Shown here one piece after another: positions 1 to 64,000 of a stretch of 64,000 bases of DNA. Position 1 is the first letter of the stretch; each line of letters opens with the position of its first letter. Below the pieces are notes generated by a model. That model had not been told where the DNA came from, did no database searches, and saw only the letters and a program-made list of their open reading frames with translations. Made by a program: the position numbers and the translations under genes. The stretch is from Cordylochernes scorpioides (taxonomy: Eukaryota; Arthropoda; Arachnida; Pseudoscorpiones; Chernetidae), in the NCBI GenBank assembly GCA_030710605.1, contig CP092865.1, positions 135,363,500 through 135,427,499 of the forward strand, given 5' to 3'.

Positions 1-855
1 ATTTACCTTAATTGGTACTATCCATTTCTTGGAATTATCCTCTACAGATCCCAAAAAAGCTATCTCTGATTTTATTTCATTTATGGCTTCTGATCTACAT
101 ACTTTGGCATAATGGCCCTTTTTCTTGCATTTACTACAATACGAGTTCATAGCTGGACAATTTTTCCAATCATGATTATTTGAATTGCCACACCTGGTGC
201 ATCCATGTGATGACCCTCCCAACTGGTTTGACTTGAATTGTCTTATTTTTGGTTCGTGCCTTTTTGTTTCTTTTATGTGATTAGGCATTTTCTTTATTTG
301 ATCTATAGAATCTTGTTGGTCAAGGCTAGACTGCTGTTCTTTGACACTTTCTAATTGCTTTGCCATTAGTGTGGCTTTTACTAAGGTCAAGTCTGTATCA
401 AGTTGCATTCTTTCAGATAATGCTCTATCCCTTACTCCAACAACTATCCTATCCCTAATCAACTCATCATGTAACATCCCAAAATTGCAGTGCTCAGCTA
501 GGCTATGGAGTGCTGTGATAAATTCATTCACCTTTTCCCCTTCCTGCTGACATCTTTGATTAAATCTTGCCCTTTCATAAATTATATTACGTCTTGGAAT
601 AAAGTGACTTTCAAAGCATTCAATAACTTTATTATAATTTTCTAGTTGGTCACTTGCTATTTTACATGACAACAAAATGTCATCTGCATTATCACCCATG
701 CAGTACACAAGCATTTTAACTTGCTCATTTTCTGGGTTATTAATTAACCCGCTTGCCTGCCTAAAACGTTCAAATCTCCTAATTGATTTTGGCCAATCAC
801 CTGGATTTGAAAAATTAAAAGGTTCTGGGGCTACACAATTATAATTTTGGGACAT
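1..855 (-). CDS. Ty3/gypsy retrotransposon Gag, partial (runs off window)
   Basis: Open minus-strand frame from an ATG at 853-855 to the window edge, about 285 codons, so the protein is cut by the edge rather than by a stop. The N-terminal 200 residues look like the Gag/capsid domain of animal Ty3/gypsy elements (FNFSNPGDW near residue 14, FERFRQASGL near 28, FIPRRN near 84, LAEHCN near 113). Two zinc knuckles follow near residues 209 and 232. The second is a normal CX2CX4HX4C (CSKCKKKGHYAKVC). The first has a spacing of CX2CX5HX4C. Gag packages element RNA in cytoplasmic particles. It follows an LTR and leader (856-1205), which fixes the 5' to 3' direction. No stop codon or frameshift is visible, so the copy may be young. 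Pol is presumably left of the window. Confidence 0.85.
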   Translation of the reverse strand, partial: MSQNYNCVAPEPFNFSNPGDWPKSIRRFERFRQASGLINNPENEQVKMLVYCMGDNADDILLSCKIASDQLENYNKVIECFESHFIPRRNIIYERARFNQRCQQEGEKVNEFITALHSLAEHCNFGMLHDELIRDRIVVGVRDRALSERMQLDTDLTLVKATLMAKQLESVKEQQSSLDQQDSIDQIKKMPNHIKETKRHEPKIRQFKSNQLGGSSHGCTRCGNSNNHDWKNCPAMNSYCSKCKKKGHYAKVCRSEAINEIKSEIAFLGSVEDNSKKWIVPIKVN

Positions 856-1045
856 TATAAAGATTTACTTATAATATAATATAACTTACCAAAAAGTTTG
901 CTTGTGATGTCAAGTTTCAAATTTTCTTCGAACAACGACTTTCTTTATGAATTCAGTTTACCGCTTCTAAGCTTGCTTGATGTCGAATTTCAAATTTTCT
1001 TCGAACAACGACCTTCTTTATGAATTCAGTTTACCGCTGCCACCA
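856..1045 (-). mobile_element. Untranslated leader of the gypsy element with tandem repeats
   Basis: Between primer-binding site and gag ATG lie two imperfect copies of a roughly 75-bp unit containing GAATTCATAAAGAAGGTCG. The related element at 9118 has four copies, so the leader repeat number varies. Just before the gag start (890/889 on minus) the sequence reads TTTTTG|GTAAGT, a good match to a splice donor. Confidence 0.7.
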
Positions 1046-1205
1046 TGTGTTGTTTTCCAAGACGAGGCAAGATTAACTAAGCATTAGTTTATTTCCTATT
1101 ATAATAATAATATCTATTATATACAAGTCAAAAGAGATCACTAGCAGAGTATTATTCCTTTTGGTTTCCAGAGCTCAACAATCTATGAGCCTAATACTCT
1201 GCACA
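1046..1205 (-). mobile_element. 5' LTR of the gypsy element
   Basis: On the minus strand this 160-bp block begins TGTGCAGAGTATTAGG and ends AACAACACA, i.e. TG...CA. It matches the two 155-bp LTRs at 9118-9272 and 9808-9962. Immediately downstream (1027-1045 read on minus) is TGGTGGCAGCGGTAAACTG, the likely tRNA primer-binding site; the primer tRNA was not identified. The 3' LTR is outside the window. Confidence 0.88.
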
Positions 1206-1517
1206 AAAACTGCCTCAATGGAGGTTTGAACTGAGTTTGCTTACGAGGATGATTGTGCTTGTTTGTTCCTAACACATAGTTACAGACCACACTTTCCACA
1301 AGTTTGAAAGATTAGAAACACAAGGTAATAAGACCAAATACATTGTGTGTGGCATAACAGCATTGTTACCATCATCATATAAAAGTACTGAACCCATTAT
1401 CACTATATGTTTATAACGATTTGGTCTTATTACCATGTGTTTCCAATCTATAATTCAAGTTGTCTCTTATTATTTTTGAAAGATGTTCTGTCAACGTATA
1501 ACGAGAATAAAAAAAGG

Positions 1518-1753
1518 TACAGTAGAACTACCTCCCTGTAAAGGACAACACCTAATTGTAGAGCTAAAGTGTCCTATAGAGAGAGGTGTCCTCTTACCGG
1601 AGAGTTGCTAAATTGTAAAAATGATAATTTAGCAAATAAAAACTGTCCTTTATAGAGAGGTGTCCTCTAGCGGGAGTGTCCTCTCATGGAGTATGTTCTA
1701 CTGTAGAGAGTTGTCCTCTAGCGGGAGTGTCCTCTCATAGAGGTTCTACTGTA
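1518..1753 (+). mobile_element. Pogo/Tigger-like MITE
   Basis: Terminal inverted repeat TACAGTAGAAC...GTTCTACTGTA with TA at each end, the TA target duplication typical of the Tc1/mariner/pogo superfamily. The interior carries the family blocks TCCTTTAGGGAGAGGTGTCC and GAGAGTTGCTAAAT. The 3' end holds an extra copy of the terminal unit. CAGTAGAACCTC-like termini are known from Tigger-derived MITEs. No transposase is encoded. Confidence 0.75.
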
Positions 1754-1874
1754 TCACAATTTATTTATTTGGATTTGGTCTTATCATTACCTTGTGTTTC
1801 CAATCTATAATTCAAGTTGTCTCTTATTATTTTTGAAAGATGTTCTGTCAACGCATAACGAGAATAAAAAAAGG

Positions 1875-2058
1875 TACAGTAGAACAACCTCCCTGTAAAG
1901 GACACCTAATTGTAGAGCTAAAGTGTCCTTTAGGGAGAGAGGTGTCCTCTTACTGGAGAATTGCTAAATAGTAAAAATGATAATTTTGCAAATTAAAACT
2001 GTCCTTTATAGAGAGGTTTCTCCTAGCACGAGTGTCCTCTCATGAAGGATCTACTGTA
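1875..2058 (+). mobile_element. Pogo/Tigger-like MITE
   Basis: Same termini and interior as the copy at 1518-1753. It is the second copy in the local tandem duplication. Confidence 0.75.
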
Positions 2059-2329
2059 TCACAATTTATTTATTTGGATTAGGTCTTATTACTTGTATTA
2101 TCTTTTAAAGAAATATATTTTAGGTTTGTGTTTAATACCATATTCAGTGTGCATTATAGCAGATCAATCTTCAAAAGGCATCCATGTCTTTTTTCCTCTG
2201 TATGTTATTTCAAATATCAGAATGTTAATCTCTAAGACACCTCATTGGTTAACACAAAGCAATAACGCGCCATCTATATACATATAAAATGAAAGGATTT
2301 AAAAGCACGAATATTTCTTTTATACATAA

Positions 2330-2460
2330 TACAAACTTCTACTGTCCTTACTGTGATGAAAAAAAAAATATATTTTTTTATATATTGGGAGGTCTTGGCT
2401 CATCAGTGGTGAACCCTCCCAGCGGTTTCACCAATTTAATGTTATGTCTTTAACTAGTGA
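2330..2460 (+). repeat. Copy of the GGGAGGG foldback family
   Basis: Contains the family sequence GGCTCATCAGTGGTGAACC and CCCAGCGGTTTCACCAATTT, shared with copies near 10060, 14150, 27060, 27395, 35087, 43120 and 44270. Only one arm is present here. No coding capacity seen. Confidence 0.6.
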
Positions 2461-2734
2461 CTACTAAAATTAGGCTTAAATCGTCCAGGAAGAAACCAAA
2501 AATAATGTGCGATGTCAACAGAGATATTTGCAGTGCATTGTAACACTTTTAAGAACAGTACGCATACTCTAACTACAACCGCTATGCTCCACACTTACCA
2601 AAGTATTGTATTTTTAAGGAAAAAAAAAAAAAAAAGACATCTCCTTATCGTGTAACTGAAAGTTGCTGATGGCTTTCACCATCTATCAGAATAATGATGT
2701 CTTTTTTTTTTCTTAATTTATGTACCATATCACA

Positions 2735-2803
2735 TTGATAAGGCACAATTTGGATTATAGATTATAAACACAAGGTAATAAGTACCTATTATTACCTTGT
2801 GTT
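2735..2803. mobile_element. Short hammerhead-family foldback, internally deleted, with 14-bp TSD
   Basis: Consists of the tail (TGATAAGGCACAATTTGG), the start of the arm and the inverted arm end ACCTTGTGTTT. Flanks are TGTACCATATCACA (2721-2734) and TGTACCTTATCACA (2804-2817), a 14-bp target-site duplication with one mismatch. The hammerhead core has been deleted. Confidence 0.8.
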
Positions 2804-3308
2804 TGTACCTTATCACAGTACAATATACATTTGTACTATTTTTCCATATTGTATTTTTAGTAATAAATTTGTATTTAGAAAAGAATTATCTAATGTTTTA
2901 GAAATTTGATTTAAAAAAAAAAAATCAGGCAAATTATCGATTATGTTGAATTATCATTTTTTTATAAGGTTATACACTATTTTTAAAGGAGTAATTAGTA
3001 GACAAAGCTAAATGTCATGTAACAAGTGGTTGAAGGTGTATCCTAGAATTATGTTCCTAAATATAATAATGATCGCAGACAAAGAAATGACAGATAAGTG
3101 TGGAGCCAGATTTATTAATCAGGGATAAAAACTGAGTATGGACTAAAGAGACATTTCAGTTAACTGGACCATAAATACCGCACCTTTGTCCATTGTTTAT
3201 TACCCTGGTTAGAATTGGGACCTGGATTCTTGAACCCATTGTTAATTCCTGTTGTTGTTTCCTTTGAATAGGCTTAGTAGGAGTTTTTAAACTGCCGAAA
3301 TATATACA

Positions 3309-3689
3309 TACAGTAGAATTTACCTGTAAAGGACTACACCTAATTACAGAGACAAAGTTTCCTTTAGGGAGAGGTGTCCTTTTACTGGAGAGTTGCTACA
3401 GTAGAACCTCCATGAGAGGACACTCCAGCTAGAGGACACCTCTCTACGGTAGAACATACTCCATGAGAGGACACCTCTCTGCAAAGGACAGTTTTCATTT
3501 GCAAAATGACCATTTTTACTATTTAGCAACTCTCCAGTAAGAGGACACCCCTCCCTAAAGGACACTTTAGCTCTGCAATTAGGTGTTTTCCTTTACAGGG
3601 AGGTAGTTCTACTGTAGTAATAATGATAATTTTGCAAATGTAGAGAGGTGTCTTCTATAGGAGTGTTCTCCCATGGAAGTTCTACTGTA
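3309..3689 (+). mobile_element. Pogo-like MITE interrupted by an inverted copy of itself
   Basis: The outer MITE starts TACAGTAGAATTTACC at 3309 and ends GAAGTTCTACTGTA at 3689. Its GAGAGTTGC block is broken at 3396/3397 and resumes after 3616 with TAATAATGATAATTTTGC. Confidence 0.78.
3397..3616 (-). mobile_element. Pogo-like MITE nested in another copy
   Basis: Complete family member in reverse orientation, TACAGTAGAACCTCC to TAGTTCTACTGTA, inserted into the outer copy. It holds a partial internal duplication of the terminal block around 3440-3480. Confidence 0.78.
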
Positions 3690-4002
3690 TATAGTAAATT
3701 AGGGGAAAAAAAGCATTAAAGCATGAGTGTTGGATACAGCATAATTTATATTATTGATTATAAACACAAGGTAATAGAGGTTCACAAACTCTTTATAATA
3801 AAATCACTTAGGAGCAAGATTTTTATGCTTCTATAACCCACTGTTAAAACAATTGGGTTGTAAAACTTGGTTGATGTTATACCAAGCTTCTAATTGTTTT
3901 TGGTTCCGTCACCAATCCAAACTGTACTAACCTATCCTGCTAGATGAGAAGAGAGTGAATGGAAGAGATGGACAATTGACAATTTAAGCAGTTTTATTGA
4001 TT

Positions 4003-4232
4003 GATAAGGCACAATTTGGATTATAGATTATAAAAACACAAGGTAATAAGACCAAATCCAAATAAATAAATAGTGTGTGACTTTTCTTGTTTACACACTT
4101 GATAACAATAACTGTTTAAACCATGCTGTGGTAAAATTTATCATTCAGTACTTTTGTCTGAAGATGGTAACAATACTGTTACAGAAAGGTCACACACTAT
4201 TTATTTATTTGTATTTGGTCTTATTACCTTGT
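4003..4232. mobile_element. Hammerhead-family foldback element with 12-bp TSD
   Basis: Tail TGATAAGGCACAATTTGG on the left, arms about 100 bp, right end CCTTGTG. Flanks GTTTTATTGATT at 3991-4002 and 4233-4244 are a perfect 12-bp duplication. The plus-strand core reads CTGAAGA, GGTAACA/TGTTACA, GAAAG, so the helix II closing pair and the base after GAAA are mutated and the ribozyme is probably inactive. Confidence 0.82.
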
Positions 4233-4350
4233 GTTTTATTGATTTTTCTAATCAATTGTTAGAGAAAGAAAGATCAAATAAAGGAGTAAATAAAGGGTAG
4301 ATAAAATGTGTAGGGAACATATATATATAGTTGTATTTATATATTAAAAA

Positions 4351-4445
4351 GACATATATTGGATTGAATAAAAGATTTATTTGCCAATATTTTGGTTGGC
4401 TGAATTGCCAATAAATATTTTTATTCAATCCAATATATATCTTTT
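4351..4445. repeat. Foldback hairpin
   Basis: ATATATTGGATTGAATAAA is followed about 60 bp later by its inverse, with AATTGCCAATAAAT pairing inside. Small stem-loop of unknown family. Confidence 0.55.
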
Positions 4446-4896
4446 TATTTCATCTAAAGATTAAAATTGTATTGTTCTATATTCAGAACAATATAGTTGT
4501 ATATATGTGTACAAATTTCTTAAGCAAGGGAGGCTTCCACACATTGAGAGAAAACTTCTACAGACAAGAAGGGGGTATTCTTGAACACTCCTCAGTTCTA
4601 CGCTAAGGAAGTACTTATAGATTGTTTCTTGGCAGACACCAGGATGTCAGGAAGAGATGGGGGAGTAAGTCCGCCAACAAAAGTCCTGTCATTACCCCCG
4701 AAGGTCCGGGAAGAGTCCTCAGTGTGATACATTGCCTAATTGGGACCCCAGTAAAACTTTGTATTTTTACGACTCCGACAGAATTCCCAATTAGCCTTGG
4801 TGGGGTCATCAAAAGGTTGATGCGGTCTTAAATTATCCTTTCCAACTATTGTCCTTCTTTTTTTAAAAATGATTTTCTTGTTTATTTTTCATCATG

Positions 4897-5066
4897 TACA
4901 GTAGAACTACCTCCCTGTAAAGGACAACATCTAATTGCAGAGCCAAAGTGTTCTTTAGGGAGAGGTGTCCTCTTACTAGAGAGTTTCTAAATTGTGAAAA
5001 TGGTAATTTTGTAAATGAAAACTGTCCTTTGTGGAGAGGTGTCCGCTAAAAGGAGGTTCTACTGTA
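4897..5066 (+). mobile_element. Pogo/Tigger-like MITE
   Basis: TACAGTAGAACTACCTCC at the left and GGAGGTTCTACTGTA at the right, with the standard family interior. Followed at 5085-5160 by a decayed arm of the hammerhead foldback family. Confidence 0.78.
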
Positions 5067-5430
5067 TATATATTGATAGATTTTGTTTGATGATGGTAAC
5101 TACACTGTTACAGAAAACGTCACATACTATTAATTTATTTGGATTTGGTTCATATAATCTTGTAGTGTTCTGGTCTATTATTCTTTCTATTGGTGTGTGC
5201 CGTTCTGATGTGTGCCAAACTAGGATTGCAGACAACAAGGGTAACAAGTATATAGAAGTAAGCTGTAAATGACATTTGGGTATTTGCATATTGGTACTGC
5301 TATCATTATTATTCTAGATCTGTTCTCGACTGAGGTGCTGTGAGACTATGTAGGTATGCTGCACCATTTTACAAGAGTATCTGATATTGATACTGAAATA
5401 TCCTAGTGATTATTTCTATATACACTCATG

Positions 5431-6170
5431 GACAAAAACTTAAGGAATTTGTACCTTTTAGCATGTATATCGGGATTCAGACAATAACTCTGAAAGATAC
5501 ACTCAAGGACAAAACTTAAGGAAGTTGTACCTTTTAGCATGTATATCGGGATTCAGACAATAACTCTGAAAGATACACTCAAGGACAAAACTTAAGGAAG
5601 TTGTACCTTTTAGCATGTATATCGGGATTCAGACAATAACTCTGAAAGATACACTCATGGACAAAACTTAAGGAAGTTGTACCTTTTAGCATGTATATCG
5701 GGATTCAGACAATAACTCTGAAAGATACACTCAAGGACAAAACTTAAGGAAGTTGTACCTTTTAGCATGTATATCAGGATTCAGACAATAACTCTGAAAG
5801 ATACACTCAAGGACAAAACTTAAGGAAGTTGTACCTTTTACCATGTATATCAGGATTCAGACAATAACTCTGAAAGATATTAAAGTGATCTTTATTGAAG
5901 ACACACGAGATAACCAAGTGTGAACTACACTCATGGACAAAACTTAAGGAAGTTGTACCTTTTAGCATGTATATCGGGATTCAGACAATAACTCTGAAAG
6001 ATATTAAAGTGATCTTTATTGAAGACACACGAGATAACCAAGTGTGAACTCACTCATGGACAAAACTTAAGGAAGTTGTACCTTTTAGCATGTATATCGG
6101 GATTCAGACAATAACTCTGAAAGATATTACAGTGACATTTATTGAAGCCACATGAGATAACCAAGTGTGA
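5431..6170 (+). repeat. 76-bp tandem array (about nine copies), Tc1/mariner-like MITE derived
   Basis: Unit runs ACACTCATGGACAAAACTTA... to ...ATAACTCTGAAAGAT and repeats every 76 bp. Two late units are longer because they retain a TTAAAGTGATCTTTATTGAAG spacer also found at the edge of the larger array (20700-20850). The right side (6217-6255) ends in the inverted terminus (TTCTTAAGTTTATCCATGAGTGT), so the array lies between the terminal inverted repeats of one element. Confidence 0.8.
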
Positions 6171-6365
6171 ACAAAATTGCTTCTGTCACTTTGAAAAAAA
6201 AATAGACGACCAAATACATCAAAGACTTTCCACTTTCTTAAGTTTATCCATGAGTGTATACCACCATGCAGTGCTGTACATGTCCCACACCCCACCAGTG
6301 AATGCATCATAACCAAATGGGGCTCTGACACCTTATAAATGTAAAAGTTGAACTGCTTCTGTGTG

Positions 6366-7736
6366 TACAGTAGAACCTTCCTGTAAAGGACAACACCTAA
6401 TTGCAGAGCTAAAGTGTCTTTTAGGGAGAGGTGTTCTCTTACTGGAGAGTTTCTAAATAGTAAAAATGGTAATTTTGCAAATGAAAACTGTTCTTTATAG
6501 AGAGGTGTCCTCTAGCGTGACTGTCCTCTCATGGAGGTTCTACTGGAGAGGTGTCCTTTAGCATGACTGTCCTCTCATGGAGGTTCTACTGTAGAAGTGT
6601 CCTTTAGCGTGACTGTCCTCTCATGGAGGTTCTACTGTAGAGGTGTCCTTTAGCGTGACTGTCCTCTCATGGAGGTTCTACTGTAGAGGTGTCCTTTAGC
6701 GTGACTGTCCTCTCATGGAGGTTCTACTGTAGAGGTGTCCTTTAGCGTGACTGTCCTCTCATGGAGGTTCTACTGTAGAAGTGTCCTTTAGCGTGACTGT
6801 CCTCTCATGGAGGTTCTACTGTAGAGGTGTCCTTTAGCGTGACTGTCCTCTCATGGAGGTTCTACTGTAGAGGTGTCCTTTAGCGTGACTGTCCTCTCAT
6901 GGAGGTTCTACTGTAGAGGTGTCCTTTAGCATGACTGTCCTCTCATGGAGGTCTACTGTAGAGGTGTCCTTTAGCGTGACTGTCCTCTCATGGAGGTCTA
7001 CTGTAGAGGTGTCCTTTAGCGTGACTGTCCTCTCATGGAGGTTCTACTGTAGAGGTGTCCTTTAGCATGACTGTCCTCTCATGGAGGTCTACTGTAGAGG
7101 TGTCCTTTAGCGTGACTGTCCTCTCATGGAGGTTCTACTGTAGAGGTGTCCTTTAGCGTGACTGTCCTCTCATGGAGGTCTACTGTAGAGGTGTCCTTTA
7201 GCGTGACTGTCCTCTCATGGAGGTTCTACTGTAGAGGTGTCCTTTAGCATGACTGTCCTCTCATGGAGGTCTACTGTAGAGGTGTCCTTTAGCGTGACTG
7301 TCCTCTCATGGAGGTTCTACTGTAGAGGTGTCCTTTAGCATGACTGTCCTCTCATGGAGGTCTACTGTAGAGGTGTCCTTTAGCGTGACTGTCCTCTCAT
7401 GGAGGTTCTACTGTAGAGGTGTCCTTTAGCATGACTGTCCTCTCATGGAGGTCTACTGTAGAGGTGTCCTTTAGCGTGACTGTCCTCTCATGGAGGTTCT
7501 ACTGTAGAGGTGTCCTTTAGCGTGACTGTCCTCTCATGGAGGTTCTACTGTAGAGGTGTCCTTTAGCGTGACTGTCCTCTCATGGAGGTTCTACTGTAGA
7601 GGTGTCCTTTAGCGTGACTGTCCTCTCATGGAGGTTCTACTGTAGAGGTGTCCTTTAGCGTGACTATCCTCTCATGGAGGTTCTACTGTAGAGGTGTCCT
7701 TTAGCGTGAGTGTCCTCTCATGGAGGTTCTACTGTA
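6366..7736 (+). repeat. Pogo-like MITE whose 3' terminus expanded into a 46-bp satellite (about 26 copies)
   Basis: A normal MITE left end and interior (6366-6540) is followed by a head-to-tail array of a 46-bp unit, GGTTCTACTG TAGAGGTGTC CTTTAGCGTG ACTGTCCTCT CATGGA (one continuous unit, shown in blocks), to the last terminus ACTGTA at 7736. Variants (AGCATGACT versus AGCGTGACT, GGTCTACT versus GGTTCTACT) alternate in blocks, which suggests amplification of two- to three-unit segments. Confidence 0.88.
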
Positions 7737-7740
7737 TGTG

Positions 7741-8080
7741 GTGTACACTTACAGTGTAAGTAGCCAAAATCCACCATAATTATCATGGCCATGTGTACAT
7801 AGGACAAATAACACTATGAAGTTTGATGGAAGTGAAAGGAAGGTTTTTGTCAGCGAAGTAAAGAGACGAAGCTGAGTACAGGAATATGACAGCTGGGATG
7901 ATGACACAGGGAATTTCTTCTTTACCTTAGAACTAATTGTCTTCTTTGTGTCATTCCATAGTCTCTTCTTCTCTTAAGTTACTTACCACAGGGTCTTTCT
8001 GTGTTGTTACAGTTGTGTGTTCATCATTAAGATGAACACGAGTGATACGATTTTATTCATAAAGATATGGTTGCTTTATA
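7741..8080. other. Non-repetitive-looking stretch
   Basis: No ORF, RNA or recognised element between the 46-bp array and the foldback at 8082. Confidence 0.4.
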
Positions 8081-8081
8081 A

Positions 8082-8366
8082 ACACAAGGTAATAAGACCA
8101 AATCCAAATAAATAGTGTGTGACGTTTCGGCAACAGTGTTGTTACCATCATCAGACAAATGTACTGAATGGAAGACCAAATCCAAATAAATAGTGTGTGA
8201 CATTTCAGTAACAGCATTGTTACCATCTTCAGACAAAAGAACTGAATGATTTTTTGTCTGAATATGGTAACAACGCTGTTACCGATACGTCACACACTAT
8301 TTATTTATTAGGATTTGGTCTTATTACCTTGTGTTTATAATCTATAATCCAAATTGTGCCTTATCT
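8082..8366. mobile_element. Hammerhead-family foldback with 16-bp TSD; minus-strand core intact
   Basis: Begins ACACAAGGTAATAAGACC and ends with the tail CCAAATTGTGCCTTATC, i.e. tail on the right. Flanks TATGGTTGCTTTATAA (8066-8081) and TATGGTAGCTTTATAA (8367-8382) are a 16-bp duplication with one mismatch. The left arm is partly duplicated (8160-8235). Confidence 0.85.
8120..8157 (-). ncRNA. Hammerhead ribozyme core (CTGATGA type)
   Basis: Read on minus: CTGATGA, one extra T, helix II GGTAACA / loop / TGTTGCC, then GAAAC and GTC followed by ACACAC. Helix II pairs fully with one G-U. Stem III would be the self-complementary AC/GU. The flanking TTTGT can pair with ACACA as a short helix I. 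Core residues fit CUGANGA and GAAA. Activity is inferred and not shown. Confidence 0.65.
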
Positions 8367-8866
8367 TATGGTAGCTTTATAATATAATATTTAGGAAATG
8401 AAAAGATTAAAGCACAAATATTTATTTTTACACATAAAATTAAGTTCTATTGGAAGGATCCTGCAATGAAAAAATATAAATTCAGTGTAGCATATATAAA
8501 CAGAATTGTCCTATAGATACAAGAAAATGAGACCTAATTCATTTTTTTCTTGCATCTATAATCTATAATCCAAATTGTGCTTTATCAGAATTGTCCAATA
8601 CAACATTAGAGATCTAAGAAATGGTTTGGTAGATTTTTTTTTTTTACTTATCCTTTTAGTCTAAATTAGACAAGATCTTGGAGTTCATGCTCATAAAGAA
8701 GTTCAAGAACTCTTCTTGGTTCTCTGTACAGGGATCTCTTGTCCTTTCCAATACAATTCTATATACAGTTACGAGCGTCATTCTTCATCAGTCATCTCTG
8801 TCACCGTTTGCTTTTTTTTTTGGAATGGCGCCCTCCTATTGGTCGGCTACGATCACGCCACCTTTG

Positions 8867-8880
8867 CCCCCCCCCCCCCC
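8867..8880 (+). repeat. C14 homopolymer
   Basis: Fourteen consecutive C inside GC-rich sequence that includes CCTCCTATTGGTCGG. Length is prone to sequencing error. Confidence 0.8.
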
Positions 8881-9070
8881 ACTCGTTTTTCGTTTTTGTA
8901 ACCATTGTGTTGGCGCGGGTCGCTCCTTAAATAAATGCATATATTAGTTAATAACTAAATGGAATCCTCTCTTTCTTTTTCCCAGTAAGAGACGCCTACG
9001 GAAGCCAACAGTACATAGACAGATAAAGCACATAGGCTATAGTTATTAACTAACATGTGCATTTATATAA

Positions 9071-10008
9071 GGCGCCAATTTATAATTGTAACAAATAGTA
9101 TTTGAATCAAAACATTCTGTGCAGAGTATTAGGCTCATAGATTGTTGAGCTCTGGAAACCAAAAGGAATAAAACTCTGCTAGTGATCTCTTTTGACTTGT
9201 ATATAAAAGGATATTATAATAGGAAATAAACTAATGCTTAGTTAATCTTGCCTCGTCTTGGATAACAACACATGGTGGCAGCGGTAAACTGAATTCATAA
9301 AGAAGGTCGTTGTTCGAAGAAAATTTGAAATACGACATCAAGCAAGCTTAGAAGCGGTAAACTGAATTCATAAAGAAGGTCGTTGTTCGAAGAAAATTTG
9401 AAATTCGACATCAAGCAAGCTTAGAAGCGGTAAACTGAATTCATAAAGAAGGTCGTTGTTCGAAGAAAATTTGAAATTCGACATCAAGCAAGCTTAGAAG
9501 CGGTAAACTGAATTCATAAAGAAAGTCGTTGTTCGAAGAAAATTTGAAACTCGACATCAAGCAAACTTTTTGTCACTTTATTCCAAGACGAGGCAAGATC
9601 TCAAGGAGATGCAAGGATGACCAGGAGCAAGAGACCGAGGAGGATTGCCCTACACCAACGGCCTCATCTACAAGAGATGGAAGGAGGCAGAGGGACAACC
9701 AAGACCAGGATCCAGAGAAGAGCCTCCCTTCAATGCCAGCCGTGCATACAAGATATGGAAGGACAGTCAAGATACCTCGAAGGTTCCTGTAAAGTTAAGG
9801 GAGGAGATGTGCAGAGTATTAGGCTCATAGATTGTTGAGCTCTGGAAACCAAAAGGAATAATACTCTGCTAGTGATCTCTTTTGACTTGTATATAAAAGG
9901 ATATTATAATAGGAAATAAACTAATGCTTAGTTAATCTTGCCTCGTCTTGGATAACAACACACATTCAATCGGATAAAAGACGGGCGTTGCCCGGGTCAT
10001 TCGGCTAG
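9071..10008 (+). mobile_element. Helitron 3' portion, interrupted by an LTR element
   Basis: GGCGCCAATTTATAATTGTAAC (two blocks: GGCGCCAATTTA, TAATTGTAAC) at 9071 and the 3' hairpin GGGCGTTGCCCGGG followed by CTAG (10005-10008) and a host T match the Helitron ending at 50611. In that copy the same sequence is continuous, giving an empty-site comparison for the LTR insertion. The 5' boundary here is uncertain. Confidence 0.72.
9118..9962 (+). mobile_element. Complete 845-bp non-autonomous LTR element (TRIM-like) with 5-bp TSD
   Basis: Two 155-bp LTRs (9118-9272, 9808-9962) begin TGTGCAGAG and end AACACA. A likely primer-binding site (TGGTGGCAGCGG) follows the first. A purine tract AAGGGAGGAGA precedes the second at 9796-9806. 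CATTC flanks both ends (9113-9117, 9963-9967). The interior holds four copies of the roughly 75-bp leader repeat, a short gag-like piece (9572-9590), then about 210 bp ending in a frame coding TRYGRTVKIPRRF near 9750-9785, which resembles the C-terminal end of gypsy integrase. Almost all of gag and pol is missing, so movement would depend on an autonomous relative such as the element at 1-1205. Confidence 0.9.
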
Positions 10009-10059
10009 TTTAGTATATGTTGGGGAGTGGCCTCTTCGGTTTTGCACATAGTACACATG

Positions 10060-10195
10060 GGGAAGCCGGTTTGGTAGATTAAATTGGTGAAACCACTGGG
10101 AGAGTTGAGCCCTCCCAATATCTTTAATCTCAGTAACGACAGTAGAAGCTTTTGCTTTATGTGTAAAAGAGAAACATTCTTGTTTTAATGATTTC
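10060..10195 (-). repeat. Copy of the GGGAGGG foldback family
   Basis: Contains GGTAGATTAAATTGGTGAAACC, shown in two blocks as GGTAGATTAAAT and TGGTGAAACC, followed by CTGGGAGAG, as in the 27395 element. The CTGATGA part is replaced by GAGCCCTCCC. Confidence 0.5.
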
Positions 10196-10439
10196 ATTTA
10201 TTATATATAGATGGCGTTTTATTGGCTTATAATTAATTAACAAGTTCTTTCCCGTTGTCGTGATGCTGACTACGGTGTTTAGTGTGGTCAGTTTGTGTAG
10301 AGAGAATGGTTGGAATTTAGATCGTTCTGATCGTTTACATTTCTCTGTAGTTGGCTTAGATTTGGCACAGAATGGTTTCAGCGTTGTGTCTTCAATTTAT
10401 ACCAGTTCTGTTGTTTCTTATCCCCTTGTGTAAAGATTA

Positions 10440-10830
10440 CACGAATTCTATGATTTCATGCTCCTCGAGCTGTTTCTTCTTCTTTCTTATCTCCACACTG
10501 GGTGAAGTAGAATGCGTCTGCCTTTGTCATCAAGACTGGGAGCACTACTCAGTAGCAGGCCGACTTAGCTCCAAAAGAAATGGCCGCCTCTGACATGAGG
10601 AACAGACACCATGTGCAGCTGCTCCTAACATGGAGTACAAACGCTGCTCATCCTATATCCCTGGATTAGGAGCCCTTACAGGGTACTATCAGCCAGGCCA
10701 GCTGAACCCAGATTTTTTACCGAGCTTGTTACTGCTCCCCCTCCCCCTTTTTCATCCGGGCTTGGGACCGGCAAAGGCGGGGTTAAGCTGTTTTATGATA
10801 AGCAGTGGCCTCTTCCAAAGGTCCTGTATC
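10440..10830 (-). mobile_element. LINE/SINE-like retroposon 3' end, (GAA)-rich tail
   Basis: Shares CTTCTTCTTTCTTATCTCC, TAGAATGCGTCTGCCTTTGT and GCTTGGGACCGGCAAAGGC with 44332-44643 and 57945-58365. The 44332 copy has an 11-bp target duplication, so this family moves by retroposition with its A/G-rich tail at the low-coordinate end. Confidence 0.65.
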
Positions 10831-10849
10831 TAATGCAAGCCAAAATATG

Positions 10850-11620
10850 TTCTGGAGCTGCAGAACAGGGCTTCTTTCTCAGTGTTGTTCTAGACTTTCC
10901 TCAGAGTTGTTCCAAAGTTGTTTTAGAAGTCTATCGGGGGGGGGGGGGGGGGGGGGGGGGGCTATATCTATCCTAGATTGATACAGGATTGTTTCAGTGT
11001 TGTGTCTTCAATTTGTCCCAGGACTTCTTTCTCAGTGTTGTTCTAGGATTTCCCCAGTGTTGTTAGTTTCATGATAGTACCAGGGTTGTTCCAAAGCTGT
11101 TTCAGAAATGTAGCAGGGTTTTTTATCTATTCTAGATTGGTACAGGATTGTTTCAGTGTTGTCCCTTCAATTTGTTCCAGGTCTTCTTTCTCAGTCTTGT
11201 TCTAGGATTTCCCCAGTGTTGTTAGTTTCATGATAGCACCAGGATTGTTCCAAAGTTGTTTCAGAAATCTATCTATCGCGCGCGCGCGCGCGTAGATTTG
11301 ACACACAGAATTTTAAAATCGTTTAGGTATTGTTCAAGAGTTGTTCAAAATTGTTTCAGGGTTTTGTTCTAGATTTCCTCAGGGTTGTGTTTAAAATGGT
11401 TTCAGTATTGTCTCAAGAGTTGTTCCATAGTTGACTCGGGGTTGTTTCATGCCGTGATGTAGGTTAGGCTTATCTTAAATTTGTAGCTAGATTTTTATCT
11501 CAGGGTTGTTCTACAAAGTTGTTTCAGGGTTGTCTTAAATGTGTGCTGGGGGAGAATTGTTCTCAGAGAGAGAGAGTTGTCCTAGATTTTGGCCAGGGTT
11601 GTTCCGTGCCGGGACACCGT
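10850..11620 (+). repeat. Degenerate tandem repeats of about 120-170 bp
   Basis: Motifs such as GATTGTTTCAGTGTTG, TTCTTTCTCAGT, CCCCAGTGTTGTTAG and TTCCAAAGTTGTTTCAG recur at irregular spacing. The block includes a G26 run at 10936-10961 and (CG)8 at 11277-11292. Non-coding. Confidence 0.65.
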
Positions 11621-11939
11621 GTCCCACATATCGACTCACGTCTATCTATCGATCACCAGATGGCATTCAACTCTCCTGTTGATTGACACGCCAGTTTTTA
11701 ATGAATGGTCGCTTCTCTATCTCTATTAGGTGGATTTTTAGTCTTCTTCTATAGATTGGAACAAAAAAGAGACTGAAAACTCAACCGAAATGATTGTGAA
11801 TGTCTTTGTTTGAATGTCTTGACGACGTTTTTCCTATTCACATATCTCCTCCCCACACTTTCTTTCTTTCAACTGGAGAAACCGCTTGGAAGATTGACAA
11901 ATGATGAGCCCAGATCCTCCCATTATATTTTATCATTGT

Positions 11940-12020
11940 AGTAAAAGGCAGTATACAATAAAAAGTGTTTATTGTGGACACCCGTCCCATACAGGATTCT
12001 CCCAGATACAGAAGTAAACA
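11940..12020 (-). mobile_element. Non-LTR retrotransposon 3' end
   Basis: Read on minus it ends CCTGTATGGGACGGGTGTCC then AATAAACACTTTTTATTG. This conserved tail (GTATGGGACG...AATAAA) also occurs at 12409 and 19670 on minus and, more diverged, at 55195-55235 on plus. Confidence 0.5.
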
Positions 12021-12394
12021 TAACAGTTATCTATAGAAAGTGGAGGTTAACATCTACCTTTCTTCAAGTTGGATCCATCATCTGTGTTACGTCTATTGTC
12101 TCTGCTGTTTTCCAGAATGTGTGAAAAGATAATGTATTGGAGTTTGCTTTTGACTACTTTTGCCATTAGAACATATGGCTAATTGCTTCCATAACCAAAC
12201 TTTTGACAGAGAATTTCTCTCTCTTCCTCCAGTACAGGTCAGTAAAACATGTAGCGTGGAAAGTCCTGGCTAAATTCACTATTAGAGTACACTTTAAGTT
12301 CTTAGATTTCAATAATAGAACGTGATTATGTATAAATAGTGAAAAGATAATTCTCACTTGGGCAACGGAACGCTTTATAATCATTGGAATATCA

Positions 12395-12865
12395 ACAACA
12401 ACAACAACAAAAGCCTTTATTGAGGACCTCTCGTCCTATAAAGGATTCGCCAGTTTACAGAGTAATTGAAGAGAAGAGAACTAAGAATACAGAGATATAA
12501 GTAGTAGGTATAGTATAGTATTTTCTACACTGTGACTATTTACAACAGCAGCCACAAGCCTTTTACTGGAATCAAAGTCCCATACAGGATTCGTCATTCT
12601 AATCCTGACAAAGATTATTTACATATAATTATTTACATCAATTAGATTATGTATATAGCTTCCCTTTCTCTTTAGCCGTCTTCCAAAATTTGAACAACGC
12701 AAACGCTCCAGGTCTGTTTCTCACCACCTCATTCAACAGGAGCTCCAAAGAGAGTCCCTCAAGGCCTATTTCACTGAGGAGCACTTCTCGTTCGTCTTTC
12801 AGCCCCATACATGAGAGTATATGGTGATGTAGCCCCGGCTCCATTCTTGTCCCGCAAATCTCGCC
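12395..12865 (-). mobile_element. 5'-truncated LINE with 16-bp TSD and (TTG)n tail
   Basis: Flanked by AATCATTGGAATATCA at 12379-12394 and 12866-12881, a perfect 16-bp duplication. The minus strand ends with AATAAAGGC then (TTG)n. It encodes the last roughly 70 residues of a non-LTR element protein, with a zinc-finger-like C...H-H...C segment (CGTRMEPGLHHHILSC) followed by LLNEVVRNRPGAFALFKFWK and a stop near 12650. 5' truncation plus long TSD is the signature of target-primed reverse transcription. Confidence 0.85.
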
Positions 12866-13553
12866 AATCATTGGAATATCATGATTAAGGACAGTATAAA
12901 ATTGTTTTATTTCAAAAGAGAGATTGAGATTGAAACTATCTTTATTAATCGTCCATATAAAATTATATAGTGCCAAATAAAAGAAAAATATTATAATATA
13001 GAGTTATAAAAGAAAATAATATATATAAATGTATAAATATTGACATCAGACACCATCCCTCTCTGAAGGGACATCTGAAATGCTTAAAGCCGCCCTGAGT
13101 TCAAAAGGCCCGTGCTTATAACGGTTTTTTTTTTGTCTCCAACGTGCTCAATTGCACCGCCAAGGAATTCGTACAGAATTTTTATTTTTCCAGGCGAGAG
13201 ATCATTGAGGATTGGTTCTCTGTCAGAGCGGAATAGAACCGCGGACACCACGTCCTCATAATCAACCTTAAACCCACAGAGAGAGAAACACGTTAAAAAT
13301 AGTTTACACTTCTTACACTTTCTCTTTCTGTTGTGGGTTAGTTTAAATATGGGATGTGAAGGACTTGTGTTTCTTAGACGATATTTCGTTGTTGTATTAG
13401 TTTTTTTCCCCTATCCCTCACGAACAGCGCCCTCTATCAAATATTAGATTAAATTATACTGATGCAAACAAATAGATAAAGCTAATAACAAACAATTATA
13501 TAAAAAATCTTATCTAAATATATATCACTCGGGTAGATATGCACACGGGTCAA

Positions 13554-13584
13554 TCCCGGGGCGAAGCCCGGGTCTCCCGTCTAG
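13554..13584 (+). mobile_element. Helitron 3' terminus
   Basis: Hairpin CCCGGGGCGAAGCCCGGG ends 9 nt before CTAG (13581-13584), followed by T. Matches the 3' ends at 44021, 46043 and 50611. The 5' end of this copy was not located. Confidence 0.7.
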
Positions 13585-14149
13585 TATAAAAATAAAGGTA
13601 GCTTTTCTAATCAAAGCTAGACACCATCTATTGACCGTTACCGCAAACTAGCGGCTTCAGTGAAAATACCACAATACTGACTTAGCCGTTAGAAACAAGA
13701 CTTCCTTCGAGATTCAAACGTGAAACCATGGAAACGCTCTTTTTTTTATATTGATTTTTCTTTCTTTCTTTCTTTCTGTGTGTGTCTCTTGTCAACCCCC
13801 ACGTGTGTCACCAAGCCAACGCCTTCGACTTACTTCGTTGGCCACACCCAATATGATGATGATATAGCACGTTTTATGATGATGTATGAGACTCATGACA
13901 AGTGACGTTGGTGCTGTCTTATAAAGGAGTAAAGGAAACGAAACATCTTTTTTTATTAACTGTCAGTCTATTTTTATTCCTCCTCTCTCAAAATATTCCT
14001 CTATACAACTCTTTCTCTTAACTTGTTTTTAAAAATTGATTATGGAAGGTCTTAGGGCACAGGAATCGGCAACATTTTGAGTCGGATGTGTCAAAATTAC
14101 AAACGTAAAAATAGAGGTTGCCTGGCCGGCATTCATATTTATATAAAAA

Positions 14150-14385
14150 ACTAGGCGTAAGATTCTTTTTGAAATAAAATAATTTCTACTGCCCTTACTG
14201 CAATGGAAAAATTAAAGGGAGGGCCTGGCTCATCAGTGGTGAACCCTCCCAGCGGTTTCGCCAGTTTAATCTACCATACCGCTGTTATATTGCATTTTTG
14301 GAACTTCCTTTTATAGTGATACTGATGCTAGACTCTTGGAATGGGTATTTTAGATGAACTATGGACATAAGCTTTGAGGAAAGTA
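14150..14385 (+). mobile_element. GGGAGGG-family element
   Basis: Nearly identical to 35087-35326 from GCGTAAGATTC through TGGACATAAG. The 35087 copy has an exact 8-bp TSD, which defines the right end here at about 14373. Confidence 0.65.
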
Positions 14386-14789
14386 GAATAACATATAATT
14401 ATAAATACTATCTTCAGTTCGATATTCACATGTGTGATCGTTTTTGTGTTTTGAAGGAGGCTAATAACATATGTGAATCCATTTGGTCACAAATGGTAGA
14501 TAATCCTACACTAGAATTAGTAAAGCAGTCTTCAGTAGCTTTCATATCACACACAGATTTTTGGAAAAATTCCAATCCCAAAAGTACAGTTGGAATTAAA
14601 CGTATTGATATTTTAAGTTGCTACACATCTCTTCCGTGTTGTGTTCTGGTTTCACAGTTCCAATCTTGTTATCGCCTATCTTTGTTACCTGTATGGCTTC
14701 GAATATGCGGAGAGATAAAATAGAGGTAACTCCTGGAGCATAAATCACCAACTACCCGGGTTGTACAGCTACAGTCTAGAAATCTACGT

Positions 14790-15480
14790 TTTAAAACTCT
14801 TTATTCAGACATTAACTACATAGCATTATTTACATCGTAGTATTTACATAGGAAAATAACAACGGCTATATACATATAGTATATTTCCCACTTTCATGGG
14901 TTTCTCCGTCTTGTAACCCCAAGGAGAATCCTCTGTAAGACCTGTGTGTCTTAATAAAGGTTTTTGTGTGTTGTGTGTTTGTATATACACATAGTAAAGT
15001 CAGTTTTACATGAGTCAAAGTTTCAGTTTAGCAAAGTCTAGTTTAGAAGTCTGTTTCTAGAAGTCTAGTCCTGGATCTTTCCAGTTGGTCTCGAGAACCA
15101 CGCCATCTCCTCAGTGGCGAAGTACGCGATCGACGTATTCTTCGTAGATCACTAAATACGTGGTGTCGCTGTAGACCCGTTGGCGATTCTCCACCAAACT
15201 CTGCAGCGCTGGCAGAGGCGCCATATTCATTGTACATAGAAGTCTAGTCATGGGGAGGGCTGCGGTGAACCAGGTAGTTCCAGGCCGAGTCAGGAAGTAG
15301 GGCTGAAGTCTTGTACTCCAATCAGTGTCTGTAGTCCGTGTAGCATAGAAGCTGGACAGGAGAAGAGGAGGTGATCCACAGTCTGTGACTCTTCCCCGGC
15401 AGTGAATATGCGGATATGTCGAGGTTCTTAAGTCTAAAAAACTCGTTGTAGACCCTTAAATTATCCCGAATTACACCCGA
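14790..15480 (-). mobile_element. Non-LTR retrotransposon C-terminal/3' fragment
   Basis: The minus strand from about 15415 reads AGEESQTVDHLLFSCPA, the C-terminal zinc-finger type segment seen in many LINE ORF2 proteins (C...E.T.DHLLF.CP). A fragment of the same kind at 49095-49195 reads EEPQTADHLLFGCPA. The frame is broken by stops. Confidence 0.65.
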
Positions 15481-15484
15481 AATT

Positions 15485-16420
15485 TACAAGTCACAAAAAA
15501 TGACATCCGTATACGTCATCTATTATGGTTTTTTTTTTCGGTTAACTGCATGTTCATTGTTGATAGGAGTAATTCTTTGGTGTTTTGCGCTAACAACAAC
15601 TAAGTCCATTGTTGACAGCAGTAATTTCTTCATTCTTTTCGTTTCTACTCGTAGTTTTTGTTTTTTCATCTTTAACTATGCTTATCCGTTTTGTCCTTCC
15701 CTTATTTTTATTCTTGTTCGATTCTATTGTTTCTATCTACCTCATCTTCTTTATCTATTTCTTGCAGGAATGGAAATCTAATGCTGCACATGACTGGTAC
15801 AGAGCAGGAGGGACAAGCACTGGTTCTGTCCTCCCAAGAGAACAATAGTCTTTGATTTCCAGACTTAAGTCTGGTCATCTACGGACAATGACTTTCCAGA
15901 ATGGTTGCAGGGTTTTCCCACTATGTACTAAGTGCAATTCTTAGCCTGCAACCCCAAGACATATTATTGACTCTATTGACTCATCCATTGATGAGATCTA
16001 CTCTTTCCCGGCAGACATCATCAAAGTCTCAAGCTTTACAAGCTTGATACCTTAGTGTGATTGAGTGGAAATAAGAAAAAAGAAGAAGAAGATCTATTTC
16101 TTTCGCTATCTTGTTATCTGTTTCTATCTGTCCACTTACCATTTATTGATAATTCTCTTCTTCCGAGCTTTCGTCATTTGATTGTCGTTCTTATCTTTAT
16201 TACATACACATTGCGAGTTTTCAAGTTGAGTGTATGCTATATCCCTCGAGCTGTTTGAGCAAGGCTGGGTGAGTCGAGTTTTGTGTAAAAGCTAACGCTC
16301 ATAAATACAGTAGGACAAAGGGTATGGTGACCGATGCCGATTTATGCGAAGCACGTTTCCATCAGGGTTTGTTCCTCCCACATTACAATCACGCTGTTTT
16401 TTCAACTTCCATTATCATTT
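15485..16420. other. No supported gene
   Basis: AT-rich sequence whose open frames are hydrophobic low-complexity translations without start context or homology I recognise. 16025-16095 resembles the unit of the 82-84 bp array at 18100 in inverse orientation. Confidence 0.4.
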
Positions 16421-16422
16421 TC

Positions 16423-16652
16423 GACGATAAAAACATGGCGAAGGAAGACGAGTTTCTTTTATTGGTGCATTAGAGCAAGCTTTCGGGCAAAAGCCCTTCG
16501 ACAGGCAAGATAAAAACGACACTATGAACGATGATTCGAACATCGTTCATAGTGTCGTTTTTATCTTGCCTGTCGAAGGGCTTTTGCCCGAAAGCTTGCT
16601 CTAATGCACCAATAAAAGAAACTCGTCTTCCTTCGCCATGTTTTTTATCGTC
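16423..16652. repeat. 230-bp near-perfect palindrome with a hammerhead-like relic
   Basis: Left arm from GACGATAAAAACATGGCGAAGG and right arm to its inverse pair almost base for base around the centre GATGATTCGAACATCG (16530-16545). On plus at 16570-16594 it reads CTGTCGA, extra A, GGGC-TTTT-GCCC, GAAAG. This matches hammerhead layout except that core A6 is replaced. Structure resembles the larger foldback family, so it may be a pLTR-like remnant. Confidence 0.75.
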
Positions 16653-16861
16653 TAAATTCAATCCAGGAAGAATTCTTTATCTCTATTATCATTTTCACTT
16701 TTATTTTTCATCCATGCAATTCCTGTATCTAATCACGCCTAATCATTGTGTCTCTAGTTTAACCCAGTTATTATTTTTTTTTCTTTCTTCCACCACCTAA
16801 TATTTCAACATATTCCTCTTCTTCTTTCTTTTCTCCACTTAATCATATTGTGGCGAAGAAA

Positions 16862-17838
16862 TCTATATATATAAAAATGAATGTATGTGTGTGTGTGTCT
16901 GTCCTTTATGCCTGACCGAAACACTCATTGGAACGCCATGAAACTTTGGGGAGTTATTTATTATAGCACTGGGAAGGTTTCTAGCAAATAAAATTTTTGA
17001 AATAACTTTTCGCCTAAAAATAATCAAGATAAATATTCTAATTTATCTGTTGTAATTCAACAATCTGCTCTAAATATTATCATGATTACGATGATTTTGT
17101 AATGTAGAAAATTAGGAAAGACAAAATTCAGGATGACACGGCAATTTATTTGAAACAAGAATAATGATACAATTCCAAGGCAAGATACTATTCCTTTAAC
17201 TTCCAATTACCGAGGGAACCAATTAATATTGATTTTATTCAACTTATCGAGTATTTTTCAAGGGACCGGGAAAAAATGTTCACTTTATCGAGAGATTCAA
17301 ATTTACGAGTTTCAAATTATCAAAATTATATATTATATATTAATTGGTTCCCTCGGTAATTGGAAGTTAAATGAATAGTATCTTTGCCTTGGAATTGTAT
17401 CATTTTTCTTGTCTCAAATAAATTGCCGCGATATCCTGAATTTTGTCTTTCCTAATTTTCTACATTACAAAATCATCATTTTATCTATTCTCCCAATATA
17501 TATGTTGTAGATAAATGATAAAACTAACTTTGACTTTTGCGCAATTAATAGGTAGAAAATCTTACTTTTGATAAATAATCTTTAAGATAATAAACTTAGT
17601 GATAAGAAAATTAATAGATAAAAAAAACTTGTTATCATCGTCGCAATGGGGGCGCTGCTTTCGAGTTAAATCTACAAATCTGCAAATAACTCTAAGGATA
17701 TTCAAGATATTCAAGAAATTATATTTCAAAAACCTTCCCGGGGATATAACTAATAATATTCCAAAATTTCACGGCGATTGGATGTATGGTTTTTGAATCT
17801 ATAGAGTACAGACAGACATTTAATTATATATATATAGA
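16862..17838. mobile_element. Two facing Helitron 5' ends fused into an inverted structure
   Basis: A plus-strand Helitron-type 5' end (A|TCTATATATATAAAAATG) starts at 16862. A minus-strand one (TCTATATATATATAATTAAA) starts at 17838. The inner halves (about 17098-17220 and 17340-17480) are inverted copies that include TTTTGTAATGTAGAAAATT. The 17838 half is colinear with the 5' half of the Helitron at 45182. No CTAG 3' hairpin is present between them. Confidence 0.6.
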
Positions 17839-17884
17839 TTATTCAATGAAAATATTTAAAACATATTTATTACTCTATATTTGT

Positions 17885-17935
17885 AATGGGATGGGAATCG
17901 AACCCACAGTGTTCCGCTTACCGGGCAGAGTGTGT
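17885..17935 (-). pseudogene. tRNA-like fragment
   Basis: Shares GATGGGAATCGAACCCAC and TTCCGCTTACCGGGCAGA with the tRNA-like sequences at 20094 and 50351. The acceptor and D arms are lost. Confidence 0.5.
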
Positions 17936-18107
17936 TACGTCATTGTAACGTATGTGTCCCCCGGGTAGATGTCGCGAAGGTACTGTCATCTCCCGTTTCT
18001 TCCCATTCTATCGACCGCAGTTCGATATCCCCGTGTGCCGCCGGCTTTCCAATTATATGAACCCTCTTGAACTGTTCGGATAATTGGCGAACATGACCGT
18101 CTTCTTC

Positions 18108-19010
18108 TTCTTTCTTATCTCCACTCAATCATATCAAGATATCAAGCTTGTAAAGCTTGTTGATGTGTCTGCTAGGAATGAGTCTCTTCTTCTTTCTTAT
18201 CTCCACTCAATCATATCAAGATATCAAGCTTGTAAAGCTTGTTGATGTGTCTGCTAGGAATGAGTCTCTTCTTCTTTCTTATCTCCACTCAATCATATCA
18301 AGATATCAAGCTTGTAAAGCTTGTTGATGGTGTCTGATAGGGATGAGTCTCTTCTTCTTTCTTATCTCCACTTAATCATATCAAGATATCAAGCTTGTAA
18401 AGCTTGTTGATGGTGTTTGCTGGGGATGGGTCTCTTCTTCTTTCTTATCTCCACTCATCATATCAAGATATCAAGCTTGCAAAGCTTGTTGATGGTGTCT
18501 GATGGGGATGAGTCTCTTCTTCTTTCTTATCTCCACTCAATCATATCTAGATATCAAGCTTGTAAAGCTTGTTGATGGTGTCTGCTGGGGATGAGTCTCT
18601 TCTTCTTTCTTATCTCCACTCAATCATATCTAGATATCAAGCTTGTAGAGCTTGTTGATAAGGTCTGCTGGGGATGAATCTCTTCTTCTTTCTTATCTCC
18701 ACTCAATCATATCAAGATATCAAGCTTGTAAAGCTTGTTGATGGTGTCTGATGGGGATGAGTCTCTTCTTCTTTCTTATCTCCACTCAATCATATCTAGA
18801 TATCAAGCTTGTAAAGCTTGTTGATGGTGTCTGCTGGGGATGAGTCTCTTCTTCTTTCTTATCTCCACTCAATCATATTAAGGTATCAAGCTTGTAGAGC
18901 TTGTTGATAAGGTCTGCTGGGGATGAGTCTCTTCTTCTTTCTTATCTCCACTCAATCATGTCAGGGTATCAAGCTTGTAGAGTTTGTTGATGGTGTCTGC
19001 TGGGGATGCT
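18108..19010 (+). repeat. 82-84 bp tandem array (about eleven copies)
   Basis: Unit: TCTCTTCTTCTTTCTTATCT, CCACTCAATCATATCAAG, ATATCAAGCTTGTAAAGC, TTGTTGATGGTGTCTGCTGG, GGATGAG. CAAGCTTGTAAAGCTTG is an internal palindrome. The first block equals the tail block of the retroposon family at 10440/44332, so the satellite probably arose from a LINE-like 3' end. Confidence 0.85.
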
Positions 19011-19155
19011 GAGTAGAGCTAATCAATGGATGAGTCAATACAGTCAATGATATGGTTATGGGTTGTAAAATGACCGTTATTGGATTGATTGTTGTTCGAC
19101 GATGACGAGATAGACTGTTCTTAGAACGCAAAATTTATTTGGATAAAAAAAAAAT

Positions 19156-19238
19156 GTCAGATGTGGGGTTCGAACCCACGCCCTCATTAGAGGACCAGAA
19201 CTTAAGTCTGGCGCCTTAGACCACTCGGCCAATCTGAC
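19156..19238 (-). tRNA. tRNA-Leu (anticodon TAA)
   Basis: 83-nt minus-strand gene with a perfect 7-bp acceptor stem (GTCAGAT/ATCTGAC), type II variable arm, D-arm GCCGAGTGGTCTAAGGC and T-arm GGGTTCGAACCCC. Anticodon stem CCAGA/TCTGG carries loop CTTAAGT, so the anticodon is TAA (19202-19204). Box A (TGGCCGAGTGG) and box B (GGTTCGAACCC) are intact. A T-run of at least ten follows the 3' end on the transcribed strand, a Pol III terminator. No intron. It decodes UUA leucine codons. It stands alone, with satellite DNA on the left. Confidence 0.95.
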
Positions 19239-19659
19239 ATCGATCAGACTTACAACGATTATGTATATATATGTGTGTTGGAAATTTTGCCGGGAAGAAA
19301 TTGATCTTTAAGAGCATAGGGTGCCTCTTCCGTCAATTTTAACGTCAAAAAGTTAGACGCCATCTAGTTTCGATGTTAAATTTGACGGGAGAGGCGCCCA
19401 TGCTCTTATATGTGCGTGTGTGTGTGGAAAAAGTAAGGGAGGGGTGAAGAGAAAAAGGTTGGGTGTGGTGATATAATAATTCTCACATGATCATTTTGGA
19501 TGGTAGAACGCCATCTAGTTGAATATCAATAAACTAAACGTTGATTTTAAGGTTATTCCATAATATTTGAACAACCTGCTTTCTTGATAAAGTAATGAAT
19601 TCTTTTTCACTAGACTCTTTCGAATTCGGATAATTGGATATTTAGAATAATAAAAATAT

Positions 19660-19720
19660 TCTACGGAAACAACACAGCCTTTATTACAGACACGTGTCCC
19701 ATACAGGAATTTTTTTCAAA
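19660..19720 (-). mobile_element. LINE 3' tail fragment
   Basis: Minus strand reads CCTGTATGGGACACGTGTC, then AATAAAGGCTGTGTTG, the same tail family as 12395-12865. Confidence 0.5.
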
Positions 19721-20093
19721 AATTAAAAATGGCCCCTTATATTCTTCACAATTTTTAATTCTCTTGGTTTCTTTGTTGATATTTCAAAAGTCGCATTCAA
19801 ACATTTTTCTATAAATTTTAATACAATATAATGCGGCTTATGATTGTAGAACGAAGTTTGACAATTATACCGCAAATGTTTCCTTTGAACGAAAATACAA
19901 AATTTATTTTAAGGAGAAATAACGATTATTTCTAACCTTAGGGATGAAGTATGATAGGATGAATTGTGAAGAGTAATGATAAACGGAAAAATAAACATTT
20001 GCGGTATAGTTGTCAAACTTCGTTATACAATCATAAGCCACATTATATTGTATTATAAATTACTTTATATATTATTTACGAACGGAAAAATAT

Positions 20094-20166
20094 GTCCAGG
20101 GTACTTAGTGGACATGGCATCTGCCCGGTAAGCGGAACACTGTGGGTTCGATTCCCATCCCTGGAC
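20094..20166 (+). pseudogene. tRNA-like sequence within an inverted repeat
   Basis: 73 nt with a perfect acceptor stem (GTCCAGG/CCTGGAC), 5-bp anticodon stem TCTGC/GCGGA, loop CCGGTAA and T-arm GTGGGTTCGATTCCCAT. If read conventionally the anticodon would be GGT (Thr), but base 33 is C instead of T and the D-stem is broken. AACGGAAAAATAT on the left is mirrored by ATATTTTTCCGTT on the right. Better read as a tRNA-derived repeat than a functional gene. Confidence 0.6.
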
Positions 20167-20628
20167 ACTTATATTTTTCCGTTTATCAATAATCGTCATT
20201 TCTCCTTAAATAAATTTCGATTTTCCGTTCAAAAGAAACATTTGCGGTATAGTTGTCAAACTTCGTTCTACAAATTTTTCTATAAGGTAACGAGACTTGA
20301 TCGCCTACGTCATCCAGGACAAGGTGATCTAACTGTAAAACTGAGATGGTAATTACAGTGTTGACGAGAATTGATACGTGAGCCAGATTTAGGTCAGAAA
20401 ATTTGACAGGTGGTGGCATCATGCAAAGCTGGTGCGACCAGAGAAATGATTCACCACACGAATACGCCTCCTCTCTTAACCCGCGCTATCTATCCTCTTT
20501 TACCTAAATAGAACATTGTCGAAAACCATGCTATATCCTACTATTGGTTTATAGAGTCAAGGTTTGTGGTAAAGGAAAATCTATAGGTTTTTCAATTTGA
20601 AACATTATTATCTTCCTTGCATCATATC

Positions 20629-20660
<32 letters not shown>

Positions 20661-20694
20661 CAAGTAAAAGTTTATTTTATGAATTTTTGAATTA

Positions 20695-23095
20695 CACCCA
20701 TGGACAAAACTTAAGGAAGTGGAAAGTCTACTGGAAAGTTTTTTTTTGAGACAGGTGCAATTTTGTACACACTTGGTTATCTCGTGTATCTTTAATAAAG
20801 GTCACTGTAATATCTTTCAGAGTTATTGTCTGAATCCCGATATACACTCATAGACAAAATTTAAGGAAGTTGTACCTTTTAGCATGTATATCGGGATTCA
20901 GACAATAACTCTGAAAGATACACTCATGGACAAAACTTAAGGAAGATGTACCTTTTAACATGTATATCGGGATTCAGACAATAACTCTGAAAGATACACT
21001 CATGGACAAAACTTAAGTAAGTTGTACCTTTTAGCATGTATATCGGGATTCAGACAATAACTCTGAAAGATACACTCATGGACAAAACTTAAGGAAGTTG
21101 TACCTTTTAGCATTTATATCGGGATTCAGACAATATCTCTGAAAGATACACTCATGGACAAAACTTAAGGAAGTTGTACCTTTTAGCATTTATATCGGGA
21201 TTCAGACAATATCTCTGAAAGATACACTCATGGACAAAACTTAAAGAAGTTGTACCTTTTAGCATTTATATCGGGATTCAGACAATAACTCTGAAAGATA
21301 CACTCATGGACAAAACTTAAGGACGTTGTACCTTTTAGCATTTATATCGGGATTCAGACAATAACTCTGAAAGATACACTCATGGACAAAACTTAAGGAA
21401 GTTGTACCTTTTAGCATGTATATCGGGATTCAGACAATAACTCTGAAAGATACACTCATGGACAAAACTTAAGGAAGTTGTACCTTTTAGCATTTATATC
21501 GGGATTCAGACAATAACTCTGAAAGATACACTCATGGACAAAACTTAAGGAAGTTGTACCTTTTAGCATTTATATCGGGATTCAGACAATAACTCTGAAA
21601 GATACACTCAAGGACAAAACTTAAGGAAGTTGTACCTTTTAGCATTTATATCGGGATTCAGACAATAACTCTGAAAGATACACTCAGGGACAAAACTTAA
21701 GGAAGTTGTACCTTTTAGCATTTATATCGGGATTCAGACAATAACTCTGAAAGATACACTCATGGACAAAACTTAAGGAAGTTGTACCTTTTAGCATGTA
21801 TATCGGGATTCAGACAATAACTCTGAAAGATACACTCATGGACAAAACTTAAGGAAGTTGTACCTTTTAGCATGTATATCGGGATTCAGACAATAACTCT
21901 GAAAGATACACTCATGGACAAAACTTAAGGAAGTTGTACCTTTTAGCATGTATATCGGGATTCAGACAATAACTCTGAAAGATACACTCATGGATAAAAC
22001 TTAAGGAAGTTGTACCTTTTAGCATGTATATCGGGATTCAGACAATAACTCTGAAAGATACACTCATAGATAAAACTTAAGGAAGTTGTACCTTTTAGCA
22101 TGTATATCGGGATTCAGACAATAACTCTGAAAGATACACTCATGGACAAAACTTAAGGAAGTTGTACCTTTTAGCATGTATATCGGGATTCAGACAATAA
22201 CTCTGAAAGATACACTCATGGACAAAACTTAAGGAAGTTGTACCTTTTAGCATTTATATCGGGATTCAGACAATAACTCTGAAAGATACACTCAAGGACA
22301 AAACTTAAGGAAGTTGTACCTTTTAGCATTTATATCGGGATTCAGACAATAACTCTGAAAGATACACTCAGGGACAAAACTTAAGGAAGTTGTAACTTTT
22401 AGCATGTATATCAGGACAATAACTCTGAAAGATACACTCATGGACAAAACTTAAGGAAGTTGTACCTTTTAGCATGTATATCATGATTCAGACAATAACT
22501 CTGAAAGATACACTCATGGACAAAACTTAAGGAAGTTGTACCTTTTAGCATGTATATCGGGATTCAGACAATAACTCTGAAAGATACACTCATGGACAAA
22601 ACTTAAGGAAGTTGTACCTTTTAGCATGTATATCATGATTCAGACAATAACTCTGAAAGATACACTCATGGACAAAACTTAAGGAAGTTTTACCTTTTAG
22701 CATGTATATCGGGATTCAGACAATAACTCTGAAAGATACACTCATGGACAAAACTTAAGGAAGTTGTACCTTTTAGCATGTATATCGGGATTCAGACAAT
22801 AACTCTGAAAGATACACTCATGGACAAAACTTAAGGAAGTTGTACCTTTTAGCATGTATATCGGGATTCAGACAATAACTCTGAAAGATACACTCATGGA
22901 CAAAACTTAAGGAAGTTGTACCTTTTAGCATGTATATCGGGATTCAGACAATAACTCTGAAAGATACACTCATGGACAAAACTTAAGGAAGTTGTACCTT
23001 TTAGCATGTATATCGGGATTCAGCCAATAACTCTGAAAGATATTACAGTGACCTTAAAATATGAAACTTCCTTAAGTTTTGTCCATGAGTGTGCT
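20695..23095 (+). repeat. 76-bp satellite, about 29 copies, bounded by inverted termini
   Basis: Same unit as 5431-6170 (CACTCATGGACAAAACTTAA... ...GATTCAGACAATAACTCTG), period 76 bp from 20851 to about 23046. The left edge carries one inverted unit (TTTCAGAGTTATTGTCTGAATC, shown as TTTCAGAGTTAT and TGTCTGAATC, near 20815). The right edge ends CTTCCTTAAGTTTTGTCCAT then GAGTGT, the inverted terminus. Variants GCATGTATATC and GCATTTATATC are clustered. Confidence 0.88.
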
Positions 23096-23274
23096 ACGAT
23101 AGCATCATCTGTAAGCTACGTGAGTACGATATGTAAATGAAGCAATCAAAGAACATATCTGTCATTAGCTATTTTCATTTATTATCCAAATCGGGTTTTC
23201 TCTATTTGCTTCCGCGGAAGATAATAATCACCATTTATGGATCTTCGTTATATAACAAAAGACACGAGCACATT

Positions 23275-23374
23275 NNNNNNNNNNNNNNNNNNNNNNNNNN
23301 NNNNNNNNNNNNNNNNNNNNNNNNNNNNNNNNNNNNNNNNNNNNNNNNNNNNNNNNNNNNNNNNNNNNNNNNNN
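23275..23374. other. Assembly gap (100 N)
   Basis: Exactly 100 N, the usual placeholder for a gap of unknown length, about 180 bp after the 76-bp satellite. Confidence 0.99.
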
Positions 23375-23998
23375 TGTTTTATGATAAGCAGTGATTTCTC
23401 CCAAAGGTCCTGTTTAGTGCATCTAATGCAAGCCAAAATGTGTTCTGGAGCTGCAGGTGCCAAGCTACATTTCGGGAAAGTGGGGTAGATTTTGTTATTA
23501 TTTTCTATCTTCAATGGCTTGAGATGGCCTGTTCTAAATCTTGTTAGTGTTGTTTGATGCTGTCTATTTCTGATGTAGCTTGATACTGTAATATGATTGA
23601 GTGGAGATAAGAAAGAAGAAGAGTATGTCTCTTTCCCTTCACTCAATGTTTATAGTGATGTTTCAAATTAAATACATAAGTACCAAGAACCTTTTTGCAT
23701 AACATTCCTAACTTGAATATCATTCAACATCTTCACAAATAATTCACAATTATTGAAACTCTAAATAATAAAACTGAAGAACACTTACAATAAATAAACA
23801 AGTATTACCCTCACACAGTAACCTGGCAACAGAGTAAAATAAATGGTGTATAATAACAGAATAAATAACATTTTCATAGAATAATTTTTTCATTCCAAAT
23901 ATATATTGACTAAATAAAATACAAATCTATTTTAAATATAATAAACACTGGATTATATAAGTTATTTAGTTATATATATTTAAAATTAGGGAAACAAA

Positions 23999-24089
23999 TA
24001 CAGTTAAACCTTTCTATAGCGCCCCCCTCTTGGGACTCACCAAAACAGGGTGCTATAGAGAGGGGGTGCTATAGGCAGGTTTAACTGTA
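23999..24089 (+). mobile_element. Second pogo-like MITE family
   Basis: TACAGTTAAACCTTTCTATAGCG-type left end (TACAGTTAAACC) and inverted GGTTTAACTGTA right end with TA at both ends; interior GGGACTCACCAAAACAGGG. A longer copy is at 55885-56298. Confidence 0.75.
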
Positions 24090-24312
24090 TATCGAAATTA
24101 ATATTCATTGTGAAAATAAAATGTAATCTAACCTCATTTATTCTACACTTGCGATAATTTGATCTTTTTTTTTTTTTCTTGTCCCAACCTCCAACCAATC
24201 AAATAGCCAAAGTTAATTTGACCAATGATAATTTGACCATTTCCTTAATCAAATTTTGACAATAACATTAGACAATTGTGATTTAAATACAATTTTACTG
24301 TTAAAAATGCAA

Positions 24313-24492
24313 TACAGTAGAACCTCCCTATAAAGGACACCTAATTGCAGAGCTAAAGTCTCTTTTAGGGAGAGGTGTCCTCTTACCGGAGAGTTACTAA
24401 ATATTAAAAATGGTAATTTTGCAAATGAAAAACTGTCCTTTGTAGAGAGGTGTCCTCTAGCCAGAGTGTCCTCTCATGGAGGTTCTACTGTA
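24313..24492 (+). mobile_element. Pogo/Tigger-like MITE
   Basis: Clean 180-bp copy, TACAGTAGAACCTCC to GGAGGTTCTACTGTA. A good representative of the family that gave rise to the 46-bp and 71-bp satellites. Confidence 0.85.
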
Positions 24493-25116
24493 CTTTGACA
24501 CATGGCGGAACTTGCAGAGAAGTCATGTCTTTTGAAGATTGATCAGCTAGCATGTACACTGGATAAGGCTCTATCCTAAAAGCAAACAAAAGATTTTAGA
24601 AGATCATAATTTTAAAAAAATTAAATTTTTAGGTTATAAGGAACAATTTGGATTATGGATTATAAACATAAAGTAACAAGACTAAATCCAAATTAATAAA
24701 ATGTTTGTGATGTTTCAGTAACAATGCTTTTACCGAAACATAACAAATATTTAATCAATTTTGATTTGTTCTTGTTAGTTCATAAAATTTTTAGCTTTTC
24801 TTGATTTACCAAATTTATTCACTGCAATTATATAACTTATATAAAAGTAATATTTGCAATTTTTCATGTTTAAAAATGTGCGTATATTAAAGCAATTGTA
24901 TCCTTCACTAAAAGTTAATAATGAAATATTCTAAATAAATAAGGCTCAGTGGTTTCAATTCATATATATAATTAATTGAATATATATTATAAAGGTATTT
25001 TTTTCCAAAAATATTATTTTAATGAGTTAATATTTGGATGTTGTAGAAAAATGTCCACTAGCTGTGAATGTTGCAATGAAATCATCTAACTGACTTTAAT
25101 TCAACACCTACTTTAA

Positions 25117-25295
25117 TACAGTAGAACCTCCATGAGAGGACACTCGCATTAGAGGACACCTCTCTACAAAGGACAGTTTTCATTTTCATAATTACCATTT
25201 TTACTACATAGCAACTCTCCAGTAAGAGGACACCTCTCCCTAAAGGACACTTTGGCTCTGCAATTAGCTGTCCTTTAAAAGGAGGTTCTACTGTA
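25117..25295 (-). mobile_element. Pogo/Tigger-like MITE
   Basis: Full-length copy in reverse orientation with both TIRs and TA ends. Confidence 0.82.
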
Positions 25296-25464
25296 CAACC
25301 GAAAGTTCTGATCACTTGGGATGTTGAATTAGAGGTTAGACTGTATCTTTTGGGATTTATAAGGACCAGGGGTTCAATAAGATAGTAGCAGCAGAAGGTA
25401 GAAAGTCAAGTAGGGGCTGGATAGCCTGTTACCTGTTCTGTAATATGTTTTGGACTTTTACAAA

Positions 25465-25603
25465 CACAAGGCAAATAAGACCAAATCCGAATAAATAAAT
25501 AGTGTGTGACATTTCGGTAACAGCGTAGTTACCATCTTCAAACAAAAGTACTGGTCCTATTACCTTGTGTTTATACACTCTATAATCCAAATTGTGCCTT
25601 ATC
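25465..25603. mobile_element. Hammerhead-family foldback, tail on right
   Basis: One arm deleted. Right end CCAAATTGTGCCTTATC. Flanks TGGACTTTTACAAA (25451-25464) and TGGACTTTACAAA (25604-25616) differ by one base. The minus-strand core is mutated (TTGAAGA). Confidence 0.8.
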
Positions 25604-25659
25604 TGGACTTTACAAATAAAATACAATTCAATTAAATGATCTCTTGTATCAACATTAAG

Positions 25660-25835
25660 GTGTAAATATCAGGCTTCCACAGGGAGAAGTTTCTTTTATA
25701 AAAAAAAATTCACAAATTTCTAGATTTCGGCCACGAAAACCCTTCTCTACAGGAGAAAACAATAAAATAAATAAAAAAAAAATTTTTTTTAGAGAACCTT
25801 ATCCCTGGAAGCCTTATATTTTCACCTTAAAATAT
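25660..25835. repeat. Foldback element, AGGCTTCCAGGG family
   Basis: ATATCAGGCTTCCACAGGGA at the left pairs with the inverted CCCTGGAAGCC at the right. Related copies lie at 28005-28065 and 31020-31197. Confidence 0.55.
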
Positions 25836-26171
25836 GGCTAAATGAGATGATAATTTTCTAATGAGAAGCAAGAACCTTATCTTCTGAGGCAGTGTGTTGT
25901 TGCAATAAAAGTTTTACACAAACCTTTTTTTTAGATAGAAATTTTTTGATATGGTACAATTTAGTTTATAGAACACACAAGGTGACAAGACCAATAATTA
26001 AATTTATTCATTTGGGTTCATGGTCTTTTTTAAAATTTGTGTGTGTACATATTTTTGGAATTATATAATTTCAGACCCTCTCTCTCTCTAATGGAGAGTG
26101 CTCTAAAACATCCTAAATTGAACAATTGACAGCAAATATCAAGTTTTTAGACCAGTAGCACAATAATGATA

Positions 26172-26335
26172 TACAGTAGAACCTCCCGCTAGCAGACACC
26201 TCTCCACAAAGGACAGTTTTCATTTACAAAATTACCATTTTTACAATTTAGCAACTCTCCAGTAAGAGGACACCTCTCCCTAAAAGACACTTTGGCTCTG
26301 CAATTAGGTGTCCTTTACAGGGAGGTTTTACTGTA
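26172..26335 (-). mobile_element. Pogo/Tigger-like MITE
   Basis: TIRs and interior as in the other copies, reverse orientation. Confidence 0.8.
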
Positions 26336-26482
26336 TTTTTGGTGAAAATCCACGGATAATGAAAAGAAAATTCCATATGTATTGGAACCCATCATGCCAC
26401 ACTGAATTTCTCTTTGCCTTTGAAATTAATATTTGTTTTTTACGCAAAATGATCTTGTGGATTTTGAATTACTTGAATTTTT

Positions 26483-26798
26483 TTTTTTTTTTGCTTATCC
26501 CTAGTACACGTGGTACAGGCCATGATAATCATGGTGGGTAGTTAGCGACTGCTTTTTTTACTGTAAGCGCACCACATGTCTACACATGTGAAAGCAGTTC
26601 GACATTGCACTTACAAATGTGCCAGAGCCCCGTTTGGTTACTTGCCCTCGCTGGTGGGGTTGGACTTTTGCAAGAATCGGGGGGCCATTGGAGCATTTTT
26701 TTTTCTTTAAACAGAAAAAAGTGTCCAATGCGGGGATCGAACCCGGGTCGTAGTGGTCGTAAACCAAACGGTTTAACCAGCCTTCCACCGACCCCCCC
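26483..26798 (-). mobile_element. tRNA-derived SINE with 12-bp TSD
   Basis: On minus the head reads GGTCGGTGGAAGG (box A region) and GGTTCGATCCC (box B, 26733-26743). The body contains GAGTGCAAGTAACC and CACATGTGTAGACATGTGG. The 3' end GGGATAAGC runs into an A-tail. ACTTGAATTTTT flanks the copy at 26471-26482 and 26799-26810. Further copies: 28774, 29708, 34308, 60870, 61372 (partial), 62304, and pieces at 46513 and 46875. Confidence 0.88.
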
Positions 26799-27059
26799 AC
26801 TTGAATTTTTAAATGAATTAAACTAAAATTTGTCTTGAAAGTCACCCGTCTTGGGAGTTTTCCCGTCTTAAGAGTTGATTTATAGTGGTAACTGTTTATT
26901 TCTCATTAATTTAGCTTTTTAAGACCCATCTGGCCATGTTTTAACTCATCCACTTCTAAAATTTTGAAGCCCTCTATAAAAGCTAAATGTTAATATTATG
27001 CGCATTACGCGCTATCTCTGTTATGTGAAATATAAAGTATTTTTGACATGTATGATTGA

Positions 27060-27250
27060 TTCTATCTGAAATGAAACAATTTTCAACTGCCCTTACTCCA
27101 ATGATAAATTATAAAATGGTTGATTAAACTCGTGAAACCGCTGGGAGGGTTCACCACTGATGAACCAGGCCCTCCCATTAATTTATCAATACATTAAGGG
27201 CAGTATAAAAGTGTTTCATTTAAAATAATAGTTAAAATTTCTCAAAAAGC
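27060..27250. repeat. GGGAGGG-family foldback
   Basis: TTCAACTGCCCTTACT at the left is inverted as TTAAGGGCAGTATAAAA at the right. The centre carries GAAACCGCTGGGAGGG and CACCACTGATGA. Confidence 0.65.
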
Positions 27251-27394
27251 TAAGTGTGTTGAATATCCTATAGTAAGAGCATTGGAAAAGTATATAACCC
27301 TGCATGATCCTTCTCCTCTACTTTTAAACTCTACTGTAACATGTAACAGCTTAATACAAAGCAATAACTCACCATCTATTTATAACAAATTAAA

Positions 27395-27790
27395 ACAAAT
27401 AAGACACAAATGTTTCTTTTCACTAATAAATCAAACTTCTCGACTGTCCTTACTACAATGAAAAATATTGGGAGGGCTTGGCTCATCAGTGGTGAACTCT
27501 CCCAGCATTTTTGCCAATTTAATCTATCAGACAGCTTCTTAGAGCTCTAATACTTTATTAAATTATTGTCAGTGTAGCATATATAGGCAGAATGATCCAA
27601 TACAGTATTAGAGCTCTAAAGAAGTGGTCTGGTAGATTAAATTGGCGAAACTGCTGGGAGGGTTCACTACTGATGAGTCAAACCCTCCCAATATTTTTTT
27701 ATTGCATTAAGGACAGTAGAAGTTTGATTTATTTGTGAAAAGAAACATTTGAACTTGTTTTCATTTGTTATATGACATCTTGTTTAGGAA
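27395..27790. repeat. GGGAGGG-family foldback, about 170-bp arms
   Basis: Left arm ACAAATGTTTCTTTTCAC ... TTAGAGCTCTAATAC, right arm inverted to AAAAGAAACATTTG. Contains on plus TTGGC-GAAAC and, 19 nt later, CTGATGA-GTCAA. Confidence 0.7.
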
Positions 27791-28449
27791 CTTACAGCCT
27801 TAAATAGCCTTTTTTGTGAAATAAAATGTGAGAGTGAACTCTCCATGTTGGGTTGTCAATGTACATCCTTGCACCACTCTGATGAACAGCCCAATGTGGT
27901 TGGTTTACCATGATACTTCAAGAAAGAGGTGTAGGCCAACTCTGAAAACAACTGATAGTTGATATTCAATGAAATATTCCTCCTGTTTCTCAATATTAAG
28001 TTGAAAAAATCAGGCTTCCAGGGATAAGTTTAAAAAAAAATTCTTTTTTTTATCCCTAAAAACCTGATGTTTCCAACATTGATAGATGGCAGTGTGGGTT
28101 ATCAGCAAAATTCAGTTTCATGATCAGAAGGTGTCTTTTTAAAGTAAACTACATAAGTATATATTTGCCTCTGTAAACAGAACAAAAGGTAAATGACACG
28201 AAAATGGTGGTCAACGGTCAAATATAATTAATACCTGTCATCTCTGTGATAAATCTAAAAAATAAATAATAAAGAAAAAATATAAATGATTGAAAAAAAA
28301 AAATAGTTTTTCCTGGTCATGTGTTCCATCTGGTCTATTACTTGGTGTCAAACAACAATATGTTAACTTGTCAAAATTGTGATTAATGTTTTACACAAAT
28401 AGAATAAATAATAACAAGCAAATGATTTCAACTACACACAGATTAGCTC

Positions 28450-29140
28450 TTCTTTGGAGGACATTTGGCGTCATTTGTCAAGTGTACCTGCTGGACTTAT
28501 TGCACACATTTCAGCAATGATATTGTTCTTTAGCCGTGGGATGGTTTTAAGCTTTTTTTTTTCTAATCCATCAGTTGATTGCTTAAACAGGAGGTCTGTG
28601 TGAGTTGGTTTAAGCTATCAACTGATGGATTAGAAAAAAAAAGGGTAGTTTATGTAGTTTAGGTAAGTTTTTTTTATAGACCTATAAATATAACCCCACC
28701 AATCTTGACTGTGGTTGTTTCTTCTCCCCGTCAGCACAATGGAGGAATTATTTTAATCATTTTAGAAAGCCTTGTCGGTGGAAGGGTGGTCTAAAGCGTT
28801 GGTTTTTGACCGCTACAACCCAGGATCAAATCCCACATTGGGCACTTTTTCATAATAATAAAAAAAAAAAATGCTCCAATAGCCCCCGATTCTTGCAAAA
28901 GCCCAATCCCACCAGCGAGTGCAAGTAACCAAACGGGGCTCTGGCATATTTGTAAGTGCAAATGTCGAACTGCTTTTCATTTGTGTAGACAAATATACTA
29001 GGAGGTCTGTGTGAGTTGGTTTAATAAATCAACTGATGGATTAGAAAAAAAAAGAAGCTTAAAACCATCCCACGGCTAAAGAACAATATCATTGCTGAAA
29101 TGAGTGCAATACGTCCAGCAGGTACACTTGACAAATGTGG
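28450..29140. repeat. Split foldback element around a SINE
   Basis: 28452-28640 (CAAGTGTACCTGCTGGAC, CATCAACTGATGG-type hairpin) is inverted at 28990-29137. The second half sits inside the SINE at 28774-29228. Confidence 0.65.
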
Positions 29141-29228
29141 TATACTTACATTAAAAGCAGTCGCCAACTTCTGCCCACCATGATTATCATGGCTTGTACT
29201 ACGTGTAATAGGGATAATTAAAAAAAAA
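28774..29228 (+). mobile_element. tRNA-derived SINE, interrupted; 10-bp TSD
   Basis: Head GTCGGTGGAAGGGTGG with a degenerate B box GGATCAAATCCC. The body is broken after GTGTAGA (about 28989) and resumes at about 29138 with TACATTAAAAGCAGTCGCC. AGAAAGCCTT occurs at 28764-28773 and 29229-29238. Confidence 0.82.
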
Positions 29229-29707
29229 AGAAAGCCTTTTCAAAAATTAACTTGCTTCTATGTCTGTCCACAAATCTTGTAATTAATTTTTAATATATAC
29301 ATCCAAAGCACCTAGATGTCTGAAATTTTGTACACTTGTCCAAACCTGATAACAATGCAAGTTGATGAGTTTTATGACTTTTGGATTATCAGGGTGGCTG
29401 AAAATGGATTTATTCCAACTCTACATTTAAATTTTGTAATTTACTTTTAATATGCTTCCAGATGACATATAGAAGTCTGAAGTTTTGAATCACTCAGTCT
29501 AATTAATAATGCAAATGTACACTTTTTCAGATATCTGTGTGGTCAGGGTGGCCAGGAATGAACCAATTTCTATATTTCCATTTAAATCATATCTATTGCA
29601 TGATTTCAACTCTGAAACTGTTGGGAGTTACGACTTAATTTTTCAAGGCTCCATAAGAGGAAGAAATTCAGTATAACTCTGTTAATTCATCCATATTTTC
29701 ATGTCCT

Positions 29708-30016
29708 TTTTTTTTTGCTTATCCCTAGTACACGTGGTACAGGTCATGATAATCATGGTGGGCAGTTAGCGACTGCTTTTACTGTAAGCGCACCACATGT
29801 CTACACATGTGAAAAGCAGTTCGACTTTGCACTTACAAATGTGCCAGAGCCCCGTTTGGTTACTTGCACTCGCTGGTGGGGTTGGACTTTTGCAAGATCG
29901 GAGGCCATTGGAGCATTATTTTTTTTTAAACAGAAAAAAGTGTCCAATGCGGGAATCGAACCCGGGTCATAGTGGTCGAAAACCAAACAGTTTAACCAGC
30001 CTTCCACGGACTCCCC
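29708..30016 (-). mobile_element. tRNA-derived SINE
   Basis: Near-identical to the 26483 copy; T-run at the left (its A-tail), box B complement GGAATCGAACCC near 29950. Confidence 0.82.
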
Positions 30017-30408
30017 GTATAACCTTGATAATTTGACACTTTACGTTAATTCAACCTTGTCAATCAAATAACCAACTGTAATTTGAAACTATTGATAATA
30101 CATCACTTCCGATAATATGACCATTTTAAAATTCAAATTTTGACAGTTGAATGTTATTTACATACAGCTTTACTGTTAACAATGTATCCCAGCACTAGCG
30201 GCCACCGAAAAACTAACTTTAGGATTGCGCCTGCGCACTTTTGGTTTCTGGTTAGTTTAGGTTTCACTTTGTAGTGCTGTTGCGAATTTCACGAGTGTTA
30301 TTGATTTTCTATGTGGGAATTTAGGAATCGTGCACTTTTAGATTAATAATATTATTTTCTTTTTGATTTTCAACATTGAAATATTTTTGTTATTTTAAAA
30401 TTTATAAA

Positions 30409-30544
30409 TACAGTAGAACCTCCCTTTAGCGGACAAAGGATAGTTTTCATTTGCAAAATTACCCCCAGTAAGAGGAAATTTCTCCTTAAAGGACACTTTG
30501 GCTCTGCAATTAGGTGTTGTCCTTTACAGCGAGGTTCTACTGTA
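30409..30544 (-). mobile_element. Pogo/Tigger-like MITE, internally deleted
   Basis: Both TIRs present (TACAGTAGAACCTCC / GAGGTTCTACTGTA), interior shortened. Confidence 0.75.
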
Positions 30545-31019
30545 TATTCCTTTTTTTTTTAAATAATAAATCTTATAAAATGAAGCCCCACAATAATTAT
30601 GATAACATTTTATATCAATATTCCATTTCTGTGTTAATTTAAATAAATGAGTGTAGCAAGAATGTTCTGCTAAAAAAGATTGGAAATGTGGTCAGTATCA
30701 CCAGCTTACTTATGTGGAAAAAAACTAAAATTATAGAAGAAATAGAACAAGGGAAATCACATAGTCAAGTTACCTGAGAGAGAAATATTCCACGATCCCC
30801 TATTACCACAATTAAAAAAAAAATAAATTCGAAATAAAATCTACTTTTTCAAAATCCAATTTTTAGCTCTACTTTGAAACATGATTGTGAGGAGGAATTC
30901 CCAGAGATTGAAGAAACCCTGTTCAAGTGGATTACTGGGTAATATGAAAAAAAAAAAAAAATTAATGGTATCAATTCTCACATTTCAAAAAATAATCCCA
31001 TGTATCAATATATGGTAAA

Positions 31020-31197
31020 ATATATCAAGCCTCCAGGGAAAAGTATTTTTTCAAAAACTTTAATCTCCAGCTCTTCGGGCTCGAACACCCTTTCTACAGG
31101 AGAAAACATGGGGCAATTCTCCTGTAGATGGGTGTTTGTGGTTGAAAGCTGGATATTAAAGTTTTTGAAAAGATACTTTTCCCTGGAGACCTGATAT
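31020..31197. repeat. Foldback element, AGGCTTCCAGGG family
   Basis: TATCAAGCCTCCAGGGAAAA at the left and its inverse TTTTCCCTGGAGACCTGATA at the right, arms about 75 bp, centre CTACAGGAGAAAACATGG. Confidence 0.7.
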
Positions 31198-31620
31198 TTT
31201 TACTCAATTCTCACATTATTAATAAAAAATATAATTGCAATTATGTTTTCTAAACATATCATTATTAATTATATAGTTGTTATATCCAAGATAAATGGCA
31301 GTGTATGTTGTGATGAAATCATTCAACTAGCTTTAATTCAACACCAACTTTAATTCAACCGAAAGCAAGTGGGGTGTTGAGGTTAGCCTGTATCTAGTTA
31401 CAACTTTCAGATGAAAGTACCAACTGATTCATTTAGTCTGAAGAACAACACTGTTACTGTGGAAACATTAGGTTTATAGTAGGATACTGTGTGTTGTTTC
31501 TGAATATTTAACCTATTTTCAAGTGCTATATTCAATTATTGATTTTATTGGTGGATTTTTAGAGGAATTTGGCTCTTTTTTATAATGTGAGAAAATATAA
31601 TCATCACATTTTATATAAAA

Positions 31621-31855
31621 ACACAAGGTAATAAAACCAAACTTAGTGGTACAGTAGAACCTCCTTGTAAAGGACACTTGGTTGCAGAGCCAAGGTGTCC
31701 TTTACCGGAAAGTTTCTAAATAGTAAAAATGACAATTTTGGTGATGGAAACTGTCCTTTGTAGACAGGTGTCCTATAGTGGGAGTGTCTTCTCTTGGAGG
31801 TTCTACATTATTACCATATGTTTCTAATCTATAATCCAAATTGTGTGGGCCTTAT
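31621..31855. mobile_element. Hammerhead-family foldback with 14-bp TSD, split by a MITE
   Basis: Perfect duplication CATTTTATATAAAA at 31607-31620 and 31856-31869. Most of the interior is replaced by a pogo-like MITE (31650 to about 31808), which landed later. Confidence 0.82.
31650..31808 (+). mobile_element. Pogo/Tigger-like MITE
   Basis: TACAGTAGAACCTCC at the left; right TIR eroded (GGAGGTTCTACATTA). Nested in the foldback at 31621-31855. Confidence 0.72.
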
Positions 31856-32644
31856 CATTTTATATAAAAGTTATAAATTGACTGTTAAAATAGAAAGGCC
31901 ACCTCTCTCTTGTCATAATAAACACAAACGCTATGTGCTATATATTGGTCATCTCTGAAATCTAGAAGACTTGGTTTGGTGAGACACAACTCTGGTAAAT
32001 ACAGAATGCCCATGTGAGACTATGGCTCGTCAATCCACAGCAGGCTCTGACTCCATTAGATCTACATGGGGTTCATTTATGATACATTAGCGTACCATCT
32101 GTTATGTGAATACGAAACTATTATAGACGCGTATGATTTCTTATAAAAATTCAACAACTTTTTACTCTTCCATTGCAGTAAGGATAGTAGATAATTGTTT
32201 AATCTTTAAAAGAATCATACGAGTCTGTAATAGTTTCGTATTCTCATAAGGGATTCGTCAAGTCTCTCAGAATTTGTCAAAGAGGTATTTACCTGACAGA
32301 GTCCATATGCCAATTCTAATGCCGAAATATGGATGGTGGAAATTTTGGTTGTGGATAATTTATATGAAAATAGAAAAAAGCTACTTTTATCAACCAAATA
32401 GATATAAAAACTATGCAATAGGTGTGCTGACTTAAGATGCAAATGTTTCTTTCACACATTTATGTACCATATCTGCCCATAATTTTCCAAACCACCTTCC
32501 ACACTGTTGGTCCAAAGCACTATCTTTGTAAATAACAAAGCTGCCACCCAATCTAACTTAACCTCTGTCACCAACCAAACCTCAGTGTCGCCTGCTGTAA
32601 AAGAAAACAACTTTTCACACAGAAGGTCAATACAAATACTATTC

Positions 32645-32925
32645 CAAAGTAATAAGACCAAATAAATAGCGCGTGATGTTTCGGCAAAAGCATTGTTGCC
32701 ATCATCAGACAAAAGTACTGAATGGCATGTGTTTGGCTGAAAGTTACTGAAATGGCTCACTTTTGTCTGGTGATGATAACAATGGTGTCACTTAAACATT
32801 CATTCAGTACTTTTGTCTGATTGTGGTAACAACACTGATACTGAAATGTCACACACTATTTGGATTTGGTCTTATTACCTCATGTTTCTAATCTATAATC
32901 CAAATTGTGCCTGATCAAATACTCT
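32645..32925. mobile_element. Hammerhead-family foldback, decayed
   Basis: Both arms present around AGTACTGAATGG...CATTCAGTACTTT. Cores show CTGATGA on minus and a disrupted CTGATTG on plus. Confidence 0.7.
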
Positions 32926-33385
32926 TCCACAAAGACAATTAGGAGATGGTCTTCAAGCCTCCATACCTCAAGTATGGATTCACCAGCCTTCACTAGACAT
33001 AGACACAGCAGACTCTGCAAAGATATAAAACTAGAATCAGATTTGCTTCCACTGCCGAGGCTTTGGTCAACATTTCATTAACCCTGTGCCTTTCAATATA
33101 AAATCTTGCCTGTAGACCATCTTCCTAGGAACCCATTTAATGCAAACATTTTCCAAATTTTATTATTTTTTTTTTTGAGTCAAAATATGGATAAAACAGT
33201 TGGCTTTTGCCTCAAATTAAATAAGAAAATAGGATCAAAATAAGCTGTTAAATGCTGAGATTTTTCAGCAGACAGGAATAGATAATAACGAAGAGAATCA
33301 ATTAGAAGTAATACTAACTTCTGAACATAGGCATTATTGGAATTGATGACATTGATGAAAATATGGATAAATAATAAAAAAGGTT

Positions 33386-33760
33386 AACACAAGGTAATAA
33401 GACCAAATTCAAATAAATAAATTGTGTATGACGTTTTGGTAACAGTGTTGTTACCATCTTCATTCAGTACTTTTGTCTGAAGATGGTAACAATGCTGTTA
33501 CCAAAACGTCACACACTATTTAAATAAAAGAAAATAAGACCTAATCCAAATAATTTATTAGTGTGTGACGTTTCGGCAACAACATTGTCGCCATCATCAG
33601 ACAAATGTTGTTGCCGAAACGTAACACCTTAATAAATTATTTGGATTAGGTCTTATTTTCTTTTATTATAATCTATAATCCAAATTGTGCCTCATCGTCG
33701 CACACTATTTATTCAGTCTTGTGTTTATAATCTATAATCCAAATTGTGCCTTGTCAATAA
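33386..33760. mobile_element. Cluster of two hammerhead-family foldbacks (subfamilies A and B)
   Basis: 33386-33525 is subfamily A (ACACAAGGTAATAAGACC). 33528-33695 is subfamily B (AAGAAAATAAGACCTAATCC arms), followed by two tail copies (CCAAATTGTGCCT). The B copy has a minus core with helix II GGCGACA/TGTTGCC, a compensatory change relative to GGTAACA/TGTTACC. Confidence 0.75.
33565..33604 (-). ncRNA. Hammerhead ribozyme core with compensatory helix II
   Basis: Minus strand: CTGATGA, extra T, GGCGACA / ATGT-type loop / TGTTGCC, GAAAC, GTC, ACACAC. The U-A pair of other copies is C-G here, which supports selection on, or descent from, a paired helix. Confidence 0.6.
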
Positions 33761-33769
33761 AAAGGTAGA

Positions 33770-34000
33770 TATCCACTCCCGATGACATTGGACCTTGATT
33801 GGACGGAGGAGGAGGTCACTTTCATCAAGTAGTTTGACGGGTTGTCTGGCTTCAGGGTGGAATTGTGCTCCAGATGTTGGTTACAGTCTGCCATTTGCAC
33901 ATAGTCCAACATGAGCTGGAAGTCAGTGACAGTTGTTGGTTTATAGATCTGGGAATTCTCCTGAGAAGAGGTTCTATGTGGAGAAACAGGTTTGAAGAAT
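33770..34000 (-). other. Unrecognised open frame of about 75 codons
   Basis: The minus strand is open from about 34000 to 33770 (contains TTVTDFQLMLDYVQMADCNQ). No ATG-led gene model, no acceptor AG at its 5' side and no family I recognise. It could be an isolated exon or a remnant of a repeat. Confidence 0.2.
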
Positions 34001-34307
34001 CACCAGGTAATAAGACCAAATACATAAATAGTGTTTTGGTAACAGCATTATTTCCAAAGTATCACACCCTATTTACTTATTTGGATTTGGTCATAATTTT
34101 TACTTTCTAATCTCTAGTCAAAATTGTATCATATTAGTTTGAAGGGTGTAAAGAACTTGAGTCAAGGTAGATGAAATGGGAGCAGTATCTATTGCCAATT
34201 GTTCTGATTTGTAAACTGAGAGTTAGAAAAGGGGAAATTTTGAAGGATTTCATTTTTGTAAATAGCAATACCACACTGCCAGACTGACTTGCATTGGTGT
34301 AAACAGT

Positions 34308-34603
34308 TTTTTTTTGCTTATCCCTAGTACACGTGGTACAGGCCATGATAATCATGGTGGGTAGTTAGCGACTGCTTTTACTATTAAGTGCACCATATGT
34401 CTACACATGTGAAAAGCAGTTCGACTTTGCACTTACAAATGTGCCAGAGCCCCTTTTTGTTACTTGCACTTGTTGATGGGGTTGGACTTTTGCAAGAATC
34501 GGGGGCCATTTGAGCATTTTTTTTTTTTTTTTAATCAGAAAAAAAAAGTACCCAATGCGGGAATCAAACCCGGGTTGTAGCGGTCGAAAACCAACGACCC
34601 CCC
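34308..34603 (-). mobile_element. tRNA-derived SINE with 12-bp TSD
   Basis: GGTGTAAACAGT at 34296-34307 and 34604-34615. Body and A-tail as in other copies; part of the tRNA head is deleted. Confidence 0.85.
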
Positions 34604-34944
34604 GGTGTAAACAGTGATGTCAAAAAGTAAACTATTTCCATTGCTACTGATCTGAGGTCAAAAGATTTGATTATCTCTAGAAGACCTTCATGAATTGGTT
34701 GGAAGATATGAGGTAGGGAGATGGGTTTAATAAGAATTTTGTCTGTGGGTTATAAAGTTTTGTGTTTTCATTTTGTGTGCATTACCTTGTTTCAGAAAAT
34801 TCTTTGTATAATTAGCTGTAAACATAATTGTGAGAGAAAAAGATTTGTATATTGGTTTTGGTTGGGACTTGTCATCCTCTATATTTCTTCTAGTATTGAG
34901 TTGTCTTACTTCTTTCTTCATGGATTACCATATTATGCTTATAA

Positions 34945-35383
34945 TACAGTAGAAATACCTCTCTGTATAGGACAACACCTAGTTGCTGAGCTGAAATGTC
35001 CTTTAGGGAGAGAGAGGTGTCTTCTTACTGGAGAGTTGCTAATTAATTAAAAAAAAGAGGTCATTTTGGCTATTAAACCTGTTTGTCGAAATTCAAAACT
35101 ATTATCAACGCGTAAGATTCTTTTTGAAAATAAACAATTTCTACTGCCCTTACTGTAATGGAAAAATTAAAGGGAGGGCCCGGCTCATCAGTGGTGAACC
35201 CTCCCAGTGGTTTCGCCAGTTTAATCTACCATACCGCTGTTATATTGCATTTTTGGAACTTCCTTTTATAGTGATACTGATGCTAGACTCTGGGAATGGG
35301 TATTTTAGAAGAACTATGGACATAAGCTGTTTGTAGAGGGCTGTCCTCAAGCGAGAGTTTTCTCTCACAGGTATTCTACTGTA
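34945..35383 (+). mobile_element. Pogo-like MITE split by a GGGAGGG-family element
   Basis: TACAGTAGAAATACCTC to GGTATTCTACTGTA. Interrupted at CTGTTTGT (35079-35086 and 35327-35334). Confidence 0.75.
35087..35326 (+). mobile_element. GGGAGGG-family element with 8-bp TSD
   Basis: 240-bp insert CGAAATTCAAAAC ... TGGACATAAG between two copies of CTGTTTGT. It shows that this family is mobile and defines its ends. An 8-bp duplication would fit hAT-type insertion or a short retroposition duplication. Confidence 0.75.
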
Positions 35384-35574
35384 TCTTATCTATAAGATAG
35401 TTGTAATATAAAGGCTTAATATAATTGCCATTTCTTTTGTTATTTCATTGATTTACAGGATAGAAATCCAAAGCTTAGTCTTATATCCAGTTTCAGCCGG
35501 AATAGTTAAAATTTGAGGAAGTATATAAGGAACAAATAAATACATGTAGGTATATTTACTAGATACAAGAAAAT

Positions 35575-35815
35575 AAGACTTAATCCAAATAATTTAATAG
35601 TGTGTGACGTTTCAGTAACAGCATTGTTACCATCATCAGACAAAATATCCGGAGACTTATTGACTTGTTCAAAAGAATAATTTTATTATTTACTTTTATT
35701 TTTTACAATTTATTCTTTTGTCTGATGATGGTAACAATGCTGTTTCTGAAACGTCACACACTATTAAATTATTTGGATTAGGTCTTATTTTCTTGTATCT
35801 ATAATCCAAATTGTA
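35575..35815. mobile_element. Hammerhead-family foldback, subfamily B
   Basis: Arms ACAAGAAAATAAGAC...TTAATCC and inverse, tail CTATAATCCAAATTGT on the right. Minus core CTGATGA / GGTAACA-TGTTACT / GAAAC / GTC with one G-U; plus core damaged in helix II. Confidence 0.75.
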
Positions 35816-35924
35816 CCGTACAAACATTAACTTTTATTTATATAGATATTTTGTTGAAGCCAAATATCAGGTGTGGTGAAGTATGAAACACAAATTTAGC
35901 ATTTAAAAATAAATTAGAATAATA

Positions 35925-37962
35925 AAAATCGCCATCGCCAAATTACCATTTTTACTAATTATCAACTCTTTAGTAAGAGGACACCTCTTCACAAAGGAGT
36001 TTTCATCGCCAAATTACCATTTTTACTAATTATCAACTCTTTAATAAGAGGACACCTCTTCACAAAGGAGTTTTCATCGCCAAATTACCATTTTTACTAA
36101 TTATCAACTCTTTAATAAGAGGACACCTCTTCACAAAGGAGTTTTCATCGCCAAATTACCATTTTTACTAATTATCAACTCTTTAATAAGAGGACACCTC
36201 TTCACAAAGGAATTTTCATCGCCAAATTACCATTTTTACAAATTAACAACTCTTTAATAAGAGGACACCTCTTCACAAAGGAGTTTTCATCGCCATATTA
36301 CCAATTTTACTAATTATTAACTCTTTAGTAAGAGGACACCTCTTCACAAAGGAGTTTTCATCGCCAAATTACCATTTTTACTAATTATCAACTCTTTAAT
36401 AAGAGGACACCTCTTCACAAAGGAGTTCTCATCGCCAAATTACCATTTTTACTAATTATCAACTCTTTAATAAGAGGACACCTCTTCACAAAGGAGTTTT
36501 CATCGCCAAATTACCATTTTTACTAATTATCAACTCTTTAATAAGAGGACACCTCTTCACAAAGGAGTTTTCATCGCCAAATTACCATTTTTACTAATTA
36601 TCAACTCTTTAATAAGAGGACACCTCTTCACAAAGGAGTTTTCATCGCCAAATTACCATTTTTACTAATTATCAATTCTTTAGTAAGAGGACACCTTCAC
36701 AAAGGAGTTTTCATCGCCAAATTACCATTTTTACTAATTATCAACTCTTTAGTAAGAGAACACCTCTTCACAAAGGAGTTTTCATCGCCATATTACCAAT
36801 TTTACTAATTATCAATTCTTTAGTAAGAGGACACCTCTTCACGAAGGAGTTTTCATCGCTAAATTACCATTTTTACTAATTATCAACTCTTTAGTAAGAG
36901 GACACCTCTTCACAAAGGAGTTTTCATCGCCAAATTACCATTTTTACTAATTATCAACTCTTTAGTAAGAGGACACCTCTTCACAAAGGAGTTTTCATCG
37001 CCAAATTACCATTTTTACTAATTATCAACTCTTTAGTAAGAGGACACCTCTTCACAAAGGAGTTTTCATCGCAAAATTACCATTTTTACTAATTATCAAC
37101 TCTTTAGTAAGAGGACACCTCTTCACAAAGGAGTTTTCATCGCCAAATTACCATTTTTACTAATTATCAACTCTTTAATAAGAGGACACCTCTTCACAAA
37201 GGAGTTTTCATCGCCATATTACCAATTTTTACTAATTATCAACTCTTTAATAAGAGGACACCTCTTCACAAAGGGTTTTCAATCGCCAAATTACCATTTT
37301 TACTAATTATCAACTCTTTTGTAAGAGGACACCTCTTCACAAAGGAGTTTTCATCGCCAAATTACCTTTTTTACAAATTAACAACTCTCTGGTAAGAGGA
37401 CACCTCTTCACAAAGGAGTTTTCATCGCCAAATTACCTTTTTTACAAATTAACAACTCTCTGGTAAGAGGACACCTCTTCACAAAGGAGTTTTCATCGCC
37501 AAATTACCATTTTTACTAATTATCAACTCTTTAGTAAGAGGACACCTCTTCACAAAGGAGTTTTCATCGCCAAATTACCATTTTTTACTAATTATCAACT
37601 CTTTAGTAAGAGGACACCTCTTCACAAAGGAGTTTTCATCGCCAAATTACCATTTTTACTAATTATCAACTCTTTAATAAGAGGACACCTCTTCACAAAG
37701 GGTTTTCATCGCCAAATTACCATTTTTACAAATTAACAACTCTTTAGTAAGAGGACACCTCTTCACAAAGGAGTTTTCATCGCCAAATTACCATTTTTAC
37801 TTATTATCAACTCTTTAGTAAGAGGACACCTCTTCACAAAGGAATTTTCATCGCCAAATTACCTTTTTTACAAATTAACAACTCTTTAGTAAGAGGACAC
37901 CTCTTCACAAAGGACACTTTGGTCCTGCAACTTGGTGTCCCTTACAGAGAGGTTCTACTGTA
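35925..37962 (-). repeat. 71-bp satellite (about 28 copies) grown from the interior of a pogo-like MITE
   Basis: Unit: AAAGGAGTTTTCATCGCCAA, ATTACCATTTTTACTAATTA, TCAACTCTTTAATAAGAGGA, CACCTCTTCAC. It corresponds to the central MITE block (GCAAATTACCATTTTTAC ... GTAAGAGGACACCTC). The right end still carries the MITE terminus (GGACACTTTGG ... GGTTCTACTGTA, ending 37962). The left TIR is gone. Units differ by CTTTAGTAAG versus CTTTAATAAG and by ACAAATTAACAAC variants. Confidence 0.88.
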
Positions 37963-38370
37963 TCTTGATGTTTTAATGATCGATTCAAAGTTATTCAAAT
38001 ATAGAAAAAGGGGAAGAGTTTGGCAGATAGTGAATGAAATGTAAGATAAAACGTGTGTGCACTGCAAATTTCTAACATTTAAAAAGATATCAAGTTTAAA
38101 TATTACAAAAATATCAAAATAGCACCAAAAATCCTAAATTGCAATGGAATATGCTAAATTGAATAATTTATGGTGGAAATAGTTTTGCAATATAATATAA
38201 TTACTTTTGTTCTTTTTACAATGCCAAAAAAAAAAAAACCTTATAAAGAGATTTCACTGAAAATAAATAATCTCCCTTATTGTTTAAGGAGTTATATGAT
38301 GGGGGTACAAGAAAAATATATTCAGAAAATGTAGTGAACAATAATCCAGATTTTGTAAATAGCCGCCATC

Positions 38371-39262
38371 ATTGTTGAACTGCGCACCGGAAGGAACCGC
38401 AACGACATAGTGGACTTTCTTGAGTTACCCAAAACCATTGTTTTTTCACGTCAAGAAGCAGTTTGATGAGGCCGACAGTAACAAAGAGGGAATGGCTGCA
38501 AGGAAAAAGCACTCGCTACGATCGGACAGTGTAAGAGATGAAGAATTTGTCATGGAGAAAATTGATGGGATGAGGGGAAGATCATGAGGGCCATAGCCAT
38601 GGAAGTGGCTGTTGCCCCTATGACAATCAGAACCATCCATGAGGACCTTGGTCTCAAGTCCTATGCCCTTAGGAAAGGCCAGTTGCTGACTGGGAATATG
38701 CAGGATAACAGAAAAAGAAAGGATGCTGCCCTCATCAACAACCTCACTCTGGTGGCATGCTGAGGTTCTTCTGATGAAAAGAAATTAGACGTGGACCAAA
38801 AGTTAAATCTCAGGAATGATCGTTGGATCTGTAAAGACCCCCCAGAACGTACCTGTCGCGAGGCACATGAAATTTCCTGCCTCTGTTCTGGTGGTTGCCA
38901 TTATCAGCAGTGAAGATGGTGTCATGATTACTCATTTCTTTGAGATGAACGCTTACACTTACATCAATGACCTGTAGAAAGTTGTTAAGCCTTGAATGGA
39001 CATGGTGGACCAACAGGGATCAGCTCTAACCCACAAAGCACTTAACATCCCCAGTCCTGATATTTGGCCCCCTAACTCTCCAGACTACACCCCCCTTGAC
39101 TACTATGTATGGGGTGTTGTTGAAAGAGTTGTCAATATAGCTCCCCACAAAACCATCCAGCCTGTCAAGAAATGGTTCACAGTGATGACCAAGATGGACA
39201 ATTTCATCACCAAGGCACTCACCTCAAGACTGTTGTATCTAATAATGGAGACTACATAGAAT
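38371..39262 (+). pseudogene. Tc1/mariner-type transposase, dead
   Basis: Translatable in pieces across several frames. From 38371: NDIVDFLELPKT, then a helix-turn-helix-like region; KSYALRKGQLLTGNM near 38660; SSDEKKLDVDQKLNLRNDRW near 38768-38830 with the first catalytic Asp; a later piece MVDQQGSALTHKALN near 39000; then WPPNSPDYTPLDYYVWGVVE near 39065-39125 with the third acidic position. In relatives the second Asp lies in QQDSAPAHK; here it is G. Several stops and frameshifts make it non-functional. The element inserts DNA by a DDE/D cut-and-paste reaction in its intact form. Confidence 0.85.
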
Positions 39263-39412
39263 AAATCAAAACTATATCCTTTTATTATCTAATCCTGTGC
39301 CAAATTTATTTATTTTTTAAAATTTCACTTGCAATAAATATCAGTAAAAATATTTCATTGTGGTTATTATACCAATTTATCTGATACACCCTGATGATAA
39401 ATTTGAATTATA

Positions 39413-39527
39413 GATACAAGAAAATAAGACCTAATACAAATAAATTGTGTGTGACGTTTCAGTAACAATGCTGTTACCGAAACATCACACACTAATAAAT
39501 TATTTGGAATAGGTCTTATTTTCTTGT
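39413..39527. mobile_element. Hammerhead-family foldback, subfamily B, short
   Basis: ATACAAGAAAATAAGACC arm and its inverse GGTCTTATTTTCTTGTA with a truncated centre GTAACAATGCTGTTACCGAA, so only one half-core remains. Confidence 0.7.
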
Positions 39528-39840
39528 AACTGATACACCCTGTATCCTAGCAGAATGTACCCAGCTTTGTCCAGCCACACTTTGCCTTGGGAAGCTTAAT
39601 CACACAGTTAAATAAATTGAGTTTAAAAACCTTGTTCATAAATAATAGCAACCAATTTCTCAGATTTACCAATGCTACACCTATTTACTTTAAAGTATTC
39701 AGCATTTGACTTCACCATCCACCCAGTCTCAAGTCTTCTTACAAGGTCTTTTCCAACACTTGCTTAAAAGCATTAATAGGGATTTTGACTGAAATATCAA
39801 ATCAAATATGTAAATATAACTCTGTGATGTAATTAATAAG

Positions 39841-40126
39841 TACACCTATCCCCCCCCCCGATTTACACGGTACTTGTTTTACACATTTTCGCTTTTACCA
39901 CGGTTTTCCAAATATGTTTTTTTTTGTTTTATCGCACTATACTAAATGCTACTGTGATTGAACACATGCGCTGTGTACACATCTCACAAGGAATCCCGAG
40001 CTTATGTGCTGACTACATATTTTAACCTGTTAATGCATTTTATTTTTATTTCTGTGTACACCTATCCCCCGATTTACACGTTTTTCTCAAGAACGTATCT
40101 ACCGTGTAAATCGGGGGATAGGTGTA
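39841..40126. mobile_element. MITE with TACACCTATCCCCC termini
   Basis: TACACCTATC(C)n GATTTACACGG at the left and the inverse CCGTGTAAATCGGGGGATAG, GTGTA at the right; TA ends again suggest a pogo/Tigger-like mobiliser. A third internal copy of the terminus is at about 40057-40082. Confidence 0.7.
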
Positions 40127-41219
40127 TTGATTCCCATATTATACCACATGTTTTATTGTGACTTCATAGTTACATTTTAAACTAAATAGAAGAACATGGA
40201 AGTTTTAGTACATATTTAGATTAATTCAGCAAAATATATTGAGAAAATTATTTTCAGGATTTCCCTTGCATATTTATCCATTTAAAAAAAACCTTAAAAG
40301 ATTGCCCAGAAATTAGGGGAGTACTGCTACCTATAATAATAATTGTAATTGATAATTTATATAATAAAATATTATTACTCAAATATGTTTTATTTGACAT
40401 TTTTTACTTTAATTTAAAATATACATTCAAATTTTTTTTGGAAAAAATAATTAAACCCACACACTACATTTTAAAAAATGAACCAAGATCTAAAATTTCA
40501 ATTCCACATGCAAAAATGGCTCGTATTCCTTTTAGTATAGAGAGCTCACTGATTAATAATTCTGTGAAATATTTTAAAAACTCACAGCTTCTTTAATATT
40601 CTATATAAATATTTCAATTTTTTTTGAAAATTTTCTTGAGATTAATAGCAATATGTAAATTTTTAATATTCTAATATTAATAAAATGCAATGGGAGGAAA
40701 ATAATATTGCAAAAGATATATATAGCTAAACATATTTTTCTAATTTTTTTTGTTTACTAGAAATTGAAAAAAAAAAAAAAAAAAACTTTCTTATATATTT
40801 ACAATTTTTACACTATTAATAAAATATTAATTTTCAAAAAATCAATATTTTGTTTACTAAATTAATTTTTATATAATTAAAAAAATTCAATTATTCAATT
40901 TAAAAAAAATTCAATTATTCAATTTAAAAAAATTCAATTATTCAATTTAAAAAAAATTCAATTATTCAATAAAAAAACAGATTATTTGACTATTGACCAC
41001 CATATTGAATACATTTATTGTTTGTAAACACAACCATCATAAACAAATAGGCAGTAGCTTATATATAGTTAAATAAAAAAAAAAATAATTTTAAAATATT
41101 TTTTAGGTTAGTTATAGGTTAAATTATTAATGAGAGGGCATCTTTTAAATAGAGACAATAGGGTAAGCACTTTTTTTATATAGCAAAGTAAGAGCACATG
41201 TGCTGACCTTGTTTTGCAG
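40127..41219. other. AT-rich non-coding, presumed SETD1 intron
   Basis: Low-complexity AT sequence with a short tandem repeat of AATTCAATTATTCAATTTAA near 40880-40965. No exon recognised. Confidence 0.4.
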
Positions 41220-41321
41220 GATCCGGTGCCTGCTTCTGTGCCTGTGAAGGATCCGCGGTCTCAGTTTTCTACCATCTGGCCCCGGACTCCACCAGCAGAT
41301 CTTCCAGTTCCCAGATTTAAG
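41220..41321 (+). CDS. SETD1: SETD1 exon: linker before the RRM
   Basis: Acceptor TTGTTTTGCAG, donor AAG|GTGGGTGAG, phase 0 to phase 0, 34 codons. The last residues (ADLPVPRFK) match the conserved LPVPKFK that precedes the RRM in SETD1 proteins. Preceding N-terminal exons were not found in 1-41219. Confidence 0.88.
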
Positions 41322-44300
41322 GTGGGTGAGGAGGTCCCTAGTGTGGTGATGGTATAGCACTATACCTCCTGGCTACTGGTTATTGCAGATTGACCAGCAC
41401 TACGTGGGATCCCCACCTCCAGTCCAAGTCACCATCACCAACCTCAACGACAATGTCAACAAGCAGTTCTTGTGGGACATGCTCAAGAAGTTTGGTCAAG
41501 TGGAGGAATACGAGATCTACCTCCACCCGGAGAGCAAGAAACATCTGGGGTTAGCCCACGTCACCTTCACTTCTGCCAAGTCTGCTCGACTCTTTGTGGA
41601 GAAGACCAACAAGACCACAGTGATGGGAAACCAAGTTTCAGTCTTCCTGGACCCATTTGGTAAGTCACATCCCAGCCTTTCACAAGGAGCAGTAGTTTGA
41701 ACTACTACAAGATTGTCCCAAAAGTTCGTAAACACTTGCAAAAAATTGAAATGCAGTAAAACCTCCCTGTAAAGGACACCAAATTGCAGAGCCAAAGTGT
41801 CCTTTAGGGAGAGGTGTCCTCTTACCAGAGAGTTGCTAAATTGTAAAAATAATAATTTTGCAAATGAAAACTGTCCTTTGTGGAGAGGAATCTGCTAAAG
41901 GGTACCAATATTATTCAATGTAATGTATAATGTCTTTGTATTATGTATAAAGTAATTGTATTATGTTTCGCCATAATAATATTATTCGCCAAGTAATAAG
42001 AAAAACAAAATTTTGGGTCAACCTTATAGAAAAGTCTCACATCCCAATTTGGCATCAAGGATCAGTAGCTTAAACTACTAGAAGAAATTTGATTCACCTA
42101 GCATTGATGTCATGCATACAACTTTGGTCAGAAGAAAAACAAGATAAAATTCCTCTGTTAAAATAGAATTTAAAACATTTGTGTAGTTAATGGCAGAGTA
42201 TACACTTGTCAAACATAAAGCCCAATCTGATCCCCTATTTTGTCCATGTTCAGCCATATTTACCAGTTTTCTGCTGGATTGCTAGTCAACACATGTGGAT
42301 GGAGAGACGTTTCTGCACATTTTATAATGAAAACTTTTACCTTTTCCCCACCCCAGGAACTTTCGCCCCTCTTTTTCTCCTTAATTACAGCTTATTTCAG
42401 ATAATTAGTTAAGTGCATGCAAGATGTATTTATTGGGTGGTGATATATATTTTGCTCATTTGAATTCACAAACACACTCTATAAGGAAATCTTTTTGAAT
42501 TTAAGCACATCGTGTTACTCTTTCTCTCTGTATACTTGTTTAAATCCTTTATACTTCTCGTGTACTTGCATTCCTCTTGTAAACTTTTTTTTCCTCTGTA
42601 AACTACATTTTTGGCTACTTCTTGTCTACTTAACACCTTAATTTCTCCATTTGAAACATATGAATTTATGTGAAAAAATAGTACAAATGTGATATTGTAC
42701 TGGGATAAGGTGCATAAAAGAAGGTGCCTTTTTCATAAAATATGAATTTATGTTAAACTATTTTGAAAGTAATTGCCATGGTGCAATATATTGGAAGGTT
42801 TTAAATGGTTGTAGAGATAGCTCCTCTATTACACATTTTCAGGATACAACGACATAGGGTTTATGCTGGTTGGTCATCGCAAGAGCTTGTATCAGCAATT
42901 TGTTGTTTCTTATCCCCTTGTGTAAAGACTACACAAATTCCATGAGTTCAATCAACAGTTTATTCATTTAATATGAGGAACTGGGCACTTCTTGCCTCAT
43001 TACTTCTAATTGCATAATACATTGGAAAAATTTAAAACATGTTTTTTTTACTCTGCCTCACCTTGACTTGTATACTTGTAAGAATAGAAGCAATTTAGTT
43101 CTTTTTTCTTAAGTTAAACAATTTCCTATAGGACAGTACCATTGCAATGATAAAAATATCGGGAGCGCCTCTGGCTCATCAGTGGTGAACTTTCCCTGCA
43201 GTATCACCAAATTTATCTCAAAACTGCTCTTCTATTTTATTGGACTGTTTTCTTATTTAGACTGATTTCTTTGTAAGGCATTTTTAGGGATTTATATGTT
43301 ATGATTTAATTTAATTACACATAAAATTATTTTTCACAGTGATATAGAATTTATAAAATGAATTCTATATTTGTGAATTAAAAAATAGGTAGGTTAACTA
43401 TACATATTTACAACAAATATTCAAAGTGTTCTAAATCTATGGTAAAAAAATATAGAACAGTCAATGAATGAAAATAAAATATATGTTTTAAAAAATAAAA
43501 TATATGTTTTAAAAAATAAAATAATTGCATTTTAGATTATATCTATATTAATAAAATGCAAATTTCATAAAAGTGTTGTTCACTAAAAACTTTCGTTACA
43601 ATGCATCAATTTCGACCAAATTTTCAACATTTATGTAAAACGAGATGGAGCAGGTTTTGCTTAACATCAAAATATTTTTCCTAACTTTAACATGCGTAAC
43701 TTCGCTGTTATCGATTAAATACAAAAAAATCAACAGAGTTAATTTTATTTATATATAAATACAAAAAAAAAATCAGCAATTCATTCAACTCAATCTAAAA
43801 AAATATTCAAAACAAGCAATTTTAAGATAACACCATATGTAAAACAGTCGGCCAAGAAAACAACAACGATATTACATCTTTCTCACATATTCACACACAA
43901 TCTTGATTAATAATTAAAACTAATCTTTAACATTGTTTATTATACTTCATAATATATAATATTCGTTAGGCAAACTTTCACTCGGATAAAACCCGGGCGA
44001 AGCCGGGTACACATCCGCTAGTAATATATATATATATATATTTGGGCAATCTAAATTGACAATTTATTAGTCTATTGTCCCCCCCAGTAGGTTGCTGAAC
44101 TTTTCTATGATGTGAAGTGCTTAGAATAGGTCTGCTCTTTGGTTCTGTACCATCTCAGATAGGGTCAGTCCAATGTATTTGAGATGGAGTAATGGAGTTT
44201 TCCTCATTTCTTACCATACTCAGTAGACAGAGAAATAAACTATTAGCATACATTTTCTTTCTCAAATAAAATAGACTTTCTGCTTCCCATACTGGGATTC

Positions 44301-47300
44301 CCATATTGGGATTGCTTGGCTCATTGGTAGTCTTCCTTCTTCTTTCTTATCTCCACACTGGGTGAAGTAGAATGCGTCTGCCTTTGTCATTAAGACTGGG
44401 AGCATACCAAGTGGCAGGCTGACTTAGCTCCAAAAGAAATGGCCGCCTCTGACACGAGGAACAGACGCCATGTGCAGCCGCTCATAACATGGAGTACAAA
44501 CACTGCTCATCCTGTATCCCTGGAACATAAGCCCTTACAGGGTACTATCAGCCGGGCCAGCTGAGCACAGGTTTTTTAGTGAGCTTGTTACTGCTCCCCC
44601 TCCTCCTTTTTCATTCGGGCTTGGGACCGGCAAAGGCAGAGTTTCATTGGTAGTGAGCCCACCCAGCGGTTTTGCTATTTTATTTTAAAAAGTATCTTAC
44701 ACAACCAAAATAGTTTGAATTTCTTAAAAAAATTATTTAGGTAACCTAGGCTCTTGGAGCTACCCAATCTTATTTACAACAATTAATATCAAACAGGTAC
44801 ATGAGAATAGGTATTTCTAACTTGCATTATTCTTTTTTTTTTTAAACATATTTCAACCATTTCTTGAATTTGATTTTTTTTTGTTTTTCCTTGATAGCCA
44901 TCAAATTTTTATCATTATGCAATGAATATTTAATATGAAAATTTCATTTTTTAAAAAATCAGAGTAACTTCTCAAACATGGTGTACATTGTCTCGCAAGA
45001 TTTCAATAAGCATTTGCTAGGCCTCAATGGCCAGGATGATCTCACCATTACCTCTTGATGGTGGTTTGCCATTAGGATGATGCTGTATTAGCAAAAGAAT
45101 TGTAATATTATGGCTACAATATAGGCTGGCATACAAATGATAAGGTACAATTTGGATTATAATAAGGCACAATTTGGATTATCTATATATATATATATAT
45201 ATATATAATTGAATGTCTGTCTGTACTCTATAGATTCAAAAACCATTCATCCAATCGCCGTGAAATTTTGGGATATTATTAGGTATATCCCCGGGAAGGT
45301 TTTTGAAAAATAATTTCTTGAATATCCCGAATATCCTTAGAGTTATTTGCAGATTTGTATATTTAACTCGCAAGCAGCGACGATGATAACAAGTTTTCAT
45401 CTATACTTTTTATTATCACTAAGTTTATTATCTTAAAGATTATTTATCAAAAGTAAGATTTTCTACCTATTAATTGCGCACAAGTCAAAGCTAGTTTTAT
45501 CATTTATCTACAACATATATATTGGGAGAATAGATAAAATGATGATTTTGTAATGTAGAAAATTAGGAAAGACAAAATTCAGGATGACACGTCAATTTAT
45601 TTGAGACAAGAATAATGATAATTAATATTGATTTTATTCAACTTATCGAGTATTTTTCAAGGGACCGGGAAAAAATGTTCACTCTATCGAGAGATTCAAA
45701 TTTACGAGTTTCAAATTATCAAAATATATCTATTATTTTTAACTTATGTTATATTCAAATGACATTTATGTAGGAATAATTTTATTGTTAATTTTCATTT
45801 TGATGTATTGTATACATTTGATCATTAATATATTATTATTTAGGTATTAAAACTGCCTTTTTGTTCAAAGACAGCAACGTTTGAATGGGTACAGCTAGGT
45901 GGAGCAGATAATCAAACATAAAGTTATCTTGCCAAGTATAGATTCAGTAGGGATTAGGTGTTTTCTAGAATTGTTTTAACTAATGTTCGTTAGGTAAACT
46001 CTCACTAGGGTAAAACCCGGGCGAAGCCGGGTACATCCGCTAGTAGATTACAAACACAAGATAATAAGACCAAATCTAAATAGTAATAAAGCACAATTTG
46101 GATTATAGATTATAATACAAGAAAATAAGACCTAATCCAAATAATTTATTAGTGTGTGACATTTCAGCAACAACATTGTCACCATTCTTTTGTCTGATGA
46201 TGGTGACAATGTTGTTACCGAAACGTGACACACTAATAAATTATTTGGATTAGGTCTTATTTTCTTGTATCAAATCTAAATAGATAAATAGTGTGTGACA
46301 TTTCTGTAACAACGTGTAACTAGCTTCCACCAGTTTTATTTTGATTCCTTGGAATCTTGTTATAACAGCAACTTATATAATATTTTTAAAATTATAATTG
46401 TCTTAAGTGATGATAGCAATGACATATTTATGACAACCTAAAACCTCGGTTCCAAGTACCATTGTTATAATGAGGTTTCACTCTATAGGTATTTATTATT
46501 TTACACCCAAACAGGGCTATGGCATACTTGTAAGTGCAAAGTCAAACTTTTGCTTTTTACATGTGTGGACATGTGGTGCATTTACAGTAAAAGCAATCGC
46601 CTATTTCTACCCACCATGATTATCATGGCCAGTACCACGTGTACTAGAGATAAGCAAAAATTTGCACACACACACATATATATATTAGCACTTTTTAATA
46701 ACCAACTAGGAAATGGTCCGTTCAACAAACATGCCTAGAACAACAGCCAGTTCTGAGCTTTAAAAGCTTTTACTGTAATGAATTATGTTTGAGTAATAAA
46801 TTTAAACCCTACCTACTATAAATTGATATGAAAATATGATTTTTCTAACTTTCATTTTTTTAAATCACATAAAAGTGCACCACATGTCTACATATGTGAA
46901 AGGCAGTTTGACTTTTGCACTTACAAGTGTGCCAAAACCACATTTGGTTACTTGCACTTGCTGATAAAGTTGGACTTTTGTAAGAATTGGGGCCATTGGA
47001 ACATTAAAAAAAAAATAGAAACACAAGGTAATAAGATCAAATCTAAATAAATAGTGTGTGACGTTTCGGTAACAATGTACTTAGTACTTTTGTCTGAAGA
47101 TGGTAACAATGCTGTTACCGAAATGTCACACACTATTTATTTATTTGGATTTGGTCTTATTACCTTGTGTTTATAATCTATAATTCAAATTGTGCCTTAC
47201 CAAAATTTTTTTTACAAATAAATTTTATCATACTGTGCAGGTTTTATTTTCACTTGCTCATTCACGATGACCTTTCTCTTGAATTGGAAAAAAGAGAAGG

Positions 47301-50300
47301 AATCTTAGAAAAAAAAAAAAAAAGAACTGCGATGCTTGCTCTGTGTGTTTTTGCTTTGTTGTTTTTTTTTTTCTCTTTGGACAATTTTCTTTAGTTAATT
47401 TATGTAAAATAATGAATTGAACAGGATTGTATATAGCCGAATTGCTGTAATGCAGTGAAAGGTATTGACGCAAATATCCCTAAGTTTGGGATATCGCGTT
47501 TCATGATGTTAATAAAGTTAATTAATTAATTAATTCACGATGACATTGCCTTTATTTGGAACTTTTTTTAAAAGATATATAATACTTGATAAGAAAAAAA
47601 GCATATTTTAAAATAATAGTTGTTAATTTTTAATATATATTACACTGAAATACCTCTTTGATAAGGATTTCAAGTAACCAGATCAAAATCTGCATTAATG
47701 AATATATGTATTAAAAAAGAATGATGCATTTATTTTTATGATGATTGATCATTCTTTTGAAATAATATACATAAAAATCAATGAGAAAAAAATTGAAAAC
47801 ATGAATAAAAATATTCTATATTTATAAAAATAATTATCATAAAACATGTTTGTTTTAAGGCACAATTTGGATTATAGATTATAAACACAAGGTAATAAGA
47901 CCAAATCCAAATAAATAAATAGTGTGTGATGTTTAGGTATCAGCGAATCTTCAACACTTTTGTCTGAAGATGATAACATGGCTGTTACCGAAACGTCACA
48001 CACTATTTATTTATTTGGATTTGGGCTTATTACCTTGTGAATACATGTTTGTGTATTTTTTTCTAATATATTGTAAAAATTACCTAGAATTTTCCAAAAA
48101 AGGTAAAAACTGGTTCAATTTTTGGGGTCTAAATCACAATTTGGAACAGCTACTTTCACAGTAGAGATAGAAGCTCTTAAATTTGATTTTAAAGGGAGAA
48201 AGATTTCATGCTTGTTATCTTCTTGATCTGTTTCAACTTCAGCTTCTCCTTGGACCATTCATATGATGTCATTCTTGGTTAACATCTCCGCTACTTTCTT
48301 TGCCAACATTAATTCATTTATTTTGTAGAACACAACCTTATTTCATTCTTGTAATTTAACAAACCATCCATTGCTTGCTAAGAAATCATTGTAACCAAAT
48401 TTAGCTAAAAATATAATTGACTTAATAACTTGTTGAGTCAAAGGAATATTCAGTGTTTGCCTGCTTGATCTAGATAACTAAAGCTTCTTTAAGTTTTGGA
48501 AAATTAGTGAAACGTAAATGCTTTTTAAAAATGTGTCTAATTGACTCTCTGTAAAAGTCTTCAAAATATTATATATATATTTTTAATAAATGGAAATAAC
48601 AGTTAAAGTGCATATACCAAATTGTTTTGCAACTTTTACTTGTTTTTGTTTTTATGATGAAAATTTCATAGATTATTTTTATTTTGTCTTCTAAATAAAT
48701 TGCCTTCTATTTTTGTTTATTGTTAATGTCGCCTGAAGTGCTTGAGTTATTTGTTTTATTATTATTTTTTAATAAAAAGAAATACTGTAATATTTTAATT
48801 CAGAGAGTAGTAATATAAAGGTAACCCGGGTTCCTGGAGCATATCCATAGATCACCATTAGAGTGTAACCTGTATATATTTTAAATTATAGAGAGAGATA
48901 TTTATAACCCAGGTTCCTGGGGAGCGTCAACTACCCGGGGAGTCCAGCTCACTAGTATGGACTAGTGTTGAGTGCTTTTACTCGTGTCCTGTTTTGATTG
49001 CTGAGTTGAACCAGTTGACCAGAAATTTCCTTGCTGAGGTTGAGTCTGGGAGACTGGCCATAGATGTAGGATTGAGGTGGGTCAGTCCAAGCAGGATAAC
49101 TGTTTGTATCCTATGTCTCAGGAATGCTGGACAGCCGAAGAGAAGATGATCGGCTGTCTGTGGCTCTTCTGAACAGTGGAACAGTGATTATATGTTGATT
49201 AATATATATAAACTGAGTAATATAAAATATAATACAGATTAATCTTAATTATTTTAAGAATTTTGCTTTTTCTTTGAGTAATAATAATAATTTATTTATT
49301 TATTTAAAAAAAAAATTCCATATTAATGAATTAGTATAGATGTTGGAGGACCATAGAAAATCCCTATTATAGAAAAACTGTATTAAAGAGGTATGTATTA
49401 CTGCATATCTATGCCTATTATTATTGTAAAAAAATAATATAACAAAATCTGATGATTGATAAGGCACAATTTGGATTACCTTGTGTTTAAAATCTGATGA
49501 TATTTGAAGCATTTTAATTATCAGAGTTTTGGCTTAAAGACCCAAGGGGGTAAAATTGTGCATCCCCAACACACATATCAGATCATATCAGGTTTTGTAG
49601 ATTATATCGATTTTGTATATTTTAACGATAAAAAACTGCAATGAAATTTTGTTTTATCAAGTTTTTCTATTTTCAGTACTTGAAGTGCCTTTAATAATAA
49701 CAAAAAAAGTGATGGCCATAATTACAGATTTTGGTCAGAAGTAGGTGCCATGTGGTAAAATGATGACTGTATATATAGGGGAGTATTATTTAGCCCACAC
49801 AATCAATGGATGGATATAGAACTGCAGTCACAGCCCTCTTTAAACTGTGCATTAAAGATTTATCTTTACAAAGATGAATGATAAGCTATTTGTGTGAAAA
49901 ATAATCATATTATTAAATCTGATAAGGCACAATTCGGATTATCCCTATATATAGTCACGACCGTCATGGGCCGGTTCTGTCACGGATGCGCGCGCATCAT
50001 CATTATGATCATTATCATTATCTAATGATAATAATAATAATAATTATTATTATTATCATTATATTATTATTATATAGTCACGACCGTCTTTCCTCAATTC
50101 CTCATCGGCCGCTGTCACGGATGCGCGCGCACAGGGAGGTCACCTGCTCGCCGGCAGCCAACGGGCGCGTGCCGCCGGCATTACGTCATAGATTATAAAC
50201 ACAAGGTAATAAGGCCAATTAAAAAAATAGTGTGTGATAAGGCACAATTTGGATTATCTACTTATATAATTGCCTTATTCTGTCTGTGGGAAGTTCACTG

Positions 50301-53300
50301 TGTGAAGTTCACGGATAGATTTTGGTCAGAATGGATAAAATAAAAAAAGTGTCAAGGGATGGGAATCGAACCCACGACCTTCCGCTTACCGGGCAGATGC
50401 CATGACCACTAGGCTACCCTGGACATATTTTTCCGTTCACATTTTCATTTTTATATTTTCAAGACACACACAGTTTGGGGCGGGACGTTTCACAAAAGAG
50501 ACATCCACGGCGCCAATTTATAATTGTAACGAATAGTATTTTAATTAAAACATTTTAAAAATATATACGCACTCGGGTAAAACCCGGGCGTTGCCCGGGC
50601 CATTCGTCTATTAGATTATAAACACAAGGTAATAAGACCAAATCCAAATAAATAAAGTGTGTGACGTTTTGGTAACAGCATTGTCACCATCCTCAGACAA
50701 AAGTACTGAACTAGTAGAAGTAGTGTGGTAAAATTTCTCATTCAGTACTTTTGTCTGAGGATGGTGACAACGCTGTTACCGAAACATCACACACTATTTA
50801 TTTATTTGGTCATATTACCTTGTGTTTATTATTAAATCTATAATATGGTACACTGTGGTGGCCACACCACGTCTCAGCCAGCGCGTGAGTTTAGAGAACA
50901 CCTCGGCCCGTGCACACCACTGGCGCATGACATCTGGGACGCTTGGCACATGCACTGTTCAAACAACAAGGCTTTCTCCCAATGGTCGTTATTTCCTTCC
51001 TCCCTTCATTTCGAGAACTTTAAATAAATTAATTTAGTTTATAAAACATAATTTTTATCATCGGCCTTTCCACAAGCCACACCACACATGCACAAAGCCA
51101 CACCACACATGCACAAAGCCACAGTGCCATTTGGATTATAGATATGAATCAATGATAAGGCACAATTTGGATTATAGATTAGAACTAAGAGATAAATAAG
51201 ACCTAAATCCAAATATATTAATAGCGTGTTTTGGTAACAACTGTTACCGAAACCTTGCAAACTTTTAATTTATTTGGATTCAGTCTTATTATCTTGTAGA
51301 TCAGAATCAGCTTTGTCAGATGATGCTGTCACTGAAACATCACAAACATTTTAATAACTCTGATGTCTTGTTACCTTTGGTTTATTATTGAATCTACTTT
51401 ACATAAATAAGTTTGAAAAGACTGGTAATCAAGTTGTTAGTTTCACAATTTCTTTTACCAATTCCCCTATTCTGAAGGCTCCTAGTTTTATTAAATATAT
51501 ATTTTTTAAAGAAAAGCATCAAATGACTCTTTTTTTATTTTAAAATCCTAAATATGCTTATTCTTGTATCAAATTCAAACAGACACTCATTCAGCCTATA
51601 TTTTGATTTATGATTTTTTCCAATAACAAAAAGTTAGGTATTCCAATAATAAATATTGAAACATTTTTTATTGGTCTCAGTCCTCTACATAAAATATGGA
51701 AAGTTATCATTGCATAATTTTTCATAATGCAAAAGCTTTCTCATTAAAACTGTTTAAAAGAGGGAATTTTGCCCAGGGCGGACTAAAGACCAGCTGTTTG
51801 AAGATCTAAAGAACAACCGTGCCAAGGCCACCACAGCGCGGGAGCCAGAAAAGAAGCAAGCCTCAGCAGATCCCAGGAGGAGGCCTTCCTTCACCAGCAA
51901 AGAGCCCAACAATGTGCATCTGCCAGACTTCACCAAGCCCCCGCCTCCACTCGGGGAACCCCCCATGGCATATGCTCCTCCCCCAGCTGTGTACAATAAC
52001 GAGAAGACCCCCACAGTTAGTGAATACAGCTATGGTGGGTCGGACCACTCTGCATTCTACCCCACCACCCACTCAGACTACTCTGACTATAGCAGTTATC
52101 AGTCCAACCATTCGACACCGCTTAGCTTTGAGGGCCCAGGGTATGCTTACAAGAATGCTGGGAGCCAGGGCAGTTTTATTGCCGGTCCCCCTCTCCCGCC
52201 CCCTCCGCTGCACCCTCCCCTCCCTCCTCCTTTGCCCCCTCCACCTCCCCCTCCCACCCAACAGCAATGGGCTGACCCATGGGACACTTGGGATCAAACC
52301 TACCAACAGAAGCCTCAGCAGGCCAAACAAAGTCCTGCCCGAGGTAGCTTAGATTCTCGTATTGAACTCCTTCTCAAGCAAAGTTCAGAAGGCAAGGCAG
52401 TCGGCCCAGCGGCTGTCTTCCTGGACTTGGAGCCGACCCTCAGCAGCCCTCCAGTCCCACCTACTCCCACCAGGGTGGAGAAACCAGCTGAAGAGAGCTA
52501 CTCCCTCACCTCTCCCTTCCCCGAAGAGCTTATACCCCTTCCTCCTGACACTTCTCCACTTCCCCCTCTCCCAGAATCCTCAGATGAACTCAACCCTTCT
52601 GTTGAAAATGACGAGAAGTTCGAGGCTCTCTCTACTCCCCCCCTCTCCCTTCACCTCCAGGTCAGAGTATATGCGATGGGCCAGGTTTACCCATGATGTG
52701 GAGCTGGGGAAAGGCCTGCTGGCTCCTGACGGGTATCCCAATCACTCTGGCTCGGAAGAAGAGGAAGAATCAGGGACCATCTCTCTGAAGAACTTGACAC
52801 TTTCTCAGCCAGACATCAAGTCAGGTTGTTCAGTAGAAGTGGAAGAAGCAACAAGGTCCCCAGCCAACCGAGGGGATTCCACCCCTCTCCAAGATGAGCC
52901 TTCAGAGTCCCAGGGGGATCATGTTATTGAAGATGACAGGATGTCCCTATCCTCCTTGAGTAGTGGGGAGAAGTTGGAAGTGCTGCCAGCCCCCCCTGTT
53001 GTTGCCGCCCCATATAACCCCGCCTATCCCCCCCCAACATTCAATACTTCATATCAAAATCCCATGTACCCTAGTGAGGAGGTGAAGCGAATGGCAGAAA
53101 TGGGCATTTGGAAGCCAGGACTCTCCTATGGCATCCACCATGAGATGTATACTTCTCCCGAACAGAGCTACAATGCATCTTCTTATCAGAGCTCGACATC
53201 TCATTATCATTACAACTCCCATAATACCACCTCGTCGTACGAGACCTCCCATTACCCCCGCCATTACTTCCATCAGTACAACAACAGCTTCGTCCAGTTT

Positions 53301-56300
53301 CCCCCAACCAACGGGTATCCTGGCTCTCATCCTTCTAGGTCATCTTTCAGGGGAGATACCAGGTGCAACAAAATCCTGGACATGGTAGTGGAGGAGCTGA
53401 GAACAGTTCTGAAGAGAGACATAGAGAAGAAGCTAGTGGAGACCACAGCCTTCAAGTACATGGACCACTGGTTTTTTGATCAGGAGAATAAATCCAAGGT
53501 AAGAGAGATGCCAGCAGGTCTAGGTGATGATGATAACTCCATGATGGTGGTGGGCAGAGCGAGCAGCTGGAGGCTGGCAAGAAGTCCCATCCTGAGATCA
53601 ACCTGAATGACATCATCCGTCCAGACTCTGTACTTGGGGAAGGTGCAAACTTCACCTTGGGTCTGAGAGCAGCACTGCCAAAGATGCCTTCCTTCAGGGT
53701 GAGCATCCCACATGGAGACATTCTTTGTTTTTAATAAGCTTCAACTAACTATTATCCTACTTTATTTCACACAAGACCCTGTTGGAATTTACAGTTATGT
53801 CCCAAGATATTCAATTTTTTATTCTACTCTACTCTCTCTCTTTAGCTCTTTTTAAGCATGTTTTGAATCATCAAGTGTCTTGAGATTTTATCAACATAAT
53901 TTTGAAGGGATTTTGTCAGTTCTATAAAAAAAAAATCTACTAGAGGAGGGATGGCTGTTATAAAGAGAGTTGACTCTAATTGGACACACAATGGTTTAAA
54001 CTGATATTGAACAAAGTAAACATCAACTCACAACTAATCCTCAACAAGATACATGTAAACAGTCTCCATGTCATTGTGGACAAGAGATAATAATAAGAAA
54101 GAAAGTTAACATCGACCTATACAAATATATTCTTTGCGGAGGTGTTGAATTAAAGACATTGAATCTTAATATATTTGTGGAAAACTGGTATTTCAATAAC
54201 TAGTTTTTCAAAATAATTCTTAGGTTATTTCCCAGATTGGAGTCCCAAAAGGAAATCTTCACAAAATGATATAGCACAATTTGGATTATAGATTATTGCT
54301 ACAAGAAAATAAGACCTAATCCAAATAAATTATTAGTGTGTGATGTTTGGTAACAGCGTTGTTACCATCATCAGACAAAAGAATAAAATTATATATAAAT
54401 AAATAATTATTTTGTCTGTGTGATAATGGTAACAACGCTGTCAATGAAATGTCCACTAATAATTTATTTAGATTAGGTCTTATTTTCTTGTAGATATAAT
54501 TTATAATCTAAATTGTGCTTTATCATTTTGTGAAGATTTCCTTTCGGGACTCCAATCTGGGAAATAACCTAAGAATTATTTTGAAAAACCTTAGTTAGTT
54601 ATTGAAATATCAGCTTTCCACAAATATATTAAGATTCAATGTATTTAATTTACTTGTAGGAATTCTTCACAGTTTGAATCTTCTTTCTAATATCTCTCTC
54701 TCTGGCAGAGTCTTTCCCGCAGTGGGCGCCACCAATGAAGACCCCGTTTATATATTTATATATATGAAAAAATAATAGAAAAAATAAATAATAAAAAAAA
54801 TAAGTGGGTCAGGTGTTGATATTAAAAATATTGTACCTTCTGTAATTCAAAACTAAAAATGAAATCACTCACTATATTTTCGATTGCTCTGCTCTGAAAG
54901 AAGAAAGAAAAACCCTTATGCTCAAAACTGGGCAACTCTGTGCTTCACTTCCATCAATAATTGACAATATGACCCAGAATAAGTATATTGCTACGGCGTT
55001 TTATGGTTTCCACAAGTCCATATCTCAGAAGAAGACCAAGTGACACTCACTCCTCACTTTCTTACTGCTACTCTTTTTGTGTTGTTTTTCCTGCTTCCCT
55101 CTTTCTCTTTCTTATTTTTTTTTCTTTTTCTTCTGTCTATATCATTGTTTCCTTTGTCTCACTGCTTTGTTCTTATGCATACCTCTGGTGAATCCTGTAT
55201 AGGGTCAGTGACCCTAAATAAAGGCTTTTTGTTGTTGTTGATATTAAAAATAAAAAAAGGCATATCCTGACCAGGAGCACATGTGCTTTTCAGAAGGCAG
55301 AGCGCCATCTGGTGGAACAGGCTAAATCAATGTTTAATTGATTTCTGTTCCACCAGATGGCGCTCTGCCTTCTGAAACGCACATGTGTTCCTGGTCAGGA
55401 TATGCCTTTTTTATTTTTAATATGTATATTTATCAATTATTTATATCTATTTAATCATATATTTATCATTATATAATCTTATTTATTCTGTGTTTAACCT
55501 TATATGGACATTGTAATAAATCAGTTTCAATCGCTCAGCTAAGTGTTGTTGGTATCCAGAAAAAGAGGAAACCTCCGTCTCCGTCCCAGCTGGATGATGA
55601 TGACAGCAGTAAGCCAGCAGCTGAAGAGTCAGGTTGGTAGCTCCCCCACTCCCCCCCAGACCTCCACACTGACCTCTGGTGGTGACAGATGATGACAAGA
55701 TGGACTATGAGTATGATGGCCTGGTGGCTAAAAGGTTGCGACAAGGAGCTTCCACAGAAGATGAAGCCAGTTCTTGTGAGAGTGAAAGTGAAAAGGAAGA
55801 ATCAGGTAATCAAAACAATCTGTTTTATATTTCTTCTACACAGTGTGGTGCATTAGCATGCCAGTTGTTATAAGATATTTAAACTACAGTTAAACCTGTC
55901 TATAGCGCCCCCCTCTAAATAGTGTCTTCCTCTCTATAGCCCCCGATTTTTAACATTAAAATGTAAACATTTTACATTAAAAGTGACCTTTTGATGAGGC
56001 ACAATTTGGATTGTAGATTATAAACACAAGGTAATAAGACCAAATCCAAATAAATAAATAGTGTGTGACTTTCGGTAACAGCGTTGTTACCATCTTCAGA
56101 CAAAAGTACTGAATGAATTCAGTACTTTTGTCTGAAGATGGTAACAACGCTGTTACCGAAACGTCACACACTATTTATTTATTTGGATTTGGTCTTATTA
56201 CCTTGTGATTAAAAGTGACCTGTCTATTGAACCCCCTCTCTATAGCACCCTATTTTGGTGAGTCCCAAGAGGGTGCGCTATAAACAGATTCAACTGTATT

Positions 56301-57659
56301 TTGATGCTTCTTTTAAAAATAAAAATATTTTCTACTGCCCTGTGTAGTCTAGACACAAGAAAAAAGTAAAGCCTCAGCAAAGAAATAACTAGACTCATAC
56401 ACTTGCCATGATTTTTTTCAATGGACAAACTACTTTTTTTTTGCCTCTCTCTGAAAATTTTTTAATGATGGTATTTCATTCATTTTCTTTTTCCTAAAAC
56501 GAACATAATAATAAATGCATAGCTCATCTCCGCATTTAAAGCCTTCAGCAAAATGTCTCGTGAGAAACATTTTAAATATTAGCTGAGCAAGGCATCTATT
56601 TCATGCCACTAAACATGGATTCTTCATTTCATATACAGTAGAAATTACCCCCTGTAAAGGACACTCAATTGCAGAGCTAAAGTGTCCTTTAGGGAGAGGT
56701 GTCCTCTTATCGTAGAGTTGCTAATTAGTAAAAAAGGTATTTTGGCAATGAAAACTGTCCTTTGTAGAGAGGTGTCCTCTCATGGAGGTTGTTCTACTGT
56801 ATAAGGAGATATTTGGACAAACATTTCTGACCATTATTCATCCATGCCTGCACACCCTTTCTTTCTACAATTAACATCTTTTATAACATTGTTTTTAGGA
56901 TATAATTTTGTTGTGTTGGTCAATTTTTATTGTACTGTTGATTCTTCCCAATCAAGTGTACCCATGCCATTTATAGACACATTCCTTGTAATTATCAATT
57001 GCAAAAAATAATAAAGTTGTAAAATATAATATTTCATGCAATATGTTAATTAGCTAAAATCCAATATAGAAATGTGCATAAGTTCTAGCTAAATTACATA
57101 TTAATAAAAATAAAAAAAATTGCACTTGAGCTTTTCAGATGGCAGAGTGCCATATAGGGAAACAGTAAATCAACCAAACGTTGATTTAACTTGTTCTGTG
57201 ATATTTGGCCAACCCGATTTCTTGATAAATCAAGAAAAGCCGACAACATACGTGTTTCGGGATGTTGGCCCTCATCAGCGTGGTACAGACTATACCTCTA
57301 CGGCCAAAATTTTGGTCCTAGAGGCCTCCTGAGAATATACAGTAGAACCTCCCTGTAAAGGATATCTAGTTGCAGAGCCAAAGTATCCTTTAGCGAGAGT
57401 TGTCCTCTTACTGGAGAGTTGCTAAATTGTAAAAATGGCAATTTTGCAAATGAAAACTGTCCTATGTGGAGAGGTGTCCGCTAAAGAGAGGTTCTACTGT
57501 ATATTGCCTGTAGTTTTCAGAGAATTGTTAGGTGACTGACCCTCTGCCATCCCCCAGCACAGAGCTAACTCCCAGCTGACCTGTGCAGAGAGCACCTCCA
57601 CCGAGAGCTCAGAGGAGGAGTCGGAAGAAGAAGAAGAGGAGGATGATGAGGAGATGGAG

Positions 57660-57691
<32 letters not shown>

Positions 57692-60600
57692 AGTGTTACA
57701 GAAGGTGGAAGTCCCGCCACCAACAGTTGAGCCAATGGAGGTGGATGACATCCGGCAACTGGAGTCTCCTCCCTGCAGGTCCATCACCCCGGTGCCCTCG
57801 GAGCCAGCCTCCCCTCTGACTGCCATCCTGTCTCCTCCAGTCTCCCCCCCCTCCCCACCATCACCACCACCAGTTGCTGTGGTTGTTGTTCCTCCCAGGT
57901 AACTATGGCCAACACTTGTGTACTCTCTAAGTGTGTTTCTTTCTTATCTCCACTCAATCTTATTAGCTCGAGGAGCATGAACTCATGGAATTTGTGTAAT
58001 TAGGGTTTCAAGCTTGTAGAGCTTGAGATGAGTAGAGTCATCAAAGGAGATTTGACATCCATAATGAGAGAGAAAGATTGGGTAAAGTAAAATGCATCTG
58101 CATTTGTCATTAAGACTGGGAGCACTACTAAGTGGCAGGCCGACTTAGCCCCAATATGAAATTACACCTCTGAAATGAAGTACAGAAGCCATGTGCAGCC
58201 GTTCTTAACATGGAGTACAGAGACTTCTCATTCTGTATCCCTATATCATGAGCCCTTACAGGGTACTATCAGCCAGGCAAGCTGAGCCCAGGTTTTTTAG
58301 CGAGCTTGTTGCTGCTCCCCCCCCCCTCCTTTTTATTCCAGGCTTGGGACCAGCAAAGGCGGAGTTGTGTATCGACCTGAACCAGTATTATACCCCCACT
58401 CTGTGCTGAGAGATTTAAAAAGTTGGAGATTCAATAATCTTTTCTCACAGACCAACTTCCTTAATTCAACACCATACAACTACAACCATAGTTGGTTAAG
58501 TTTATTATTAATTTTTCACAACATATTCTCACAGCTAGTTGACATTTTCCTAGGACATTGTTGTCCACACTTAAGTGAGTGTTGAATTAAAGACCGTGTG
58601 TTGAATTTAAGTGGTTAAACTAAATAGGTTGATTGGGATTTGGAAAATGGTAGAATATATCAAGTGTAAAATATAGTTGAGATTGAGTTGAAGAAATTCT
58701 ACTACATTTCTATAGAAAGATCCCTGAAGGAGACTACAGAGTATCATGATTCTTCTGCATCAACACACGCACTTTAAAATACTTTATTTAAACCTCAATA
58801 TATCCAGTCAAACTCAAAATTCAGCACCCAAGGGTTCTCAAGTTTGTTTAGAGGCTATACTATGTAACAATCCTCGTTGAAATAACATACAGTATTTCAA
58901 ATGTTGGAATAAGCACACATATCATAAAATTAAACACAAATTTCTAAATCTCCACAATAAAATATAATATCTCAGTTAAATGAAAAAGGATAGGCTTAGG
59001 GAATAAGGAATTTGATGGGAATTGAAAATAAAGCCCATAATAGAGTTTTTATATAGATTACAGATGAAAATAAAGAAATAGTAAAGTCAAACATAAAATA
59101 ATGATAGTGTATTATTTTGATCTGATCCTGTTCCTTTGTCACAATGTGTCCACCTGAGTTAGTTAGATGGTACTGTCCCCCTAGTGAGACCTAGCTAACC
59201 AGGCTGCTGTGGTCAGGGAGCCGACGCCTGTCAAGGAAAAGACTCCAGACAAGATCGTGGCGGTGGAGAAGGAAGAGGAGCCAGTTGTACAACCTCCAGT
59301 TCCTACAGAAAAAGAAGAGCCACCAGTGCCACCACCGAGGAAGAAGGCCTGGGCCCAAGATATCTATTCTGACAGCGAGGAGGAGGCATTCACCAGAACA
59401 GAGAAGAGACCTGATCTCATCTCGGAAGAGACAGAATCTGCCTCGGAGTCTGAAGCCCAGAACACCTACATGACCCTTCCATCTGCTGACACCATCATCC
59501 CCTCAGCATCTCCTCCTGAAGAACCAACAAAGAAGGAGTATGAAGCATCTGAAGCCTTGATGGCGCTTGCTGCTGGAATAACAGAATTCTTCCCCTCAGC
59601 TCCCTCACAGACTGCCCCATCCACCTTGCACCTCTGGCTGGACCATGACTACTGCTTACCTCGGGCCCAATGGAAGAAGAGTCCATCCCCACCTGCGCCA
59701 GTTCAGCAAACTCCCAATAACCTCGATCATGAGTACACCAAGGCCCAGCCTGCGCCAGCCAAGACTAAGCGGTACCGGCGTAGGAAAAGAAAATTCCGAG
59801 AGATTGAACCTGAGCTGTCTCCTGAACCTCCAATTGTGGTCAGCAGGCCAGAACCTAAAGTTCCCCAATTCCCCCAGAGGGTTATGATTGACGAGTTGGA
59901 CATCCTCTATGAATTCTGTAAAGTGGGAATTGACGCAGAGGATGTGCAATACGTCAAGAAGGCCTATGACGCCCTGTTGCAGAAAGATCTCAGAACACAC
60001 ACAGACCTTATCTGGTTGAATGATACTCATTGGATCGACCACTCTCATATCCTTTTTATTCCTTCACTGTAGTAATTGTCAACCACAGCCTTTACTTTCT
60101 GGGAGATATTTTGGCTTGCTCCTGTATATATGTATTTATCTATGTTTATATCCCAATAATACAAAAAGATTAAATAAGACTAATATAAAAATTATATAGA
60201 GTAAAACCTTGCTAAAACAAACCGGGGATATAGTAAAACTTCCCCTATAACGTACCTAAAATAATCCCCTATAATAGTGATACCTTATAGTAAACCATAG
60301 CTTATAGTGAACCAAGAGTTCAGTCCTATTGAGGTTCACCATAATGAGGTTTTATTGTATATATATAAAAAGAACTTAGAATTGACCTAGCGATCTTAGA
60401 TTTAATATTGAATTTTGATGGTTATTGCCTCTCTGAGCTAAACAAACACTGCTGGCTGATTGGTTAATGAACTCAATGCTGATTAAATGTCATGTTACAT
60501 TGTGAATAACCAATCAGTTTACTGTTGTTTGACCTTAGTCAACCAATCAGAGTGAGAATAATGTTGAGGTATATCGGCCTTGGTGTAATTGGGAAATTAG

Positions 60601-62759
60601 TGTTTTCTTTGTTTCTCTCACACACATTGATGACCTGACCTTAACTCCGGTGCACCAACCTTCATCCCCTCCCCTCCGCCCAAGAAGAGGAAGAAGTCAA
60701 CCCGGGTCCATAAGACAGGCTGTGCCAGGACTGAAGGCTTCTACAAGCTGGATGTCAAGGAGAAGATCCAGCATGCTGAGTCTGTCACTCCACACAGCAC
60801 CAACCTGGAGGTGAGTGGACACATCCTGCTACTAGGTCACTGGTGGAAGTCTTCTTTATTTTGAGGTTACGGGGGTTGGTGGAAGGATGGTCTAAACCTT
60901 TGGTTTTCAACCACTACGACCCAGAATTGAATTCCGCATTGGGCACTTTTTTTTTTCTTAATAAAAAAATGCTCCAATGGGTCCCCAATTTTTGAAAAGT
61001 CCAACTCCACAAGTGAGTGCAATTAACCAAATGAGGCTCTGACACATTTGTAAGTGCAAAGTCGAACTGCTTTTCATATGTGTAGACATGTGGTGCACTT
61101 AACAGTAAAAGCTTGTCGATAACTACCCACCATGATTATCATGGCCTGTACCACATGTGTCCACTAGGGATAATAATTAAAAAAATTGTAGGGATTGAAA
61201 TGATTTTTTGGTATTGATAGAAAACTGAATTATAGGATGGTTTTGCCTAAATATATATGAGTCTCCCATAAGTGACCACTTCCTCCATTAGTGGCCGCTC
61301 TTTCAACTTTTCATTGTAAAATGATAATACACAATTGTACTGGAATCAGGTGGATAAATAAAGGCATCTCTTGATCACTGGGCCACTGGAGCATTTTTCT
61401 TTTTTAATCAGAAAAAAGTGCCGAATGCAGGAATCAAACCTGGGTCTTAGTGGTCGAGATGGTTTAGACCATCCTTTAACCGACCCCTGTCACAGCAGTG
61501 AGGAGTTCAAGATAAACAAAATGTTTATTTATCAATATACACTGGTTCACAGATAAGATAATATTGCCACGTGGAAAATTAGGGAAGACAAAAACTTCAG
61601 GAGGAGACAACAATTTATTTAAGGCAAGCACAAAACTAAGAATGGTAAACAAAAGATAAGCCACGAGGGAAATTTACAGAGTCGCAAGATATAAACATAA
61701 AAATGACCACTCTGTTAATAAATACTATGTTACAATATTTATCAACAACATAGAGGTGTAATCCCCAGACTCCTGGAGCACTTTATCAACCATAATGAGA
61801 TTCAAGTGTGTATATATATATATAAAACTTTGTGATTTTTAAACTAATTATAGGGAATCTGTATTTAGGAAAAATATTGTAAACATTTTTAAAAAGTATT
61901 TTAAACATTTTTCAATATATGCCTATACAGTAGAACCTCCATGAGAGGACACTCATGCTAGAGGACACCTCTCTAAAGGAGAGTTTTGATTTGCAAAATT
62001 ATCATTTTTACTATTAAATGACACTTTGGCTCTGCAATTAGGTGTCCTTTACAGGGAGGTTCTACTGTATTTAAAAAATGAATTGAAATTTTAAAGGATT
62101 TTTTTCTTTAGTTATAAGTAAAATTTTAAAATGTATTTGCAGCACATATTTATTTCCAAGAGTATTTATTGTGTAGTGTTGATTTTCATAATTTATACTT
62201 CCATAATCATCGCAGCTTGACTCGTAGCCACAACTAGGCCATATCTTCATGAGGTCTAGAATAGTTTGCTGTCAGGTTTCTCTGAGGTACTTATCTAACA
62301 GGATTGGTCGGTGGAAGGATGGTCTAAACTGTTGGTTTTCAACCGCTATGACCCGGGTTTGGTTCCCACATTGATATTAAAAAAATGCTCCAGTGGTCCC
62401 CGATTCTTGCAAAAGTCCAACCCCACCAGCGAGTGCAAGTAACCAAACAGGGCTCTGGCACATTTGTAAGTGCAAAGTTGAACTGCTTTTCACATGTGTA
62501 GATATGTGGTGCACTTACAGTAAAAGCAGTCGCCTTTTTCTAGCCACCATGATTATCATGGCTTTTAACCACGTGTACTAGGGATAAGCAAAAAAAAACA
62601 AACTTATCTAACAGGGTTGGTTGGTGTGTCCAGGATGCCAATAAGGCCAAGAACATTGCTCAGTCCAACAGGGAAATCAGGTCCAATCAGAGAAGGCTCT
62701 TGACCGCCTTTGGTGAGACAGAGGTGATGAGTGACCTCTTCAAGTTCAACCAGCTCAAG
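41220..62759 (+). CDS. SETD1: SETD1-type histone H3 lysine-4 methyltransferase (Set1/COMPASS), partial gene, ten exons
   Basis: Catalytic subunit of the COMPASS complex, which methylates H3K4 at promoters in the nucleus. Exons in order: 41220-41321, 41389-41659, 51777-53498, 53558-53698, 55560-55632, 55689-55805, 57589-57898, 59217-60046, 60656-60810, 62634-62759. Reading frames agree at every junction if one C in the run at 52637-52643 is treated as extra. Order of landmarks matches the family: RRM, long low-complexity proline-rich region, conserved middle segment (RTVLKRDIEKKLVETTAFK), acidic stretch, HCF-1-type motifs, N-SET, Win motif, RRLL segment. The N-terminus before PVPRFK and the SET and post-SET domains are outside or unrecognised. 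Whether it is SETD1A- or SETD1B-like is not meaningful outside vertebrates. Intron sizes run from 56 bp to 10.1 kb and the long introns host the repeat families of the window. Confidence 0.93.
41389..41659 (+). CDS. SETD1: SETD1 exon: RNA-recognition motif
   Basis: Starts after TGGTTATTGCAG and ends at TTTG|GTAAGT in phase 1. Encodes IDQHYVG followed by the RRM: RNP2-like VTITNLND, helix LWDMLKKFGQVEEYEIYL, RNP1-like KKHLGLAHVTF, then TTVMGNQVSVFLDPFG. The family signature NLNDN...FL.DM..K.G.VEE and VMGN is present. The domain is about 85 residues, normal length. It binds RNA and the COMPASS subunit WDR82 region lies N-terminal to it in relatives. The preceding intron is only 67 bp. Confidence 0.95.
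41755..41903 (+). mobile_element. Pogo-like MITE, 3' truncated
   Basis: Left end GCAGTAAAACCTCCCTG and normal interior; stops after GGAGAGGAATCTGC without the right TIR. In SETD1 intron 2. Confidence 0.7.
41904..43541. other. SETD1 intron 2, mostly unclassified
   Basis: AT-rich; includes a GGGAGGG-family remnant at about 43120-43240 and nothing coding that I can support. Confidence 0.4.
43542..44021 (+). mobile_element. Non-autonomous Helitron, 480 bp
   Basis: Starts A|TCTATATTAATAAAATG and ends with hairpin ACCCGGGCGAAGCCGGGT, then CCGCTAG|T. 5' TC, 3' CTAG and A|T insertion are the Helitron rules. No Rep/helicase. Confidence 0.78.
44332..44643 (-). mobile_element. Retroposon with 11-bp TSD inside a GGGAGGG-family copy
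   Basis: TCATTGGTAGT at 44321-44331 and 44644-44654. The host sequence GCTTGGCTCATTGGTAGT is continuous with GAGCCCACCCAGCGG beyond the insert. Tail (GAAGAAG) at the low-coordinate end. Confidence 0.82.
45182..46043 (+). mobile_element. Non-autonomous Helitron, 862 bp, inserted in a foldback tail
   Basis: TCTATATATATAT start, ACCCGGGCGAAGCCGGGT hairpin, CATCCGCTAG end. Host reads GGATTA | TAGATTACAAACACAAG, which restores the intact tail-arm junction of the hammerhead family, so the boundaries are exact to the base. Confidence 0.9.
46044..46320. mobile_element. Hammerhead-family foldbacks A (broken) and B
   Basis: After the Helitron, the A arm continues, followed by tail and a B copy with arms AAGAAAATAAGACCTAATCC and inverse. 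Plus core at 46196-46230: CTGATGA, GGTGACA/TGTTACC, GAAAC but GTG in place of GTC, which should block cleavage. Confidence 0.75.
46513..46662 (+). mobile_element. SINE 3' fragment
   Basis: Body GGCATACTTGTAAGTGCAAA through CACGTGTACTAGAGATAAGC and A-tail; tRNA head missing. Confidence 0.7.
46875..47008 (-). mobile_element. SINE body fragment
   Basis: Minus-strand SINE body without head or tail (AAGTGCACCACATGTCTACA on plus). Confidence 0.65.
47018..47205. mobile_element. Hammerhead-family foldback A
   Basis: GAAACACAAGGTAATAAG arm, short centre, plus core CTGAAGA, GGTAACA/TGTTACC, GAAAT, GTC near 47095-47130, tail TATAATTCAAATTGTGCCTTA on the right. Confidence 0.78.
47272..47532 (+). mobile_element. 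LINE 3' end with (TTAA)n tail and 12-bp TSD
   Basis: ATTCACGATGAC at 47260-47271 and 47533-47544. The insert ends GATGTTAATAAAGTTAATTA then further TTAA repeats. A 5'-truncated non-LTR copy, different tail from the (TTG)n family. Confidence 0.82.
47854..48042. mobile_element. Hammerhead-family foldback A with 10-bp TSD
   Basis: ACATGTTTGT at 47844-47853 and 48043-48052. Tail on left, CCTTGTG end on right. Plus core CTGAAGA but helix II reads GATAACA/TGTTACC. Confidence 0.8.
48880..49200 (-). mobile_element. LINE C-terminal fragment
   Basis: Minus frame from 49195 reads EEPQTADHLLFGCPA, as in the element at 14790-15480. Confidence 0.6.
49457..49488. mobile_element. 32-bp minimal foldback insertion with 13-bp TSD
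   Basis: Only the tail (TGATAAGGCACAATTTGG) fused to the opposite end (ATTACCTTGTGTTT), between AAAATCTGATGAT at 49444-49456 and 49489-49501. Confidence 0.85.
49942..50188 (+). mobile_element. Unclassified 247-bp insertion in a foldback tail
   Basis: Inserted at GGATTA | TAGATTATAAAC. Starts TCCCTATATATAGTCACGAC, contains two copies of TATATAGTCACGACCGTC and of CTGTCACGGATGCGCGCGCA, ends GGCATTACGTCA. Starts TC and sits at A|T like a Helitron but lacks a CTAG end. Confidence 0.7.
50257..50611 (+). mobile_element. Non-autonomous Helitron, 355 bp, carrying a tRNA-like sequence
   Basis: Starts TCTACTTATATAATTGCC, ends with hairpin CCCGGGCGTTGCCCGGG and CATTCGTCTAT. Host reads GGATTA | TAGATTATAAACACAAGG. 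The terminal CTAT departs from CTAG. Confidence 0.78.
50351..50424 (-). pseudogene. tRNA-like sequence inside a Helitron
   Basis: 74 nt: acceptor GTCCAGG/CCTTGAC with one mismatch, D-arm GCC...GGC, anticodon stem TCTGC/GCGGA with loop CCGGTAA (GGT, Thr if real; base 33 is C), T-arm GTGGGTTCGATTCCCAT. Box B is intact. Related to 20094-20166. Confidence 0.6.
50612..50830. mobile_element. Hammerhead-family foldback A
   Basis: Right arm core near 50752-50790: CTGAGGA, GGTGACA/TGTTACC, GAAAC, ATC. Minus core has AAAAC in place of GAAAC. Position 7 of the core is G here. Confidence 0.75.
51145..51300. mobile_element. Hammerhead-family foldback, decayed
   Basis: Tail GATAAGGCACAATTTGG then B-like arms; core reduced to GGTAACAACTGTTACC. 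Confidence 0.65.
51301..51776. other. End of SETD1 intron 2
   Basis: No recognised repeat or gene; ends in the acceptor TTTTGCCCAG. Confidence 0.5.
51777..53498 (+). CDS. SETD1: SETD1 exon: long proline-rich region and conserved middle segment
   Basis: Acceptor TTTTGCCCAG, phase 1 in; the joined codon gives DPFG-RTKDQLFEDLKNN. It continues through proline-rich and Ser/Tyr-rich low-complexity sequence with a conserved SLDSRIELLLKQ near 52350. The frame must change at the C7 run 52637-52643: left of it STPPLSLHLQ reads to a stop at 52696, right of it the other frame gives SPFTSRSEYMRWARF and stays open to the donor. With one C less the exon is 2 + 573 codons and leaves in phase 0 as required. 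The 3' part contains ILDMVVEELRTVLKRDIEKK and AFKYMDHWF, matching the conserved segment of SETD1A/B. Donor AAG|GTAAGAGA. Confidence 0.9.
53558..53698 (+). CDS. SETD1: SETD1 exon
   Basis: Follows a 59-bp intron (53499-53557, GTAAGA...GGGCAG). 47 codons, phase 0 to 0, donor AGG|GTGAGC. Ends GANFTLGLRAALPKMPSFR, corresponding to the GLRGAI.LPSFKVKRKEP segment of vertebrate SETD1. Confidence 0.9.
54147..54652. repeat. About 505-bp palindrome with a foldback element at its centre
   Basis: Flank sequence (GAATCTTAATATATTTGTGG, GGTTATTTCCCAGATTGGAG) is inverted on the other side of a subfamily B foldback at 54268-54525, so the palindrome extends about 120 bp beyond the element on each side. Confidence 0.75.
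54985..55248 (+). mobile_element. LINE 3' end, (TTG)n tail
   Basis: Ends AATCCTGTATAGGG ... CCTAAATAAAGGCTTTTTG then TTGTTGTTGAT, plus-strand version of the 12395 family tail. Preceded by a pyrimidine-rich stretch typical of a 3' UTR. Confidence 0.6.
55255..55422. repeat. Foldback element
   Basis: AGGCATATCCTGACCAGGAG and GGCAGAGCGCCATCTGGTGG are inverted around CAATGTTTAATTG; arms about 75 bp. GGCAGAG.GCCAT also occurs at 57140 beside the second hammerhead, so the two may belong to one family. Confidence 0.7.
55560..55632 (+). CDS. SETD1: SETD1 exon
   Basis: Acceptor TTGGTATCCAG, 73 bp, KKRKPPSPSQLDDDDSSKPA, continues the basic PSFRKKRKPP run from the previous exon. Donor TCAG|GTTGGT, phase 1. 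Confidence 0.88.
55689..55805 (+). CDS. SETD1: SETD1 exon: acidic
   Basis: After a 56-bp intron ending GGTGGTGACAG. Encodes DDDKMDYEYDGLVAKRLRQG then a Ser/Glu-rich stretch. Donor TCAG|GTAATC, phase 1. Confidence 0.88.
55990..56207. mobile_element. Best hammerhead-family foldback, perfect 14-bp TSD
   Basis: ATTAAAAGTGACCT flanks it at 55976-55989 and 56208-56221. Tail TTGATGAGGCACAATTTGG on left, arms ACACAAGGTAATAAGACC...and inverse, centre GTACTGAATGAATTCAGTAC, end ACCTTGTG. Non-coding; likely moved by a Penelope-like reverse transcriptase supplied in trans. Confidence 0.9.
56122..56172 (+). ncRNA. Hammerhead ribozyme, intact core (CTGAAGA type)
   Basis: CTGAAGA at 56132-56138, extra T, helix II GGTAACA / ACGC-type loop / TGTTACC, GAAAC at 56158-56162, GTC, then ACACAC. 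Stem III would be the zero-loop AC/GU, as expected for forms that fold as dimers. TTTGT before the core can pair with ACACA after it. Confidence 0.7.
56634..56801 (+). mobile_element. Pogo/Tigger-like MITE
   Basis: TACAGTAGAAATTACC to GGTTGTTCTACTGTA, standard interior. Confidence 0.8.
57130..57310 (-). mobile_element. Penelope-like pLTR fragment with hammerhead
   Basis: Contains the hammerhead at 57238-57292 and the hairpin TTTCTTGATAAATCAAGAAA (57219-57238). The flank CAGATGGCAGAGTGCCAT resembles 55300 and 19505. Confidence 0.6.
57238..57292 (-). ncRNA. Second hammerhead ribozyme, canonical core
   Basis: Minus strand: CCACG, CTGATGA, helix II GGG-CCAACAT-CCC, GAAA, then CACGTATGTTGTC. No extra base between CTGATGA and helix II. 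If cleavage follows GTA, CCACG and TGTTG form helix I with one mismatch; cleavage after GTC is the alternative. Confidence 0.75.
57338..57501 (+). mobile_element. Pogo/Tigger-like MITE
   Basis: TACAGTAGAACCTCC to GAGGTTCTACTGTA, about 90 bp upstream of a SETD1 exon. Confidence 0.82.
57589..57898 (+). CDS. SETD1: SETD1 exon: glutamate run and proline-rich segment
   Basis: The start is chosen by phase: after CTGACCTGTGCAG at 57588 the phase-1 codon continues as E-STSTESSEEESEEEE. Upstream AGs at 57557, 57565 and 57574 give stops or the wrong frame. A branch-like CTAAC at 57565-57569 lies about 20 nt upstream of the chosen acceptor. A Glu/Asp run of about 35 residues is followed by VEPMEVDDIRQLE and a Pro/Ser segment. 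Donor CCCAG|GTAACT, phase 2. Confidence 0.85.
57945..58365 (-). mobile_element. LINE-like retroposon copy
   Basis: Same family as 10440 and 44332 (TTCTTTCTTATCTCCACTCA tail side; GCTTGGGACCAGCAAAGGC head side), here more diverged. Confidence 0.65.
58380..59216. other. SETD1 intron 7, remainder
   Basis: No recognised element. Ends with CCTAGCTAACC (branch-like) and GGTCAG acceptor. Confidence 0.45.
59217..60046 (+). CDS. SETD1: SETD1 exon: HCF-1-type motifs and N-SET core
   Basis: Acceptor GCTGTGGTCAG with a CTAAC branch-like site about 20 nt upstream; phase 2 in, giving PPR-EPTPVKEKTPD. Contains KKAWAQDIYSDSEEEAF, two [D/E]HxY motifs (DHDY at 59641-59652, DHEY at 59725-59736), a basic patch RYRRRKRKF, then the N-SET core LDILYEFCKVGIDAEDVQYV and WLNDTHWIDHS. 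This core is strongly conserved in SETD1 and supports the SET-associated complex. It ends with an AT-AC minor donor instead of a GT, phase 1. Confidence 0.94.
60047..60655 (+). other. U12-type AT-AC intron of SETD1
   Basis: Donor ATATCCTTT at 60047-60055 is the U12 AT-AC consensus. The branch region GACCTTAACT (A at 60644) lies 11 nt before the terminal AC at 60654-60655, in the U12 range. The phase-1 codon C+CA restores HS-P-TFIPSPPPKKRKK across the junction. No GT donor in the region gives a compatible frame. Confidence 0.9.
60656..60810 (+). CDS. SETD1: SETD1 exon: Win motif
   Basis: 155 bp, phase 1 in, phase 0 out, donor GAG|GTGAGT. Encodes PPPKKRKKSTRVHKT then GCARTEG (60718-60738), the WDR5-interaction motif (vertebrate GSAR.EG) with its key Arg at 60727-60729, then FYKLDVKEKIQHAES. 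Confidence 0.93.
60870..61188 (+). mobile_element. tRNA-derived SINE
   Basis: Head GGTTGGTGGAAGGATGG, degenerate B box, full body and ACTAGGGATAATAATTAAAAA end. In the intron between the Win exon and the last exon. Confidence 0.8.
61372..61493 (-). mobile_element. SINE 5' fragment
   Basis: tRNA head and first body segment only (GGAATCAAACCTGGG on plus). Confidence 0.7.
61926..62069 (-). mobile_element. Pogo/Tigger-like MITE
   Basis: TACAGTAGAACCTCC to GGAGGTTCTACTGTA, interior shortened. Confidence 0.8.
62304..62601 (+). mobile_element. tRNA-derived SINE next to a SETD1 acceptor
   Basis: Flanked by ACTTATCTAACAGG at 62289-62302 and 62602-62615. Head GGTCGGTGGAAGGATGG, B-box GGTTTGGTTCCC, A-tail after GGGATAAGC. 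Confidence 0.85.
62634..62759 (+). CDS. SETD1: SETD1 exon upstream of the SET domain
   Basis: Acceptor GGTGTGTCCAG, 42 codons, phase 0 to 0, donor AAG|GTGAGT. Encodes NREIRSNQRRLLTAFG and DLFKFNQLK, matching SERRSEQRRLLSA.G and LLKLNQLKFRKK, directly before the catalytic SET domain in relatives. A SINE sits 30 bp upstream. Confidence 0.93.
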
Positions 62760-63181
62760 GTGAGTGTCTGATCGCTAGCAACACAGTCTTAGTTGGCAAG
62801 ACACCTTGAAGTCTGCTACCATTTAACTTGAAGTTTTGCTTATCTCTTTCTCAATGATATTTAGATAATTGAGAAGTTTGTAATACCTGTGGTATATAAT
62901 AATTATAAGCTCCTTCATTGCCATACAGAATGAGGGTTTATTCCATTTCTGACTGGAGGAAGGATCTGGCTTCTCCTGTGTGTGTTGTCAGCCTTCAAAC
63001 TTCTTGGAAGCACTTGTAGAAATAGTTCATTCTAACCTATACTTTTTTTTTTTTTTTTTACTATGTGGATGTATTTTATATTTTTTCTCACAAGGTTCCA
63101 TCATCCAGAAAGAAATAAAAATAGGGGAAATTGTAAAGGAAAGTTAGACTAGAGAGTTGAAAGATAACCATACATCTGTTT

Positions 63182-63323
63182 AATAAGGCACAATTTGGAT
63201 TATAGATTATAGTCACAAGGTAATAAGACCAAATCCAAATAAATAAATAGTTTGTGACGTTTCAGTAACAACACTAGTCACACACTATTTATTTATTTGT
63301 ATTTGGTCTTATTACCTTGTGTT
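63182..63323. mobile_element. Hammerhead-family foldback with 13-bp TSD, core deleted
   Basis: CATACATCTGTTT at 63169-63181 and 63324-63336. Tail on left, ACCTTGTGTT on right. Confidence 0.85.
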
Positions 63324-63539
63324 CATACATCTGTTTGTAAAATGTGCATGTAAATAATGCTCTCTACCTACCACAATTTTTTCAATGTGGAATTCCATTG
63401 CTGAAATTTCTGTAGGGAGGTGAAAACATTCTATATAACTAGGATTCAGGTCTACAAAACTTTCTTCTCACAAACCCACCAATAGATTGAGCCAAACTAC
63501 AGATTTTTTGACGCCTGGAAACATTTAATTCCTATTATC

Positions 63540-63790
63540 AGTGTAGGTTTAGTTGTCTGTTAGGATTAACGATGAGATGGTGTGCAGGTCCTCAAGAAAT
63601 TTTCAAATCTTAGGGTTAGTATGGCCTTTGCTAGATGTTAGAATTTATGATGAGGTGGTGTGCGGTCCCGCAGGAAACATTCAAATCCTACGGTCAGTGT
63701 GAGTTTAGCTGGAATTTAGGATGAGGTGGTGTGCAGTTCCACAGGAAACATTTAAATCCTATGGTCAGTGTGAGTTTTGCTGGAATTTAG
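63540..63790 (+). repeat. Short tandem repeat, three to four units of about 72 bp
   Basis: GATGAGGTGGTGTGC, AGGAAACATTCAAATCCT and GGTCAGTGTGAGTTTAGC recur. Directly precedes the LINE fragment. Confidence 0.7.
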
Positions 63791-64000
63791 AATTAAACCC
63801 CCAAAAATCTGAAACCTGTCTTTTTACTACCGATAAGAAACTATACAAAATAAGACCAAAAATTATTCTGAAAGAACAACAATTGCAATATAATAAGCAT
63901 CCTAAATATCTTGGCTACACCCTGGATCCAGAAATTAACTCCAGTAAACATATTGAAGAAGTTATTAGAAAAGGAAGAGACCGACTAAAAATCCTGAAAT
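63780..64000 (+). mobile_element. Non-LTR reverse transcriptase fragment, open to the edge
   Basis: Open frame reading LELNPQKSETCLF, then KHPKYLGYTLDPEINSSKHI and RKGRDRLKILK, the thumb-side region of LINE reverse transcriptase (YLG.TLD...). It starts inside the RT domain, so the copy is 5'-truncated. Confidence 0.82.

Follow-up and report, generated by a model that had tools for sequence, protein, structure and literature searches.

Short palindromic insertions with hammerhead motifs in a pseudoscorpion genome suggest two-ended integration by a Penelope-like family

The mode by which Penelope elements insert is an open question, on which the published record offers self-priming ideas and in vitro extension on both strands. 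A 64,000-nt stretch of the Cordylochernes scorpioides genome (contig CP092865.1; hereafter, the window) contains a foldback at 55990–56207 that the original prediction had assigned to a palindromic retroelement family, made of joined inverted pLTRs and carrying a hammerhead ribozyme in each arm. Short copies of the family retain both ends, the junction, and the target duplication within about 100 to 390 nt, which allows the mode of insertion to be settled by counts within a single genome.

The foldback at 56 kb and its relatives in the window

The focal foldback is present as predicted, with outer inverted arms at 56018–56072 and 56160–56214 (95% identical) and inner inverted arms at 56070–56114 and 56117–56161 that are 100% identical and separated by 2 nt. 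The arms are inverted 3′ parts of one single unit. A 29-nt tail is found on the left arm only, with three T between it and the left copy of the target-site duplication, and the right arm presents the expected order of CTGAAGA, T, a 7-bp helix II, GAAAC, and GTC at 56132–56165 on the plus strand. The features of this copy are as follows.

55976..55989, no strand: target-site duplication, left copy ATTAAAAGTGACCT, identical at 14/14 positions with 56208–56221
55993..56021, minus strand: 29-nt tail closing the left arm on its outer side; presumed start site T of reverse transcription
56022..56113, minus strand: left (tailed) arm, an inverted pLTR 3′ part, from the arm profile and the inverted repeat
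56067..56099, minus strand: hammerhead-like motif of the left arm, with stem III one base short (GAAAGTC)
56117..56207, plus strand: right (untailed) arm, ending at site P (CTTGTG)
56117..56122, plus strand: ATTCAG, from position −14; 5′ end presumed for the family RNA, from the arm-end pile-up
56132..56165, plus strand: minimal hammerhead motif made up of CTGAAGA, the extra T, a helix II of 7 bp, and GAAACGTC; cleavage predicted after 56165
56208..56221, no strand: target-site duplication, right copy ATTAAAAGTGACCT, from duplication scoring

The foldbacks near 54 and 56 kb are bracketed by open frames at 51758–53606 and 59188–60072, which we take to resemble parts of a SETD1-type gene.

An nhmmer search of the window gave 42 arm matches in about 20 clusters. 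With a refined model, for which two composite arm seeds served as the basis, it gave 68 raw matches, some of them reverse-strand echoes of helix II, which we grouped by hand into 28 element intervals; on either count, the many foldbacks with shared arms that had been predicted are there. The insertions measure about 100 to 390 nt and fall into subfamilies A, B, and more, and their junctions vary from copy to copy. The target-site duplication score reaches at least 8 in 16/28 intervals, against a background of 12/393 random position pairs, one of which reached 19. Read by eye, all 16 duplication-bearing intervals have head-to-head ends, exactly one of which carries the 29-nt tail. Among the remaining 12, three (35560, 47015, and 51156) have one tail and no clear duplication, one (50601) has no clear duplication or tail, one (54270) has two tails, one (46036) is the split host of a nested copy, and six are fragments. 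Individual copies (no strand assigned) include the following.

2721..2817: minimal insertion; two short ends, one tail, no hammerhead; duplication TGTACC(A/T)TATCACA
3991..4244: insertion; the untailed arm extends beyond the A at 4143, where the RNA is presumed to start, and reaches TTTAAA (4115–4120)
8066..8382: insertion; two direct arms and one inverted, probably through a template jump
8499..8596: B-type insertion of minimal form, with two short ends, a single tail, and no hammerhead; duplication CAGAATTGTCC
33507..33711: B-type insertion with duplication, nested in the arm of an A-type insertion (33377–33766)
35560..35820: B-type foldback; intact core in both arms, helix II of the right arm with one mismatch; one tail, no clear duplication
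39378..39542: B-type insertion with the junction of its arms within helix II; duplication CTGATACACCCTG
46071..46283: B-type copy lying within an A-type arm; duplication CAAATCTAAATAG
47841..48052: A-type insertion with a single tail and duplication ACATGTTTGT; by eye, the longer arm is the untailed one
50590..50860: A-type foldback; no clear duplication or tail; G at N7 in both arms
54148..54650: the exception, a B-type foldback with both ends tailed, contained in a larger inverted duplication whose identity is 87%
63168..63336: A-type insertion with a single tail and duplication CATACATCTGTTT

The inverted duplication at 54148–54650 has about 250 nt per arm and takes in both tails plus non-element DNA; it may be a copy-back product. 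Elsewhere in the window, a perfect 105-nt inverted repeat with 7 nt between its arms lies at 16429–16645 and has no arm-family matches, and two closely similar tRNA matches, one of them weaker, lie at 20095–20166 and 50351–50423, perhaps as a tRNA-derived repeat.

Hammerhead motifs in the arms

The pattern CTGANGA...GAAAC occurs 12 times in the window, nine of them in the A/B family, against 1.16 expected, and none of 100 shuffles reaches 12. Genome-wide, it occurs 215,357 times, compared with 32,878 for the reversed pattern, with all motif families pooled. The conserved core and three helices are present in the family, and helix III is just a loopless 2-bp AC/GU. The original prediction held that among good copies the N of CTGANGA is the only core position to vary, which is true of copies chosen as good and fails overall: the core is intact in 12 of the 25 aligned arms (30 minus five that are degenerate or cut at the junction, with three further arms trimmed). 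The N7 bases that had been listed (A, T, T, and G) are correct; their places had been quoted loosely, and they are in fact at 56136 (A), 8150 and 33596 (T, minus strand), and 50759 (G). The extra T between A9 and helix II, also predicted, is found in all 25 aligned arms. Hammerheads near elements that encode reverse transcriptase (RT) and GIY-YIG domains carry exactly one extra base (T or G) at this place in 81/82 motif matches, these being the matches with a helix II of at least 4 bp out of 104, with a few overlapping loci counted twice.

Helix II had further been credited with a compensatory change. The exchange of T-A for C-G is real, but in the window it amounts to one pair and two cells and does not exceed shuffles. 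A search of the window with the Rfam hammerhead covariance models gave no match at the curated cut-off or up to an E value of 10; its microRNA matches are, in our reading, what any long hairpin gives. A further family, F, scores 27.1 bits, below the Rfam cut-off of 52. Beyond the window, covariation in helices I and II does appear. We compared A, B, E, and the families adjoining RT+GIY-YIG ORFs, a set of 10 distinct rows in which 93.5% of cells pair and 16 double-change cells occur in five pairs. The pairing percentage, the number of such cells, and the covariation score are each reached by none of 500 shuffles, and sliding the alignment gives at most seven cells, although five double-change pairs are reached by 123/500 shuffles and the number of pair types lies below that of shuffles. 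Because the rows represent few lineages, the changes may be few events. The candidate hammerhead is thus supported by the comparison across families, and not by Rfam or by variation within the window.

Whether each strand of a palindrome encodes a ribozyme, as had been proposed, depends on the copy. It holds in few copies and fails in the focal one, where the left motif lacks one stem III base. The whole-foldback transcript is predicted to form a hairpin of −152.7 kcal/mol, whereas the ribozyme region alone gives −11 to −13.5 kcal/mol, with minimum-energy folds that contain helix II and no complete hammerhead. By these energies, the hairpin of a whole-palindrome transcript should block its ribozymes instead of using them, and their pairing is more readily seen as a by-product of insertion than as a functional arrangement. 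Where a copy retains the promoter, an outward transcript would contain a single arm and could fold. The A/B motifs are putative ribozymes. Passages of a study of a lizard Penelope (PMC11167929) describe its hammerhead as cutting solely with its protein present, so activity of naked RNA is expected to be low. A review (PMC6155905) describes Penelope hammerheads as usually without helix III. Minimal hammerheads of that description resemble those found here in that the core is present, helix III is missing or very short, and loop contacts are not evident; they differ in that nearly all copies here have one extra base between A9 and helix II.

Other ribozyme-like motifs occur in the same DNA. A second hammerhead family, which does not have the extra base, is represented at 57254–57278 (minus strand) and at two loci outside the window, L001 (CCACGCTGATGAGGGCCAACAGCCCGAAACGCGTCCGTGG) and L006, both of which match Rfam HH9 below the cut-off. 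Type-P1 twister matches lie at 10735–10789, 44594–44648, and 58320–58371 (minus strand) and at L022:1875–1929, with scores of 49.7, 34.7, 28.6, and 49.0 bits in that order, below the curated cut-off of 67.2. The three window matches have a common core, GCCTTTGC(C/T)GGTCCCAAGCC, and look like a repeated family.

Copies and coding Penelopes across the genome

The genome search covered 2.62 Gb in 24 contigs. The exact 34-mer made of P plus tail occurs 15,583 times and its promoter-extended form 5,532 times, and the reversed controls of both occur 0 times. Exact-pattern scans of viral and prokaryote contigs gave 0 matches in sets from which records near the window's genome were possibly omitted. 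For a closer sample, 40 loci were taken in order from the first 2 Mb of contig C1 from a plus-strand listing of the hammerhead motif; the sample comprises A/B-like motifs and excludes the E-type and several further A/B-like motifs, including the tandem array L039. A head-to-head partner arm lies within 400 nt in 38/40 loci. One tail is present in 28 of these 38 pairs, none in nine, and two in one, at a tail score of at least 12 (500 shuffled scores: maximum, 12; 99% point, 10). Among the 19 pairs with a duplication score of at least 8 (null: 95%, 7; 99%, 9), 18 have one tail, one has none, and none has two; because L041 and L042 have common flanks and a common duplication, 17 of the one-tail cases are independent. 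Across 40 tail copies, the sequence right after the tail differs, save in three with a common flank (L081–L083), and other matches start at least 12 nt past the tail. Those three were considered as a donor and rejected, since the L081 copy has its own duplication, TTAATTATTTG.

The arms of these insertions bear on how they were made. In 26 one-tail insertions (the 28 minus the duplicate L042 and the edge-cut L044; arm matches overlap in L051 and L079), the longer arm is the untailed one in 10 and the tailed one in six, and the arms are equal in 10 at a threshold of 5 nt. In L030, the untailed arm measures about 2.2 kb and the tailed arm about 0.6 kb. Arm ends gather at −13 to −16, counting C3 as 1, in 9/17 A-type arms of the window and in 35/112 arms overall, a pile-up by count in which B-type arms stop early because the reference does not fit them well and a small number of loci overlap. 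A second peak at −39 reflects a one-base difference in the reference, and one at −4 to −6 comes mostly from B-type arms. Longer copies read TCATTC at the arm-end site, with TATTTAAA or TTTAAA about 28 to 30 nt upstream; we take these to be Inr-like and TATA-like, respectively. We infer that the RNA starts at the TCATTC site and that many arms are complete cDNAs to the RNA 5′ end. No partner arm among the 26 stops 2 nt or less from the predicted cut, whatever the state of its own ribozyme, and the templates thus seem to be uncut. At L039:1552–1822, three direct arm units, each with a hammerhead motif, are spaced 92 nt apart; the distance from −14 to P is 91 to 94 nt, matching these units and suggesting template jumps from the RNA 5′ end to P.

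The A/B copies have several features of Penelope elements: a tail at one end, an inverted head-to-head pLTR layout, variable duplications, and a hammerhead near the start sites. Matches to GIY-YIG are abundant in the genome: a first look listed 17,015 candidates, and scoring 150 of them gave 146 matches. Seven ORFs were scanned, of which five combine RVT_1 with a C-terminal GIY-YIG, one has a GIY-YIG alone near the N terminus, and one gave no match. With one RT+GIY-YIG protein as the query, 82 matches were scored of 46,224 candidates, all with at least 86% identity and several with open frames of 808 to 814 aa. Adjacent ORF pairs less than 10 kb apart among these 82 are head-to-head in nine cases, on the same strand in two, and tail-to-tail in none. 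A different hammerhead, CTGACGAGGACAAAAG(C/T)TTTTTGTCGAAACGTC, appears at 7/19 GIY-YIG loci, in some flanking the ORFs on both sides (L029 and L032), and related sequences occur in L022 and L030. Seven RT+GIY-YIG palindromes were viewed; five were assignable, all with one tail and a duplication by eye, and L024 and L027 were left unassigned. Their tail corresponds approximately to the first 12 codons of the ORF, and L027 reads on from the tail. The flank of L021 is itself a tandem repeat. Within coding copies, the arm pairs are 100% identical over 2,402 nt in L022 and over 588 nt in L030, against a difference of 3.6% between the two loci, a contrast that points to a single RNA source for each insertion. 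Another coding subfamily gives a weak contrast (98.7–99.8% within loci versus 95.5–99.0% between loci). In short copies, arms are not more alike within than between copies (0.180 versus 0.174; permutation p 0.58), a signal that age may have blurred.

Among 19 GIY-YIG loci, A/B arm pairs occur in seven and could be identified as the pLTR of the ORF in none (0/19), and 10 further 3-kb GIY-YIG loci contain no A/B arms. The A/B copies have stops in the arm or tail frame. Their description as short non-autonomous Penelope derivatives stands as to Penelope type, on the strength of tail, layout, and hammerhead; non-autonomy is likely, with no coding partner found. The GIY-YIG palindromes L023, L034, L036, and L038 were rejected as candidate partners: the arm pair of L023 proved to be a nested insertion that has a separate duplication, CCAATACCATACC, and that of the other three lies in the same surroundings. 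As elements in their own right, L023 (4.7-kb arms, 98.9% identical) and L034 (4.0-kb arms, 99.2%) hold a GIY-YIG ORF within long palindromes, to which L036 and L038 are related; the L023 ORF spans 828 aa with GIY-YIG near its N terminus. We presume that these are possibly Naiad-type Penelopes.

Routes of insertion and relation to known systems

We consider it probable that the A and B copies are a short, apparently non-coding Penelope-like family inserted two-ended through two cDNAs, one from P and one from T. RNA polymerase II would start at the Inr-like site 14 nt upstream of the minimal hammerhead, and the RNA would hold the hammerhead together with two internal start sites, P, at 42 to 45 nt past the predicted cut, and T, another 29 nt along. 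Both target strands would be cut, about 8 to 20 nt apart, by a Penelope RT/GIY-YIG protein acting in trans, and one cDNA would be primed per target strand, one from P and one from T. Both would run toward the RNA 5′ end before their inner ends were joined, yielding a palindrome of head-to-head arms that is tailed at one end and flanked by a target-site duplication. The arms would carry the hammerhead along, and the templates that lead to insertions would be uncut. The ends, the tail rule, the duplications, the varying junctions, the matching layout of the RT+GIY-YIG elements, and the covariation across families are seen in the sequences; the promoter, the protein in trans, the two priming events, and ribozyme activity are proposed. 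What had been described as a palindromic family is better read as many independent two-ended insertions. Several points run against the two-cDNA model: nine of the 38 sampled pairs are tailless and one is two-tailed, as is 54148–54650; the two arms of a short copy show no excess similarity to each other; the searches gave neither a coding partner with this pLTR nor an Rfam hammerhead in the window; the sample stems from one 2-Mb stretch; and the one-tail rule is left unexplained because in vitro, according to passages of PMC11167929, the start site of the lizard enzyme is the same on either strand.

A published alternative is self-priming, in which one cDNA folds back and is copied into a palindrome; part of the rotifer Penelope literature (PMC3846280) proposes this with an antisense template. 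Near-perfect centers, such as 56070–56161 with 2 nt between the arms, would fit such a copy-back, as would the identical arms of L022 and L030 in loci 3.6% apart and the two-tailed palindrome at 54148–54650, whose arms continue into non-element DNA. A copied arm, however, cannot have a tail that its template arm lacks, yet the commonest state is one tail (28/38). Nor can a longer arm be copied from a shorter one, and the untailed arm is the longer in 10/26 sampled insertions and in L030, so that in these neither arm was copied from the other and both were made on RNA. We therefore regard self-priming as an unlikely origin for the family. That a fused inverted-pLTR element is transcribed and mobilized whole is, in our estimate, less probable again: some longer palindromes (L070 and L075) have TATA-like and Inr-like sites in both arms, but junctions vary among copies, arm lengths are unequal in 16/26, and the minimal inserts at 2721–2817 and 8499–8596, too short for a ribozyme, have the same ends. 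The coding Penelopes of this genome are likewise head-to-head, and the joined palindrome as a replicating unit is not supported. Inverted ends and target duplications would also suit a foldback or MITE DNA transposon with a hammerhead-like hairpin by chance, a reading made scarcely credible by the asymmetric ends with a single tail, the varying duplication length, and a tail and hammerhead layout that match the Penelopes of the same genome.

With two-ended insertion as the preferred reading, a broader proposal follows, for and against which we find the balance about even: that Penelope integration is regularly two-sided, with a P cDNA and a T cDNA from one RNA source joined at their inner ends, and that a bare segment of promoter, hammerhead, and P/T, about 125 to 180 nt in all, suffices as a mobile unit owing to its internal start, with more than 15,000 exact-match ends here. 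The family is of a known kind, and its copies show the insertion mode of such elements unusually clearly. Their abundance suggests, too, that a non-coding family of ultra-short size can be driven by Penelopes, and they would supply minimal hammerheads in large natural numbers, each with an additional base beside the core. In the portions of the open-licence literature covered, neither a comparably ultra-short Penelope family nor the use of the one-tail rule to argue for two-sided priming was found described.

The closest known systems belong to the Penelope/Poseidon group, namely, rotifer Pen_Av (PMC3846280) and lizard PAc (PMC11167929), as far as the passages drawn on describe them. Rotifer Penelopes form head-to-head palindromes in which one inverted pLTR bears a tail of 31 bp and the duplication measures 9 bp (PMC3846280), with which the A/B layout agrees. 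The lizard element in vitro has both strands cut and extended and uses two internal start sites that bound the tail, and its hammerhead mutants insert on par with the wild type (PMC11167929). Unlike these elements, A and B are without an ORF in the copies seen, measure about 100 to 390 nt, have in-frame stops in the tail, and number more than 15,000 exact ends. Animal retrozymes, in the part of their description used here (PMC7229834), are likewise short non-coding retroelements with a hammerhead; they are tandem repeats with units of about 170 to 400 nt, whereas foldbacks prevail here and a 92-nt tandem was seen once (L039). MITE and foldback transposons differ in that the tail here is one-sided and the terminal inverted repeats are not symmetric. 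In L1 twin priming, two cDNAs primed at two places in the target are then joined, giving occasional inversions. The A/B insertions would resemble it in consisting of two joined cDNAs, but here, the two-ended insertion looks like the rule.
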